NCBI GenBank assembly: GCA_905234195.1
Contig: CAJOFR010000010.1
Location: forward strand, 1-64,000
Length of the DNA: 64,000 nucleotides
Direction: 5' to 3'
Source of the DNA: an uncultured Selenomonadaceae bacterium
GTDB taxonomy: Bacteria; Bacillota; Negativicutes; Selenomonadales; Selenomonadaceae
Shown: piece by piece, positions 1 to 64,000 of the stretch
How positions within the stretch are numbered: position 1 is the stretch's first letter
How the letters are laid out: each line of letters begins with the position of its first letter
The notes under the pieces: generated by a model
What the model was told of the DNA's origin: nothing
Seen by the model: only the letters and a program-made list of their open reading frames with translations
Database searches by the model: none
Position numbers and translations under genes: made by a program

Positions 1-195
1 AAATAAGTGTGCTGCAAATAAGGAAGAAAGGCAGGAAATAAAGTAGAAAAAGTAAGCTGAAGCCGAAAGGTAACAGTGTAGAGGCAACTTGGCATTGCCT
101 TTGAGAATAAGGGCGCACGTCAGCGAATAAGGACTGACCTCTACAGAGTTCAAACTTCTCAAGAATCCCCCGCCCTTAGGCGTGGGGAGTGTCAA
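1..195 (+). mobile_element. Right end of an IS200/IS605 (IS608-type) element including an omega-RNA-like region; coding part lies upstream of the window
   Basis: Terminal hairpin CCCC-CGCC-CTTA-GGCG-T-GGGG at 167-187 followed by GTCAA ending at 195. The same terminal layout recurs at the 37158-37397 element. TCAA is the known IS608 right cleavage motif. Confidence 0.75.
60..195 (+). ncRNA. Putative TnpB omega-RNA (reRNA) scaffold
   Basis: Pairings read directly: GTAGAGG (78-84)/CCTCTAC (138-144); GCAA (84-87)/TTGC (95-98); GTCAG (119-123)/CTGAC (134-138); pseudoknot TTGAGAA (101-107)/TTCTCAA (156-162); terminal hairpin 167-187. Confidence 0.6.
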
Positions 196-212
196 TCAAG
201 GAGGATGAAAAA

Positions 213-1880
213 ATGTCAACGTTTACCGGACTCAACACGATGGTTAAGGGCGTTTACTCGAACCAGCTCGCGTTGAATACAGTCGGGCATAATATAGTTA
301 ACGCCGATACGCCGGGTTATTCTCGTCAAGCGGTGAATCCTGTCGCCTCTAAGCCGGAATATCGCGGCAGTATGTATGGAAATGTTGCGGTGGGCATGGG
401 CGTCGAAACAGAATCAATCACGCGCTCCCGCGATACTTATGCCGACGTTCAATATCGCAACGAGTCTTCAAATCAAAGCTATTACGAGGCAACCGCCACG
501 AACTTTGATAAACTTGAATCAATTTTCAATGACTCAAATGACAGCGGTATAGAGGCGTCGTTGAAGGAATTTTATAAATCGTGGGTGGATTTATCTACGG
601 ATGCATCCGCGTCCGCCAGTCGTGTTTCCGTTATCGACAAGGGAAAAACTTTTAGCGATACCATCCAAACCGCGACGAAGGGACTGCAGGAACATATCCG
701 AGATATTTACGCCGACATAAGCCTTTACGTCGACAAGGTTAATTCCATTCTCGACGACATAGTCGGGCTGAACAAAAATATTATCGCTGACGAAGCAAGC
801 GGGGCTATGGCGAACGACCTGCGCGACCAACGAGATCTTTTGACGGACGAGCTGTCCCAGTACATAAATATCACCGTGCACGAAAACAGCGTCGGCTCCT
901 ATCAGATAAGCAGCGGCGGCACTTCCCTCGTCTCCGGCGCGGACAGGCTCCACTTGCAAATGTCGGATCCCGTCCAAAGTAATTTCTACGGGATAAACTA
1001 CGGCTTGGTTGATTACACGATAAATATCAGAGAGAGTGCGACGCTTTTCCAGCCGCAAAACGGAAAGATAGCCGCCAGTTTCGACGCGATTGCAAAATCT
1101 AAATCTTATATCGACGATATGGCAAACATGGCGGCGTTCATGCTGACAACTTTAAATGATCAGCACGCGCAGGGCTATGACTTGAACGGCGACAGGGGAA
1201 TAAATTTCTACGGCATAACCGGCTACACCTACGAATACGCCTACGACGATTACGATCACTTCGATTACGTCAAGATAAAAGACGAAAACGGAAATTATCT
1301 CATGGACGACGACGGCAATATTCAAAAGTTAGCCGGCGTTGACGTTATCGAGCGTCTGAAAGTTAATGAGCAGTTCGACGAAACCGGCGGCTATAAATTT
1401 TTGGCGGCGGCAACTGCTGTCGAAGATTTTGTCGACTCTGACGGCAACGTTGCTGAAATTGAGTGGGGCAACCGCACGGCGGACGGCACCAACTCGGTTT
1501 ATATCAGCGAACTTTTCAACATGTCCTACGACAACATAGTCACGGCGGGCAGAGCGAACGCCGTAGTTATCAAAAAATATTCGGACACCTTCAGCACGAT
1601 TAATTCTCTCGGCGGGCGCAGTATTAACGATTATTATAAAACTTCCATGACTCAGCTCGGCGTAGAGGCGAAGGCTATGGATACAAAAATCGCGTCACAG
1701 GAACTTATCATGGATCAAATTCAGTCTTGGCGTGATTCAACCAGCGGCGTCGATTGGAACGAGGAACTTGCCAACATGATTAAATATCAGAAAGGCTATT
1801 CCGCTTGTTCACGTTGCCTGAACGCAATGGACGAATGTTTAGAAAAACTTGTAAATAGTACCGGCGTTGTCGGGAGGTGA
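213..1880 (+). CDS. flgK: Flagellar hook-associated protein FlgK
   Basis: N-terminus STFTGLNTMVKGVYSNQLALNTVGHNIVNADTPGYSRQ; SD aaggagg before ATG 213 (the tracked GTG 189 lies inside the IS end). Confidence 0.95.
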   Translation: MSTFTGLNTMVKGVYSNQLALNTVGHNIVNADTPGYSRQAVNPVASKPEYRGSMYGNVAVGMGVETESITRSRDTYADVQYRNESSNQSYYEATATNFDKLESIFNDSNDSGIEASLKEFYKSWVDLSTDASASASRVSVIDKGKTFSDTIQTATKGLQEHIRDIYADISLYVDKVNSILDDIVGLNKNIIADEASGAMANDLRDQRDLLTDELSQYINITVHENSVGSYQISSGGTSLVSGADRLHLQMSDPVQSNFYGINYGLVDYTINIRESATLFQPQNGKIAASFDAIAKSKSYIDDMANMAAFMLTTLNDQHAQGYDLNGDRGINFYGITGYTYEYAYDDYDHFDYVKIKDENGNYLMDDDGNIQKLAGVDVIERLKVNEQFDETGGYKFLAAATAVEDFVDSDGNVAEIEWGNRTADGTNSVYISELFNMSYDNIVTAGRANAVVIKKYSDTFSTINSLGGRSINDYYKTSMTQLGVEAKAMDTKIASQELIMDQIQSWRDSTSGVDWNEELANMIKYQKGYSACSRCLNAMDECLEKLVNSTGVVGR

Positions 1881-1885
1881 TTAAT

Positions 1886-3829
1886 ATGGCTGTTCGTATG
1901 AGTAGCATTCAGTTTATGGCGAATTATCAGCGTTCCTTGAACAGGGCTTATCAAAAACAGCAGACTCTTTTTGAGCAGGCGGACGGCTCTTCGATTCACA
2001 GGGCAAGTGATGATCCCGTTGCCTACTCTAAGTTTATGCGCTATCAGTTTTCGGAAAATGAAAACGACCAGTATCAGAAAAATGTCGACACCGCAGTTTC
2101 TTGGATGAAATCTTCGGACGGAATTATCAGCAATATGTCGGACAACATGAAAACTTTTGTCACGAAGACCGTCGCGGCGGCGAACACATATAATTCTGAT
2201 TCGGATTTTCAGTCAATCGGCAAGGAAATGATGTCGATTATCCAAGAGGTTGTTTCCAACGGCAACGCGCAGCAAGGGGATCGTTATCTTTTTGCCGGGC
2301 AAAAGGACACGACGCAACCTTTTCTTTTGTCGACGGAAGAGCACGAGCGCGGGCTGGCGAAGACTCTCGACGCAAAACAGGCTGCCTTTTTCAAGGACGC
2401 AAAGGGCGACGTCAACGCGACATTGTATCAGATGCTCACACTTGAGGATACCGACGGCAACACTTATTATCTCGATACACAGAGCGGTTACATTTACGAC
2501 AAGGCGTTCGTCGACGAGGGCTACAAGGAATTAATCGCGGACGGCTACACGAGCATTACCGACGTCGACAGATCCGCGACTGATACGACCATTGCCGAGA
2601 CGAAAGCTATAGGAGAAGTCGGCATGACTGTCGACGCGGCGTGGGAGGTTGTCAATGAAGAGCTTGCGAACGGCGGCGAAAATCTCAAGGCGATTATCAG
2701 CGGCACGGCTTCCGCAGATGAGTTTAGGGGGCTGTACGACGCGTTGAGTGTCATTGCCAGCAGAGACGCCGATACTATTGCCGAAAATATTATCACTGCG
2801 GAAGAAAGTTTGAAGACCATTTGGAGCGGCGTGGGTGTAACTAACGACTCCCAAGATGTCACGTGGCAATATTACACGAACGGAGATACTTTAGAGACGC
2901 GCACGGTTACGGCGGCTAAATGGACGGGCGGAATTGCACAGGCGACTTTGCTCAAAGACGTTGAAGATGCTTTTGATATTTTTGTCAGCGACCCTTCCGT
3001 TTCAAAAAGCGACCTTGACGGTAATATTTCCACGACTATTTTAGGCAGTGCTACTAATCTCCCATTGGACGACAGCGGGCTCAGCGATTTAATCGGCGCG
3101 AAACTTGTCGGTCTTGCCGCCGAGTCTTGCAAGGAGTACGACGCCTTTCAGGTTAAATATGCGTTCACGAATCAGGGGATTATCCGCACCGGCTCGAATG
3201 CCCTTGCGGCGGACGAAATTGGGAGCACGGGCACTTTCAGCTACACTTTGAATAGCGACGGCAATTACGACTTGTCCGGCTTGAAGGTGACTTTAAAAGA
3301 CGGTAGCGGCGACACTTTTAAGTTCACGACGGTAAGTCAGCAGATTGTTACCTACAGCGGCGACGACAATCATATTTCGATGGTCAAGCTTAACGGTGCG
3401 ACTGACAGGAACAGCGATATTGTTAATCTCACCGGGCAAGATATGTACGGCTGTGATATTTTTGACGACGAAAATTCCGGCAACGATAAATCCGGCGCGG
3501 CAATGGTAAATAATATGCTCACGGTCTACACGAAAGTCAACGCCTGCGACGAACATTGGCTTAGTTCCGACGGCGTAACTCTTTCTAATGTTGCCAACTC
3601 TACCTTGACGGTTTCGCAGACGACGCTCGGCTCGCGCCTCCAGCTCTACACGAACGTTGCTGATATGCTCGATAATCAAAGCACGGTTATCACGGAGGAT
3701 ATTACGAATGTCAGCGGCACCGACGTTGCACAGCTGGCGACGAAACTCATGGAGCTGACGACGCTTTACAATATGTCCCTTGCTCTCGGCGGAAGAGTTT
3801 TGCCGCAGTCTCTTGCCGATTACATTTGA
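1886..3829 (+). CDS. flgL: Flagellar hook-associated protein FlgL
   Basis: Flagellin-like N-terminus (MAVRMSSIQFMANYQRSLNRAYQKQQ...SSIHRASDDP) directly after flgK. Confidence 0.92.
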   Translation: MAVRMSSIQFMANYQRSLNRAYQKQQTLFEQADGSSIHRASDDPVAYSKFMRYQFSENENDQYQKNVDTAVSWMKSSDGIISNMSDNMKTFVTKTVAAANTYNSDSDFQSIGKEMMSIIQEVVSNGNAQQGDRYLFAGQKDTTQPFLLSTEEHERGLAKTLDAKQAAFFKDAKGDVNATLYQMLTLEDTDGNTYYLDTQSGYIYDKAFVDEGYKELIADGYTSITDVDRSATDTTIAETKAIGEVGMTVDAAWEVVNEELANGGENLKAIISGTASADEFRGLYDALSVIASRDADTIAENIITAEESLKTIWSGVGVTNDSQDVTWQYYTNGDTLETRTVTAAKWTGGIAQATLLKDVEDAFDIFVSDPSVSKSDLDGNISTTILGSATNLPLDDSGLSDLIGAKLVGLAAESCKEYDAFQVKYAFTNQGIIRTGSNALAADEIGSTGTFSYTLNSDGNYDLSGLKVTLKDGSGDTFKFTTVSQQIVTYSGDDNHISMVKLNGATDRNSDIVNLTGQDMYGCDIFDDENSGNDKSGAAMVNNMLTVYTKVNACDEHWLSSDGVTLSNVANSTLTVSQTTLGSRLQLYTNVADMLDNQSTVITEDITNVSGTDVAQLATKLMELTTLYNMSLALGGRVLPQSLADYI

Positions 3830-3855
3830 TTTTCTCTAACTTGCAGGCTAAAAAT

Positions 3856-3900
3856 AAAGACGCCGGTGACGATTTATCGCCGACGTCTATTGGCGTCTTT
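3856..3900 (+). terminator. Hairpin terminator after flgL
   Basis: AAAGACGCC ... GGCGTCTTT inverted repeat. Confidence 0.6.
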
Positions 3901-3971
3901 ATGGCAATTTAAATTTTCTGTCAAAATTTTTTAATCGGCAGGATTTTTTAGGAAGGGAGGGGAATTAGGCA

Positions 3972-4550
3972 ATGCTAAGGTTAAACATAAGGCATCAACT
4001 GCCACAGACGGCGATTAGGCAGCAGCGGAGTCACTTGGATGAGGCCGCCGTTGTTCCTGCGGAGATTCACACAGGAACGCGGCAAGCTCGTTCAAATAAA
4101 ACCGTGACACAACCGACGATTCAAATCGACAGCTATCAGAGCCGGCGGGCTTACGGCGCAAGGACTATGGAAGATTTTAACCGCGAACGTGCGCAACGTG
4201 GTTTGTCGGACGTCCAGGCGGGCACTTCCGGCCGAACGCAAACGGCGTGGTCGCGTGCTGAAAACGGAGCAAAGCGCGGCGGCGATATTGCCCAACAGAT
4301 TTATAACGAGATGATGAGCAAATATTCTGCGCGTACTCTTGTCGGTTTTGATTTAATGCCGGGTCCGACGATTAGCGTGACGCCTTCGCAGGTAACAGGC
4401 GATACCGACGTGGGCGATGTCACTGCGGATATTAACACTACTGCCGGTGCAAGGATAAGTTATACCACGGGCAGTGCCGAAACTTATATTCAGAACGAAG
4501 GTTTTATCAGACGTTGGGTATCAGAGGATAAGTATGACATTTACGCTTAA
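3972..4550 (+). CDS. DUF6470 family flagellar-cluster protein
   Basis: MLRLNIRHQLPQTAIRQQRSHLDEAAVVPAEI pattern between flgL and fliW. Confidence 0.8.
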   Translation: MLRLNIRHQLPQTAIRQQRSHLDEAAVVPAEIHTGTRQARSNKTVTQPTIQIDSYQSRRAYGARTMEDFNRERAQRGLSDVQAGTSGRTQTAWSRAENGAKRGGDIAQQIYNEMMSKYSARTLVGFDLMPGPTISVTPSQVTGDTDVGDVTADINTTAGARISYTTGSAETYIQNEGFIRRWVSEDKYDIYA

Positions 4551-4622
4551 AGGATTAATTTTAAAATTGACGTTGAAAAATTTTTATAATCAACAAATAT
4601 TTTATGCAATGGAGGCAGAGTT

Positions 4623-5063
4623 ATGAGAAAAGTACTTACAAGCAGGTTCGGCGAACTCGATGTTGAAGAAAAGCGCATTGTGCACTTTAAAGACGGTATC
4701 CCCGCTTTTGAAGACGAGCACGAATTTGTTATCCTTCCTTACGACGAGGAAAGCCCGTATTATTTTATGCAGTCTCTTAAAACTCCGGATTTGGCATTTC
4801 TTTTGACTGTACCCTTTCTTTTCTTTCCGGACTATAGTTTTGAAATTGACGACGATACTCTTGCCGAATTGGAAGTTACAGACCAGGAGAAACTTACTTA
4901 TTATGCGCTGATTACCATTCCGAATTACAGCGTGCGCTACATGACTGCTAATCTTCTCGCGCCGGTTATCCTCAACACCGAAAACATGAAGGCGAAACAA
5001 CTCGTATTGGAAAAGACAAATTACACTACGAAAGAACGTCTCTTCCCCGAACCTAAAAAATAA
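4623..5063 (+). CDS. fliW: Flagellar assembly factor FliW
   Basis: FGELDVEEKRIVHFKDGIPAFEDEHEFVILPYDEESPYYFMQSL motif; next to csrA. Confidence 0.95.
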   Translation: MRKVLTSRFGELDVEEKRIVHFKDGIPAFEDEHEFVILPYDEESPYYFMQSLKTPDLAFLLTVPFLFFPDYSFEIDDDTLAELEVTDQEKLTYYALITIPNYSVRYMTANLLAPVILNTENMKAKQLVLEKTNYTTKERLFPEPKK

Positions 5064-5078
5064 AAGGAGGTCAGATAA

Positions 5079-5303
5079 ATGCTTGTTTTGACGAGAAAGC
5101 CGCGCCAACAGATAATGATTGGTGACCATATCGTCATAAATGTCGTGGAAGTTCAGGGAGAGAACGTGCGCATTGCAATAGACGCGCCAAGAGACATAAA
5201 AATTTATCGCGGTGAAATTTACCGCGCAATACAGGAAGAAAATCAGAAGGCGGCGGCGCAGTTGGGTGACGTTGACCTGCACGGTGCCCTGCCTCTGAAA
5301 TAA
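5079..5303 (+). CDS. csrA: Carbon storage regulator CsrA
   Basis: MLVLTRKPRQQIMIGDHIVINVVEVQGENVRIAIDAPRDIKIYRGEIY. Confidence 0.97.
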   Translation: MLVLTRKPRQQIMIGDHIVINVVEVQGENVRIAIDAPRDIKIYRGEIYRAIQEENQKAAAQLGDVDLHGALPLK

Positions 5304-5386
5304 AAACGCCATGGCAGAAGCGGCGACATTAGTTCGATGTTGCAAACCGCAGAATTCGAGTGGCAAATTTAAGGAGGATGGAAAAA

Positions 5387-5866
5387 ATGGTAGGGAAGCT
5401 ACAGGATGTCGTTTCGGCAGCCGTCGTAGTCGGCGCAGCTGAAAAAGTCAACATGAACGTCGACCGCAACAAAGGCGGTGCCCTCAGCAGCTTGGATACT
5501 CCGGCTGCAACTGTCGAAACTTCTCAACGCCCTTTTATTATTGATACTAAGGGCATGAAGACAGATGACGGCAAAGACGCGACTCAAAAGCAGGAAGAAA
5601 AAGAATTTCAGCTTGAGCCCGGCTCCGTCGATGAGGAAACGGTTAATAATATTACCGAAGAGCTTAACGAGCTTATGAGCAAGATTAACTGCAACCTCAG
5701 TTTCAATTATCACAAGGAAGTAAATGTTATGTCGATAAGGATGATTGACAAGGAGACAAACGAAGTTATCAAGGAACTGCCGCCGGAAGAAATGATAACG
5801 AACATGATGAAATCTAAAATCTGGCTCGGCGCGGTTATCGGTTCGTTTGTGGACAAGTCCGCTTAA
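5387..5866 (+). CDS. flaG: FlaG family flagellar protein
   Basis: C-terminal LSFNYHKEVNVMSIRMIDKETNEVIKELPPEEMI; SD aaggagg before ATG 5387. Confidence 0.88.
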   Translation: MVGKLQDVVSAAVVVGAAEKVNMNVDRNKGGALSSLDTPAATVETSQRPFIIDTKGMKTDDGKDATQKQEEKEFQLEPGSVDEETVNNITEELNELMSKINCNLSFNYHKEVNVMSIRMIDKETNEVIKELPPEEMITNMMKSKIWLGAVIGSFVDKSA

Positions 5867-5875
5867 GATTTTGTA

Positions 5876-5913
5876 GAGCGTCAAGCAAAAACTTCGGGCT
5901 TGACGCTCATTTT
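5876..5913 (+). terminator. Rho-independent terminator after flaG
   Basis: GAGCGTCAAGC (5876-5886)/GCTTGACGCTC (5898-5908) perfect 11-bp stem followed by ATTTTT. Confidence 0.85.
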
Positions 5914-5970
5914 TAAAATCCGAAGGACTTCGGAAAAATTTTGCGCACCATTCACAGGGAGGGGAAAAAA

Positions 5971-7704
5971 ATGGGCGTTAATGGAATTTATGGCTTGTCG
6001 GGTTCCGGTCTTGATATTGAATCTATGGTCAAGGTTGGCATGATGGGCAAACAAAGTCAGTATGACAAAATGCAACAGAAGTACACTCAAAACGAGTGGA
6101 AAAAGACTGAATATCTTAGTACTTACGGGACGATTCAAACTTTCAACAACTCCACCCTTTCGCAGTACAAGATGTCCAACACAATGAACGCGCGTTCGGC
6201 AGACAGTAGCAACGAATCCGCCGTTAAAACTTCGGCTAATGCCACCGCCGCGAACATGACGCATTATGTTGAAGTGGGCAGGTTGGCTTCGGCGGCGTAT
6301 CTTATCGGAAATGCTGAAGGCGGCATCAAAAGTCACAACGCGGGTGATAAAACCAGTATAAATCTCCAGGACGCGCTGTTTAAAAGTTTGGAGGAAAGTA
6401 GCAATACCTACACGGACACAGACGGCAGCTATCTGAAGTACACCTACGCGGACGGAAGTACAGCCGACGTCAAGGCTACAGACGTTGCTTTTTCGTTCAG
6501 CTTGAGCGACGGCACCAAAGGCGAGGAAATTCAAGGCACAAATGAAAATGTCGTCACGATTTCCGTGACGTATCAGCAATTGGCTGACGGCTACAGCTTT
6601 AACGATTTGGCGTCGGCGATTAACGGCGCGAATACAAACGTCCGCGCGAGCTATGATTCAGTTCAGGATCAGTTCACGATTTACAACAAGGAGAGCGGCG
6701 CGGATAACGAAGTTAGCTTGACTATGGCGACCGGCACTGCGGGAACCAACGCGGCGAATTTCTTCGACAAACTTGCGCTGAAGTCTTCGGCTAACGGCGA
6801 ACTTTCTGCAACCGCGCTTGACTTCACTGCGGGCGATATGATTACGCAGGCGGGCGAAAATGCTATCGCGAAAATTGACGGCGTGGACTACACCAATCTT
6901 TCTTCCAACAAGACGACAGTCAACGGCGTTATCTACGAGTTCAAGGACACGACTTCCGGGCTTACCAGCGACGGCAAAGTTGATTCCGCGAACGGCACGA
7001 AAGTTACTGTCAGCGTGACGCAGGACGCCGACGCGATTGTCGACAAGGTAAAATCTTTCGTCGAAGACTACAACAAACTGCTTGCCGACCTCTACAAAAA
7101 GTACGACGAGAAACCGAACAGCAACTACAAGCCGCTCACCGAATCGCAGAAAAATGCGATGACTGAAGAACAAGTTACGAAGTGGGAAGAAAAAGCAAAG
7201 GCGGGCATGCTCTATCACGACAAAGAACTTGGCGATTTGATTACGAAAATGCGCAGTGCAGTTTCTGAAAAAGTCGAAGGGATTAGCAGCAAGTACGACA
7301 CGATTTTTGCGCTGGGGATTTCCACGACGGGCGTTAAGGGGCAACTTACCCTTGACGAAGACAAACTTCGCTCCGCGCTGGCGGAGGATCCCGACGCCGT
7401 TTATAATGTCTTCGCGAAACTGGACAAGGACGACAATTACAGCGGCAACGGTATTGCGCAACGTCTCGGCGATGTTTTCACCTCCAGCATGAAGAGGATT
7501 AAATCAGTTTCCGGCTCTGATACGGGGATAAGTGAAGACAGCGATTTAAATAATCTCCTGCGCGAATTGCAAACGAAGATGAGCAATTTCAAAAAGCTGA
7601 TGAGTTCCTTTGAGGAGCAGCTCTACAAAAAGTATGACGCTATGGAAAGTTCGTTATCCCTGCTGGGGACGCAACTCAATTACGTTACGAGTTCGTTCAG
7701 CTGA
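5971..7704 (+). CDS. fliD: Flagellar hook-associated protein FliD (cap)
   Basis: MGVNGIYGLSGSGLDIESMVKVGMMGKQSQYDKMQQKYTQNEWKKTEY; C-terminal coiled coil. Confidence 0.92.
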   Translation: MGVNGIYGLSGSGLDIESMVKVGMMGKQSQYDKMQQKYTQNEWKKTEYLSTYGTIQTFNNSTLSQYKMSNTMNARSADSSNESAVKTSANATAANMTHYVEVGRLASAAYLIGNAEGGIKSHNAGDKTSINLQDALFKSLEESSNTYTDTDGSYLKYTYADGSTADVKATDVAFSFSLSDGTKGEEIQGTNENVVTISVTYQQLADGYSFNDLASAINGANTNVRASYDSVQDQFTIYNKESGADNEVSLTMATGTAGTNAANFFDKLALKSSANGELSATALDFTAGDMITQAGENAIAKIDGVDYTNLSSNKTTVNGVIYEFKDTTSGLTSDGKVDSANGTKVTVSVTQDADAIVDKVKSFVEDYNKLLADLYKKYDEKPNSNYKPLTESQKNAMTEEQVTKWEEKAKAGMLYHDKELGDLITKMRSAVSEKVEGISSKYDTIFALGISTTGVKGQLTLDEDKLRSALAEDPDAVYNVFAKLDKDDNYSGNGIAQRLGDVFTSSMKRIKSVSGSDTGISEDSDLNNLLRELQTKMSNFKKLMSSFEEQLYKKYDAMESSLSLLGTQLNYVTSSFS

Positions 7705-7749
7705 TAAATTTTTGACAAGAACAATTAAACGGAAAGGAATGAGACCTTT

Positions 7750-8154
7750 ATGGTGAATGCGGCGGAAGCATACAGGCGGCAACAAGTAATGAGTGCGCCG
7801 CCCGAACAGTTGACGCTAATGCTCTATAACGGCTGTTTGAAATTTATAGACGAGGGCATAGGCGCGGTCAAGGACAAAAAATATGAGGACGCTAATGTCT
7901 CGTTGCAGAAAGCCCAGCGAATAATTTCGGAATTTCGCTTGACTTTGAACATGGAATACGAAATTTCGCATCAGTTGCTTCCGTTGTACAACTACATCTA
8001 TGACAAGCTCGTCGAAGGCAACATAAGGAGCGACGTTTCAAAATTGGACGAGGCAAAGGGAATTGTAACCGAACTGCGCGACGCGTGGGTCGGCGCGATG
8101 AAGAAGGCGAGAGAGGAAAAAGGTCAAGGCAAGGGCGGGAAAGGTTATGCTTAA
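7750..8154 (+). CDS. fliS: Flagellar export chaperone FliS
   Basis: AAEAYRRQQVMSAPPEQLTLMLYNGCLKFIDEG. Confidence 0.95.
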   Translation: MVNAAEAYRRQQVMSAPPEQLTLMLYNGCLKFIDEGIGAVKDKKYEDANVSLQKAQRIISEFRLTLNMEYEISHQLLPLYNYIYDKLVEGNIRSDVSKLDEAKGIVTELRDAWVGAMKKAREEKGQGKGGKGYA

Positions 8155-8524
8155 TCAAACTGAAAAACAAAGCCTGTCGCCGGAAGAAATAATCGCTAGG
8201 GCGCGAAAACTTTGGCTGACTTATTTGACGGTGACGCAAGAACTTTTGAAGTTCATTAACAAGCAGGAAATTGATACGTTCCTGTCGCTGGTGCCGCAAC
8301 GTTCCGAGTTAATTTTAAAGCTGGAAGAATTGCCGTCGCATGACTATCGCAAAATGGATGAGTTTAAGGCGATTGCCGAAAAGATAAAGCCAATGGACCG
8401 CGAAATTATGTACAAGGCGCGGGCGTGGCTGAATAAGTCGCGGCGGCAAAACAGCGTTGTAAGGTCGTACGATTTGGGCGGCGCGATGATGAATCGGAGC
8501 GTTGCTTTTAACCGAACATATTGA
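8147..8524 (+). CDS. Small flagellar chaperone-like protein (FliT/FlgN-like, tentative)
   Basis: 125 aa, overlaps the fliS stop; position and size only. Confidence 0.5.
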   Translation: MLNQTEKQSLSPEEIIARARKLWLTYLTVTQELLKFINKQEIDTFLSLVPQRSELILKLEELPSHDYRKMDEFKAIAEKIKPMDREIMYKARAWLNKSRRQNSVVRSYDLGGAMMNRSVAFNRTY

Positions 8525-8572
8525 AAAATTTTTCGCTGGTTTGTAATATCTTTCTTTAAATTTAATTTTGCT

Positions 8573-8603
8573 CTTCTTTTCTTTTGGCGCAAAAGAAAAG
8601 AAG
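8573..8603. repeat. Perfect 13-bp inverted repeat
   Basis: CTTCTTTTCTTTT-GGCGC-AAAAGAAAAGAAG. Confidence 0.8.
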
Positions 8604-8615
8604 CAAAAGAAAACT

Positions 8616-8651
8616 GCCCGCAGAGGTCGCATCACGCGACCAAATGCGGGC
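8616..8651. repeat. Nested hairpin element
   Basis: GCCCGCA-GA-GGTCGC-ATCAC-GCGACC-AAA-TGCGGGC. Confidence 0.75.
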
Positions 8652-8670
8652 GGCCGCCCATCCTTGGGCT

Positions 8671-8718
8671 TTTACAGGAAAAATTATTTACAGGAAAAAT
8701 TATTTACAGGAAAAATTT
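8671..8718 (+). repeat. 16-bp direct tandem repeat, 3 copies
   Basis: TTTACAGGAAAAATTA x2 plus TTTACAGGAAAAATTT, just upstream of the decarboxylase start. Confidence 0.9.
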
Positions 8719-8735
8719 TTTTGGAGGGAATTTTT

Positions 8736-10196
8736 TTGAGGGAACAAAATTTTGCGCCGCTCGTCGAGGCAATGAAAAATTATTCGGCAGACGGCGCGCT
8801 TGCCTTCCATACGCCCGGACACAAACAGGAGCTCGGAGCGCACGAACTCTTGAAAAATTTGGTGACGGCTGAAGGATTGCGGCAAGAAGTTTCGCTAATG
8901 GAAGAGCTGGACGATTTGCATAGCCCGCACTCTTGCATACGGGACGCGCAGATTTTGGCGGCAGAACTTTGGCGCGCGGATGAAACACTTTTCATAATCA
9001 ACGGGACAACCTGCGCGATTCAAGCAATGATTCTGGGGACACTGCAGGCGGGGGATTTGGTCTTCGTGCCGCGAAATTCACACCGCTCAATAATTTCGGG
9101 GCTGATAATTTCCGGAGCAATTCCGATTTTTTTGCCGGTAGAATTTTCCGCAGAATTAAAAATCCCGCTCAACGTCACGACGGAAATAATTAAACGCGCC
9201 GTCGAAAAATTTCCGCAGGCAAAAGCTTTAATCCTCACGTCGCCGAATTATTACGGGGTGGCGGCGGATTTAAAATCAATCGCGGAAATAATTCACGCGG
9301 CGGGAATGTTGTTGCTCGTCGACGAAGCACACGGCGCGCACCTGCAATTCAGCGCGGAACTTCCAATTTCGGCAATGGACGCGGGCGCGGACGTGGCGGC
9401 ACAATCGACGCACAAACTTTTGGGCTCCATGACGCAAACTTCAATGCTGATGATTCGCGCGGGAAGAGTCGACGCAAAAAAAATCCGTCGCGCGGCAAGT
9501 CTGCTCCAATCGACAAGCCCAAATTATTTGCTGTTGGCGTCGCTGGACGTCGCGCGGCTGCAAATGTTTCAAGTCGGGCGCGAAAAAATTTCTCAAGCGG
9601 TAAAACTTTCGAGGAGACTGCGCGCGGAAATAAATTTAATCGACGGGCTGAAAACTTTCGACGCGGTAAAAAATTTTTCGCTGGATTTAACGAAAGTCAC
9701 GGTGAACGTCGAAGGGTTGGGCTTGACGGGAATGGACGCGGAAAAAATTTTGCGGCACGAACTAAAAATACAATGCGAACTTTCGGACGCGGCGAATCTG
9801 TTATTTTTGATAACTTACGCTGACACCGCCGCCGAAGTTTCAAAATTGGTCGACGCGCTGAAAAAATTGGCCGCGCGTCCGAAAAAATTTTCCGCACAAA
9901 AAATTTTGGCTGTTCCCGCTGAAATTTCTCGTGCAGTGGTTTCGCCGCGAGAAACTTTTTTTTCGTCGGCTGAAACTGTTTCGCTTGAAGAATGCGTCGG
10001 GAAAATTTGCGCGGAGGAAGTTACTTTTTATCCGCCGGGCATTCCGATTTTAAATCCCGGCGAAATTATTTCCGCGCAGGTCGTCGAAGTTATTCGAGAG
10101 ACAAAAAAAATCGGAGGGCGGATTATCGGCGCGGCTGATACCGAATTGAACACGATTAAAATTATTTCGCCAAAGGTCGTTAATTATTCGCTTTGA
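8736..10196 (+). CDS. Orn/Lys/Arg decarboxylase family (PLP-dependent)
   Basis: AFHTPGHKQ, DLHSP, LFIINGTTCAIQAMI, LLVDEAHGAHL, AQSTHKLLGSMTQTSML; SD ggaggg before TTG 8736. Confidence 0.85.
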   Translation: MREQNFAPLVEAMKNYSADGALAFHTPGHKQELGAHELLKNLVTAEGLRQEVSLMEELDDLHSPHSCIRDAQILAAELWRADETLFIINGTTCAIQAMILGTLQAGDLVFVPRNSHRSIISGLIISGAIPIFLPVEFSAELKIPLNVTTEIIKRAVEKFPQAKALILTSPNYYGVAADLKSIAEIIHAAGMLLLVDEAHGAHLQFSAELPISAMDAGADVAAQSTHKLLGSMTQTSMLMIRAGRVDAKKIRRAASLLQSTSPNYLLLASLDVARLQMFQVGREKISQAVKLSRRLRAEINLIDGLKTFDAVKNFSLDLTKVTVNVEGLGLTGMDAEKILRHELKIQCELSDAANLLFLITYADTAAEVSKLVDALKKLAARPKKFSAQKILAVPAEISRAVVSPRETFFSSAETVSLEECVGKICAEEVTFYPPGIPILNPGEIISAQVVEVIRETKKIGGRIIGAADTELNTIKIISPKVVNYSL

Positions 10197-10253
10197 AGGA
10201 AAAATAAAAAAGCCTGTCGAATTATGCAAAGATAAATTTCAGAAAGGGTCGGT

Positions 10254-11510
10254 ATGGCGATGGGGTCAAAGAAAAAGACACTCAAAGGGGCGGCGGCGGA
10301 ATTGAATCCGGAAGCCGGCGAAAAGAGCGCGGGCACCGAAAAGGTTGAGGGGACTTTAAATTTCAACGCGGGCAAAGCGAATCCGAATATAAGAGCTGAT
10401 ATTAAGCGAGCCATAGTCAAGATTAAAGTTTTCGGGATCGGCGGGGGCGGCAACAGCGTTTTGAAACGTCTTGCGGAGGGCGGCTTTGAGGATACGGAAC
10501 TTGTTGCCGTGAATACCGATTCACACGCGCTGGGGCAAATGAGCGGCGGCGCAATAAAAATTATGCAGATAGGCGAAAATCTTACGAAGGGTCACGGCAC
10601 CGGAGGCAACACTGCTCTTGGCGAGGTGGCGGCGAAAAATGACATCGAACGCTTGAAAAATACGATTCTCGGCGCGGATATGATTTTTATTACGGCGGGA
10701 ATGGGCGGCGGTACAGGGACGGGAGCCGCGCCGGTTGTCGCGCAGATTGCTAAGGAGCTCGGAATTTTGACGGTTGGAGTTGTGACGGTGCCTTTTAAAT
10801 TCGAGGGCAGCCGCAAGCAAAAAATCGCGAACGAGGGCATAATTAAAATGCAGTCGTATATGGACGCGCTGATTACCGTAAAAAATGACAACTTGATGAA
10901 GTTGCCGGAAAATCGTACGCTGACTATCGTCGACGCCTTCCGCGCGGCTGATTCTGTTCTGAAACAGGCGATTCGTTGTATCGCTGAATTGATTTTGACG
11001 ACGGGATTTATCAACGTCGATTTTGCGGATGTCACGACGATTTTTCAGCAGAGTGCGTCGAGTGACGCGCTTTTGGAAATTGGCAGGAGCAATATCAGCG
11101 CGTTGAAGGCAGTGCAACAGGCGTTCGAGAGTCCGCTGACTGATAAATCGCTGAAGGGCGCGCGCGGAATGATTTTGAACATAACCGGAGACGAAAACTT
11201 GAGCCTGTACGAGGTGAACGAGGCCGCCGATTATATTTACAACCAGACCGGCGACGACGTCAATTTGATTTTTGGCGCGGTTATCGATAAAAAAATGAAC
11301 GGCGTCATTCAGGCGATGATTATTGCGACGGATTTTGAAGACAGCCTTGCTTTGAAGTCCCCTACAATTTCCGTGCCGAAGTCCAGAGTAAATGTTTCGC
11401 CGGGATTTAATTTCAGTGCGCCGAAATTTCCGGACAAGAAAATTAATGAAAACAAAGGCGGGGTGATTCCTGCTTTCAGCTTGACCAGGAGTGACGATGA
11501 CAAACAATAA
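10254..11510 (+). CDS. FtsZ-family tubulin-like GTPase with N-terminal extension
   Basis: IKVFGIGGGGNSV, GMGGGTGTGAAPVVAQIAKE, INVDFADV, GARGMILNITGDENLSLYEVNEAA; C-terminal IPAF motif. Confidence 0.88.
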   Translation: MAMGSKKKTLKGAAAELNPEAGEKSAGTEKVEGTLNFNAGKANPNIRADIKRAIVKIKVFGIGGGGNSVLKRLAEGGFEDTELVAVNTDSHALGQMSGGAIKIMQIGENLTKGHGTGGNTALGEVAAKNDIERLKNTILGADMIFITAGMGGGTGTGAAPVVAQIAKELGILTVGVVTVPFKFEGSRKQKIANEGIIKMQSYMDALITVKNDNLMKLPENRTLTIVDAFRAADSVLKQAIRCIAELILTTGFINVDFADVTTIFQQSASSDALLEIGRSNISALKAVQQAFESPLTDKSLKGARGMILNITGDENLSLYEVNEAADYIYNQTGDDVNLIFGAVIDKKMNGVIQAMIIATDFEDSLALKSPTISVPKSRVNVSPGFNFSAPKFPDKKINENKGGVIPAFSLTRSDDDKQ

Positions 11511-12213
11511 TTTTATGCTTGAAAGATTTCAGAGGGCGCGGCTTTTAATCGGCGAAGAAAATTTTTTCAAATTAAATGCGGCGTCTGTGGCGGTGTTCGG
11601 AATTGGAGGCGTCGGCTCGTTCACCGCTGAAGCTTTGGCGCGTTCGGGCGTCGGTCATTTGATTTTGATTGACAAGGACAACGTCGACGCTACTAACATT
11701 AATCGGCAGATTCACGCGCTCGGTTCGACGGTAGGCAGACCGAAAGTTGAAGTCATGCGCGAAAGAATTTTGGATATAAATCCTGCGGCGAAAGTTGATA
11801 TTGTTCAGAGTTTTTATCTTCCCGACAACGACGTCGAGAAATTTTTTATTTGTCCGTACGATTATGTTGTTGACGCGATTGACACGATTTCTGCAAAAAT
11901 AAATCTCGCCGTCGAATGTCAGCGGCGCGGCGTCCGTCTGATAAGCAGCATGGGCGCGGGGAATAAATTGGAGCCGACGCGCTTTAAGGTCGCCGATATT
12001 TTTCAGACTTCGGTTGATCCCGTCGCGAAGGTCATGCGAAAAAAACTGAAGGAGCTCGGCATAAAAAATCTCAAGGTCGTTTATTCGGACGAACTCCCAA
12101 AAAAAATTGACGTCGACGAGTTTGACGAAAAAATTATCGGCAGTGTGGCGTTTGTTCCGTCCGTCGCGGGGCTGATTATCGCCGCCGCAGTGGTGAAAGA
12201 TTTGACGAGGTGA
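11491..12213 (+). CDS. tcdA: tRNA threonylcarbamoyladenosine dehydratase (ThiF/TcdA family)
   Basis: ASVAVFGIGGVGSFTAEALARSGVGHLILIDKDNVDATNINRQIHAL. Confidence 0.88.
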   Translation: MTMTNNNFMLERFQRARLLIGEENFFKLNAASVAVFGIGGVGSFTAEALARSGVGHLILIDKDNVDATNINRQIHALGSTVGRPKVEVMRERILDINPAAKVDIVQSFYLPDNDVEKFFICPYDYVVDAIDTISAKINLAVECQRRGVRLISSMGAGNKLEPTRFKVADIFQTSVDPVAKVMRKKLKELGIKNLKVVYSDELPKKIDVDEFDEKIIGSVAFVPSVAGLIIAAAVVKDLTR

Positions 12214-12216
12214 ATT

Positions 12217-13248
12217 ATGAAAATTGCGCTGATAACCGGAATTACCGGGCAGGACGGCTCCTATTTGTCGGAATTTCTTTTGGCGAAGGGCTACGAAGTT
12301 CACGGGATTATTCGCCGCCACAGCACGAATTGCACGGAAAGAATTTCTCACTTGCTCGACGACAAAAATTTTTTTCTGCACTATGGCGATATGACTGATT
12401 CACATAATTTAACGAATTTGATTCGAGAAATTTCTCCGGACGAAGTTTATAATTTGGCGGCTCAATCTCACGTCGGGACATCTTTTGAAGTGCCGGAATA
12501 CACTGCGGAAGCTACGGGGGTGGGGGCGATTCGTTTGCTTGAGGCGATTCGTCAAGGCAACCCGTCCGCAAAATTTTATCAGGCGTCGACTTCGGAACTC
12601 TTCGGCGGCATTCCGGAAACCGCTCCGCAAAACGAGAAGACGCCCTTTTATCCGAAGAGCCCTTACGCGGCGGCGAAACTTTACGCCTATTGGGTGACGG
12701 TTAATTATCGTGAGGCTTACGAAATTTTTGCGTGCAATGGGATTTTGTTTAATCATGAATCACCAAGACGCGGCGAAGATTTTGTCACGCGGAAAATCAC
12801 GACGTCCATTGCGAAAATTATTTCCGGCAAGCAGGAAAAATTTTCTCTCGGCAATTTGAATGCGAAACGCGATTGGGGTTTTGCCGGCGATTATGTTGAA
12901 GGAATGTGGCTGATTTTGCAGCAGGATAAGCCGGACGATTTTGTTTTGGCGACAGGCGAAACTCATACCGTGCGCGAATTTGTAGAGGCGGCTTTTGCTG
13001 AAGTTGGGATTAAAATCGAATGGCGCGGCGCGGGTGTCGACGAGAAAGGTTATTGCGCGAAGACCGGCAAGCTCTTGGTGGACGTGAATGAAAAACTTTT
13101 TCGTCCTGCTGAAGTCGATTTGCTTTTGGGAGATCCATCGAAAGCCGAAAAAATTCTCGGCTGGAAAAGGAAAATTTCTTTCAAGGAGCTTGTAAAAATT
13201 ATGGTCAACGCAGATTTGAAAGGTGGGGAAAATGGATGGCAAGCTTAA
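12217..13248 (+). CDS. gmd: GDP-mannose 4,6-dehydratase
   Basis: [79 protein letters not shown]. Confidence 0.95.
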
Positions 13249-13583
13249 TGACGGCTGAAGATATTGTTGCGCTGATTCAAGATACCATTGTAAATTGGCA
13301 CGCAGAAAATGAAAATCGTCCTGCAGACTACGAAATTTTAACCGACGAAATTAAACGCATAAGACCTTTGAACGAACACAGGGACGATTTGAAAATGGTC
13401 GTGGCAGATTTGGCGACGATAAATATTGAAATGTGGCACGAGCAAGACAAAATACGCAGTGAAAATGACGACGTTGTTTTTCGCGCAATAAATAACATTA
13501 ACCCGTTAAACCAACACAGAAATGATTTGATGGAAGAAATGGACGAAATTTTTTTGGATTACGTTACGGGAGATGGAAAATAA
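13236..13583 (+). CDS. DUF4254 N-half-like small protein (paralog of 15776-16126)
   Basis: [30 protein letters not shown]...[14 protein letters not shown]...[18 protein letters not shown]. Confidence 0.65.
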
Positions 13584-14790
13584 ATTGAAGTATCTGATTT
13601 TGGGTACGGGAGTAGCAGGACTGACTTTTGCAACTTACCTTAAACACATGCGTAAGGAAAATTCTTTCTTGGTGCTGGAAAAAGAAAAAGAGGCGGGCGG
13701 ACTTTGTCGCTCTGTGATTGTGGACAATGCGCCTGTAGATTTTGGCGGCGATCACTTTTTAGATGTTCGTCGTCCAAATGTCACGAAATATCTTTTTGAA
13801 TTTATGCCTGAGCGCGAATGGGATAAATATATTCGTGATTCTCGTATAGCACTCGGAAACATGATCATAAGTTATCCGCTTGAGGCGAACATTTATCAAT
13901 TTCCCCTCGAAACTCAAGTTGAATATCTCGAATCGATAGCTAAAGCCGGCTGCAACAGCGGGCAGGAGATGCCTGAAAAATTTGTTGATTGGATTTATTG
14001 GAAACTTGGCGATAAAATTGCAAAAGAGTATATGATTCCCTACAATCAAAAAATGTTTGGGGACAACCTCAACGAGCTGGGTACTTATTGGCTGGAAAAA
14101 TTGCCAAGCGTAAGTTTTAGGGAGACTTTGATTTCTTGCCTGACTAAACGCGCTCATGGAGAAAATCCGGGTCATTCAGAATTTTATTACCCGAAAAAAT
14201 TTGGTTACGGCGAAGTTTGGAAGAGGATGGCTGAAAGTATTTCGGAGCACGTTGAATACGACAAAAAGGTTTTTTCGATTGACTTTAATGCCGGCACAGT
14301 CACCACTAACGACGGAGAAAAATATCAAGCCGAAAAAATTATTACTACCATACCTTGGGCGGAGTTCACAGAAATTATCGGTATGTCGGAGGATTTGAAG
14401 AACGGAATTAAAAAATTGAAACACACATCTGTACAGATAAAATATTTCCCCGAAAATATTGATACAGAATCGCAGTGGATATACTTTTCCGATCCAAAGT
14501 TGCCTTATCACAGAATAATGAATATTCACGGCTGGAATAAAAATTATAATGGTTATTGGACCGAAACGCGGGCTGAAAGGGTTGTGGGAGAATTGGAGGA
14601 CGGCAAGACAAGTTTTCTTAATCCCTACTCTTATCCGCTGAATACGATTGAAAAGCCGCTGATTATGAAAAAATTACTCGATTGGTGCGCCGGAAAAAAA
14701 GTTTTCGGTCTTGGTCGCTGGGGCGAACACAGTCACCACAATTCTGATTTGGTCGTCGAATTAGCAATGAAGCTGGCAGAAAAAATTTAA
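13573..14790 (+). CDS. FAD-dependent amine oxidase / UDP-galactopyranose mutase-like protein
   Basis: LILGTGVAGLTFATYLKHMRKENSFLVLEKEKEAGGLCRS Rossmann FAD motif; C-terminal GLGRWGEHSHHNSD. Confidence 0.75.
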   Translation: MENKLKYLILGTGVAGLTFATYLKHMRKENSFLVLEKEKEAGGLCRSVIVDNAPVDFGGDHFLDVRRPNVTKYLFEFMPEREWDKYIRDSRIALGNMIISYPLEANIYQFPLETQVEYLESIAKAGCNSGQEMPEKFVDWIYWKLGDKIAKEYMIPYNQKMFGDNLNELGTYWLEKLPSVSFRETLISCLTKRAHGENPGHSEFYYPKKFGYGEVWKRMAESISEHVEYDKKVFSIDFNAGTVTTNDGEKYQAEKIITTIPWAEFTEIIGMSEDLKNGIKKLKHTSVQIKYFPENIDTESQWIYFSDPKLPYHRIMNIHGWNKNYNGYWTETRAERVVGELEDGKTSFLNPYSYPLNTIEKPLIMKKLLDWCAGKKVFGLGRWGEHSHHNSDLVVELAMKLAEKI

Positions 14791-14805
14791 GGGGGAGTTT
14801 TTGAA

Positions 14806-15762
14806 GTGGAAAAGGATGCAAAAATTTATGTCGCGGGGCATCGCGGAATGGTCGGCTCTGCGCTCATTCGCGAACTGAACAAACAGGGCTACGAAAATAT
14901 TGTCTATCGCACGCACAAGGAACTGGATCTTTGTCGGCAGGCTGACGTAGAAAAATTTTTCGCCGAAGAAAAACCCGATTATGTTTTCCTTGCGGCGGCG
15001 AAGGTCGGCGGGATTATCGGCAACAGGGATTTTCCGGCGGATTTCCTGTACGATAACATAATGATTGAAATGAACGTGATTAATGCCGCGTGGAAAAATC
15101 ATTGCAAAAAATTATTGTTTCTCGGCTCGTCGTGTATCTATCCGAAAATTACGGAGCAACCTATCAAGGAAAGTTCCCTTTTGACTTCAGCCCTTGAGCC
15201 GACGAACGAAGGGTACGCGCTGGCGAAAATTTCCGGCTTGAAGTATTGCCAATATCTCAATCGTCAATACGGAACCAATTTTATTTCTGTCATGCCGCCC
15301 AATCTCTACGGACCCAACGATAATTATCATCCCTTGCACGGTCATGTTTTGCCGGCAATGATAGTGCGTTTCCACGAGGCGAAAATCGAAAACAAACCTT
15401 CCGTTACCTGCTGGGGCGACGGCACTCCCATGCGCGAATTTTTGTACGTCGACGATATGGCAGAATTTTGCGTGCTTGCCATGAATAAGTACAACGACGA
15501 CGAATTTATTAACGTCGGCACCGGAAAGGAAACCAGCATTAAAAAGCTTGCCGAACTCACGGCGAAAATTATCGGCTACAAGGGCGAAATTCTTTGGGAC
15601 ACTTCTAAGCCGAACGGTACGCAGCGAAAAGTTTTGGACGTCTCGAAGGCTACGGCTTTGGGCTGGAAATACAAAACTGAACTCGAAGACGGAATTAGGC
15701 TTGCCTACGAAGACTTTCTCGCTACCCCCCCCCATTTTTTGAGGACTAACGAACGCTACTGA
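14806..15762 (+). CDS. fcl: GDP-L-fucose synthase
   Basis: IYVAGHRGMVGSALIRELNKQGYENIV; LFLGSSCIYPK; PTNEGYALAKISGLKYC. Confidence 0.95.
   Translation: MEKDAKIYVAGHRGMVGSALIRELNKQGYENIVYRTHKELDLCRQADVEKFFAEEKPDYVFLAAAKVGGIIGNRDFPADFLYDNIMIEMNVINAAWKNHCKKLLFLGSSCIYPKITEQPIKESSLLTSALEPTNEGYALAKISGLKYCQYLNRQYGTNFISVMPPNLYGPNDNYHPLHGHVLPAMIVRFHEAKIENKPSVTCWGDGTPMREFLYVDDMAEFCVLAMNKYNDDEFINVGTGKETSIKKLAELTAKIIGYKGEILWDTSKPNGTQRKVLDVSKATALGWKYKTELEDGIRLAYEDFLATPPHFLRTNERY
15725..15733 (+). repeat. Poly-C (9) tract inside the fcl 3' end
   Basis: gcta-CCCCCCCCC-attttttg. Confidence 0.95.
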
Positions 15763-15775
15763 AGGAGTGGATAAA

Positions 15776-16126
15776 GTGGAGTCTGTTTTGACTGCGGAAG
15801 AGATTTTAAAATTGATTCAAAATAAAATCGTGGATTGGCACAAAGATTTTCCCACGAGACCCGCCGATTATGTTATCGTCAAGGACGAAATGAAGAGGCG
15901 GAAAAATTTTAATGAGCACAGAAATGATATGACGCCGATTGTTGAAGATTTGGCGTTGGCTCACGTGGAAATGTGGCACGAAGAAGATAAAAACCGTAGC
16001 GGGCGCAAGGAAATTGCTGTTCCTGCCGTCCGTAATCTTAATGTGCTGAATGTTTATCGTAGCGAGCTCGTCGAAGAGCTGGACGAATTGTTTTTGGATC
16101 TTGCCAAAGAGCGGAAAGGAAATTGA
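15776..16126 (+). CDS. DUF4254 N-terminal-half-like protein
   Basis: VEMWHEEDKNRSGRKEIAVPAVRNLNVLNVYRSELVEELDELFLD; GTG 15776 better spaced from gaaggag than GTG 15767. Confidence 0.65.
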   Translation: MESVLTAEEILKLIQNKIVDWHKDFPTRPADYVIVKDEMKRRKNFNEHRNDMTPIVEDLALAHVEMWHEEDKNRSGRKEIAVPAVRNLNVLNVYRSELVEELDELFLDLAKERKGN

Positions 16127-16129
16127 TAC

Positions 16130-16390
16130 ATGGAAACGGTAGGCAGCTTGGTGGATAAACTCACCATAAACGAACTTAAAATTTATCACATGAAGGAGCA
16201 GTTTCAGCGGGACGACGTGGACGACGAGTTTCGCGACGACTGCAAAAATCGTCTCGGTATTTTGGAGATGCAGCGCGACGATTTGAAGGAGGAACTTCAG
16301 CAGCTTATGGACGACGTTTTGTCCGGCAAAAAGAAATTCAAATTGTATCGTCAAATGAAAATGTACAACGAGAAAAAATTTAAGGACTAA
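16130..16390 (+). CDS. DUF4254 C-terminal-half-like protein
   Basis: SLVDKLTINELKIYHMKEQFQRDDVDDEFRDDCKNRLGILEMQRDDLKEELQQLMDDVLSGKKKFKLYRQMKMYNEKKF; same frame as the preceding ORF, one TGA between. Confidence 0.7.
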   Translation: METVGSLVDKLTINELKIYHMKEQFQRDDVDDEFRDDCKNRLGILEMQRDDLKEELQQLMDDVLSGKKKFKLYRQMKMYNEKKFKD

Positions 16391-16442
16391 TCATTTTTGC
16401 CGGCGGGGTTTTGGACGGCTGACACTTTGGGAGAATCTGAAA

Positions 16443-17753
16443 ATGCAAATAATTTTACTGTCGGGCGGCAGCGGAAAAAGATTGTGGCCGCTGTCGAATG
16501 AGATTAGGGCGAAACAATTTATAAAAATTTTCGGCACGGTCGACGAGTACCATGAATCGATGTTGCAGAGAGTTTTGCGGCAGATACACAAAAATTTTTC
16601 TCAAGTGTCGATAATCGTTTCGACTTCCCGAAATCAAAAATCTATCTTGAAAAAATACGTCGACGCCGACACGGATATTTCAATCGAACCTTGCCGGCGA
16701 AATACTTTTCCGGCGATAGCCCTGACTGCCGCTTATCTGCGCGACGTGAAAAAAATCAGCGACGACGAGCCGATTATAATTTGCCCTGTGGATCCTTACG
16801 TCGAAGATAATTTTTTCGCGAAGTTTAAAGATATGGCGAACCTCGTCGAAAATTCTGCGGCGAATTTGGTTTTGCTTGGGATTAATCCGACTTACCCCAG
16901 CGAAAAATACGGCTATATTATTCCCGCCGAAAATAATTTGGTCAGCGACGTCCTGGAGTTCAAGGAGAAACCCGACTCAAAAACCGCGCAAAAATATATT
17001 CAACGCGGCGGGCTGTGGAATGGCGGGGTGTTCGCGTGTAAAATTTCTTACGTTCTGGAAAAATCCCGCGAGCTTTTGAATTTTGATACCTGCGACGAAC
17101 TTTTCAAAAACTATTCCGAACTTCCGAATATCAGTTTCGATTACGCCGTTGTTGAGCACGAAAAAAATATTAAAGTCGTCCGCTATATCGGCGACTGGAA
17201 GGACGTGGGCACGTGGAATACGCTGACCGAAGTCATGACGGAAAAAAATATCGGAAAAGTTCAGTTCGACGACGCCTGCGAAAATTCTCACGTCATTAAC
17301 GAAACTGATATGCCGATTATCGCAATGGGCTTGCAAAATATTGTGGTTGCGGCAAGTCCGGACGGGATTTTGATTGCCGACAAAGCAAGGTCGAGTTTTA
17401 TAAAACCTTTCGCGGAAAATATTCATGAGCAAATTAAATTTATCGAAAAATCTTGGGGAGTGTATAAGGTTATCGACGTCAGCGAAGGAAGTTTGACGAT
17501 TAAGGCGATTTTGGACGCGGGGAACAGGATGCGCTACCACAGCCACGAATACCGCGACGAGGTTTGGACGGTGATTGAAGGCAACGGGCGCGTCGTCCTT
17601 GACGGCAGAATTAAATCCGTTGCTGTCGGCGACGTGATAAAAATTCCCGCCTTCGTCAAGCACACGATTATTGCTGACACCGATTTAAAAGTTATAGAAG
17701 TGCAAATAGGCGAAGATATAACCGTTGAAGACAAAATTTTATGGGAGGATTGA
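16443..17753 (+). CDS. manC: Mannose-1-phosphate guanylyltransferase / mannose-6-phosphate isomerase
   Basis: ILLSGGSGKRLWPLSNEIRAKQFIKIF; C-terminal cupin MRYHSHEYRDEVWTVIEGNGRV. Confidence 0.93.
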   Translation: MQIILLSGGSGKRLWPLSNEIRAKQFIKIFGTVDEYHESMLQRVLRQIHKNFSQVSIIVSTSRNQKSILKKYVDADTDISIEPCRRNTFPAIALTAAYLRDVKKISDDEPIIICPVDPYVEDNFFAKFKDMANLVENSAANLVLLGINPTYPSEKYGYIIPAENNLVSDVLEFKEKPDSKTAQKYIQRGGLWNGGVFACKISYVLEKSRELLNFDTCDELFKNYSELPNISFDYAVVEHEKNIKVVRYIGDWKDVGTWNTLTEVMTEKNIGKVQFDDACENSHVINETDMPIIAMGLQNIVVAASPDGILIADKARSSFIKPFAENIHEQIKFIEKSWGVYKVIDVSEGSLTIKAILDAGNRMRYHSHEYRDEVWTVIEGNGRVVLDGRIKSVAVGDVIKIPAFVKHTIIADTDLKVIEVQIGEDITVEDKILWED

Positions 17754-17754
17754 A

Positions 17755-19359
17755 ATGATAATCACAAAAATGGGTGGCGCGCTCGGCAATCAACTTTTTG
17801 AGTATGCTTTGGGGCGTTGCCTTGCTCACAAACACAACACAGAATTGAAAATCGACATAACGGAAGTTGAAAAATATAAAGATTCTCATCATAATAACTA
17901 TGTTTTGAATAATTTTAATGTGGAGGAAAATTTTGCGACGCCGGAAGAAATTGACAGCCTTCCTTCGATAAACGAGGGAAAACTCGGAAAATATTTTGCT
18001 TTCGCTCCTGAAATTTTGGACAGCCCCGATAATATTCATTTAGACGGTTTGTGGCAGAGCGGGAAATATTTTGAGGACGCTGCTGTTTCAGAAATTCTTC
18101 GTCGTGAATTTACTTTAAAAAATCCGCTGGGAAAAAATTCTGCGTCGTGGGAGAAAAAAATTCTTGCCGCAGATTGTCCTGTGTCGTTACACGTTCGTCA
18201 CGGCGATTATCTCATGCCTATTTTCAGAAACCACGCGGGGATAATTCCTCTTAAGTATTATTTTACCTGCGTGAGCGAACTGAAAAAATTTTTCCCTCAA
18301 ATGACACTCTTCGTCTTTTCCGATGATTTGGATTGGGTAAAAGAAAATTTAAAGTTGGACGTCCCGACAGAGTTTGTTGAGAGTTGCGAAAAAGATTTTG
18401 AAGAGCTTTACTTGATGAGCTTGTGCAAGCACAACATAATCGCCAACAGTACTTTTTCTTGGTGGGCGGCGTGGCTCAACAAAAATCCCGACAAAAAAGT
18501 TTTTACCCCGTATCCGTGGCACCGCGATGGTCACGGCAAAGATACGGTAGTTCCCGATAATTGGATAAAAATTCCCGTCAATTACGAAAGGAACCGTCCG
18601 TTTTCGCCGTTGCTGTCGATTATCGTTTGCGTTGGGAACGACGCCGCAACCATATCGCTAACTATATCAAGTATCTTGTCCCAAAGTTTAAGGGACTTTG
18701 AATTAATTATAGTTGATACCAGCGAAGACGGTAGCGGAGATTTTTGTAGGCGATTTGCGAAAGAAGACAACGTCACTTTTTTGAAGTCAAACGGTTTTGA
18801 GGGGAAGTTATCCGCCTGGAATAAAGGGCTTGAATGTGCTCGCGGCGACTATGTTTTGTTCGTTACAGGGAAAGATTTTTTGATTATCCACACCGTAGCG
18901 CTTGCCGCAATTATTTTGGATGAGGATTTTAGAGAAAAATGTTTGAACAATAAGCGCGAAGAATATCTTACCTATAAAAAATACGCCAAGAAAAAATCCC
19001 CGAATATTATTTTCTCCACTCAAGAGATTAAGGAAGACGCTACCGGAAATATAAGTATCGAAGGTGTTGCGGACAAAAAATTTTCTATCAAAACTGACGA
19101 GCCTTTCAAAAATCTGAATGGCTTTACCGAAATAAAAATCGACGACGCCCAAAAATTAATGTTGCTTGGAAGTCAGCAAATTAATAATTCACTCGGAACT
19201 AAATTTTTCAAGCGCGGTTTTCTGAACGAACACAATATTCGCTTTGACGAAACCCTGAAGGGGGGGGGTACGGCGGAGCTGAAATTTTTGGCGGAAGCAA
19301 TTCTTGCTACGGAAAATATTGTTTTTGCACCGAGTGCTTTTTATGGGCGGCTTAAATAA
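17755..19359 (+). CDS. GT11 alpha-1,2-fucosyltransferase-like domain fused to a GT2-like domain
   Basis: N-terminal MIITKMGGALGNQLFEYALGRCLA, LHVRHGDY, IIANSTFSWWAAWLN; C-terminal PLLSIIVCVGNDAATISLTISSILSQSLRDFELIIVDTSEDGSGD. Confidence 0.85.
   Translation: MIITKMGGALGNQLFEYALGRCLAHKHNTELKIDITEVEKYKDSHHNNYVLNNFNVEENFATPEEIDSLPSINEGKLGKYFAFAPEILDSPDNIHLDGLWQSGKYFEDAAVSEILRREFTLKNPLGKNSASWEKKILAADCPVSLHVRHGDYLMPIFRNHAGIIPLKYYFTCVSELKKFFPQMTLFVFSDDLDWVKENLKLDVPTEFVESCEKDFEELYLMSLCKHNIIANSTFSWWAAWLNKNPDKKVFTPYPWHRDGHGKDTVVPDNWIKIPVNYERNRPFSPLLSIIVCVGNDAATISLTISSILSQSLRDFELIIVDTSEDGSGDFCRRFAKEDNVTFLKSNGFEGKLSAWNKGLECARGDYVLFVTGKDFLIIHTVALAAIILDEDFREKCLNNKREEYLTYKKYAKKKSPNIIFSTQEIKEDATGNISIEGVADKKFSIKTDEPFKNLNGFTEIKIDDAQKLMLLGSQQINNSLGTKFFKRGFLNEHNIRFDETLKGGGTAELKFLAEAILATENIVFAPSAFYGRLK
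19260..19268 (+). repeat. Poly-G (9) tract in the glycosyltransferase 3' end
   Basis: ctgaa-GGGGGGGGG-tacgg. Confidence 0.95.
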
Positions 19360-19377
19360 ATTCTTCGGAGGTGTTAG

Positions 19378-20340
19378 ATGAAAATTAGCGTTATCGGCTG
19401 CGGACGCTGGGGGAGTTTTCACGCGTGGTACTCGAATAAAATTGGGCACGACGTCATTCTTTACGGGCGCGCAGGTTCAAAAAATATGGAGCGTCTCGAA
19501 AAAACCGGCGGCAATGATTATCTGCAGTTGCCAAAAAATATCCGGCTGACTAAAAATCTTGCGGAGGCGATAAATTTTTCTGACGTGATAATAATTTCCG
19601 TCGGCTCCCAAAATCTGCGCGAACTCCTGCGGGAAATGAAGACGCTCCCCGAAATTAATTTCGCGCAAAAAAATTTTATCCTGTGCATGAAAGGAATTGA
19701 ACGCGGCAGCGGGAAAACTCTTTCTAAGGTTTTCGCTGAAGAAATTCCCCGCGCGAAAGTTGCCGTTTGGGTTGGACCTGGTCACGTTCAAGATTTTATC
19801 CGCGAAATTCCAAACTGCATGGTCATGAGTTCGTCGGACGAAAATTTTACGCGGGAGCTTGTCGAAATTTTTAAAAGCCCGCTGATTAGATTTTATTACG
19901 GCAGAGATTTAATCGGCACGGAAATTGGCGCGGCGGCGAAAAATGTTATCGGGCTTGCGGCGGGCATGCTCGACGGGCTGAATTGTACGAGCTTGAAAGG
20001 CGCGCTGATGGCTCGCGGTACTGCAGAACTTTCGCGGCTGATTGAATCTCTCGGCGGCGAAAAAATGACTGTCTACGGCTTGAGCCATCTGGGTGACTAC
20101 GAGGCGACGCTTTTTTCTGAGCACAGCCATAACCGCCGCTTCGGTGAAGACTTTGTGCTGAATAAAAAATTTGATAAACTTGCTGAAGGGGTTGACACAG
20201 TCGCGGCACTGATGCGGCTCGCCGAAGTTACCGGAGTGGAGCTGCCGATAAGCCGCGCGGTTTACAAAATTTTATACGAAAACCAAAATCCAAAGGAACA
20301 GCTCATGCAATTATTTTTGCGCTCGACAAAAGCGGAATAA
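19378..20340 (+). CDS. gpsA: NAD(P)H-dependent glycerol-3-phosphate dehydrogenase
   Basis: ISVIGCGRWGSFHAWYSNKIGHDVILYGR; GTEIGAAAKNVIGLAAGMLDGL; GLSHLGDYEATLFSEHSHNRRFGE. Confidence 0.85.
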   Translation: MKISVIGCGRWGSFHAWYSNKIGHDVILYGRAGSKNMERLEKTGGNDYLQLPKNIRLTKNLAEAINFSDVIIISVGSQNLRELLREMKTLPEINFAQKNFILCMKGIERGSGKTLSKVFAEEIPRAKVAVWVGPGHVQDFIREIPNCMVMSSSDENFTRELVEIFKSPLIRFYYGRDLIGTEIGAAAKNVIGLAAGMLDGLNCTSLKGALMARGTAELSRLIESLGGEKMTVYGLSHLGDYEATLFSEHSHNRRFGEDFVLNKKFDKLAEGVDTVAALMRLAEVTGVELPISRAVYKILYENQNPKEQLMQLFLRSTKAE

Positions 20341-20380
20341 ATTTTTTCGGGCTGAAATTTTTAAACGGAGGTGGCTTAAG

Positions 20381-20896
20381 ATGAAGATTGGCGACAAAAT
20401 TGTATATCCGATGCATGGTGCGGGTGAAGTCACCGGCATTGAAGAAAACGACGTAGGCGGCGCGAAAAAATCTTATTACGTCCTGCGGCTGCCGTTGGGA
20501 AATCTGAAACTTATGCTGCCCGTCGATAAGGTCGAGGGAATTGGGTTGCGCGACGTGATTGATAAATCGCAGATAGAAGACGTTGCCGAAGTTTTGAAAG
20601 ATTTTTCCGATCCGGCGCAGGGCAGTTGGAACAAACGTTTTCACGCGAACCTTGACCGCCTGAAATCCGGAAATATTCTCGAAGTGGCGGCGGTCGTCCG
20701 GAATATTTCAAGGCGTCACAAGACAAAAAAAATTTCCAACGGCGAAAGACGCCTGTTGGATCTGGCAACACAAATTTTGACCAGCGAACTTATTTACGCT
20801 TTGGAGAAAACGCCCGAAGAAGTTTCGCAGTGGGTGAACGAACTCATTGATACAAGACTTGCTGAAGAAGATGCAAGCGAAGATTTTACGGACTGA
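20381..20896 (+). CDS. CarD family transcriptional regulator
   Basis: KIGDKIVYPMHGAGEVTGIEENDVGGAKKSYYVLRLPLGNLKLMLPVDKVEGIGLR. Confidence 0.92.
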   Translation: MKIGDKIVYPMHGAGEVTGIEENDVGGAKKSYYVLRLPLGNLKLMLPVDKVEGIGLRDVIDKSQIEDVAEVLKDFSDPAQGSWNKRFHANLDRLKSGNILEVAAVVRNISRRHKTKKISNGERRLLDLATQILTSELIYALEKTPEEVSQWVNELIDTRLAEEDASEDFTD

Positions 20897-22904
20897 ACGT
20901 GACAGAAATTTTCGTGCCCCTGTCGACGACTGCGCGGGGCTCAAGACTTTGCTCGACGGCAAAACCTGAACCGTGACTTTCAAGAACAAGCCCCGCCTCG
21001 TCAGCAAGCCGCGCAACTTCGCGAATACTCCTCCTGTAAAAATTCGGGACTATCGACACATTTGACGGCGTGGTCTCTTTTTCTTCGCTGTACTCTTCGA
21101 CGGGCGCGGGAATATTTTGCGTCATTGCCGACGCTCCGGAAGTATCACCCTCGCCGACGTCTTCGGCAAAATCGGTGTCGTCAATCAGCGGCGCATTGCT
21201 CGGCTCAATCCGCAAATATCTGAAGACCTGCGATAAAATCCTGCTCGCAACAGGCGCGGCAATTTGTCCGCCGTAAAAAACTCCGGCAGGGTCGTCGATT
21301 ATCACGAGCAAAGCAACTTGAGGATTTTCGACGGGACCAAAGCCGCAAAACGACGCAATATATCTCCCTTCGCTGTATCCGGTGCCGTCCTCATTAATTT
21401 TTTGAGCGGTGCCGGTTTTTCCTGCCACGCGATAGCCGCGAACAGTCGCCTTCTTGCCGCCGCCGGACGCCACGACCTGTTCAAGGAGCCCGACCAAAGT
21501 TTTATCGGTGGCAGAATCAACAGTGCGTCGAACTTCTTCGGGATGCGTCTCGGAATAAATCGTGCCGTTCGCATTTTTTATCGACTTGACGATATGCGGT
21601 TTCAGCAAAATTCCGTTGTTGGCAACCGCGCTCATGGCAGTGACAAGCTGAATCGGAGTGACGGCAACGCTCTGCCCAATGGCCATCGTCGCGATATCCG
21701 AATCAACCATTTCGTCGGGCATGTACAAAATCCCAACCTCTTCGCCGGGCAATTCAATATCCGTCGGCTCCCCGAAACCGAAAAGTTTTGCGTAATGGAT
21801 AAGCTTATCCGCGCCCAGTTGCAAGCCGATTAGAGCAAAGCCCGTGTTTAGAGATTGCTTGACGACGTCGGCAAAAGTCACCGTGCCAAAACTCGCGCCG
21901 TTCCAGTTTTGAATCCTCTTGCCGGAAACCATGACATAGCCCGGGTCTACAAAAATCTGATTCGGCGAAACAACTCCCTCTTGCAATGCGGCGGCGGCAG
22001 TCACCGTTTTAAAAGTCGAACCTGGCTCGTAGACAAAGGACACCGCGCGATTTTTCCAGACTTCCGGCTCATAATCCCAAAATCTATTAGGATTATAAGA
22101 GGGACGATTAGCCATCGCCAAAATTTCGCCGTTGCGCGGATCCATCGCGATACAAGTTATCGCAAGAGGACTATTTTCAGCCATTGCGCGATCCAGCTCC
22201 TGCTCCACGATAAACTGAATCGCGCTGTCAATCGTCAGCTGAATCGTCTTGCACTTGTCGCCTTGATAGCCGTGCCATTCAAAAATCGAATCAAGAATCG
22301 GGCGTTCGCGCGTGTCCGTGTACAAAAAAGATTCGGTGACTTCGCCTTTAATATACTTGTCCAGCGATTGCTCGATACCCTCAAGCCCTTTGTCGTCCGT
22401 GCCCACGAAACCCAACAAGTTCGCGGCAAGCACGTCATTCGGGTAATATCTCTTCGCCTCTTCACGAAAACCCAAACAATTCGCGTAACCTTTTTGACGA
22501 ATCAGCGCGCGAATCGCCTCGTACTCCGATTGCTCCATTCGACGCTTTACCCAAGAAAACCCGCCGCCAACTTTTATATCTTCCAAAATATCCTCGACGC
22601 TTTTATCGACAAGCGGTGCCAAGTCTGCCGCAAGCTGTTGAGGATTTTCCACATTATTGGGATCTACAAACAAAGATTTTGTCATCGTGCTCGCGGCAAG
22701 CTCCCTGCCGTTCCTGTCGACAATCGCGCCGCGCGGAGACTGTACAAGATAATCTTGCCCGACTTGATAGCGCATCCTTTCCGAAAGTTCACTGCCCTGC
22801 ACGAGCTGCAACCAGCCGTAGCGCACCATTATGACAAAAATCCCGACGAGCATCACCACGACGAGCACGACAATTCTTTTTTGGAGTTTTATTCTGTTTT
22901 CCAT
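20886..22904 (-). CDS. Penicillin-binding protein 2 / SpoVD-like transpeptidase with C-terminal PASTA domain
   Basis: SPRGAIVDRNGRELAAS; YEPGSTFKTVTAAAALQ; GKTGTAQK; C-terminal VPNFYRRSIREVARLADEAGL. Confidence 0.93.
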   Translation of the reverse strand: MENRIKLQKRIVVLVVVMLVGIFVIMVRYGWLQLVQGSELSERMRYQVGQDYLVQSPRGAIVDRNGRELAASTMTKSLFVDPNNVENPQQLAADLAPLVDKSVEDILEDIKVGGGFSWVKRRMEQSEYEAIRALIRQKGYANCLGFREEAKRYYPNDVLAANLLGFVGTDDKGLEGIEQSLDKYIKGEVTESFLYTDTRERPILDSIFEWHGYQGDKCKTIQLTIDSAIQFIVEQELDRAMAENSPLAITCIAMDPRNGEILAMANRPSYNPNRFWDYEPEVWKNRAVSFVYEPGSTFKTVTAAAALQEGVVSPNQIFVDPGYVMVSGKRIQNWNGASFGTVTFADVVKQSLNTGFALIGLQLGADKLIHYAKLFGFGEPTDIELPGEEVGILYMPDEMVDSDIATMAIGQSVAVTPIQLVTAMSAVANNGILLKPHIVKSIKNANGTIYSETHPEEVRRTVDSATDKTLVGLLEQVVASGGGKKATVRGYRVAGKTGTAQKINEDGTGYSEGRYIASFCGFGPVENPQVALLVIIDDPAGVFYGGQIAAPVASRILSQVFRYLRIEPSNAPLIDDTDFAEDVGEGDTSGASAMTQNIPAPVEEYSEEKETTPSNVSIVPNFYRRSIREVARLADEAGLVLESHGSGFAVEQSLEPRAVVDRGTKISVTFSP

Positions 22905-22907
22905 TAA

Positions 22908-24068
22908 TCACTGACCGTTGACGCGATTGGAGTTTCTTAGGAGGGTGTCACGCAGTCTGCCTTCAATAGCCACGAGTTCTTTTTCGGCCGCCGCGCGCCG
23001 TTGCCGCCCTTCCTGCTGAATACGAACAGTTTCCTCAATCGTCGAAATTAAATCTTCGTTGACTTTCTTCACGGTGTCCACGTCGACGACACCGCGTTCA
23101 TTTTCGCGCGCCGTATCAATCGTATTTTGCTTGAGCATTTCGGCGTTGCGGCGGAGCAAATCATTTGTCGCGTCGCTTACCGCGCGTTGCATCTCGATAA
23201 CCTGCCGCTGACGAGTCAAGCCGAGCGCGATAACCATTTGATTTTTCCAAAGCGGTATCGTGTGATAAATTGCGGACTGCACGCGGTCTATCAAAACTTT
23301 GTCGTTATTTTGAATCAAACGAATTTGCGGCGCGGTCTGAATCGCAAGAGTTTTGCTCAACTTCAAATCGTGAATCTTTTTCTCGAAACGGTCGACGCTC
23401 TGTTCAAAATCCGCGACGACTTGAACCGCCATAGGGTCATTTTTCGCCGCCGCTTGAGATTTTAACTTCGGCAAAGTGGTCGTGCGCATCTCCTCAAGTT
23501 TTTCCTCGCCGGCGCGAATGTACAGCTGCAAATCCTTAAAGTACGCAAGATTTTTTTCGTAAAGAGTATCGAACATCACGACGTCTTCCATTAGTTTGAC
23601 CTTCGACCGCTCAAGACCCGCCTGAATTTTTTCAACCTGCGTGGAAAGTTTGTCGTAGCCGCTCTTAATATCCTCCGCCTTGTTGACCATTGAACTGAGG
23701 AAAGGAATTTTGCTGACGAAACTTTTTTTCTCATTGACGTCGAAGCCGCGAACTTTCGAGACCAAATCAGTTAAAAGCTCGCCGACTTGTCCTGAATCTT
23801 TCGTGCGTACTTTATTCAAAATGCTGTCCGAAAACTGCGCGATTTCCTTTTGGGCGGGCGCGCCGAAAGTCAGCGGCGTATTTGAATCCATTAAATTTAT
23901 TCCGTCCTTTATGGATTGGACTTTCGCTTTATCGGCGGGCGATAACTCTTCGACTTGACGAGTAACTTTTTCAATTTCGACTTCGGGTTTGACTTCGACG
24001 ACGGCTGATTCATTTGCGGAACTTGCCGCCTTTTGTGACATTAAATCTTCCAAACTTATATCTGCCAT
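22908..24068 (-). CDS. telA: TelA family toxic anion resistance protein
   Basis: IPFLSSMVNKAEDIKSGYDKLSTQVEKIQAGLERSKVKLMEDVVMFDTLYEKNLAYFKDLQLYI. Confidence 0.9.
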   Translation of the reverse strand: MADISLEDLMSQKAASSANESAVVEVKPEVEIEKVTRQVEELSPADKAKVQSIKDGINLMDSNTPLTFGAPAQKEIAQFSDSILNKVRTKDSGQVGELLTDLVSKVRGFDVNEKKSFVSKIPFLSSMVNKAEDIKSGYDKLSTQVEKIQAGLERSKVKLMEDVVMFDTLYEKNLAYFKDLQLYIRAGEEKLEEMRTTTLPKLKSQAAAKNDPMAVQVVADFEQSVDRFEKKIHDLKLSKTLAIQTAPQIRLIQNNDKVLIDRVQSAIYHTIPLWKNQMVIALGLTRQRQVIEMQRAVSDATNDLLRRNAEMLKQNTIDTARENERGVVDVDTVKKVNEDLISTIEETVRIQQEGRQRRAAAEKELVAIEGRLRDTLLRNSNRVNGQ

Positions 24069-24092
24069 TTTTTTCGCTCCTCTTACAAATTT

Positions 24093-25061
24093 TTAACGAC
24101 GTCGTCCGCGTCCGTTGCGGTCGTCTTTTTCGATATACTGTTCGTAAAAATCTTCAACGGGCATAAATAAATATCTTACCCCCTCCACAAAACTAATCCA
24201 CGTCGGCAAAGTCGTCCAGAAAAACAAAAGATACAACACGCCCTGCAGAGTTTTGCCTTGATAAAATTTGTGCGCGCCGAGTGAGCCGAGAAAAATTGCC
24301 AGCGCGGATTGAATCAACTTGCGCTGAATTATTTCCGGTCTCTCCGATTCGGGAAAGGGTGCCGTCGAAATTTCCCTGCCCTGTCTGCGCCGCCGAAACC
24401 CCGTCCCTACAGGCAGATTTTTTCTTTCGACGCCGCTCATGGGCTGATCCAAAAGATCCGTGTCGATTCTGACGTTGCCATAATCGTCCACCGCCCCAAC
24501 GTCCAAAGTTTTGCGCTTAATCCCCTCCGCGTCAAGCTGTTGCTCCATAACCTTCAACTCGGCGTCGGCAGAAATTATCTGGTCGTTCAAAACGTGCTCG
24601 AATTGATCTTCGTAGGCGTCCTCAAGCGCGGCAAGCGTCGTCTTCATTCGATATTTCAAGTCGCGAACGCGGTCGGTTGAAAGTTGCGTCGCCTCCAGCT
24701 CCTGATATTGCTTGACGATTTGAACGGCGCGGTCTTGATAATAATCGATAAACTTGCACGCCAGCGGAATGCGCTCCGGATGTTTTTCGAGATTCGACAG
24801 CAGATTTTTTGCAATGCGCTGCATTGTCGCAAGTTTCGCTGAAAGATCTCTGTCGTTAATTTCTTTTCGCGCTGACTCAAGATATTTGAAATCTTCCATC
24901 GCCTTATCGAAATTATCTTGCAGAAATTCCGCGCGGTCTTCCTCCAGCTCCTCTAAATCCAGCTGCGGCGTTCGATTCTTCCGCCAATCCCAAAAAGCTT
25001 TTCCTCCGAATATAACGGCGACCGTAGCCAAAATAACTAACAAATAATCCACAGCCGACAC
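24093..25061 (-). CDS. XpaC-like / TM2-domain membrane protein
   Basis: Adjacent to telA; C-terminal FLGSLGAHKFYQGKTLQGVLYLLFFWTTLPTWISFVEGVRYL (TM2 pattern). Confidence 0.7.
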   Translation of the reverse strand: MSAVDYLLVILATVAVIFGGKAFWDWRKNRTPQLDLEELEEDRAEFLQDNFDKAMEDFKYLESARKEINDRDLSAKLATMQRIAKNLLSNLEKHPERIPLACKFIDYYQDRAVQIVKQYQELEATQLSTDRVRDLKYRMKTTLAALEDAYEDQFEHVLNDQIISADAELKVMEQQLDAEGIKRKTLDVGAVDDYGNVRIDTDLLDQPMSGVERKNLPVGTGFRRRRQGREISTAPFPESERPEIIQRKLIQSALAIFLGSLGAHKFYQGKTLQGVLYLLFFWTTLPTWISFVEGVRYLFMPVEDFYEQYIEKDDRNGRGRRR

Positions 25062-25192
25062 CTCCTTTGCTAATCATAGCACAAACTTCAAGATTATGGA
25101 ATAGGAAACAGCAAACGGATTTTTTATTAACGGCAGGAATAATTTTGAATCACGCCGAATACTCTTGGAAAATTATTTTGCAGGTGATTTTA

Positions 25193-26005
25193 ATGGCGGA
25201 AAAAAAATGGATAAATTTTCCAATGACGGTCAACGGCTTGACGGTGGAGGCAAGGTTCACTGAAAACGCCGTCGAAAAAATTTTTAAACCCTTTCTGCGC
25301 AAGTTAAGCGAACTGCGCGAAATTACCGACAGAAAAATTGTCGCGTACGTCGCCGCGCCGCCCGCCGTCGGGAAATCTACTCTTGTTCAGTTCCTCGAAG
25401 ACCTTAGCCGCAAAAATCTGGAGTTCACGAACGTCCGCGCGCTCGGCATGGACGGTTTCCACTTCCCCGCAGAATATCTCAAGTCTAACACAATTGAAAT
25501 CGACGGGCAGAAAATTTTGCTGAATGATATTAAAGGCGCGCCCGAAACTTTTGACGTGGACGCCCTGCAAATAAAATTGCGCGAAGTTCGTCAAGAAGGC
25601 ACCGACTGGAATATTTACGACCGCACAATTCACGACGTTGTTTTTGACGCGTTTAGCGTCGAGGACGATATTATTTTGATTGAGGGAAATTATTTGTTGC
25701 TGGACGAGCCGCGCTGGACGAATATCCGCGTGCTTGCCGACTATACTGTCTTCGTCACGGCGGAGCCAAACTTTTTGAAAGAGCGTCTTATTTCTCGGAA
25801 GGTGCAGGGTGGAAAATCCCGCGAAGAGGCAGAAAAATTTTATCTGACAAGCGACAGCAAGAACGTCGAGAGAATTTTGAATCATTCTGCGGCGGCGAAC
25901 GAAACTTGGGAACTGCAACCTGACGGCGATTTTATCAAGCACGAGGACGACGACGAAGAAGTTGTTATCGACGAAGTTCCCGCCGAAAAGGACAGCGAAA
26001 CTTGA
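25193..26005 (+). CDS. Nucleoside/phosphoribulokinase-like P-loop kinase
   Basis: VAYVAAPPAVGKSTLVQFLE; GMDGFHFP; IILIEGNYLLLDEPRW. Confidence 0.85.
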   Translation: MAEKKWINFPMTVNGLTVEARFTENAVEKIFKPFLRKLSELREITDRKIVAYVAAPPAVGKSTLVQFLEDLSRKNLEFTNVRALGMDGFHFPAEYLKSNTIEIDGQKILLNDIKGAPETFDVDALQIKLREVRQEGTDWNIYDRTIHDVVFDAFSVEDDIILIEGNYLLLDEPRWTNIRVLADYTVFVTAEPNFLKERLISRKVQGGKSREEAEKFYLTSDSKNVERILNHSAAANETWELQPDGDFIKHEDDDEEVVIDEVPAEKDSET

Positions 26006-27060
26006 TGCAAAAATATCAGCACGGCGGGCAAATTTACGACGCGCAGGGAGCGGCGGGCGATTGGTTGGATTTCAGCGCGAATGTTAATCCGTTGGGACTT
26101 TCGGAAAAAATTCGCAGGGCTTTGTCTGAAAATCTCGGCGGGGTTGTGAATTACCCCGACCCTGCCGCGACAGAACTCAAAAATTTAATTTCACTGCGCT
26201 ACAAAATTCAGCCGGAAAATTTGGTTTTGCTGAACGGCGCGGCGGAATTTTTTTATTTATACCTGAACGTCACGCGCCCGCAAAAAATTTTAATCCCCGC
26301 GCCCGCCTTTTCCGAATACGAACGCGCGGCACGTTCAATAAACGCCGAAGTCGAATTTTTTTTGACGAACGCCGAAGAAAATTTTCACGTCGACGCAGAA
26401 AAAATTATCGCGCAGATAAAATCGCAGGAGACGGACTGCATTTTTATCGGACGCCCGAATAATCCGACGGGAAATTTAATTTCGATAGAGGACATAAAAA
26501 AAATCGCCGCTCACACAAAAATCGTCGTCGACGAATCATTTATTGACTTCCTGCCGGAAAAATCTGCGCGCGAATCAGTTTCGGAAAAGATATCCGTCGT
26601 GCAGTCGCTGACAAAAATTTTCGCGATACCCGGCTTGCGTTTGGGGTTCGCCGTCGTCGAAAAAAATTTGGCGGAAAGATTGAATTTGGCGAAGGACGTT
26701 TGGAACGTAAACTTTTTGGCACAAAAGGCGGGAGTCGCGGCGTTGGACGACGAATTTTTCATGGAAGAAACTCGCGCGTGGTTGGAGGAAGAGAAAAAAT
26801 ATTTCGTCGGGCGGCTGGAAAAAATTCGCGGCGTAAAATTTTTTGCGCCGACGGTAAATTTCGTGTTGCTCCAATTAAATTCGCAGGAAACAGCGGCTTA
26901 CGTGTTGAAAGAATTACGCGGGAAAAAAATTTTGCTGAGGAGTTGCGCGAATTTTGTCGGACTGGACGCAAGGTTTTTGCGGACGGCGATACGTTCGCGC
27001 GACGAAAACAAATTTCTCCTCGACGCACTGCAGGAAATTTTGAAAGGAGTTTTGTCATGA
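26005..27060 (+). CDS. Histidinol-phosphate aminotransferase-like / threonine-phosphate decarboxylase (CobD-like)
   Basis: HGGQIYDAQGAAGDWLDFSANVNPLGLSEKIR; GRPNNPTGN; VVDESFIDF; overlaps a cobC-like phosphatase (ATGA). Confidence 0.8.
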   Translation: MQKYQHGGQIYDAQGAAGDWLDFSANVNPLGLSEKIRRALSENLGGVVNYPDPAATELKNLISLRYKIQPENLVLLNGAAEFFYLYLNVTRPQKILIPAPAFSEYERAARSINAEVEFFLTNAEENFHVDAEKIIAQIKSQETDCIFIGRPNNPTGNLISIEDIKKIAAHTKIVVDESFIDFLPEKSARESVSEKISVVQSLTKIFAIPGLRLGFAVVEKNLAERLNLAKDVWNVNFLAQKAGVAALDDEFFMEETRAWLEEEKKYFVGRLEKIRGVKFFAPTVNFVLLQLNSQETAAYVLKELRGKKILLRSCANFVGLDARFLRTAIRSRDENKFLLDALQEILKGVLS

Positions 27061-27698
27061 TAAAAATTATGCTCGTTCGTCACGGGGTCACCGCTTGGAA
27101 CGGCACGGGAAAAATTCAAGGGCATTCAAACACGGAGCTTGCACCGGACGGGATTCACCAGGCGCGGCTCTTGTCGGTGTACTGTCCTTTTCACGAAGTC
27201 GACGCGATTTATTCAAGTGATTTACTTCGTGCGGAGGCAACGGCGAAAATTTTAGCTAACAAGTTCCGGCTGAAAGTGCAGACCATGCCCGAACTTCGCG
27301 AAACAAATTTTGGGGATTGGGAGGGAAAAGTTCTGCGCGAAATCGCCGAAAGTGATCCGCAGAATTTTGAAAAATTTTTTAAGCAACCGGATCGTTTGAA
27401 AATTGCCAACGCCGAAACTTTTTTGGACACGCAACGCCGCGCAATGATCGCGCTGAAAAAAATTATCGCCGCGCACCAGGAACAAGAGAATCCTCAAGTT
27501 ATCGTAGTGGCGCACGGCGCAATTAATCGGGTCATTCTATGTTCGGTTTTGGAAATTCCGATAAGGCGCATGTGGTCAATCAGCCAATTCAACACCGGCG
27601 TAAATATCCTGCGCGAAGACGACGGACATTTTACCGTAGAGCTGGTGAACAGCACGGCGCATCTCGGACAAGAAATAAAACTTAGAGATCAATTTTAA
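27057..27698 (+). CDS. Histidine phosphatase family protein (CobC/PGM-like)
   Basis: [43 protein letters not shown]. Confidence 0.9.
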
Positions 27699-30388
27699 TC
27701 GTCAATCGACGTGGCAATTTCCTCCATAGTGTAAGCTTCGATAATATCGCCTTCCCTGAAGTCGCGAAAATCCACAATCGAAATGCCGCACTCGTAGCCG
27801 GTAGCCACTTCCTTGACTTCGTCTTTAAATCTGCGCAGGGAATCAATCGCGCCGTCAAAAATCTCGACGTTGTCGCGCAGGAGACGAATTTTAGAGTTGT
27901 TGAAAATTTTTCCTTCGAGGACGTAGGAGCCGGCAACCAAAGCTTTGGAAAATTTCATGACCTTGCGAATTTCGACGCGCCCTTGAATAACTTCCTTGTA
28001 CTTCGGCGCGAGCATTCCGCTTATTGCCGCCTTGACGTCACCAATCGCGTCGTAAATCACGCGGTAAGTTCTAATGTCAATCTTTTCGCTGTCGGCAACG
28101 CGGCGGGCATTATTATCCGGACGAACGTTAAACGCAATAATCAGCGCGTTCGCGGCGGAGGCAAGCATAATATCCGACTCGTTCACCGCGCCGACGCCCG
28201 AATGGACAATCGTCACGCGCACTTCGTCATTTTTCTCGTTGAGGGCGAGCAACGAACTTGACAACGCCTCAACGGAGCCCTGCACGTCAGCTTTAACGAC
28301 GATATTCAAATCCTTAATCGTGCCCGCTTTAATTTGATTGAAGAGGTCGTCCAGCGAAACTTTCTTGGATTTAATCAGTTCGGTGCGCTGAATTGCAAGG
28401 CGGTGCTCGGCGATAGACTTCGCCAATTTTTCTTCGAGAGCCGCCAAAATATCGCCCGCCGCCGGAACGTCGTTAAGCCCCAAAACTTCAACGGGGACAC
28501 TCGGTCCGGCTTTTTTGACGTTATCGCCGCGATCGTTTACCATTGCGCGGACTCTGCCAAAAGTCGTGCCGGCAACGATATGATCCCCGATTCTCAGTGT
28601 ACCGTTTTGTACGAGGACAGTCGCTACGGGACCGCGTCCTTTGTCGAGTTGTGCCTCAATGATAACGCCGCGCGCATCCCTGTTCGGATTCGCCTTGAGT
28701 TCCTGGACGTCAGCGACAAGCAAAATCATTTCGAGCAGTTCATTAATACCGATTCTTTTTTTCGCGGAGACGGGCACCATAATTGTATCGCCGCCGTATT
28801 CTTCGGGGACGAGCTCATATTCCATAAGCTCCTGTTTAACTTTTTCGGGATTCGCGCCCGGCTTGTCGATTTTATTAATCGCAACGACAATCGGGACATT
28901 CGCCGCCTTCGCGTGATTAATCGCCTCAATCGTCTGCGGCATAACTCCATCGTCAGCGGCGACAACCAAAATCGCGACGTCGGTGACCTGCGCGCCGCGC
29001 GCCCTCATTGCGGTGAACGCCTCGTGACCGGGCGTATCAAGGAAGACGATTTTTCTATCGTTGCAAATGACTTGATACGCGCCGATATGTTGCGTTATCC
29101 CGCCAGCCTCCGTCGACGTGACAGAAGTTTGGCGGATAGCGTCAAGCAACGACGTTTTTCCGTGATCCACGTGCCCCATGACGGTGACGACAGGCGGACG
29201 CGGTTTCAAAGTTTTTGGGTCGTCTTCAATTTCGGGAATCAAAGTGGGGTCGACTTCGGGCGGGAGTTCTTCAGCAGTCACGCCGAATTCTGACGCGACA
29301 AGAGCCGCCGTGTCGAAGTCAACTTCCTGATTTATGCTGGCGATAACGCCCATAAGCAAAAGTTTCTTGATAATTTCAGACGCCGTGCAACTCATTTTGC
29401 TGGCAAGATCTTTGACGGCGATACTCGACGCGATTTTTATATGGGTCGGGCGCGCAATTTCCGCCTTATGGACGGGCGCGGGCTGTTGACGCGGCTTTTT
29501 CCTTGCGCGAATCGGGCGGGAAGATTGTTGATTTTGATTTTGAGCTTGCTGCTGACTTTTCGCCGCGTTGGCAGCATTTTTGTTACGGCGGTTGCGACTG
29601 CGGTTTTGAGTGCGTCCGCCGTCTTCGCGACTGCTGTCACGATTTTTGCGCTCGGTACGCTCGGCATGCTCCGGACGTTCTGCGCGAACTTCCCCGCGCT
29701 CCGAACGCTCCCCGCGTTCTCCGCGTCCTTCACGACTGCCGCGCTCTGTCCTGCCTTCACGTTCGCCGCGCTCAAAACGACTGCCGCGCTCCGATCTGCC
29801 TTCGCGTTCTGTACGACCTTCCCCGCGCTCCAAACGTTCCCCGCGATTTTCACGCGGCTTGCCCTGTCTGTCCTGTCTTTCTTGCCCGCGACGATTAAAT
29901 TTTTCTTCAGGCTTAGAATCGGTTTTAGCGGCGGGCTTATCGGATTTAGCCTCGACTTTTTGAGCGGGCTTGTTGGAAATTTTCGGCTTTTGTTCAGTTT
30001 TGACTGCGGGTTTATTCGCCGAAGGTTCGGGCTTGTTTTCGGATTTAGGTTTCGTCTCTATTTTCGGCTTAGTTTCTGGCTTCGGTTTGCCCGGTTTTGC
30101 GTCGACCTTTGGCACGGGTTTAGTTTGCTTTGCGTCGACGGATTTAGGCGCGGGTTTTTCGGCAGGAGTTTCCTCTTTGGTTTCGGGTTGACGAGTTTCA
30201 GCTACAGGTTTACGCCGCGCAAAATTTTCCTTCAAGACAGCGTAAACCTCTTCACCAACCGCGCTGAAACGATTGGCGACTTTAACCTTGCGCTTTTTCA
30301 AAAAATCGATAATAGATTGGCTGCTTTGATTGAACTCTTTTTCCAACTCGAATATTCTGTACTTTGGTGTTTTAGATGTTTTCGACAT
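27695..30388 (-). CDS. infB: Translation initiation factor IF-2
   Basis: [38 protein letters not shown]; long low-complexity N-terminal region. Confidence 0.98.
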
Positions 30389-30408
30389 AGATGCACCCCC
30401 GATGAATT

Positions 30409-30750
30409 TTAGGCAATTTCGTTTACATTTTTATTTAACTCCTTTTCGGATGGTTGATTGAAATTATTTGCAAAAAGTTTTTCGATTTCCGAACAAATTT
30501 CGTCGTAAAATTCTGCGGGAACTTTCGATTTAAAAACTTTATCGAGGCGGCAACGTTTACGAACGTCTTCGGCGCATTTCGTGTTCTTGCAAATATACGC
30601 GCCGCGCCCGTTGGCTTTGCCGGTTGCGTCGATTTTAAATTCACCTTCCGGCGTCCTCACGACACGCAGAAATTCGGACTTGTGTTTATTTTCCCTGCAG
30701 CTGATACAGCGGCGAATTTTAGTTTGCTTAAAAATTTTTTCGTTCGACAA
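30409..30750 (-). CDS. ylxR: YlxR family RNA-binding protein
   Basis: [46 protein letters not shown]. Confidence 0.92.
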
Positions 30751-30792
30751 TTTATCACCCCGACGAAATTTAATTTCTTCGACAGATTATTT

Positions 30793-32019
30793 TTAAGTGG
30801 CAGATTTTTTTTCGGTCTTTATCGGCTGTCCCATAATCGGCTTGCCAAATTGTTTCTGCGGATTAATTTTATTCTGCTTGTTAGTTTTTTTAGCGGGCGG
30901 GCGTTTAGTTCCTCCGCCGATTTTAACTTCGCGCATATCCTCTTCCAAATCGTCGTCCTTAGCCTGCGCCTTGCTCTTAATGTCGATTTTCCAACCGGTG
31001 AGTTTCGCGGCGAGGCGGGCGTTCTGTCCTTCCTTGCCGATTGCCAAACTAAGCTGATTATTCGGTACGACGACGCGGGCACTTTTCGTATACTCGTTGA
31101 CGGCAACTTTCATGACCTTAGCGGGACTAAGTGCAGAGGCAATGAAAAGCGCGGGATCCGGATCCCATTTGACAATATCTATTTTTTCTCCGCAGAGTTC
31201 GTCGACAATCGCCTGCGCTCTTATCCCGTGCTGACCGAGACACGAGCCGACGGCGTCAACGTTTTCATCTTGGGAGACGACAGCAATTTTGGAGCGGGAG
31301 CCGGCTTCGCGAGTAACTCCCTTGATTGTGACGAGCCCTTCTTGAATTTCGGGTATCTCCAATTCAAAGAGACGTTTCAAAAGCCCGGGGTGAGTTCTCG
31401 AAAGATAAACCTGCGGACCTTTCCCGACTTTGCGGACTTCGGCAACGTAAGCTTTCACCCTGTCGCCGATTTGAAAATTTTCTCCGGCAATTTGTTCAAT
31501 GGGAACGAGCACGGCTTCAGTTTTGCCAATGTCGACGATTAAATTTCCGTCCTCAATCCTCGTCACAGTGCCCGTAACAACGTCGTTATCTTTGTTCGTA
31601 AATTCGTCGTAGACAACGCCGCGTTCCGCCTCACGAATTTTTTGCATGACGAATTGTTTTGCCGCCTGCGCAGCGATGCGCCCAAAATTATGCGGCGGTA
31701 TTTCAATTCTAATGGTGTTACCAATTTCCTGGCGCGGATCTATAACTTGCGCGTCGACGAGAGAAATTTCCCTGTTCTTGTTGGTGACGGTTTCGACGAC
31801 GTCGCGCAGTTCGTAGACGTGAAAAATTCCGTTCTCCCTGTCGAGTTCTACTGTAACTCTTTTTTCCGCGTTTGAAGTTTTTTTGCAGGCGAAAACAAGC
31901 GCGGATTCTATTGCGTCAAACAGAGTTTCCTGTGAAATTTCTTTTTCGGCGCATAAATCTTTGAGCGCGTCCAGAATCATGAAATCGTTTCCGGCGTTTC
32001 TTTTTTTTCTCACAGCCAA
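30793..32019 (-). CDS. nusA: Transcription termination/antitermination factor NusA
   Basis: S1 and KH regions: [49 protein letters not shown]. Confidence 0.97.
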
Positions 32020-32032
32020 ATCATCATCCTCC

Positions 32033-32131
32033 TAATTAGTGAATAGGGACTAGGGGAAAGCGGAAAGGGAAAAGGGAAAAGTTTTTAGAGAAAAAAATTT
32101 TATCCCTTGCCACTTACCCCTTATCCCTTTA
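32033..32131. repeat. Period-7 inverted-arm intergenic repeat, locus A
   Basis: Left arm (tagggac taggggaaag cggaaaggg aaaaggg aaaag) and right arm (atccctt gccactt acccctt atccctt) in degenerate heptamers around an A/T spacer. Confidence 0.65.
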
Positions 32132-32575
32132 AAAATCTATGTGCAGTCTGACTTGCGCAATTTTTTCGCGCGGTATCGGGTCAAAGTCTGCAAGTTTCAA
32201 AAAATTTTTATCTCGTCCTTCGAGCACTCCGGTAAAATTTTTCTTGCCGTCCAAAGGAGCGTACAAAGTCACGTCGACAACCTTGCCGGCCTCTCGGACG
32301 AAGTCACGATCTTTTTTCAGCACGCGGTCAATTCCCGGCGAAGACATCTCCAAAATATACGGCTCATTGATAATAACTTCCTTGTCGAGAATTTTCCCGA
32401 ACTTCTCGCTAAGCATCTGACAATCGTCCAAATCAATTCCGCCCGCCTTGTCGACGAAAATCCTCAAATACCAATCGTGCTCCTTGACGTATTCGACGTC
32501 AACCAGCTCAAAATCGGTGCCCTCAATCATTTCGCTCATCAGCTTTTCAACTTTCGATGCAATGTTATCAGCCAT
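32129..32575 (-). CDS. rimP: Ribosome maturation factor RimP
   Basis: FELVDVEYVKEHDWYLRIFVDKAGGIDLDDCQMLSEKFGKILD; MSSPGIDRVLKKDRDF. Confidence 0.95.
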   Translation of the reverse strand: MADNIASKVEKLMSEMIEGTDFELVDVEYVKEHDWYLRIFVDKAGGIDLDDCQMLSEKFGKILDKEVIINEPYILEMSSPGIDRVLKKDRDFVREAGKVVDVTLYAPLDGKKNFTGVLEGRDKNFLKLADFDPIPREKIAQVRLHIDF

Positions 32576-32823
32576 AAACCCTCCAATTTTCTCTAAGTAA
32601 TATTAAAGAGTGGACGAAAGCCCACCCCCTACAAAAAAATAAAAATTTTTATGCAAAACAAATACTGCCGTGTCTTCGTCTCAAATCACGTCCCCGCTAT
32701 TTTTTCATAAAAGCCCGAATTTGTCAATATTTTTTGTTATTAAATTCAACGTTCAATGTATTGCCGAATTTCTTTACAAAAATTTTTTCTTTTGGTAAAC
32801 TTTAGACAAAAGGAGTGATTTTT

Positions 32824-33123
32824 ATGTTGGAAGCTGTAAAAGCGACTTATGACGGAAAAAATTTTGTCCCTGATGAAAAATTGGACTTGCCGCACGGTGA
32901 AAAAGCTATCGTCACAATTTTGAATGACGACACACCAAAATATTTTGAGTCCGCTAAACGCAAAGTTACTGCTGCCGAAGAAATTGACAACTTTCTCGAA
33001 AAGACGCAGGGAAGTCAGCCCATTGACTTTAAAAAATTTGCCGGTGCCGCCGGTCATCTTTTCGGCAGCAAGGAAAAAATTGATGAGTACGTTAGGAGTT
33101 TGCGCAATGAAGACAGATTTTAA
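32824..33123 (+). CDS. Putative antitoxin
   Basis: MLEAVKATYDGKNFVPDEKLDLPHGEKAIVTILND; overlaps a downstream PIN-domain gene. Confidence 0.65.
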   Translation: MLEAVKATYDGKNFVPDEKLDLPHGEKAIVTILNDDTPKYFESAKRKVTAAEEIDNFLEKTQGSQPIDFKKFAGAAGHLFGSKEKIDEYVRSLRNEDRF

Positions 33124-33544
33124 AAAAATTTTTTTGGACACAGCAACGATAATTTATTACCTTGACAAAGATTCTTTGCTTTACGACGAATGTGCCGAAA
33201 TTTTCAATTCTCTTGCCAAAAATAATGCGCGCTTTATAACTTCCACCGTGACTTGCGCGGAGTATTTGGTTTATCCGTATCGCATTAAAAATTCTGAAGC
33301 GGCAGATATTTTTTGGCGGTTCCTCGACGAGTGCAAAATTCCTGTCTGCAAAATCGATACTGAAATTGCTGTCAAGGCGGCGCAAATCCGCGCGGAGTAC
33401 GTTCACTTCAAAACGGCGGCCGCATTGCAATTGGCGACGGCTTGTGTTTGCGGTTGCGATTTATTTTTGACGAACGATAAGCAGCTGAAAAATTTTAAAG
33501 AAATTTCCTGCGCGACGGTTGAAGAATGGAGTTTGGAGCAATGA
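33107..33544 (+). CDS. PIN-domain (VapC-like) toxin
   Basis: IFLDTATIIYYLDKDS; KTAAALQLATACVCGCDLFLTNDKQLKNF; overlaps the upstream ORF by 17 nt. Confidence 0.8.
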   Translation: MKTDFKKIFLDTATIIYYLDKDSLLYDECAEIFNSLAKNNARFITSTVTCAEYLVYPYRIKNSEAADIFWRFLDECKIPVCKIDTEIAVKAAQIRAEYVHFKTAAALQLATACVCGCDLFLTNDKQLKNFKEISCATVEEWSLEQ

Positions 33545-34371
33545 GTTATTTTTTACGACGAAAAGAAAATCTTTGGCACGGAAAATTTTCAACCTTCCCC
33601 GAAGAATTAATCGTGCACGCAATTTCTACCAGGTTGGGTGGCGTGAGCAAATCACCCTTCGACAGTTTGAATCTTGCCTTGCACGTCGGCGACAACCCCG
33701 AAGATGTTTTGAGCAACCGAAAAATTTTTGCGCAGTCTCTAGGGCTGAACGCTGAAGATATTGTCACGCCGAATCAAGTGCATGGCGAAAATATTTTCCG
33801 CGTAGAAAAAAATCATCGCGGGCGCGGCAGTCTCAACTACAACGACGCAATTCCGGAGACTGACGCGCTTATTACTGACGTCCCGAATTTGCCGCTGATG
33901 CTCTGTTTCGCCGATTGTGTCCCGATTATGTTTGTCGACGTGGAAAATCGCGCGGCGGGTATCGCTCACGGCGGCTGGAAAGGCACCATGAAAAAAATCG
34001 CCGCAAAAACTTTTCGCGCCATGCAGGAAAATTTCGGCACGCAAGCTGAAAATTGTCTCGTCGGTATCGGCGCGTCAATTGGTCCCTGCTGCTACGAAGT
34101 CGGCGACGAAGTTTTTCAGACCTGCAAGGAAGTTTTCCCCGCGCACGTCGATAAACTTATCACCAATCGCGACGGAAAAATTTTTCTCGACCTGTGGCAG
34201 GCAAATAAAATTCAGTTGCAGGAAGTCGGCTTGCCGGAAAAAAATATCGACGTTGCCGGCGAATGTACCTGCTGTAATCATAATTGGTATTTTTCTTATC
34301 GCGCCGCGCGGAAAAATAATTTTCCGGAGACCGGAAGAATCGCCGCGCTTATCGCGCTGAAAGGGGATTGA
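33541..34371 (+). CDS. pgeF: Peptidoglycan editing factor PgeF (YfiH/laccase-domain)
   Basis: STRLGGVSKSPFDSLNLALHVGD; TPNQVHGENI; FADCVPIMF; GIAHGGWKGTMKKI. Confidence 0.93.
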   Translation: MSYFLRRKENLWHGKFSTFPEELIVHAISTRLGGVSKSPFDSLNLALHVGDNPEDVLSNRKIFAQSLGLNAEDIVTPNQVHGENIFRVEKNHRGRGSLNYNDAIPETDALITDVPNLPLMLCFADCVPIMFVDVENRAAGIAHGGWKGTMKKIAAKTFRAMQENFGTQAENCLVGIGASIGPCCYEVGDEVFQTCKEVFPAHVDKLITNRDGKIFLDLWQANKIQLQEVGLPEKNIDVAGECTCCNHNWYFSYRAARKNNFPETGRIAALIALKGD

Positions 34372-34372
34372 A

Positions 34373-35551
34373 ATGACGGGAATATTGGAAACGCCGCACG
34401 GCACAAGAGATTTTTTGCCGAAAGAGGCGGCGGCTAAAAGAGTTATCGAAAATCGGCTGGCAAAACTTTTCGCAAGCTTCGGCTATGAAGAAGTTGTCAC
34501 GCCGACGATGGAATTTTTGGAGACGCTCACAACTTCGGGCGGGCACTCAATAGAATCGAACCTCTTCAAAATGTTTGACCAAAATAATCGCACGCTGGCA
34601 CTTCACCACGAAATGACGACGCCCATTGCAAGATTGGCGGCAAGTCGTCTGAAAAATTTTCCCCTGCCTTTGAAACTTTCATATAACACGAGCGTTTTCA
34701 GATTCAGAAAAAATCAACCGCAACGTCAATGCGAATTTTATCAGGCGGGCGTCGAACTTTTGGGTGTGTCGAATGCTTTTGCCGACGCTGAAATTATCGC
34801 GCTTGCCGCGCAGAGTCTGCAAGTTGCCGGGCTGAAAGATTTTACAATTTGTCTCGGTCAAGTCGAATTTGCCGGCGGACTTATGGAGCAAAATAATCTC
34901 CCGCCGGAAATTCAAAGCAAAATTAAAAACGCAATCGAACGCCATGATATTGTGGAGCTGGAAAAAATTGTCGACGCGCTGGACTTGGAAAAATCCGCCG
35001 CCGATTCTCTCAAAAAAATCCCGAAACTTCACGGCGGCACGGAGATTTTGAATCAAGCCCGCGCAATGTCAAAAAATGAAAAATCTCTTCGCGCCGTCGA
35101 TAACCTTGCCGAAATTTATAAGCTCCTAAAAAATTACGACGTCGCCGAAAAAATTAATTTTGATCTCGGAATCATTCGTGACTTTGAATATTACACGGGT
35201 CCGGTCTTCGAGGCGTACGCGCCGAACGTCGGATATTCGCTTGCGGGCGGCGGGCGGTACGACCACATGCTGAAAGATTTTGGCTCGGATTGTCCTGCGA
35301 CGGGTTTTGCTCTAGGTATCGAAAGAATTTTGACGGCGCGCGAACAGCAGGGGATTTTTGAGGACGCCCGAACCCGCGAAATTTATTTGGGCTACGCTGA
35401 AAATAAAATCGACGCGGCAATAAAAAAAGCTTCCGAACTTCGCGCGGCGGGAAAAATCGTCGAGCTTGCTTTGAATCCGCAGACGAAGGACGACGCCGAA
35501 AAATCTCAAGCCGCCAAAAATTACGGCGAATTGATTTACTTGGAAGGTTGA
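34373..35551 (+). CDS. hisZ: ATP phosphoribosyltransferase regulatory subunit
   Basis: HisRS-like: TPHGTRDFLPKEAAAKRVIENRLAKLFASFGYEEVVTPTMEFLE; hisG downstream. Confidence 0.88.
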   Translation: MTGILETPHGTRDFLPKEAAAKRVIENRLAKLFASFGYEEVVTPTMEFLETLTTSGGHSIESNLFKMFDQNNRTLALHHEMTTPIARLAASRLKNFPLPLKLSYNTSVFRFRKNQPQRQCEFYQAGVELLGVSNAFADAEIIALAAQSLQVAGLKDFTICLGQVEFAGGLMEQNNLPPEIQSKIKNAIERHDIVELEKIVDALDLEKSAADSLKKIPKLHGGTEILNQARAMSKNEKSLRAVDNLAEIYKLLKNYDVAEKINFDLGIIRDFEYYTGPVFEAYAPNVGYSLAGGGRYDHMLKDFGSDCPATGFALGIERILTAREQQGIFEDARTREIYLGYAENKIDAAIKKASELRAAGKIVELALNPQTKDDAEKSQAAKNYGELIYLEG

Positions 35552-35555
35552 AAAT

Positions 35556-36068
35556 TTGAGTTGGATTTTTAAGAGGATGAAACAATTTTTCAGAGCGTTG
35601 ACTGCGAATTTGTCGCAGGACGATAACAGATATATTGCGGCGCACTTGAACGACGCTGAGCAGAAAATTTTTTTTGCGATGAGTATCGTCGACCAATGTC
35701 ACAGCCTGAACGTTGCCTATTCGATTGAGCGTTTGGTTATCGAGGACAAGCAGGGAATCGACAGGGAGTTTTTGATTCGTTGCGCGCTCCTCCACGACGT
35801 CGGCAGGGTTGAAGGCGATATGAGTATTCCGCAAAAAATTTTTGCCGTGCTTGCAATGACTTTCGCGCCGAGTTTTGCTAACAGGCTCGAACTCAACGGC
35901 AACCACGCGATTTATATTTACAGGCACCACGCGGAAATCGGCGGGCGGAAGTTGCAACAAATTGGTTTGTTCAAAGAGGCGAAAATTATTGCGCGGCATC
36001 ATTCGCCGATAAGCCCCGACGACCCAAAGGAATTGAAGTTGCTCCGTATCGCCGACGAGGAGAACTAG
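35556..36068 (+). CDS. HD-domain phosphohydrolase
   Basis: LIRCALLHDVGRVEGDMS; IIARHHSP. Confidence 0.85.
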   Translation: MSWIFKRMKQFFRALTANLSQDDNRYIAAHLNDAEQKIFFAMSIVDQCHSLNVAYSIERLVIEDKQGIDREFLIRCALLHDVGRVEGDMSIPQKIFAVLAMTFAPSFANRLELNGNHAIYIYRHHAEIGGRKLQQIGLFKEAKIIARHHSPISPDDPKELKLLRIADEEN

Positions 36069-36099
36069 TTTTTAGAGATTAGGAGAAGGAGAGATTTTT

Positions 36100-36735
36100 A
36101 CGAAAGATTATATAACTGTCGCGTTGCCGAAGGGAAAACTTTTCGGGCTGTCGACGGAACTTTTAAAAAAAATCGGCTGGACTGCGGAAGGTCTGCACGA
36201 AAAATCCCGCAAGCTGATTATCACAAATGACGAGGCGCGCTTGAAATTTATCATAACGAAAACCGCCGACGTGACCGCCTACGTTGAATACGGCGCGGCG
36301 GACGTCGGGATTATCGGCAAAGATGTTATCGTTGAGTCCGGCGTCGACGTCTACGAGCTGTTGGATCTCGGTTTCGGCAAATGTCATTTGATGATGGCTG
36401 TTCCGAAAAATAAAAAGCGTCCGCGTCTCGAAGATTATTCCCACACGAGAGTTGCGACGAAGTTCCCGCGCATCGCCGAAAATTTTTTCGCTGGGCGCGG
36501 CATGCAAATGGAATACATTAAATTGAACGGCTCCATTGAACTCGGTCCGATTGTCGGCTTGAGCGAAAGTATAGTTGATATTGTGGAGACCGGCACGACG
36601 TTGCGCGAAAATAATCTTGAAGAAATTGTCAGCATTATGGATTCAACCGCGCGGCTAATCGCAAATCGTGTCAGCTACAGACTAAAATTTGAGCGCATTA
36701 ACAATTTGGTCACAGACTTGAAAACCGTTTTGTAA
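36100..36735 (+). CDS. hisG: ATP phosphoribosyltransferase (HisG short form), probable ACG start
   Basis: ACG-KDYITVALPKGKLFGLSTELLKKIGW; SD aaggag 8 nt upstream of ACG 36100; the tracked TTG 36124 would remove the first beta strand. Confidence 0.85.
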   Translation, partial: TKDYITVALPKGKLFGLSTELLKKIGWTAEGLHEKSRKLIITNDEARLKFIITKTADVTAYVEYGAADVGIIGKDVIVESGVDVYELLDLGFGKCHLMMAVPKNKKRPRLEDYSHTRVATKFPRIAENFFAGRGMQMEYIKLNGSIELGPIVGLSESIVDIVETGTTLRENNLEEIVSIMDSTARLIANRVSYRLKFERINNLVTDLKTVL

Positions 36736-36758
36736 AAAATTTTCCGCTGTGGTAAAAT
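36730..36758 (+). promoter_or_regulatory. Promoter of type I toxin module 1
   Basis: TTGTAA - 17 nt - TAAAAT. Confidence 0.6.
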
Positions 36759-36805
36759 ATCGACGTTACCGCACCCAATCTGGTGACAGGGAGGGGGTGA
36801 TAGCT

Positions 36806-36901
36806 TTGGAGGTCTTGTCGGATTTTTTACAGACAATGGGCACCAACGTCCTCGCGTACTTTTTGTGCAAGTGGATCGAAGGAAAGCTCAACAAGCGGTA
36901 A
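36806..36901 (+). CDS. Fst/par-like type I toxin peptide, module 1 (31 aa, LEVLSDFLQTMGTNVLAYFLCKWIEGKLNKR)
   Basis: SD AGGGGGTGA 5 nt before TTG; hydrophobic core with charged C-terminus; same length as reconstructed module 2 peptide. Confidence 0.7.
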   Translation: MEVLSDFLQTMGTNVLAYFLCKWIEGKLNKR

Positions 36902-36929
36902 CGTCAAACTCGTGTCCTGAATGACACAA

Positions 36930-36968
36930 ACCCCGAATCGTCTTGCGACAACGGTTCGGGGTCTTTTT
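36930..36968. terminator. Shared terminator of toxin mRNA 1 and antisense RNA 1
   Basis: ACCCCGAA ... TTCGGGGT followed by CTTTTTT. Confidence 0.75.
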
Positions 36969-37020
36969 TGTGCCGTGATAGCTTAGAGACCTTGCTGGTA
37001 TATATCTTTTTAAACCACGC
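36931..37020 (-). ncRNA. Putative antisense antitoxin RNA, module 1
   Basis: Minus-strand promoter TTGCAA (37048-37053) - 17 nt - TAGAAT (37030-37025); transcript crosses DRb (36975-36998) and the terminator. Confidence 0.55.
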
Positions 37021-37056
37021 CGAGATTCTACTACAAGATAGAAATTTTTGCAAGCG

Positions 37057-37084
37057 TTGAAAAAATTTTCCGCTGTGATAAAAT
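37057..37084 (+). promoter_or_regulatory. Promoter of type I toxin module 2
   Basis: TTGAAA - 16 nt - TAAAAT; the flanking aaaaaattttccgctgtg is shared with module 1. Confidence 0.6.
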
Positions 37085-37132
37085 ATCAATGTTGCCACTT
37101 CCTATCCTGGTAACGGGAAGGGGGTGACAGCT

Positions 37133-37468
37133 GTGGATGCAATCCTCAACTTTTTACCAAATACGGCGGAAAGCCCCTAGCTTTAGCTATGGGGATGTAA
37201 GCCGCTAAGATTTTATTGCATTTTGTAAATGTTTCTGCTAAACTGTGGTAGAAGATGAGCAGGGGTAAAATCCGCCTCTTCGTAAAATATGTGGGTTGGG
37301 GCATCGACCCTTGCAGGAGACCTTGTAAGACTTAAATTTTTAAGCATTGGTTGATGATAGCAGAATCCCCCGAATTTATTCGTGGGGAGTATGTCAAAGA
37401 TAGTAGGGGCTAATGTCGTCTCGCACTTTGTTTGCAAGTTGATAGATAAGTTCCTCGACAAGTGGTAA
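37133..37468 (+). pseudogene. Type I toxin module 2, disrupted by a 240-bp IS608-like element
   Basis: Removing 37158-37397 restores a 31-aa ORF VDAILNFLQIVGANVVSHFVCKLIDKFLDKW that aligns with module 1. Confidence 0.75.
37158..37397. mobile_element. IS608-type non-autonomous element (MITE), no transposase gene
   Basis: Left flank TTAC (37154-37157), right end TCAA, hairpins CCCC-TAGC-TTTA-GCTA-T-GGGG and CCCC-CGAA-TTTA-TTCG-T-GGGG, no target duplication. Confidence 0.75.
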
Positions 37469-37495
37469 CCAAAAAACTCACGCTCGTGTAGCGAA

Positions 37496-37540
37496 AATCC
37501 CTTAAAGGTTTATCCAGAACTCTTTAAGGGATTATTTTTC
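37496..37540. terminator. Shared terminator, module 2
   Basis: AATCCCTTAAAG ... CTTTAAGGGATT, T-rich on both sides. Confidence 0.75.
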
Positions 37541-37588
37541 GCTTGTGCCAACTGTGGATTCAGTCCTCATGTCATTTTTCATCTGACA
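37496..37588 (-). ncRNA. Putative antisense antitoxin RNA, module 2
   Basis: Minus-strand promoter TTGCAA (37617-37622) - 17 nt - TAAAAT (37599-37594); crosses DRb 37552-37569. Confidence 0.55.
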
Positions 37589-37642
37589 CTGAAATTTTAC
37601 TACAACACAGAACTTTTTGCAAGCGTCGAAAAAATTTTCCCG

Positions 37643-38776
37643 TCAATACAATTTTTTCAGAGCCGTACCGCTGTAATAGTGCTCCAAAATTTTATCGTAC
37701 TTCATTCCGGATTTCGCGAAGGCCTGCGCGCCCCTTTGTGACATGCCGACGCCGTGCCCGCGCCCGAAGCCCTCAAAAATAATTTCCTCATTTTCAAACC
37801 TTATGTTGAAAAGCGTACTCGGCAAAGAAAATTTCGTGCGCAAATCTTTTCCGGAAATTGTCAGCGTATTTTTTTCACCGACAATCTCGATAAATTTCAC
37901 GCGCCCGGATTGTGTCCGGTCTTCGGCGGACTGCCCGATAACCATCTTCGTCGAATTAATTTTCTTAAGCGCGCCAATTTTTTCGCCGATTATCCCGCAA
38001 AAATCCTGCAGAGAAATTTTTACCGTCCACGGCTGCGTTTCCTTTTCCAGTTCCTCCGCAGGCAGAAGATACGGGACCTTTTTCGCCCAAACGTCGACAA
38101 CATTTTCAGTCATGCCGCCGCTGTCCGCGTGAAAATTCGCGTCGACTACCGCGCCCCCGTAAATCAAAATTTCTCCGCGCGTTTCAAGAACCGCCTGGTC
38201 ACTCGACGGAAAAGAAATCGCGCCCGCGTAAAATTGGCAGTGAGTCGTTGAACACAGGTCGTAGCCGTCGGCTTTGTGGCGGTTGCGATTTTTCAGCGTG
38301 AACGAACGCGCGGCAACTGCTTGCGCCTTCAACGCCTCAACCGGAAACGACGCGGACATTTCCTTTGGCACGACACCGCGCAAATATTCTTCCACCGGCG
38401 CAAGATTTATCACCGTCAAAAATTTTTCCCGCTTGTTGACGCGAAGACCGCCGTAATATTTTTTGCCGTTAATCGTCGTTTGCAGATCCTTCAGCTGAAC
38501 TTTTTCGCCGCGAATTTCTACGGCGTCGACCTCCAAATTTTCAACCTCGATCGTAATTTTTTCGTCCGCATTAATTTTTTGAATGACTTCGTTATTTTCC
38601 GGATTAATCATCACGCAGGGTTCGGACATCTGAAAATAAAATCGCGTGACGCCGTTTAGCACACCGATTCTGATTTCCGGTTGCCAAACAGATTTTTTTT
38701 GCTCCCCTTCCGCGTGAACAATCGACGCGAAAAAAATTACCGCCAACACCGCCGCGCAAAAAATTTTTACCTGCAT
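37643..38776 (-). CDS. SpoIID/LytB domain protein
   Basis: LAPVEEYLRGVVPKEMSASFPVEALKAQAVAARSFTL; FEGFGRGHGVGMSQRGAQAFAKSGMKYDKILEHYYSGT; signal peptide from ATG 38776. Confidence 0.92.
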   Translation of the reverse strand: MQVKIFCAAVLAVIFFASIVHAEGEQKKSVWQPEIRIGVLNGVTRFYFQMSEPCVMINPENNEVIQKINADEKITIEVENLEVDAVEIRGEKVQLKDLQTTINGKKYYGGLRVNKREKFLTVINLAPVEEYLRGVVPKEMSASFPVEALKAQAVAARSFTLKNRNRHKADGYDLCSTTHCQFYAGAISFPSSDQAVLETRGEILIYGGAVVDANFHADSGGMTENVVDVWAKKVPYLLPAEELEKETQPWTVKISLQDFCGIIGEKIGALKKINSTKMVIGQSAEDRTQSGRVKFIEIVGEKNTLTISGKDLRTKFSLPSTLFNIRFENEEIIFEGFGRGHGVGMSQRGAQAFAKSGMKYDKILEHYYSGTALKKLY

Positions 38777-38860
38777 ATCTCCACTTCCTTTTTTTATATC
38801 GTAACAATTTTTATTGAAATTTGCAAGACGCGGGATTATAATAGCGGCGAGGTGTTGAAG

Positions 38861-39313
38861 TTGAAAATTCGCATTGCGGGGATTGTCCCTGAGTCTTACG
38901 TCGACGGCGAAGGAATTAGGTTCGCAATTTTTATGCAGGGCTGTCTTCGGAGGTGCAAGGGTTGCCAAAATCCGACGACCCACGACCTTAACGGCGGAAA
39001 GATTTTCGACACCGAAGAAATTATCGCCGCTGTAAAAAAAAATCCGCTTTTGACCGGGGTTACCTTAACGGGCGGAGAGCCGCTTTTGCAGATTGACGCC
39101 GCGCTTGAACTTGCCAAAGCCGCAAAAAATTTAGGGCTTGACGTTTGGTGCTACACCGGCTACAAATTTGAAGATATTCCGCCCGAAGCCGCAGAACTTC
39201 TGAAAAATATTGACGTCCTTGTCGACGGCGAATATATCGAAGAACTGCGCGATTTGGAGTTGGAGTTTCGCGGCTCAAGCAACCAGCGGATAATCAGATT
39301 AAGGGGGAATTAA
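38861..39313 (+). CDS. nrdG: Anaerobic ribonucleotide reductase activating protein-like radical SAM enzyme
   Basis: GIVPESYVDGEGIRFAIFMQGCLRRCKGCQNPTTHDLNGG; GVTLTGGEPLLQ. Confidence 0.87.
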   Translation: MKIRIAGIVPESYVDGEGIRFAIFMQGCLRRCKGCQNPTTHDLNGGKIFDTEEIIAAVKKNPLLTGVTLTGGEPLLQIDAALELAKAAKNLGLDVWCYTGYKFEDIPPEAAELLKNIDVLVDGEYIEELRDLELEFRGSSNQRIIRLRGN

Positions 39314-39314
39314 A

Positions 39315-39545
39315 TTGCCGCCGCTTGACGTGATAATCGGTTTCGTTTGCGTTTTCCTGTTCGGAATAATTTTGGGAGCAATAATTTGCCTGCCAATCGT
39401 CCACAAAAATTCAGAATTGCCGCTGGAAAAATTGAGCGGAGAATTAATCTGGAAGTACACGCCGGATTGGATTTTGCTTTTCGTCGGCTGCATAGTTTTC
39501 TTGACGTTGAGTTTCTTGCTGATAAGCGGCTGGTGGAGGACATAA
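39315..39545 (+). CDS. Small membrane protein, unknown function
   Basis: Two hydrophobic segments; overlaps the nrdG end region. Confidence 0.55.
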   Translation: MPPLDVIIGFVCVFLFGIILGAIICLPIVHKNSELPLEKLSGELIWKYTPDWILLFVGCIVFLTLSFLLISGWWRT

Positions 39546-39623
39546 ATTTAAAACAGCTTGCATTGCTGAAAATAGTCTGATATAATGGTTTCGTCAAAAG
39601 TTATTTTAAGGAGAGTTGCCCGG

Positions 39624-40091
39624 ATGATAAAATTGGAAAAGAAACAGGTAAAAATTATCAGCATAGCTATTGCGCTGGTTTTTATCGGCAGTGTCGTTGC
39701 GTTGGCATTGACGCAGACCGGAGGAATTGCCTCTGCGGCGAGTTCGGGAAGCGTGGGAGTTATTGATAGAGACCAGGTCATGAGCCAACACCCCGACGCC
39801 CAAAATGTTCAGAATCAATTCATGGCCGCCGTCGACGAAGTGCAAAAGGACTTCGAGGCAAAATCTGCGGGAATGAATGACCAAGAGAAGGCGGATTATT
39901 ACGCGCAGTGCCAGCAGAGACTTCAGCAGAAACAGCAAGAACTTATCGACCCTTTGGTAAAATCTGTGGACGAGGCCGTTAAAAAAGTTGCCGACGCAAA
40001 AGGTTTGAGTGTGGTTATAGAAAAAGCCGCTGTCGTTTATGGCGGGCAGGACATTACTCAAGACGTTATTTCCAGGCTCGGTAAAAAATAA
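39624..40091 (+). CDS. OmpH/Skp-like exported protein 1
   Basis: N-terminal TM; VGVIDRDQVMSQHPDAQNVQNQFMAAVDEVQKDFEAKSAGMNDQEKADYYAQCQQRLQQKQQELIDPLVKSVDEAVKKVADAKGLSVVI. Confidence 0.85.
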   Translation: MIKLEKKQVKIISIAIALVFIGSVVALALTQTGGIASAASSGSVGVIDRDQVMSQHPDAQNVQNQFMAAVDEVQKDFEAKSAGMNDQEKADYYAQCQQRLQQKQQELIDPLVKSVDEAVKKVADAKGLSVVIEKAAVVYGGQDITQDVISRLGKK

Positions 40092-40177
40092 TTAGTGGTC
40101 AGCAATCAGTGGTCAGTGGTTAGCGGTCAGTGGAAATTTTTTTCTAACCACTGATCGCTTTTCGCTGATCACTTTTT
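40091..40177. repeat. Period-7 inverted-arm intergenic repeat, locus B
   Basis: gtggtca gcaatca gtggtca gtggtta gcggtca gtgg / aaatttttttct / aaccact gatcgct tttcgct gatcact. Confidence 0.75.
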
Positions 40178-40192
40178 TGTAGGAGGGCGGCA

Positions 40193-41296
40193 ATGTCACA
40201 TTACAGGCTGACGGCAGCAATCGCAATGACAATTTTCATAGGCGGCGGGCTTTATTTTTACAGACTGCCCGCGCCCGTCAAAGTCGAACGCCCGGAAAAA
40301 ATTGTTCGCCCAAATCCCGTGCACGGTTTCGGAATAGTCGACCTCGAACAAATTATCGCGGCTCACCCCGACGGCGCGTATCTTAAGGAGCTTTACGGGA
40401 AGGAAATTCGTTTGAAGTTGGAGCTAAACGAAATGATGCGCCCCGTCAAAATTCCGGAGCTGCCCGAAATTACGAAACAGCCCTTTGACGATTCTGCCCG
40501 CGAAAAAAAAATGCAGAACTTAATGGAACAGCTTGCCGAACTCAAGGCGCACAAACAACGGCTTGCGGAAAAATATCGTAAGGACACTGAAGAGGAGCAC
40601 ATTCAGAAACGCAACTCAATCAGGGAAGTTTACGCCAACGAGGAGTTTAATGTTATCCTCAAGTTGCAAAATGCGGACGTCTTGCGCTTGACGCAGGAGC
40701 AGGTAGACGAATTGAATGCGCAGCTCGATAAAATTGTTATGGAGCGGAACGCGAAACAGCTCGAACTTTTAAACGAATGGACGGCGGAAATTGAAGCGTA
40801 TGTCGAATCGCAGACGGCGGAGGACGAGGCGCGGCTACACCAGCAAGTCAAAGACGATATGAGTGATTCGCAGGAAGAGGCGACGAAAAAATATAACGAG
40901 ACCGTAGCGCGAAACAGAGCTCTGCGCGACGCGGCTTTGCAGGAGATAAAATTTCGGCAGGCAAGGCGGCAGGAAATTTCCGAAGACCTCAAAAAAACTT
41001 CTCGGGAGCGTGAGAAACTCGACAATCAAATTTTGGACGAGATAGCCGGAGAGGCGGGCAAGCTTGCCGCGATTTTGAAACTGCAGATGGTTTTGGCTAA
41101 GGTTGAGCCGAATTACGCGGAGGAGAAATTTTCGTACAGCTTTGAATCAAAATTTAAGCTCGGACAGAAAAAATCGCCCGGCGCAGTTATTTTCGCGGGC
41201 AATGATACAAAAGACTTGACGGAAGATTTAGTCAAGGCGATGACTGCTAAAGGCGTCTTTCAAAAAAAATTAACGGATAAATCGGGAGATGATTGA
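40193..41296 (+). CDS. OmpH/Skp-like coiled-coil protein 2
   Basis: N-terminal TM; GFGIVDLEQIIAAHPDGAYLKELYGKEIRLKLELNEM; long coiled coil. Confidence 0.7.
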   Translation: MSHYRLTAAIAMTIFIGGGLYFYRLPAPVKVERPEKIVRPNPVHGFGIVDLEQIIAAHPDGAYLKELYGKEIRLKLELNEMMRPVKIPELPEITKQPFDDSAREKKMQNLMEQLAELKAHKQRLAEKYRKDTEEEHIQKRNSIREVYANEEFNVILKLQNADVLRLTQEQVDELNAQLDKIVMERNAKQLELLNEWTAEIEAYVESQTAEDEARLHQQVKDDMSDSQEEATKKYNETVARNRALRDAALQEIKFRQARRQEISEDLKKTSREREKLDNQILDEIAGEAGKLAAILKLQMVLAKVEPNYAEEKFSYSFESKFKLGQKKSPGAVIFAGNDTKDLTEDLVKAMTAKGVFQKKLTDKSGDD

Positions 41297-41299
41297 ATA

Positions 41300-41728
41300 G
41301 TGAGATTCACAAGAAAAATCACGGCGGCTACATTGGTCGCGGCGTCTTTTTTGATAACGGGTTGTGGACAGATGAATATAGGTTACGTTGACGGGCAAAG
41401 GGTCATGGAAGAATCCCCGCAGATAAAAGCCGTGCTGGAAGAGGGCGCAAAAAAGGCGGAGGAGATTCGCGCGGAGGCGGAAACTCAACTTTCCAATCCG
41501 GACTTGAGCGACGAGGAGAAGAGCAAGGCGCAAGCGGATATTCAGCGGAAAATTATCGGCGTGAATCAGGCGTACGCGGCGCAACTTAAACAAAAACTTG
41601 ATGAATCTCTTGCCGGAATGTGCAAGGAAAAAGAAATTGATGTTGTTGTTGACAGCTCGAAGGATCAGCCGATTATTTTACATGGCGGGATAGATTTGAC
41701 GGACGAAGTTATTAAGAAGTTACAGTAA
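41300..41728 (+). CDS. OmpH/Skp-like lipoprotein 3
   Basis: Lipobox FLITGCGQ; IGYVDGQRVMEESPQIKAVLEEGAKKAEEI; KEIDVVVDSSKDQPIILHGGIDLTDEVIKKLQ. Confidence 0.85.
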   Translation: MRFTRKITAATLVAASFLITGCGQMNIGYVDGQRVMEESPQIKAVLEEGAKKAEEIRAEAETQLSNPDLSDEEKSKAQADIQRKIIGVNQAYAAQLKQKLDESLAGMCKEKEIDVVVDSSKDQPIILHGGIDLTDEVIKKLQ

Positions 41729-41731
41729 GCG

Positions 41732-42769
41732 GTGGTGGATGTGGTTAAAACTTTACAGGAAATAAACGAGATTATCGGCGGCGAACTTATCGGCGACGGC
41801 GCGGTTGAAATTTTCGGGCTGTCGAGTATAAACAACGCGAAGGAGGGCGATTTGACTTTCGCCGACTCTACGCACGCGGAGAAGGCGAAGGACAGCGCGG
41901 CGAGTGCCGTTATCGTTCCCGCGAATTTTGAAGGCGCGCTCCCAAAAAATGTGATTAAGTCTGCAGAACCGAGGGCGGCTTTCGCGAAGATGATGAAAAT
42001 TTTTGCGCCGAAGATTGATATTCCCGTCGGGATAAGCGACGAAGCTCATATCGGGGCGAACACGAAAATTGCTGACGACGCGACGATTATGCCCTTTGTT
42101 TTTATCGGCGACAACGTGGAAATCGGGAGCGGCGCGGTGATTTATCCCAATACTTACATTGGGCAAAATGTTTCAATCGGCGCGGGAACGATTATTTATT
42201 CCGGCGTGACGATTCGGGAGTATTGCAAAATCGGCAGCCGCTGTGTGATTCATTCGTCGACGGTTATCGGTGCTGACGGTTTTGGTTTCACGACGGCCGA
42301 CGGCGTCCACACAAAAGTTCCGCAAATTGGCAACGTCGTCGTGGAAGATGATGTGGAAATTGGCGCGTGCGTGGGGATTGACCGCGCGGCGATGGGATCG
42401 ACGATTATCGGGCACGGTACAAAAATTGATAACCTCGTCCACATTGCCCACAACTGTGTTATCGGCGCGAACTGTTTGATTGTTGCGCAGACCGGGATTT
42501 CCGGCTCGACGATTGTTGGCGATAACGTGACTTTCGGCGGACAAACCGGCACAGTTGGTCACATAAAAATTGGCGGTCATTCTGTTTACGCGGCGCGCTC
42601 CGGTATCACGAAGAGCATGCCGGAAGGTGTTTTTTGTTCGGGCTTTCCTGTTCAGCCGCATGTCGATTGGTTGAAAATGCAAGTCGCGCTGAAAAAAGTT
42701 CCCAGTCTTATCGAAAAGATTTGGAATTTGGAGCGCAAGGTTAGAAAATTGGAGAGAGGAGAGGAGTGA
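41732..42769 (+). CDS. lpxD: UDP-3-O-(3-hydroxymyristoyl)glucosamine N-acyltransferase
   Basis: Left-handed beta-helix hexapeptides; [69 protein letters not shown]. Confidence 0.95.
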
Positions 42770-42770
42770 C

Positions 42771-43406
42771 GTGACCTTCAGAAAAATTTTTGGAGCGTTG
42801 TTTTTAATCGGTTGCCTTCTCTTGCCGCAAGCTGTGTCCGCTGAAAAAACAGACTGGAGCGACAAAAATTATAACTTTCGCGGAGTGCGGGATATAGTCT
42901 TGTTGAATGTCACCTCAAGGGCAAATATAGGCGGCGGAAATATTTTTTACCAAAGGTTGCAGAGCGATTACGTCAACGAGGCACGAAAGATGAAGTGTTC
43001 GATTATCACCGAAGACCAGGCGCGCAGAATGACGAGTTCCATTCGGGAGCTGTCGAACATTGCCGACCTTTACGTTGAATGCACCGTGAAAGATTGGAGC
43101 GACGATTATTACATTGTTCCGGCAAGAACTGTTTGGGAGAGAAAAGAAATGCGCCGCCACGTCCGCGACCGCAACGGCGACCGCCGCGAAGAAATTTATT
43201 ACGAGACAGTTCCCGTGACTTATCCGCCGTATCGCGTGGACGTGTCTAAGATTGCCGTTTCGTTTGAAGTATACGACACGAGGACGGGGCAAATGGTTTT
43301 CGGGCGTGAAGATATCCGCGACCGCAATGACAAGGACGCTCAAACCGGAATGTACGGGCGTATTTGCAAATCTTTTTTCCAGGATCTCGGCAAAAAAATT
43401 AAGTGA
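42771..43406 (+). CDS. Exported protein of unknown function
   Basis: Signal peptide MTFRKIFGALFLIGCLLLPQAVSAE. Confidence 0.7.
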   Translation: MTFRKIFGALFLIGCLLLPQAVSAEKTDWSDKNYNFRGVRDIVLLNVTSRANIGGGNIFYQRLQSDYVNEARKMKCSIITEDQARRMTSSIRELSNIADLYVECTVKDWSDDYYIVPARTVWERKEMRRHVRDRNGDRREEIYYETVPVTYPPYRVDVSKIAVSFEVYDTRTGQMVFGREDIRDRNDKDAQTGMYGRICKSFFQDLGKKIK

Positions 43407-43437
43407 CGTTTAATTTCAAGATATAAGGAGATTTTTT

Positions 43438-44370
43438 ATGAGGAAGTTAGTTAAATCTGCCGGGAAGTTTGTTTCCGGCGCGTTTTTGTGCGGCGCGATT
43501 CTCTTTGGCGGGGCGGCGTCCGCTGCTCCGAACGATGAAGGCATGGCGGCTTTTCGCGAAGCGATCTCGGCGACTGCGAAACCTGAAACGAGAATTTTCC
43601 GCGAAGATGTGCTTTTCATTACGCCGTCCGCACAGGGTGAATTGGATTTTATCGGTTCGACTGAAGGCAACACTTTCAAGGCCGCCGGTAATTTGGCATT
43701 TTGGTTGAATTCTTCAAGTGGTGAGGACGTAGATTTAAAAATACCTTTCTACATTACGCAGGTTGGCAACGAAATGAAACTTTATTACGAGACTGATAAA
43801 AAATGGAAGGTTATTACCGCGCCGCTTGCCGCCGCAAATGCCATTGATTATCTTGCCACGCCGACGCCCGAACAGCTGGAAGAAATTATTTCCAACGTCA
43901 AGGAAGTCACGATTTTGCAGGACAGTGATTCGCGGCGCACGATGTTGGTTAAGTTGGACGGAAATAAAATTGCCGACTCAGTCAAAGCGGAAATTGAAAA
44001 GCAGTCCGCAGAAAATCCCGTCGCCGGTTTTGAGGAACTTCAAAATAAAGTTACGGGCTACATAGACAGCGGAATACGCAACGCCGATGTTTGGTACATG
44101 TGGACGATTGACAAGACCAACTGGCAAACCGTCACGATGAGTTACAATCTTTCCGGCTTGATTCAGGGAATTGCGCGTGCGGTGCTCCGAGATGCGGATT
44201 CGTCTTTGGATAATCGCTTAGTAGAAATTCTTGAGGATTTGTCTTTCTACAGTGAGTTGAAAGTTTATTCGACATACCTGGAAGACAGCGCGAAACAAAG
44301 GTTGGAAATTCCCAAAAAAGTTCTCAAAGCAAAGCCGGTCGAAGATAAGAAAGGCAGTAGCAAAAAATAA
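43438..44370 (+). CDS. Exported protein of unknown function
   Basis: Signal peptide LVKSAGKFVSGAFLCGAILFGGAASAAP. Confidence 0.7.
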   Translation: MRKLVKSAGKFVSGAFLCGAILFGGAASAAPNDEGMAAFREAISATAKPETRIFREDVLFITPSAQGELDFIGSTEGNTFKAAGNLAFWLNSSSGEDVDLKIPFYITQVGNEMKLYYETDKKWKVITAPLAAANAIDYLATPTPEQLEEIISNVKEVTILQDSDSRRTMLVKLDGNKIADSVKAEIEKQSAENPVAGFEELQNKVTGYIDSGIRNADVWYMWTIDKTNWQTVTMSYNLSGLIQGIARAVLRDADSSLDNRLVEILEDLSFYSELKVYSTYLEDSAKQRLEIPKKVLKAKPVEDKKGSSKK

Positions 44371-44390
44371 AAATTCTTTTCCGAAAAAAA

Positions 44391-44425
44391 AGAGGCTGTC
44401 GTAAAAAAATCACGGCAGCCTTTTT
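44391..44425 (+). terminator. Terminator after 44370
   Basis: AGGCTGTCGT ... ACGGCAGCCT TTTT. Confidence 0.7.
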
Positions 44426-44451
44426 GATGATTAATGTTTTTTGCAAAAAAG

Positions 44452-44540
44452 TGGCGGAGAAGGTGGGATTCGAACCCACGGTGCCTTTCGGCATCACCGG
44501 TTTTCAAGACCGGCTCCTTAAACCACTCGGACACCTCTCC
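44452..44540 (-). tRNA. tRNA-Ser (anticodon UGA), CCA encoded
   Basis: Minus strand GGAGAGGTGTCCGAGTGG...GCCGGTCTTGAAAACCGGTG...GGTTCGAATCCCACCTTCTCCGCCA; long variable arm. Confidence 0.93.
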
Positions 44541-44603
44541 GTATTGAAGCATTGTAGCATTTTTTTCGCCGCCTGTCAAATTTTTAACACTTGAGGGATT
44601 TTC

Positions 44604-45251
44604 ATGACGTACATTCTTGCTGTAATTGCCGCTGCGGTTTTAATCACCCTTTACAAATTTTTTCCGAGCAGAAAAATTTTCGCTTACTTTTGCGCGATGT
44701 TGCTGATTGTTTTTTGCGTGTCCTCCTTTATTCAGAGCCGGAGCAGTCAGGAGGAAAATATCAGCCGCGCCCAAATTGAAAAGATTCGTCGACAAGAAGA
44801 AATTTTCGCCAGCTGGTACACCGCCTACCAAAAAAATATCGACAGGCTTGACATAAATTGGCAACTTTATTTTAGTATCGTCGAGACCTTGAAGACGGCG
44901 GAAATTTACGAGTATTCGACGTACGAACAGCTTGTTGAACTGGAACGCGATATGCTGAAAGAACAGACGCGGATTTATCTTTTGAACGTACCGCCGGAAT
45001 TTGATGCGGAATGCCGAATGCTTTTGACGGAAGTCATAATAAAAACTCAAGCTTACGTCGACGCGCAAGTCAAAACAATTTCGTTGACGCGCGAGGCGGC
45101 CAATCCCGAAACAGCTACAGATTTGGCGTTGCTCAACAAAAAAATTCGTGAGATAACAATTCGAGAATCACCGGCGGGGTTGTTCACGGCGAAAGAAATT
45201 TCCGCAATCCGCGATAAATTAACCGTACCGGAGGAGGCAGAATTAAAATGA
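44604..45251 (+). CDS. Membrane-anchored protein of unknown function
   Basis: N-terminal hydrophobic segments, start overlaps a good reading frame; no family recognised. Confidence 0.6.
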   Translation: MTYILAVIAAAVLITLYKFFPSRKIFAYFCAMLLIVFCVSSFIQSRSSQEENISRAQIEKIRRQEEIFASWYTAYQKNIDRLDINWQLYFSIVETLKTAEIYEYSTYEQLVELERDMLKEQTRIYLLNVPPEFDAECRMLLTEVIIKTQAYVDAQVKTISLTREAANPETATDLALLNKKIREITIRESPAGLFTAKEISAIRDKLTVPEEAELK

Positions 45252-45901
45252 CAGATTATAAAACCACCGTCGACGACGAAATTTTTCGCGCGGACTACGA
45301 AATTAAAAAGTCGAAGTTTATTTCGCATGTCAAGCACGTCGAGACGGAGACCGAAGCGCGCGATTTTGTTCAGATGATCCGCAAAAAATATTTCGACGCG
45401 ACGCATAATTGTTCGGCGTGGGTGCTCGGCGAACTCGGCGACAAACAAAAATCGAACGACGACGGCGAACCAGGCGGCACTGCCGGCAATCCGATTCTTG
45501 ACGCCATCAAAAAAAATGGGCTGACTGATATTGCCGTTGTTGTCACGCGATATTTCGGCGGGATAAAACTCGGCGCGGGCGGGCTGATTCGCGCGTATTC
45601 TCACACCGCCGCGCTGGGAATTGCCGCCGCAAAAATCGTGCAGATGACCGCCTTTCAAAAAATTTTCGTCACCGTCGAATATAGTTTTCTCGCGCAGGTA
45701 GAAAATTTTTTGCGCAACAAAAATATCCGCGTCGAAAATTCGGAGTACGCCGCCGACGTGACACTTGAAATTTTAATCGCGCCCGACGCCGTCGAAAATT
45801 TTCTTGCGGACTTGACGGAACTGACTGCTGCGAATTTTCTTGCCGACGTGCAGGAAAAAGTTTCAATCCCCGTCGTCGTCGAGAAAAATGTCAACGGCTG
45901 A
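45248..45901 (+). CDS. yigZ: YigZ family (IMPACT) protein
   Basis: EIKKSKFISHVKHVETETEARDFVQMIRKKYFDATHNCSAWVLGE; DDGEPGGTAGNPILDAI; VVTRYFGGIKLGAGGLIRAYSHTAALGI. Confidence 0.93.
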   Translation: MTDYKTTVDDEIFRADYEIKKSKFISHVKHVETETEARDFVQMIRKKYFDATHNCSAWVLGELGDKQKSNDDGEPGGTAGNPILDAIKKNGLTDIAVVVTRYFGGIKLGAGGLIRAYSHTAALGIAAAKIVQMTAFQKIFVTVEYSFLAQVENFLRNKNIRVENSEYAADVTLEILIAPDAVENFLADLTELTAANFLADVQEKVSIPVVVEKNVNG

Positions 45902-46348
45902 AGAAATAGTTTCAGAATCAAAACCCTTCGACGCAAGATGCTGCCAGAGTTTGTTTTTAAATTTCAGTTTCGCTTGAAGATTTTCGCCGTCAAAATTTTG
46001 CGGGGAGAATTTTTTTTGCAGCGCACGAATCGCCGCTCGCCTCTCGTGCTCGTCCGTGTCTTCGGGCACTAAATTTTGCACGAAGGCAGAATCAAACCCG
46101 CGCTGAATCAATTTCCCGCAAATCTGCCGGACGCTTAACCTTCCTTCCTCGTAAAAAATTTCAAACTGCCGACGACAAGCCTCTTCGTCATTCAAATAAT
46201 TGTGGCTCTTGAGTTTATCAATCGCCGCGTCAATTTCCGCCTCGTCATATTTTTGCGCAAGGAGTTTTCGTTTCAAAGTTTTTGAACTCTGCTCCTGCCG
46301 CGCAAGTAAGTCCGTCGCCTTCATTAGGGCGGTTTTATTTTTTTGCAT
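45863..46348 (-). CDS. recX: Regulatory protein RecX
   Basis: ATDLLARQEQSSKTLKRKLLAQKYDEAEIDAAIDKLKSHNYLNDEEACRRQFE; GKLIQRGFD. Confidence 0.87.
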   Translation of the reverse strand: MQKNKTALMKATDLLARQEQSSKTLKRKLLAQKYDEAEIDAAIDKLKSHNYLNDEEACRRQFEIFYEEGRLSVRQICGKLIQRGFDSAFVQNLVPEDTDEHERRAAIRALQKKFSPQNFDGENLQAKLKFKNKLWQHLASKGFDSETISSAVDIFLDDDGD

Positions 46349-47126
46349 TGAAAAATTTTCCTCCGCGATAGCCGAAATAAATGAACGCGCCCGCCGCCAC
46401 CGCGAAGGCAACGACGCTCGTGACCTGCGCGCTCTTCAAAATTCCGAAGACTAGATTTAAATAATCACCGCGCAAAAATTCCAGGAAAAATCTTGCGGCG
46501 GCGTAAAGCATCACGTAAAGCGTGAAACATTGTCCGCGCGCGTAGTTCGTACTGCGAAAAATTAACAGCAACGCAAAAATTACGACATCGAGCTGACATT
46601 CCCAGACTTCGGCGGGAAAAAGCGGCTGTGCTCCGTAAGTTCGATAGGCAAGCGTCGTTTCGGGGTAGAGTATTCCGAAATTGGAACCGGTCGGCGCGCC
46701 GAAAGCATCGCCGTTCAACAAATTCGCACAACGCCCCAACGCTTGACCCAAGACGATAGCCGGCGCAAGCAGGTCCGCAAGATGAATTACGTCGAGATTT
46801 TTCGACTTCGCGTAGAGACCGCCGGCAAGCACGCCGCCGATAATTCCGCCCTGCACAGCCATGCCGCCCTGCCACACGTTCAAAATTTCGGTGATATGAT
46901 TTTGATAGTAACTCCAATCGAAAAAGAAAACGTCCCACAGCCGCGCGCCGAGCAGTCCGAAAAATCCGCCGATTAAACCAATATCCGGCAAAAATTCTTC
47001 GTAGCCGCGCCCGTCAACCTTCGCGAAAAAATATCCGACGCCCGTCGCCAAAATAATCGAAATGGAAAGCACGACGCCATAGGAACGAATCGGGAAGTCA
47101 CCGACAAAAAAAAGATACTGATGCAA
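46335..47126 (-). CDS. lgt: Prolipoprotein diacylglyceryl transferase
   Basis: GDFPIRSYGVVLSISIILATGVGYFFA; GGMAVQGGIIGGVLAGGLYAKSKNLD; LGRCANLLNGDAFGAPT. Confidence 0.95.
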   Translation of the reverse strand: MHQYLFFVGDFPIRSYGVVLSISIILATGVGYFFAKVDGRGYEEFLPDIGLIGGFFGLLGARLWDVFFFDWSYYQNHITEILNVWQGGMAVQGGIIGGVLAGGLYAKSKNLDVIHLADLLAPAIVLGQALGRCANLLNGDAFGAPTGSNFGILYPETTLAYRTYGAQPLFPAEVWECQLDVVIFALLLIFRSTNYARGQCFTLYVMLYAAARFFLEFLRGDYLNLVFGILKSAQVTSVVAFAVAAGAFIYFGYRGGKFFNAKK

Positions 47127-47144
47127 AAAATTTTCCCCCGCGCT

Positions 47145-47870
47145 TCAATCTTCGTCCTGCAAGACGCCGTACTCGTAGAAGTAGCTGTCGACAATCATGT
47201 TTATTGAAAGATTCATTTCGCGATTTTTCACGGCGTCGAGTAACATTTTGTGAGCCGTCTCCATTTCTTCCCGCCGATTGAGTTTGCAAAGGTGGCGGGC
47301 GGTTTTCAGACGGATTTCGCTGGTGAGAGTTCGGACAAGGTTTGCGATTTTTGCGAACAGTTCGTTATGCGACGCCTCGTCAAGAGCCGCGTGAAATTTA
47401 TTATCCGCGTCGAAAAATTTTTCCACGTCTTTAGTTGACAAAGCGGCTTGAAGTTCTACAAAACGTTGTTCAAGATTTTTTATGTCGTTATCGTCAGCTT
47501 TTTTTATGGCGAGCCGCAAAACTCCCCAATCCATCCATTCGCGCAGTTCTTTTAGAGATTCGAGGGATTTTGTTTCGTCCAGAATAATTCCGTACAAAAG
47601 AGGATCAATCATCTTGTCCGAAAATCCGTTCGTAACGAAAGTTCCTTTGGGGCGGCGGATTTCCAAAACTCCGAACGACGACAAAATTTTCAGTGCTTCG
47701 CGGACGGAATTTCTGCCGACTCCGAAACTGTTTGCAAGTTCCATTTCGGTAGGAATTTTGTCGCCCGGTCTAAGCTCCTTATTTATCATCGCTTTAGTCA
47801 ACCTGTCAATAACGCGCTGCACGATAGACGTATTGTCAATCGGCCTCAAAAAATCTTTTTCCGTATCCAT
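47145..47870 (-). CDS. GntR family (FadR-type) regulator
   Basis: LRPGDKIPTEMELANSFGVGRNSVREALKILSSFGVLEIRRPKGTFV. Confidence 0.92.
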   Translation of the reverse strand: MDTEKDFLRPIDNTSIVQRVIDRLTKAMINKELRPGDKIPTEMELANSFGVGRNSVREALKILSSFGVLEIRRPKGTFVTNGFSDKMIDPLLYGIILDETKSLESLKELREWMDWGVLRLAIKKADDNDIKNLEQRFVELQAALSTKDVEKFFDADNKFHAALDEASHNELFAKIANLVRTLTSEIRLKTARHLCKLNRREEMETAHKMLLDAVKNREMNLSINMIVDSYFYEYGVLQDED

Positions 47871-48058
47871 GTCACAAACCTTTCTGAAAATCCCTTAAGA
47901 ATTTTTAAAAATATTATACCTGCTTATCCTACATTGGTCAAATTCAAACTCGGAAAAAATTTTCAGACACCCTAACAAAAAAATTTTTCCGTCGTACAAC
48001 ACGCAAGGGAGGTTGTATAATTTTTTGGCAAAAATCTTTCGCAGAGGAGTGACAAATT

Positions 48059-48955
48059 TTGGTAAATAAATTTTCCATTGCTGAATTACGAGCGGGACTT
48101 GAGGCGGTAGCTGAAGAGTACGACAAAAGAGGAGGAGAGCCCTTAAACGTCGTCATTGTTGGCGGGGCGGCGGCAGTTTTTAATTTTTCTTTCTACCCCG
48201 AAGCGAATGATATAGATTATCTTCCCGAAAAATCATCGCCGCTGCTCGAAGAATGCATCGCCGCCGCAGGTGCGCGGCTGGATTTCAGAGAGGGGTGGAT
48301 GAACGAACAAAGCAGTTATCTTCAGGAAAAATATGCGGCGGGTGACAGGGAAAATTTTTTCAGCGGCTCAATCCCCCTGCCGATAAAATCCGAGAGAATT
48401 TTTTTTCGCGCGCAAGGTCTTGAGTGGTACTTGGCGATAAAATTGCGCGCCTTTCGCCGCTATCGTCACGACGCGACTGATATACTCGGATTGATGTTGG
48501 AAAAACGTTCGCAAGGTCAAGAAATAACTGCAAAATATCTTGAAGGATGCTACAACAAATTTTATGGCATGGCTCGTACGCCGATAACTGAAGCTACAGA
48601 ATTTCTTGCGACGTTGGACGATTGCCCGGACCTTGAAAAATTGCGGCAACTTTATTTTTTGGAGGAAAGGTATCAGCAAAAAATTTACGATAAGTTTACA
48701 CTTTTTCTTTTAAACAAAGTCGATAAGGAAGTCTGGAAAGAAATAGTGCGTTATCATTTTCGGTTTTGGACATCTGCGGAAGATATTCGCAAAACTTTTG
48801 AAGAATTCGATATTAAAGCCGGCGAACGCGCAATTAAAAATGTCGCCGATTGCATTTTTCCTTTCGTTTATAAATTGTCCGCTGAAGAATTTTTGGCAGA
48901 GCCGGTAGAAAATTTGTTAATGCGGCAACACAAAAAAATTTCGAGGAGACTCTAA
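48059..48955 (+). CDS. Nucleotidyltransferase-like (DUF6036-type) protein
   Basis: LNVVIVGGAAAVFNFSFYPEANDIDYLPE; LAIKLRAFRRYRHDATDI. Confidence 0.55.
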   Translation: MVNKFSIAELRAGLEAVAEEYDKRGGEPLNVVIVGGAAAVFNFSFYPEANDIDYLPEKSSPLLEECIAAAGARLDFREGWMNEQSSYLQEKYAAGDRENFFSGSIPLPIKSERIFFRAQGLEWYLAIKLRAFRRYRHDATDILGLMLEKRSQGQEITAKYLEGCYNKFYGMARTPITEATEFLATLDDCPDLEKLRQLYFLEERYQQKIYDKFTLFLLNKVDKEVWKEIVRYHFRFWTSAEDIRKTFEEFDIKAGERAIKNVADCIFPFVYKLSAEEFLAEPVENLLMRQHKKISRRL

Positions 48956-49028
48956 AAAAAATCTTTTTCGGCGTATAATGTGTAGGGAAATAAAAATTCC
49001 CGACAAAAAATTTTAGGAGGGATTTGTT

Positions 49029-49157
49029 ATGGATTTTGGAGGTAAAAAAATTTCCCGCGAAGTCCTGGAAAAGCTGGCTAAGTGTCAGTCTGAAGAAGAA
49101 GTCATCGCGTTGGCGAAGGAAAGCAAAGGCTTTTATGGGCGAAGTGGAAAATTTTGA
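49029..49157 (+). CDS. Nif11-like RiPP precursor copy 1, leader N-half
   Basis: MDFGGKKISREVLEKLAKCQSEEEVIALAKE; continues in another frame. Confidence 0.6.
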   Translation: MDFGGKKISREVLEKLAKCQSEEEVIALAKESKGFYGRSGKF

Positions 49158-49221
49158 ACTCAAGGAAGAAGATCTCGGAAAGGTCGCGGGCGGCGGTTCG
49201 GCATGCTGGTTTAACAGTTGA
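49135..49221 (+). CDS. Nif11-like RiPP precursor copy 1, leader C-half plus core
   Basis: MGEVENFELKEEDLGKVAGG | GSACWFNS. Confidence 0.6.
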   Translation: MGEVENFELKEEDLGKVAGGGSACWFNS

Positions 49222-49267
49222 CGACGCTCCGACGCGGCAACGCAAAAATTTTCAGGAGGGATTAGTT

Positions 49268-49381
49268 ATGGATTTTGGAGGCAAAAAAATTTCCCGCGAA
49301 GTCCTGGAAAAGCTGGCTAAGTGTCAGTCTGAAGAAGAAGTCATCGCGTTGGCGAAGGAAAACGGCGTAGAGATCCGCTGA
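49268..49381 (+). CDS. Nif11-like RiPP precursor copy 2, leader N-half
   Basis: MDFGGKKISREVLEKLAKCQSEEEVIALAKENGVEIR. Confidence 0.6.
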   Translation: MDFGGKKISREVLEKLAKCQSEEEVIALAKENGVEIR

Positions 49382-49397
49382 ACAGGCAAAAGCTTTT

Positions 49398-49538
49398 ATG
49401 GGCGAAGTGGAAAATTTTGAACTCAACGAAGAAGATCTCAAAAAGGTCGCGGGCGGTTACTGCAACGACTGCTTTGACGACGAATACTGCGAATGTTACA
49501 ACCCAAACTGTGTGGTCTATTATGATAGTGGTAGTTGA
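49398..49538 (+). CDS. Nif11-like RiPP precursor copy 2, leader C-half plus Cys-rich core
   Basis: MGEVENFELNEEDLKKVAGG | YCNDCFDDEYCECYNPNCVVYYDSGS. Confidence 0.65.
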   Translation: MGEVENFELNEEDLKKVAGGYCNDCFDDEYCECYNPNCVVYYDSGS

Positions 49539-49592
49539 CGACGTTTCGGCGCGGCAATAAAAAATAGGAAGTACTTCCCCAAAAAAAAATCA

Positions 49593-49625
49593 GCTCGACA
49601 AAAATTTTTGCCGAGTCTTTTTTTA
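49593..49625 (+). terminator. Terminator after the RiPP precursors
   Basis: CTCGACAAAAATTTTTGCCGAG followed by T-run. Confidence 0.65.
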
Positions 49626-49653
49626 TTTTATGGTCGTGGAAAATTTTTTGACG

Positions 49654-50622
49654 TTAAAAATTTACGACGTTGACAGGTTTTCCGGAAAGAAAAGCTTTGA
49701 GATTGTCGACGGCGATTTTCATGAGCCGCGCGCGCGATTCTTTCGGTGCCCAAGAAATATGCGGGGTAATAATACAATTTTTCGCGCCCAAGAGCGGATT
49801 ATCTCCTCTAATCGGTTCGGTTGAAACGACGTCGAGACCTGCGGCATAAACTTTTCCGCTGTCGAGAGCCGCGCGCAGATCTTCTTCAACAATCAGCTGC
49901 CCGCGACTGTTGTTAATGATAATCACGCCGTCTTTCATTTTCGCAATGTTGTCCTTGTTGATAATTCCCTGCGTCGACGGGAACAGCGGGCAGTGCAAAG
50001 CAATTACGTCAGACGTTTTGAAAAGTTCGTCGAGCTCCACAAAAGTGCAGTCTTCAGTTTTCGTGCCGACTTCGCGCATTGCGTCGAAGGCAATGACATT
50101 CATGCCGAGAGCCCGCGCAAGTTTTCCGGTAGTCTGCCCGATTCTGCCGTAGCCGATAATTCCAATCGTCTTGCCGGCAAGTTCAATCAGCGGATAATCC
50201 CAAAAGCACCAGTCGTCATTATTTTCCCAGCGTCCTTCGTGAACGGCTTTGTTGTGGTGACCGACGTGGTGGCAAATTTCCAGGAGCAGAGCTATTGCAA
50301 ATTGAGCGACAGCCGTCGTGCCGTAAGTGGGGATGTTGCAGACGGGAATTTTTTTTATTTTCGCGGTTTCCACGTCGACAACATTATAACCCGTCGCCAA
50401 AACTCCGACGTACTTAATATTTTTGCAGGCGTCGAAAATTTTTTTGGTGACCGGCGTTTTGTTGGTAATGACAATCTCCGCGTCTCCGATACGCTCAATA
50501 ATTTCAGCTTCGTCCGTCAAGGAAGTGCGCTCGTAAATTTTGCACTCGCCGAGATTTTCTAAGGCGTCCCAGCTCAAATCTCCGGGGTTAAGCGTGTAGC
50601 CGTCCAGGACAACAATTTTCAT
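49654..50622 (-). CDS. D-2-hydroxyacid dehydrogenase
   Basis: GKTIGIIGYGRIGQTTGKLARALGMNVIAFD; GVIIINNSRGQLIVEEDLRAALDSGKVYAAGLDV. Confidence 0.92.
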   Translation of the reverse strand: MKIVVLDGYTLNPGDLSWDALENLGECKIYERTSLTDEAEIIERIGDAEIVITNKTPVTKKIFDACKNIKYVGVLATGYNVVDVETAKIKKIPVCNIPTYGTTAVAQFAIALLLEICHHVGHHNKAVHEGRWENNDDWCFWDYPLIELAGKTIGIIGYGRIGQTTGKLARALGMNVIAFDAMREVGTKTEDCTFVELDELFKTSDVIALHCPLFPSTQGIINKDNIAKMKDGVIIINNSRGQLIVEEDLRAALDSGKVYAAGLDVVSTEPIRGDNPLLGAKNCIITPHISWAPKESRARLMKIAVDNLKAFLSGKPVNVVNF

Positions 50623-50634
50623 CGTGGAATCTCC

Positions 50635-51075
50635 TCAATTTTCTAGAGCCATAATTTTATTCACGCGGCGCGCATGACGCCCGCCCTCAAATTCCGTCGT
50701 AATCCACGCGCGAACAATTTCGCCCGCCGGTCCGAAACCGACGACCCTGCCGCCCATTGCCAAAACATTTGCGTTGTTGTGCTCACGAGATTTTTTCGCG
50801 GAATAGACGTCGTTGCAGAGCGCGCAGCGGATGCCTTTAATTTTGTTCGCCGCCATAGAAATACCAATGCCCGTGCCGCAGAGGACGATACCGCGTTCAG
50901 AGTTGCCGCTCGTGACTTCCGCGCAAACTTTTTCCGCAATGTCTGGATAATCGACGGATTCTTTGCCGAAAGTTCCCACGTCGTTAATGTCGATATCGCT
51001 GAACTCCGACAAAACTTTTTTGACTTCCTCTTTCAGTTCAACTGCTCCGTGATCGCTGCCAATAGTAATCCTCAT
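50635..51075 (-). CDS. rpiB: Ribose-5-phosphate isomerase B
   Basis: ITIGSDHGAVELKEEVKKVL; GIVLCGTGIGISMAANKIKGIRCALCNDVYSAKKSREHNNANVLAMGGRVVG. Confidence 0.95.
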   Translation of the reverse strand: MRITIGSDHGAVELKEEVKKVLSEFSDIDINDVGTFGKESVDYPDIAEKVCAEVTSGNSERGIVLCGTGIGISMAANKIKGIRCALCNDVYSAKKSREHNNANVLAMGGRVVGFGPAGEIVRAWITTEFEGGRHARRVNKIMALEN

Positions 51076-51749
51076 TTTTTTTCGCGTCCTTTCAAAATTT
51101 CTTTTAAAATCTGTACTGAACCGTTATCGAAAACAAACCTGACGTTCGTGTGCGCCGGAACAACTTCCTCAATTGTGTCGATTCTTACGGCGAGAGATTT
51201 TACCGGCTCGGCTACGGCATAATTAAACGCCTTGATAAATTCCTCGTCGAAGTGCAACCAATTCCGAATCTGCATGCGAAGACTTTCCTCGTCGACGCGA
51301 TAATTTTTTTCGATTTTGTCGAGACCGCTACCAATTTCGTCGAACAAAACGAAATCTCCAAAAACTTTGTAAGTAGTCTTCGGCATCATCGCGAGAAAAT
51401 CTTTCAGTGGAACTTTTTCCTCTTCGTTCACGTAACTGATATGAATGTCCTCGTAATTCGGCGCGCTGTAAAATTCTGCGTCGTCGAGTTGGTCATAAGC
51501 TTCGCAAATATCGGCGTACCAATCGTCAAGGCTGCGTTTGTTTGTATTATAATACCAAATTTCTTCGTGTTTGTCATCTTTCGGCTTGACAGGCAAACTG
51601 ATTGCAATTTCTTTTTTGTCGTCGCGGTAAGTCAAATAATAACTGTCGTCGAGAATAAAAAACAAATCACGCCCCGCAGAAGTTTTCAGGTGAACGAAGT
51701 GCACGCCCCTGCCGCGATATTCGTCAAGCAACTTTTCAAAATCTTTCAA
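51072..51749 (-). CDS. Protein of unknown function
   Basis: 225-aa ORF overlapping the rpiB start; no family recognised. Confidence 0.6.
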   Translation of the reverse strand: MKDFEKLLDEYRGRGVHFVHLKTSAGRDLFFILDDSYYLTYRDDKKEIAISLPVKPKDDKHEEIWYYNTNKRSLDDWYADICEAYDQLDDAEFYSAPNYEDIHISYVNEEEKVPLKDFLAMMPKTTYKVFGDFVLFDEIGSGLDKIEKNYRVDEESLRMQIRNWLHFDEEFIKAFNYAVAEPVKSLAVRIDTIEEVVPAHTNVRFVFDNGSVQILKEILKGREKK

Positions 51750-51773
51750 GTCAATCAGCTCCTCGATAAAAAT

Positions 51774-53060
51774 TTAAACTAAATATCTAAAGTAAACATA
51801 GACGGTAGCCATGACGATTGTCAAAATCATAATGGGAAAACCGACTTTGAAATAATCAATGAAAGTTATGCGAACGCCGCGATCCGCCGCCAGCCCCGCA
51901 ACAATTAAATTCGCGGACGCCCCGACAAGTGTTCCGTTGCCGCCGAGACACGCGCCGAGTGCCAGGCTCCACCAAATCGGCTCCAGGTTTGAAACGCCCA
52001 TCGCGCCCATATTTTGAATCAGCGGGATCATTGTCGCGACGAAGGGAATATTATCGAGCACCGAAGAAACTATCGCGCTCAACCAAATCACCAGGAGGGA
52101 AGTTGCAGTGACGTCGCCGCCGGTAATTTCCACAGCCGCCTTTGCAAGTTTGCCGATAACTCCCACTTCGATTAAGCCGCCGACCGCGATAAAAAGTCCT
52201 ATGAAGAAAAATATTGTTGCCCATTCGACTTTAGATTTCATTGTGGATTCAACTAAATGATGTCCGCCGCCCGCCAGCAACAGCAACAAAAATCCTCCTG
52301 CCAATGCCATTAACGAAGACTCGACGTGGTGAAGTTGGTGCGTGAAAAATCCCAAAATCGTCAAGCCCAAAACGAACAACGCCTTGTTCAAAAGTTTTTT
52401 GTCCTTCAGCGCGGCGTACTCGTCCATTTTCATTAATTCCTTTTGCAGTTCCGGGCGCGTCGACAATTCTTTTTTGTAGAGGAACTCGAAAATAAAAATC
52501 ACGACGACCATTTGAATCACGACGATTGGCGCGAGGTTTTGGATAAACGCCATGAACGTCAATTCTTTTACCGCGCTGCCTATCATGATATTTGGCGGGT
52601 CTCCTATCAAAGTGGCAGTGCCTCCGATATTCGACGCCATTATTTGCGTCAGCAGGAAGGGCATCGGATTTAATTCGAGCTGTTTGGTTATGCTGAAGGT
52701 CACCGGCACCATGAGCAAAACTGTCGTGACGTTATCGAGGAACGCCGAAAAAACCGCCGTGATTATTCCGAGATAAGTTAGAATTTTTTTAGGTTCGGCG
52801 TTAGCTTTTTTTGCCGCCCAAATTGCCACGAAGTCGAAAAGTCCCGTGTGGCTCGTCACGCCAACCAAAATCATCATGCCCGTTAAAAGTCCCAGCGTGT
52901 TGAAGTCAATGTGGTGAATTGCCTCCTCTTGTGAAAGTATCCCCAGCAACATCATCAAGACTGCGCCGATCATTGCGGCAACTGTCCTGTGGATTTTTTC
53001 CGAGACGATTACCGCGTACATTACGATAAAAATTCCGCCGGCTATAATTTCCAAAATCAT
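51774..53060 (-). CDS. ArsB/NhaD-type ion transporter superfamily permease
   Basis: DNVTTVLLMVPVTFSI; ASNIGGTATLIGDPPNIMIGSAV; LDNIPFVATMIPLI; GANLIVAGLAA. Confidence 0.9.
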   Translation of the reverse strand: MILEIIAGGIFIVMYAVIVSEKIHRTVAAMIGAVLMMLLGILSQEEAIHHIDFNTLGLLTGMMILVGVTSHTGLFDFVAIWAAKKANAEPKKILTYLGIITAVFSAFLDNVTTVLLMVPVTFSITKQLELNPMPFLLTQIMASNIGGTATLIGDPPNIMIGSAVKELTFMAFIQNLAPIVVIQMVVVIFIFEFLYKKELSTRPELQKELMKMDEYAALKDKKLLNKALFVLGLTILGFFTHQLHHVESSLMALAGGFLLLLLAGGGHHLVESTMKSKVEWATIFFFIGLFIAVGGLIEVGVIGKLAKAAVEITGGDVTATSLLVIWLSAIVSSVLDNIPFVATMIPLIQNMGAMGVSNLEPIWWSLALGACLGGNGTLVGASANLIVAGLAADRGVRITFIDYFKVGFPIMILTIVMATVYVYFRYLV

Positions 53061-53137
53061 CTCCTCCTTAAAATAAAGTTAAAGCGGTCGGCAACGAAAA
53101 AATTTTTTCCGCAACCAACCGCCTTTCCTAGTTTTGT

Positions 53138-53213
53138 AGTGTAAAGGGTCAAGGGGAAAGTTTTTTAACGCTTATCCCTTAACGCTTTTCCCTTACCACT
53201 TATCCCTTGAATT
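53138..53213. repeat. Period-7 inverted-arm repeat, locus C (partly translated in the SDR C-terminus)
   Basis: aagggtcaaggggaaag / tttttta / cgcttat cccttaa cgctttt cccttac cacttat cccttga. Confidence 0.65.
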
Positions 53214-53977
53214 AATCCATGTGGGAGGCCGCCGTTAATGTCAATGTCTTCGCCGGTGATATAGCCCGCTTCTTTGGAGGCGAGGAAAACAATCGGACCC
53301 GCAACCTCAAAAACTTCGCCGATACGTTTCATTGGAATTTCTTGCGCCAATTTTATATCGTCTTCTTCGGTGCCGTTCATGTTCTTGCGAATGTCGGTAT
53401 TAATCGCGCCGGGGCAAACGCAGTTGACGGTAATTCCATATTCCGCGACTTCGCGAGCAAGATTTTTCGAGAAACCGAGCAACGCCGCCTTAGACGCGCT
53501 GTAATGTGCGCCGCCGAAAACTCCGCCGCCGCGTTTTGCAGAAACGCTGGACAAGCTGACGATACGCCCGTATTTCGCCTCTTTCATGACTTCGACGACG
53601 GCTTTCGTGATGAGGAAGGTGCCGAACATGTTGACGTTGAAAACGCGTTTCATGTCGTCAAGTGTCATGTCGTGGACGGTGACGCGCTGGGTGATACCCG
53701 CGTTGTTTACGAGCACGTCGATTTTTCCGTATTTATCCTTGACGTTTTTAACGAACTCGTTGACGGATTTTTCGTCGGCGATATTCAAAACAAAACCGTC
53801 CGCCTTGTAGCCCGCCGCCTTAATTTCGGCGACAGTGTCCTTGCAACCCTGCTCATTCATGTCAGCGATAATAACATTTGCGCCCGCCTCCGCGAACATG
53901 TTAGCAATGCCGCGACCGATACCGCGCTTTGAACCCGAACCTGTAACAATAACAACCTGATCTTTGAAATCGAACAT
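53165..53977 (-). CDS. SDR family oxidoreductase
   Basis: VIVTGSGSKRGIGRGIANMFAEAGANVII; LVNNAGITQ; YSASKAALLGFSKNLAREVAEYGITVNCVCPG. Confidence 0.93.
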   Translation of the reverse strand: MFDFKDQVVIVTGSGSKRGIGRGIANMFAEAGANVIIADMNEQGCKDTVAEIKAAGYKADGFVLNIADEKSVNEFVKNVKDKYGKIDVLVNNAGITQRVTVHDMTLDDMKRVFNVNMFGTFLITKAVVEVMKEAKYGRIVSLSSVSAKRGGGVFGGAHYSASKAALLGFSKNLAREVAEYGITVNCVCPGAINTDIRKNMNGTEEDDIKLAQEIPMKRIGEVFEVAGPIVFLASKEAGYITGEDIDINGGLPHGLIQGISGKGKALRDKR

Positions 53978-54034
53978 TTAAAATTACATCCTAAGAATTT
54001 TATTCACATAATTTCAAATTTCAACCACCTTGAT

Positions 54035-54950
54035 TTACTGCAGGGCTTTTGCGGCGTCGACAATCCCTTCCACGGTGATTCCGTTTTTGGCAAGCAGTCT
54101 TTCGTAAGGCGCGGACTCACCAAATTGATCTTGAATACCAATGCGCTTGACTTTGCCCTTGCCCATTTCGGCGACGATTTCGCAGACGCCGGAGCCGAGC
54201 CCGTTCAAAATATTGTGGTCTTCGACGGTGACAATCTTGCCGATTTTTTCCACGCAGTCTTTCACCGCGTCGACGTCAAGCGGCTTAATCGTGTGCATAT
54301 CGAGAACTTTCGCGGAAATATTTTCTTCGGCGAGTTTCTTAGCCGCCTCCATAGCCAGACAAACCGTGTCACCGTTCGCAATAATCGCAACGTCCTTGCC
54401 GTCCTGCACGAGATGCGCCTTTCCAATTTCAAACTCAACATTCTCGTCGTAGATAACGGGCATTGCGTCGCGGGTAAAGCGAATAAAAGCAGGTCCGTTC
54501 AGTTCAGCAACGGCACGCGTCAATTTTTTCGCCGCCCAATAATCCGCCGGCATAATAACCGTCATGTTCGGGATAGTGCGCAAAACGCCCATGTCCTCTA
54601 TCGCTTGATGACTTGCGCCGTCGTTCGCCGGAGTCAATCCGCCGTGCGAGCAAGCAATTTTCACGTTCAGTTTCGGGTACGCAATTTCCTGACGAATCAT
54701 TTCACACATGCGCAACGAGCCGAAAACCGCGTAGGTCACGACGAAGGGAATTTTCCCGCAGGTAGCCATACCCGCCGCGACGCCCGCCGCATTCTGTTCA
54801 GCGATACCAACGTTAATGTGTTGCGCGGGCAGGGCTTTTCTGAAACCGTCACTCTTGCAAGATTTCCCTATATCCGCCGATATTTTTATTTTCCTTGCCG
54901 AGTGCGATAATCTCTTCGCCGAAACCGTTTCGAGTTGCAATTTTTTCCAT
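54035..54950 (-). pseudogene. Transketolase C-terminal subunit, frameshifted near the N-terminus
   Basis: Frame 1 MEKIATRNGFGEEIIALGKENKNI then frame 2 ADIGKSCKSDGFRKALPAQHINVGIAEQNAAGVAAGMA to the stop. Confidence 0.75.
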
Positions 54951-54967
54951 ATCATTCACTCCCATTT

Positions 54968-55031
54968 TTTAGTGATTGGGGATTAGCGTTTAGGGGTTAG
55001 AGAAAAAATTCTATCCCCCAATCCCTTAGTT
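54968..55031. repeat. Period-7 inverted-arm repeat, locus D
   Basis: ttagtgattggggattagcgtttaggggttag / agaaaaaattct / atcccccaatcccttag. Confidence 0.6.
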
Positions 55032-55679
55032 AAAAGAATAATCCGAATCGATGTCCTTAATCGCCTGTTCGTACTGCTCTTTGTTCGGAGCGACGCCGTG
55101 CCACGCCGCAATATTTTCCATGTAAGAAACACCCTTGCCCTTCGTCGTCTGCGCGAAAATGCATTTGGGCTTATGGTCGTGGCGCATTCTTATCGTGTCG
55201 AGCGTGCGAACAATCTGCGCCATGTCGTTGCCGTCAATGTTGTAGACGTCAAAGCCGAACGCCTCAAATTTGTCCATTTTCAGCGCGATAGCCATACCAA
55301 CCGCGCAGGCGAGACCTTGACCGAGCGAGCCTGTAGGAATATCGATACCCGGGCATTTCATGTTCGGGTGACCCTGCAGCGGCGAACCTTCCTTGCGAAG
55401 GGTGTGCAAAGTTTCTTCGGGGAAAAATCCGAGAGTGCCGAGAGCCGCGTACTAAATCGGGCAGACGTGACCTTTTGAAAGGACGAAACGGTCGCGGTCT
55501 TCCCACTTCGGATTTTTCGGATCCACATTCATTTCGCTGAAGTAGCACGCGGTGACAAAATCAGCCGCCGAAAGCGAGCCGCCCGGGTGTCCGGATTGCG
55601 CTTCGTAAATCATCGTCACGACTTTCTTGCACAAATCCTTAGCGATTGCCTTGAGTTCCTCAACGGTTTTTTTCTTCAT
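55026..55679 (-). pseudogene. Transketolase N-terminal subunit with an in-frame TAG
   Basis: MKKKTVEELKAIAKDLCKKVVTMIYEAQSGHPGGSLSAADF...[56 protein letters not shown]. Confidence 0.8.
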
Positions 55680-55726
55680 TAGTAAAAACCTCCTTAAAAA
55701 ATTTTCAACTTACAAAAACTAAAAAG

Positions 55727-56434
55727 TTAATCATTAAGTTCAGCTACAATTTCGGTGATAACGCCGCCGACTGATTCAAACTCAATCTTAGATTTCTTGT
55801 CGTCGCTGTAATAAGTGTACTCGACCTTATCGCGGCTGACGTCGACATCATCTGCGCGCCCGTAAGCATTGTTCAAAGAGTATTCGCTCATGCCGACAGA
55901 AATTCCGGCGGCGGTTTTAACGTCGTCAGTTTTCGCGGTAATTTTTTCAACTTTGTCGTTTTCGACTTCGACGACAAGCCCGTTTTTAAATCTCAAAGTG
56001 TCGCCGTTCGTCTCGACGGGATTGCTCAATGTAGACTTTGCAGTTTCGACGGCGATACCCGGCATAATTCCGCCCAAAGAAATATCGCGCGTCGTCTTCA
56101 TCTCACCGATTTTATTTGCCGCGCCCGAAGCTATCTCATTAACCTTATCATTGACTTTGTTCGCCGCGTTTTCGGCGTCCTGTTTCATTTTATCTGCAGT
56201 CTCGTCAACTTTTGCGGCGGCGTCATCTGCTGCCGCGCCGGCATCTTTTTTCATCTCGTCGACTTTATTTGCAGCATCCTTTTTGGTTTCGTCAACCTTC
56301 TGCTCAACTTTTTCGACGGCGGCATTTGCATTTTCCTTTGTGTCCTCAACGGGCTTGGGAGTTTGTCCGCAACCCGCCGAGAAAATCATTGCCGCGAAGA
56401 CCAACAACGCCAAAGTTTTTTTCATGATAACCAT
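55727..56434 (-). CDS. Lipoprotein with amphipathic K/D/A repeat region
   Basis: Lipobox IFSAGCGQ; repeated (K)VDETxxDAxxxVDEMKKDA; C-terminal IMPGIAVETAKS domain. Confidence 0.7.
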   Translation of the reverse strand: MVIMKKTLALLVFAAMIFSAGCGQTPKPVEDTKENANAAVEKVEQKVDETKKDAANKVDEMKKDAGAAADDAAAKVDETADKMKQDAENAANKVNDKVNEIASGAANKIGEMKTTRDISLGGIMPGIAVETAKSTLSNPVETNGDTLRFKNGLVVEVENDKVEKITAKTDDVKTAAGISVGMSEYSLNNAYGRADDVDVSRDKVEYTYYSDDKKSKIEFESVGGVITEIVAELND

Positions 56435-56452
56435 CCTCCTTAATTTTCCGCG

Positions 56453-57736
56453 CTAGACTAAAAGTAACGCGATTGACGGGATATAGGTTACCAAAAGTAG
56501 AACAATTAAGCAAGCGATTATTAGCGGAATGACCGCCATAGAAATATCTTTTAGTGTGACGTTCGCAATGCCGCAACCGACAAATAGATTTATTCCTACA
56601 GGCGGAGTGACAAGACCTATCGACAAGTTCAAGACCATGACTGCGCCGAAGTGAATCGGATCTATTCCCAGCGACAAGGCGACCGGCAAAAACAGCGGCG
56701 TGAAAATCAAAACCGCGCTCGCTGCGTCCATAAAACAGCCCGCGATTAAGAAGATGACGTTCGCAATCAGCAGGAACATGATATAATTTCCGCCGGTTAT
56801 TTCCGTCAGCCCCGCGCTTATCGCCAAATCCAGGCGCGCCCTCGTCAAAATGTACGCGAACAAACTTGCCGTCGCCGTGATAAACATAACAACTGCCGTC
56901 GTCGTCGTGGAGTTCACGAAAATTTCGTAGAGGTCTTTCAATTTCAAAGTTTTGTAGATGAAAAATCCGACGAACAATCCGTAAACCGTTGACGCCGCCG
57001 CCGCTTCCGTTGGCGTGAAAATTCCGCCGTAGATGCCGCCCAAAATTATTGCCGGCATCATTAATCCCCAGAAAGCCTCCTTGAACGACGCCCAACGCTC
57101 CGCCATCGTCGCTTTAGGCAAAAGTTCAATATTCATGTTCCGCGTCGTCCACAGCGATACCAAAATCAACGCGAGACCAATCATCAAGCCGGGCATAATT
57201 CCCGACAAGAACAATTTTCCGATTGACGTATCGGCAACGGATCCGTAGACAACGAATGTGATTGACGGCGGGATAACAATTCCCGTCGCGCCCGCCGCCG
57301 CCATTAACGCCGCAGAAAATGCGGGCGGGTAGCCGACGTTCACCATTGCCGGAATTAGAATCATGCCGAGCGCAACAACTGTTGCCGGACCCGAACCGGA
57401 AATCGCCGCGAAGAAACAAGCAACCGATACCATGACGACGATTAAGCCGCCGCGCAAATGTCCCACGCAACTCTGCACGAAGTCAATCAGTCTTTTTGAA
57501 ATCCCCGCCTTTTCCATGACGTTGCCGCCGAGAATGAAGAACGGCACCGCCAACAAAACAAACTTACTCGTCGCCGAAGAAAAAATTCTCGGCAACATCG
57601 TCATAATCGTATCCAGTGGACGCCCCGCGCCGTCGATTAACATTCCGAAGACGCTGGAAACACCGAGACAAACCGCAATAGGAGTGCCGACCAAAAGTAG
57701 GACGGCGAAACTCAAGAAAATTACCGGACCAATCAT
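56453..57736 (-). CDS. TRAP transporter large permease (DctM)
   Basis: GTPIAVCLGVSSVFG; VPFFILGGNVMEKAGISKRLIDF; SGSGPATVVALGMILIPAM; LSIGLVTPPVGINLFV. Confidence 0.95.
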   Translation of the reverse strand: MIGPVIFLSFAVLLLVGTPIAVCLGVSSVFGMLIDGAGRPLDTIMTMLPRIFSSATSKFVLLAVPFFILGGNVMEKAGISKRLIDFVQSCVGHLRGGLIVVMVSVACFFAAISGSGPATVVALGMILIPAMVNVGYPPAFSAALMAAAGATGIVIPPSITFVVYGSVADTSIGKLFLSGIMPGLMIGLALILVSLWTTRNMNIELLPKATMAERWASFKEAFWGLMMPAIILGGIYGGIFTPTEAAAASTVYGLFVGFFIYKTLKLKDLYEIFVNSTTTTAVVMFITATASLFAYILTRARLDLAISAGLTEITGGNYIMFLLIANVIFLIAGCFMDAASAVLIFTPLFLPVALSLGIDPIHFGAVMVLNLSIGLVTPPVGINLFVGCGIANVTLKDISMAVIPLIIACLIVLLLVTYIPSIALLLV

Positions 57737-58209
57737 TTGCCGTCAGCCTCCCTTTTCGTCACTTCGTCAAGAAACAGGAACAAAAATTCTATCGCGATAA
57801 AGAACGCGCCCAGCGGCACGAACGCCCCGAAAATCCATTCCGGCCACTGCATGCCCGCCGTAACTTGTCCGTGTCTTATTTGACTTTGCACCATGCTTAT
57901 TCCGTACCAAAACAGCGCGGACGAAAACAGGAACGCCAACAAATATCCGAACGCCGCTATCGCCCGACGCACCCCAAAGGACAACAAGTCAACTATCGCC
58001 GTGAATCCCAAATGCGCCTTCCTGCGCGCCGCCGCCGCCGAACCTATCAAACTCAACAAGACAAACAAGTACGTCGTAATTTCTTCGGAGAACGAAAACG
58101 ATGCACTGAAAACGTACCGCGCTACGACGTTCGCAAATGTCAAAACCGTCATGAAGACCAAAGCTATCGCGCAGATTATGTCTTCGACTTTTCCCAAAAA
58201 TTCTCGCAT
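57733..58209 (-). CDS. TRAP transporter small permease (DctQ)
   Basis: VFMTVLTFANVVARYVFSASFSFSEEITTYLFVLLSLIGSAAAARRKAHLG. Confidence 0.93.
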   Translation of the reverse strand: MREFLGKVEDIICAIALVFMTVLTFANVVARYVFSASFSFSEEITTYLFVLLSLIGSAAAARRKAHLGFTAIVDLLSFGVRRAIAAFGYLLAFLFSSALFWYGISMVQSQIRHGQVTAGMQWPEWIFGAFVPLGAFFIAIEFLFLFLDEVTKREADGK

Positions 58210-58225
58210 TGCCGCCGCGCCTCCT

Positions 58226-59248
58226 TTACATCTTCATGCGGAAGGCTTCGCAAGCCTCTTGCCCATACTTTTCCATTAATTCTTTTCTGACTCCCTGCAC
58301 TCTTTCCTGGAAAGGCTTGAGTTGTTCAGGAGTCAACGTGACGACTTCCATGCCGCCGTCAATAAATTTTTTCTTCAAATTTTCTTCGTCGTTCTCAACC
58401 AAATCGCGTCCCCATTCGCAGGCCTCCTTAGCCTTCGCGCGAATAAGTTCCTGCGTCTTCGGCTCAAGACTGTCAAAAATTTTCGTGTTGGCAACGAACA
58501 AGTAATTCTCGTAAGTGTAATTCCAAACCGTCATGTACTGCTGAATCTCGTTGACCTTCGCGGAATTTGTGACGCTGAAACCATTTTCCTGCCCGTCAAT
58601 AGTTCCCTGCTGAATCGCCGTAAAAGCTTCAGACCAACTCATGGCAACCGGGTCAGCGTTAAAAGCTTTCCAAAACTTAAAATAAACTTCGCCGCCGGGC
58701 ACGCGGATTTTCAGACCGGCAACATCTTCCGGCGTCAAAACTGCGTGCTTGCCGTTCGTAATCTGACGAAAACCATTGTGCGCTGACGCAAGATAAGTCA
58801 TCCCCTGCGTGGCAAGAATTTTTTTGTAATACTCGCCGCCCGTCGTGTCGATAATTTCGCGCGCCTCTTTGTAGTTGTTAAAAGTCCAAGGAATCGTCGC
58901 AATAAGCAAATGCTCATCCATGACAGCCATGACGCCCGCCGCGTACGCCGCCAAATCAACCGCGCCGTCTGCAATCATTTCAATTCCCTTTGAGGCATTG
59001 CCGCCCGCAAGCTGGTCATTCGGGAAAACGTCAATGGTAATGTTCCCGCCGCTCTCCTCAGCCATGAGTTCCGCAAATTTCATCGCAACTTTCGTGTCAG
59101 GCGCAATGTTCGTCCCGTTCACCGACATAACGAGTTTAATTTGCTGGTAATCGCCTTCCTTGCGTTCGCCCTGCTGCGTACCGCCGCCGCACCCGGTAAG
59201 TAGCGGCAGACAAATCATCATTAAAAGTACAGCAAGAATCCTAAACAT
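58226..59248 (-). CDS. TRAP transporter substrate-binding protein (DctP)
   Basis: Lipobox LLTGCGGG; MKFAELMAEESGGNITIDVFPNDQL; GLKIRVPGGEVYFKFWKAFNADPVAMSWSEAFTAIQQGTIDGQEN. Confidence 0.95.
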   Translation of the reverse strand: MFRILAVLLMMICLPLLTGCGGGTQQGERKEGDYQQIKLVMSVNGTNIAPDTKVAMKFAELMAEESGGNITIDVFPNDQLAGGNASKGIEMIADGAVDLAAYAAGVMAVMDEHLLIATIPWTFNNYKEAREIIDTTGGEYYKKILATQGMTYLASAHNGFRQITNGKHAVLTPEDVAGLKIRVPGGEVYFKFWKAFNADPVAMSWSEAFTAIQQGTIDGQENGFSVTNSAKVNEIQQYMTVWNYTYENYLFVANTKIFDSLEPKTQELIRAKAKEACEWGRDLVENDEENLKKKFIDGGMEVVTLTPEQLKPFQERVQGVRKELMEKYGQEACEAFRMKM

Positions 59249-59400
59249 AACTCCACCCCTCCTTCTAAAAATCCCCCTCCTGAATTTTTTAAAATTCAAT
59301 GTAGGATGTTGACTTTTTTCTGAATTATAAAACTTATTTTCCTCCGTGTCAATCACTTTTTTAAAATTTTCAGACATTGAGTGAAAAAATTTTTTGGAGA

Positions 59401-59428
59401 TTGACATATAAATTTCCTCTGATAAAAT
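59401..59428 (+). promoter_or_regulatory. Sigma70-type promoter of glmS
   Basis: TTGACA - 16 nt - TAAAAT. Confidence 0.75.
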
Positions 59429-59459
59429 AAGCAAATACTAAATTTTTGGAGGAAAGGTC

Positions 59460-61289
59460 ATGTGTGGAATTGTCGGATATATCGGCGATAAAAGAGCCGC
59501 TGATTTTTTGTTGGAAGGCTTGACGAAACTGGAGTATCGCGGCTACGATTCGGCGGGTATTGCCGTGAACTGCGGCGAAAATATTTTTGTTGAAAAGTCT
59601 GTCGGGCGTCTTGATTCTCTGAAAGATAAACTCAAGTATCGCATGCCGGGCGGCGTCATTGGGATTGGTCATACGCGCTGGGCGACGCACGGGCGTCCTT
59701 CGGATATAAATGCCCATCCGCACACGGATTGCAATAAAAATTTCGTCGTCGTGCACAACGGGATTATCGAAAATTATATGCCGCTCAAGGAAGAATTAAT
59801 TTCGCGTGGACACAAATTTATTTCGGAGACTGATACGGAAGTTGTGCCGCATTTGTTGGAGGAAGTTTATCGCGGTGATTTTGTGGAGGCCGTCCGCGAA
59901 GTTTTGAACAAGCTGGAAGGTTCCTACTCGTTGGTCTTTATGTCGAAAGAAAATCCGGATACTTTAATCTGCGCGAAACAAGATAATCCGCTGGTTATCG
60001 GGCTGGGCAAGGGCGAAAATTTTATTGCGTCGGATATTCCGGCGATAATAAATTACACGCGACAAACTTATATTCTCAACGACGGCGAAATTGCGATTGT
60101 CAAGAAAGATTCCGTGAAAATTATTAATCGGCGCGGCGAACCCGTCGACAAAAAAATTTTCCACGTCAGCTGGAATGCGGAGGCGGCGGAAAAGGGCGGC
60201 TACGAACATTTTATGCTGAAGGAGATTAACGAGCAGCCGAAGGCAGTACGCGATACGATGAGCAAGAGAATTTCTAAGGACGGCACGAAAATTTTGTTGG
60301 ACGAGCTGAATTGGGACAAAGATTTTCTTGCGGGCATTGATAAGATTTATATTGTGGCTTGCGGTACGGCGTATCATGCGGGGCTTGTCGGGAAATTTTA
60401 CATTGAGAAACTCGCGCGGAAACTTGTCGAGGTGGATCTTGCCAGCGAATATCGTTATCGCAACCCGATTGTTGACGAAAAAACTTTGGTGATTGTTATC
60501 AGCCAATCCGGCGAAACTTCGGACACACTTGCCGCGCTGAAAGAATCCAAAAGGCTCGGCGCGAAAACTTTGGCGATAACAAACGTCGTCGGCTCTTCCA
60601 TTGCCCGCGAAGCCGAACAGGTGATTCACACTTGGGCGGGTCCGGAAATTGCCGTTGCCTCGACTAAAGCTTACACGACGCAGTTAATTTTGGTTTTCAT
60701 GCTCGCCTTGTACATGGCGCAGATTAATGGAACTGTTTCGGAGCAGCGGGCGCGCGAATTGATCGGCTTGCTGAAAAAAATTCCCGCGCAGATTAGCGAA
60801 ACTCTTTCCGACGTGGAACCGATAAAAACTTTTGCTCGGCAGTACGGTTTCAACGAAGATGTTTTTTATATCGGGCGTTCGCTTGATTATTGCGTTGCCC
60901 TTGAAGGCGCGCTCAAGCTCAAGGAAATTTCGTACATTCACGCGGAGGCTTATGCGTCCGGCGAACTCAAACACGGAACACTTGCTTTGATTGTGGAAGG
61001 CGTGCCGGTTATCGCGCTGGCAACGCAAAAATCTGTTTATGAAAAAACTTTATCGAACATTAAGGAAGTCAAGGCGCGCGACGCTGTCGTCATAGGAATT
61101 GCGGCGGAGGGCGATACGGAGCTGGAAAAATATCTTGACCACGTGATTTTTATTCCGGATACCGACGAACTTTTAATCCCGCTGTTGACGGTCGTGCCGC
61201 TCCAACTTTTGGCGTACTACGCGGCGATAACTCGTGGCTGTGACGTCGACAAGCCGCGCAATTTGGCAAAGTCAGTGACGGTCGAATAA
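59460..61289 (+). CDS. glmS: Glutamine-fructose-6-phosphate aminotransferase
   Basis: MCGIVGYIGDKRAADFLLEGLTKLEYRGYDSAGIAV; C-terminal KPRNLAKSVTVE. Confidence 0.98.
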   Translation: MCGIVGYIGDKRAADFLLEGLTKLEYRGYDSAGIAVNCGENIFVEKSVGRLDSLKDKLKYRMPGGVIGIGHTRWATHGRPSDINAHPHTDCNKNFVVVHNGIIENYMPLKEELISRGHKFISETDTEVVPHLLEEVYRGDFVEAVREVLNKLEGSYSLVFMSKENPDTLICAKQDNPLVIGLGKGENFIASDIPAIINYTRQTYILNDGEIAIVKKDSVKIINRRGEPVDKKIFHVSWNAEAAEKGGYEHFMLKEINEQPKAVRDTMSKRISKDGTKILLDELNWDKDFLAGIDKIYIVACGTAYHAGLVGKFYIEKLARKLVEVDLASEYRYRNPIVDEKTLVIVISQSGETSDTLAALKESKRLGAKTLAITNVVGSSIAREAEQVIHTWAGPEIAVASTKAYTTQLILVFMLALYMAQINGTVSEQRARELIGLLKKIPAQISETLSDVEPIKTFARQYGFNEDVFYIGRSLDYCVALEGALKLKEISYIHAEAYASGELKHGTLALIVEGVPVIALATQKSVYEKTLSNIKEVKARDAVVIGIAAEGDTELEKYLDHVIFIPDTDELLIPLLTVVPLQLLAYYAAITRGCDVDKPRNLAKSVTVE

Positions 61290-62056
61290 TGAACTTGCAA
61301 TTTGATGAGACGGTTGCGGCTGATTATAGAAGTCTTCCGCAAAAAATTCGTGTCATGAGTGAATTTTGGTTGGCGAAAAATTTATTTTGTCCCTGTTGCG
61401 GCAACGAACACATTGACAAGTTGCCAAATAATTTTCCCGTCGCTGACGTGGCGTGCGGCAAATGCGGCGAAATTTTTGAGCTGAAAAGCAAAAAGAATCG
61501 TATCGGCGCGAAAATTCTCAACGGCGCGTATCGTACGATGATTGAGAGGATTACCGGAAATTTAAATCCTCAACTTTTCGTTATGCAGTACTCCGCAAAT
61601 TTTTTCGTGACGGATTTGATTTTTGTGCCGAAATTTTTTTTCACGCCGGGCATTATCGAAAAACGCAAGCCGCTTTCAGCAAACGCGCGAAGAGCCGGTT
61701 GGGTCGGCTGTAACATTCTCTATCAAAAAATTCCCGCGCAGGGCAAAATTGAAATTATTCGTGACGGCAGGGAAATTGAGATTGAAAAAATTTTGTCCCG
61801 CTACAACACGACGAAAAAATTGCAGACTAGAAATATTGATTTGCGCGGTTGGCTTTTGGACGTTTTGAACTGCGTGAACATGACAGAATCCGAAATTTTT
61901 TCTCTGCAGGATATTTACAGGTACGCCGATTTTTTGCAGTCCAAGCACACCAAAAATAAAAATATCGAGCCGAAAATTCGCCAGCAGTTGCAATTTCTTA
62001 GAGATAAAGGTTTTATCGAATTTATCGGGCGCGGTCTTTATCGAAAATTAAATTGA
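61289..62056 (+). CDS. dpnI: DpnI-type methyl-directed restriction endonuclease (Gm6ATC)
   Basis: CPCCGNEHIDKLPNNFPVADVACGKCGEIFELKSKK; RKPLSANARRAGWVGCNI; RGWLLDVLNCV; KIRQQLQFLRDKGFIEFIGRGLYRKL match the DpnI pattern I recall. Confidence 0.9.
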   Translation: MNLQFDETVAADYRSLPQKIRVMSEFWLAKNLFCPCCGNEHIDKLPNNFPVADVACGKCGEIFELKSKKNRIGAKILNGAYRTMIERITGNLNPQLFVMQYSANFFVTDLIFVPKFFFTPGIIEKRKPLSANARRAGWVGCNILYQKIPAQGKIEIIRDGREIEIEKILSRYNTTKKLQTRNIDLRGWLLDVLNCVNMTESEIFSLQDIYRYADFLQSKHTKNKNIEPKIRQQLQFLRDKGFIEFIGRGLYRKLN

Positions 62057-62071
62057 AAGGTTGGTTATCGC

Positions 62072-62380
62072 ATGGCAAGAAAATCTTTCGACGATTGGTT
62101 TTTGACTTTTGGAACCCCCATAGATGACTACGAATATTACACCGATTTTTCAAAGGTGTGCAAAAACATTGACAAGCTTAAGCTGGAAATTTACATGTTA
62201 AACTCTCTGGAAGGCTCGAAAAATATTGAAGATTCGCGGGAGGCAAATATTTCCTATTACGGCGATATGCGTTTTGGTGATATTGAAGAGAAATGGAATG
62301 TAGATCTTTCCGCGATTTCCGACGGAAGAACGTCAACTAAACGATTTGAGGACGGAATATTTTGGGAACTTTTCAAATGA
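62072..62380 (+). pseudogene. Deletion relic of a DpnII/MboI-type (GATC) endonuclease
   Basis: FDDWFLTFGTPIDDYEYYTDFSKVCKNIDKLKLEIYMLNSLEGSKNIE (DpnII N-terminus-like) joined to GDIEEKWNVDLSAISDGRTSTKRFE (DpnII later segment-like); middle and end missing. Confidence 0.75.
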
Positions 62381-63117
62381 ACAAACGAGTGGAAATTCTC
62401 GGCGTGAAAGTCGACGCGGTGACGATGGCTGAAGCTGTGGAGTTCGTGGAAAAATTAATCGACGCGAAAAAAAATTCTATCGTGGCAACAGCAAACGCCG
62501 AAATGTTAATGCGCGCGACACACGACGGCGAATTAAAAGAAATTTTGAACGCGGCGGAATTGGTTGTGCCGGACGGCGCGGGGACGGTCTGGGCGGCGCA
62601 CCATCTCGGCTACGAGATGCCGGAGCGCGTCGCGGGATTCGATTTAGTGCAGGAAATAATGAAAATCGCGCCGATTAAGTCGCGAAAATTTTTTCTGTTC
62701 GGTTCCGCGCCGGGCGTCGCCGAAAAAGCAAAGGAAAAAGCGGAGTCGCTTTACCCGGGAATAAAAATCGTCGGGACACGCAACGGATATTTTTCAGCAT
62801 CGGACGAGCCGGAGATTATCGCGCAAATAAAAAGTGCCGCGCCGGACGTCTTGATTGCCGCACTGGGAGTACCCAAGCAAGAAAAATGGCTTGCCGCGCA
62901 CAAAAATGAATTGAACGTGCCGGTTTCAATCGGCGTCGGCGGAACTTTGGACGTGATGGCGGGCGTCGTCAAACGCGCCCCCCGCTGGATGCAACGCGCA
63001 AAACTCGAATGGCTATTCCGCGCACTGTTGCAGCCGCGCCGCGCAGGCAGACTAATCGCCCTGCCGCAATTCGTCTTCAAAGTTCACGCCTCGAAAAATA
63101 AATCGAACAAAAATTAA
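62377..63117 (+). CDS. WecB/TagA/CpsF family glycosyltransferase
   Basis: VEILGVKVDAVTMAEAVEFVEKLI; ATANAEMLMRA; VVPDGAGTVWAAHHLG; LGVPKQEKWLAAH. Confidence 0.94.
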   Translation: MNKRVEILGVKVDAVTMAEAVEFVEKLIDAKKNSIVATANAEMLMRATHDGELKEILNAAELVVPDGAGTVWAAHHLGYEMPERVAGFDLVQEIMKIAPIKSRKFFLFGSAPGVAEKAKEKAESLYPGIKIVGTRNGYFSASDEPEIIAQIKSAAPDVLIAALGVPKQEKWLAAHKNELNVPVSIGVGGTLDVMAGVVKRAPRWMQRAKLEWLFRALLQPRRAGRLIALPQFVFKVHASKNKSNKN

Positions 63118-63125
63118 TTTCACCG

Positions 63126-63148
63126 TCCGCAAGGGCGGATTTTTTTTG
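63126..63148 (+). terminator. Terminator
   Basis: TCCGC-AAGG-GCGGA followed by TTTTTTTT. Confidence 0.75.
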
Positions 63149-63261
63149 CGAATGTTAAAATTAGATTAAAAATCTCCGCGAAATATTGTAATGACGAAAT
63201 TAAATTTGATATAATCGTTTTATTTAGAGTTGGAAAATTTTTTTGAAGAGAGGGAAAAATC

Positions 63262-64000
63262 ATGGCAGGCTATACTCAACAGGACGTTATGAAAAAATTC
63301 ATGGCGTCTTTCGATACGACAACTCTTTCTAAAACGAACGCGCTTGACGAAGCTGTTCGCGCTTGTTCAAATTTTGGAAGTATCGACGACGCGATTAATC
63401 AAATGATTAGCGATTGCGAGACTTATAACGCGGCGGACACCACCAACGGCTGGAAAAATTTTCTGCTGGAAAAATGCGGAATTAATCTCGACAACAACGA
63501 CACCGGCGCAATTTCAGGGCTCGACGCGGGCGGGGCTGTCTACGAGAAAACCGCTGAAAGTGTTGTCCCCGAAAATGATTCCTTTGAAAATTTTACCGGC
63601 TCTTCCTTCACGACGGAAGGCGCAACTTTTACGCTGACCGGTAGTCTGGATACCGAAGACAAAAAATTTATTTGGAGCTCGATGTATTCTTATTGGGCTA
63701 AGGAAGCTTTGACACTCCTGAAAAATTCTTACGGCTACAGTTTTGAAGATACCGACACCGCCTTTAACGAGATTAGAATTTTTTTCACGGACAATTCAAA
63801 TGATTCAAATATGGCGGGGACTTATCCGACGATATTCAGCGACGAACAAACCAAATCAAATTATATTTTCATGTATATTAATCTTGATTGGTGGCACGGC
63901 ATATCAAACGACTCAAGCAACACCAGCGGAAAAGTTTTCAGCCACAATAAAGATCGATACCTCGACAGAACTTTCACGCACGAACTCACTCACGCTATCA
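63262..64000 (+). CDS. Putative secreted zinc metalloprotease, 5' part only
   Basis: Open from ATG 63262 to the window end: MAGYTQQDVMKKFMASFDTTTLSKTNALDEAVRACSNFG...DRTFTHELTHAI; HELTH zinc motif. Confidence 0.7.
   Translation, partial: MAGYTQQDVMKKFMASFDTTTLSKTNALDEAVRACSNFGSIDDAINQMISDCETYNAADTTNGWKNFLLEKCGINLDNNDTGAISGLDAGGAVYEKTAESVVPENDSFENFTGSSFTTEGATFTLTGSLDTEDKKFIWSSMYSYWAKEALTLLKNSYGYSFEDTDTAFNEIRIFFTDNSNDSNMAGTYPTIFSDEQTKSNYIFMYINLDWWHGISNDSSNTSGKVFSHNKDRYLDRTFTHELTHAI

Follow-up and report, generated by a model that had tools for sequence, protein, structure and literature searches.

A protein-less, multi-copy IS200/IS605-type element with a TnpB ωRNA as its sole recognisable cargo lies next to flgK in an uncultured Selenomonadaceae bacterium

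A sequence resembling a TnpB ωRNA ends immediately before flgK in this genome, which raises the question of whether its guide regulates a flagellar gene or simply records where a mobile element has landed. Relatives place the organism in a genus of uncultured Selenomonadaceae represented by MAGs from ruminants. The window analyzed here is 64,000 nt long; it opens at base 1 of contig C10, which lies inside a repeated element. In IS608-type elements, the right end (RE) combines a guide motif, a hairpin and a cleavage motif, and the guide of a TnpB ωRNA is the sequence in the right flank, past the element's end. At this locus, the flank at 196–217 (TCAAGGAGGATGAAAAAATGTC) begins directly after the TCAA at 195 and, as the initial annotation described, carries the Shine–Dalgarno (SD) sequence (200–204) and the ATG (213–215) of flgK. 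The features are as follows.

1–195, + strand: rightmost 195 nt of a ~448-nt, non-autonomous IS200/IS605-type element, multi-copy in its own genome, with the left-end (LE) half on other contigs and a full copy in a relative
1–35, + strand: 3′ end of a conserved structured leader, ending in the RBS-like AAAGGCAGG (comparison of copies; no Rfam family)
36–46, + strand: junction where tnpB is missing and the leader is joined straight to the ωRNA (comparison with tnpB-bearing relatives)
47–195, + strand: TnpB ωRNA scaffold, including the RE (alignment with nine tnpB-borne ωRNAs, covariation, own-genome CM search)
57–76, + strand: ωRNA helix 1 (57–59/74–76 and 62–64/69–71); pair 12/33 is UA 15 times, AU 8 times and GC 6 times
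83–99, + strand: ωRNA helix 2 (83–87/95–99), 97% paired, with three pairs changed on both sides
101–162, + strand: pseudoknot TTGAGAA (101–107)/TTCTCAA (156–162), 93% paired, with double changes in three pairs
163–195, + strand: right end, with GAAT (right guide motif), hairpin 167–174/179–187 and cleavage motif TCAA at 192–195 (sequence and alignment)
196–215, + strand: flanking DNA, the would-be ωRNA guide (first ~16–20 nt; position rule of TnpB ωRNAs)
198–204, + strand: flgK SD, AAGGAGG (sequence)
213–1880, + strand: flgK, intact, 555 aa (PF22638, E = 1.2e-48; flgN–flgK synteny in relatives)

The same genome contains at least 14 left ends and at least 11 right ends of the element, 95–99% alike and located almost exclusively at contig ends. 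On contig C25, a left end continues uninterrupted through to window base 99, giving a composite element of 448 nt. A relative carries a complete copy of 447 nt (L068/L097), 92% identical and without an ORF, and further homologues of 300–450 nt occur in other relatives; neither the composite nor these homologues contain an ORF, and hence they contain neither tnpA nor tnpB. The order along the element is the TTTAT target, C.., a left guide-like GTAA, a CCCC/GGGG hairpin (LE), a promoter-like sequence (TTGACT-N16/17-TAAAAT, with TATAAT in L222), a small hairpin, the leader, the ωRNA and the RE. Both ends have the hairpins of a non-autonomous IS200/IS605 element, the LE directly follows TTAT and the RE finishes in TCAA, as the initial annotation recognized for the latter. 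There is no target duplication, the insertion motif is TTTAT/ATTAT, and joining flanks L049 and L014 precisely restores an interrupted Rpn-like ORF. Window positions 1–195 are the right part of a protein-less, PATE-like mobile element whose sole recognisable cargo is a TnpB ωRNA. In tnpB-bearing relatives, tnpB fills the joint between the leader side and the ωRNA; because this joint (28–50) falls inside contig C10, the copy at flgK can be seen to lack tnpB there. The initial annotation had placed the protein upstream of the window, but the RBS-like end of the leader is joined directly to the ωRNA, and no tnpB lies upstream of it in this copy.

Other elements were observed alongside this family. 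A second LE subtype (TTATCAAAGAGCGGCGTAAGACCCC) stands at six contig ends of the same genome (L054–L059), apparently also sense to the interrupted genes. At window positions 37158–37397 (+ strand), a second ωRNA-bearing, PATE-like element of 240 bp has a different scaffold, the target TTTTTAC, a CCCC..GGGG LE hairpin and an RE of the form ..GAATCCCCCG..GGGGAGTATGTCAA; its 3′ half matches a tnpA-fragment/tnpB element at G000:C37 (L035). A leaderless, ωRNA-only element (L237, G000:C12 4562–4690) is found right after an apparent tmRNA gene.

We quantified the conservation of the ωRNA using an alignment (A1) of window positions 47–195 with 28 relatives, nine of them taken from the 3′ ends of tnpB genes. 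These nine align across the whole ωRNA module, and because in them the scaffold and the last part of the ORF overlap (..NADVNGAANILRKSKQ..LCxGLLxxPLRIRxA*), the assignment is one of homology and not just of resemblance. Across the 29 sequences, 90.7% of cells pair, compared with at most 51.2% when the partners are slid as a control, and changes on both sides occur in 16 of 26 pairs. The covariation score is 0.353 versus 0.134 for shuffles, none of which reached the observed value (0/500), while single-strand folding alone gives a weaker signal (z = −2.2). Variation in the RE hairpin among relatives is compatible with pairing, and an Rfam search returned no family for the ωRNA. The conserved scaffold with a pseudoknot that is expected of TnpB ωRNAs is present and covaries; on this comparative evidence, the ωRNA at 47–195 is real and of the TnpB type. 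The scaffold proposed in the initial annotation is borne out in part, including its 7-bp pseudoknot, although it starts near position 47 rather than 60 and includes the overlooked helix 1. The outer stem proposed there at 78–84/138–144 is not supported: in the flgK copy its two sides match perfectly over 7 bp, yet it clashes at bases 83–84 with covarying helix 2, and it is missing or mismatched in all tnpB-borne copies and in relatives such as L071, L072 and L222.

How did the element come to lie next to flgK? Contig C6 starts with flgN (FlgN, PF05130) followed by an LE, and contig C10 starts with the RE followed by flgK. The two genes are direct neighbours in relatives, with flgN first, and this synteny suggests that the two contig starts are the halves of one copy whose middle is split over two contigs. 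The element is absent from the flgN–flgK junction in all relatives checked, whose upstream sequences were inspected. Consequently, the insertion is recent and at the species level, and the empty site would read ..AATAAAAATTTAT joined to TCAAGGAGGATGAAAAAATG. The site next to flgK is most likely where one recent copy landed, and the link to flgK incidental: the guide covers the flgK SD and ATG as first described, but only as the element's 3′ flank, and the guides of all other copies are likewise their 3′ flanks.

A regulatory reading was nevertheless worth weighing. TldRs are RNA-guided repressors, and some of them silence flagellin (PMC13418256); by analogy, a nuclease-dead or active TnpB loaded with the flgK-side ωRNA would repress flgK. 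The position of the guide over the SD and ATG and the likeness to a TnpB-type guide RNA beside a flagellar gene speak for this proposal, which the initial annotation had raised, but we regard it as very improbable. The element has neither a tnpB nor a tldR gene, its many sibling copies carry unrelated guides, and the insertion is recent. Moreover, the guide-matching DNA in situ is preceded by GTGTCAA and not by TTTAT, which prevents the guide from targeting flgK in cis and leaves an empty allele as the only place where it can act. A genome search with 19 nt of guide and up to three mismatches found no other target in trans. Finally, the relatives' TnpBs retain both RuvC Asp motifs. Two results that the initial annotation had listed as refuting its reading, the lack of a tnpB-like ORF upstream and a merely recent insertion, were both obtained. 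Together with the missing motif and the missing trans target, they led us to reject a TldR that regulates flgK.

Instead, with a probability of about 85%, we favor an account in which a solo-ωRNA element, moved and served in trans, inserted recently between flgN and flgK, with its guide directed against element-free alleles. The nuclease TnpB is guided by an ωRNA that serves as a record of the insertion site and works against copies lacking the element (PMC11870625, PMC8612924), and the protein is able to produce ωRNA from its own mRNA (PMC10278001). According to the proposed mechanism, the element would have inserted after TTTAT, as for at least 13 sibling copies, when a Y1 TnpA acting in trans recognized the LE and RE hairpins and moved it. 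TnpB from related tnpB elements would then bind the element's transcript, a candidate ωRNA, and the guide from the flgK SD/ATG side would direct a cut only of alleles in which TTTAT is followed directly by TCAAGGAGG. The predicted cleavable target for TnpB with this ωRNA is TTTAT-TCAAGGAGGATGAAAA, and cleavage of empty alleles would favor retention of the element. Transcription of the intact flgK probably comes from readthrough or starts at the promoter-like sequence of the element, with no regulation by the guide.

The proteins that would serve the element are visible in part. The element is multi-copy, but two points count against the favored account: the sole TnpA match in the assembly is a fragment, and the assembly, a MAG that is 88% complete, lacks a complete TnpB that matches. 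C-terminal pieces of tnpB with the matching ωRNA type do lie at two contig ends (C10:104825 and C26:37129) and point to a putative tnpB element that this genome carries but that was not assembled. IStron-type tnpB ends also occur at C3 and C16. TnpBs of the partner clade have the domains PF01385 and PF07282, and their predicted fold matches Cas12f/TnpB at moderate confidence (pLDDT 73); a phmmer search against the PDB gave no match at 1e-3. The RuvC residues, which the initial annotation had singled out for inspection, were read in these same-clade TnpBs of the genus: D192 and D377 are invariant, and the canonical RuvC-II Glu position holds a G. The motif ExQExSYTS is also invariant and may stand in for this Glu, so that nuclease activity in the clade is an assumption. 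Could the locus instead be a dead remnant, in which the ωRNA is a chance fossil that no longer has a role? The missing tnpB and the lone TnpA fragment would fit such a remnant, but the many near-identical copies imply recent mobility, and helices and the promoter-like sequence are preserved in divergent relatives, which leaves this explanation about one chance in ten.

The leader is the second conserved RNA of the element. It is ~158 nt long (element positions ~90–290; L036, L041; L097, L222, L225) and conserved across the genus. Its helices are kept in the 12 copies compared, and the first hairpin shows compensatory changes (AAUGGUA/UACCGUU, AACGGCU/AGCCGUU). Neither an Rfam search for a leader family nor a search of viral contigs for its motif gave a match. 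A role as the 5′ UTR of tnpB is doubtful, the leader being absent from the four leaderless tnpB elements examined.

The orientation of the insertions bears on what this leader might do. All clear coding flanks in the genome, about 13–16 of 13–16, are sense to the element (p about 1e-3 to 1e-4 versus 55–58% expected), as called by a rough coding-potential classifier that mislabels L222, whose left flank looks by eye like the 3′ end of a LysE-like gene in sense orientation. The insertion motif itself has a small bias in coding DNA (55% sense). Flanking genes are co-oriented to a varying degree (25 to 100%), and the strand that carries the element has GC skew of either sign; a replication-strand bias is accordingly not supported as the cause. 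In an IStron-like element, the leader would be a self-splicing intron that makes insertions within genes silent. The sense-only pattern despite mixed local gene orientation and GC skew, an insertion site behind TTTAT/ATTAT like that of group A IStrons (PMC4227781), a potential internal guide sequence in GTAAA, which could pair with TTTAT, and the presence in the genus of canonical IStrons with same-clade TnpB would all agree with splicing. However, the group I model (RF00028) matches neither the element nor its own genome, though it detects the relatives' canonical IStrons, the R and S motifs are absent, and the element ends in TCAA rather than TCAG/ωG. GTAA fits an IS605 left guide equally well, and in L235 the RE provides a new in-frame ATG. 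A similar leaning towards sense is seen in leaderless tnpB elements, so that the pattern might arise through selection for non-polarity, or because the exposed coding strand is targeted, instead of through splicing. A canonical group I IStron is ruled out by the negative Rfam result with positive controls in the genus and by the TCAA ends, and an IStron-like leader in the broader sense is improbable, at somewhat less than one chance in ten. A related and similarly doubtful proposal, to which we give slightly more weight, is a phenotypically silent ωRNA transposon, in which leader RNA (as ribozyme or regulator) or trimming at the SD/ATG during ωRNA maturation controls the gene that is interrupted or that lies downstream (flgK in this case); if true, it would explain why all clear coding insertions are sense.

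Two canonical group A IStrons, with a group I intron, tnpB and an RE ending in TCAG, were located in a ruminant Selenomonadaceae genus (G023:C16 29003–30900, L231; G036:C57, L232). At L235 (G014:C57), a tnpB element splits the start codon of a gatC-like gene between AT and G, and its RE supplies the in-frame ATG.

Returning to the solo-ωRNA element, its likeness to known systems is partial in each case. Like PATEs and other non-autonomous IS200/IS605 elements, it consists of ends without an ORF and is, we infer, moved in trans, but it differs in its high copy number, its conserved promoter-like sequence and its ~158-nt leader, which is absent from the tnpB relatives examined. In Halanaerobium hydrogeniformans, a PATE-like element retains 58 nt from the end of tnpB together with a 160-nt RE (PMC7290912), which would include an ωRNA region. 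With the TnpB–ωRNA systems of ISDra2 and IS608, it shares an ωRNA at the tnpB 3′ end, a pseudoknot, a GAAT...TCAA RE hairpin and a right-flank guide; unlike them, it has neither tnpB nor tnpA and inserts at TTTAT/ATTAT. Group A IStrons (PMC4227781) have the same insertion motif, the same TnpB clade in the genus and the sense orientation within genes, whereas the element here lacks a group I core, ends in TCAA instead of TCAG and has a promoter before its leader.

With any IS605 insertion, a guide that overlaps the start of a gene is to be expected and cannot serve as evidence of a regulatory role. What deserves to be followed here is the leader RNA, together with the sense-only pattern. In this genome, ωRNA-only transposons have been amplified to at least 14 copies, an observation that suggests a testable hypothesis: non-autonomous elements may use TnpB supplied in trans to secure their RNA-guided retention.
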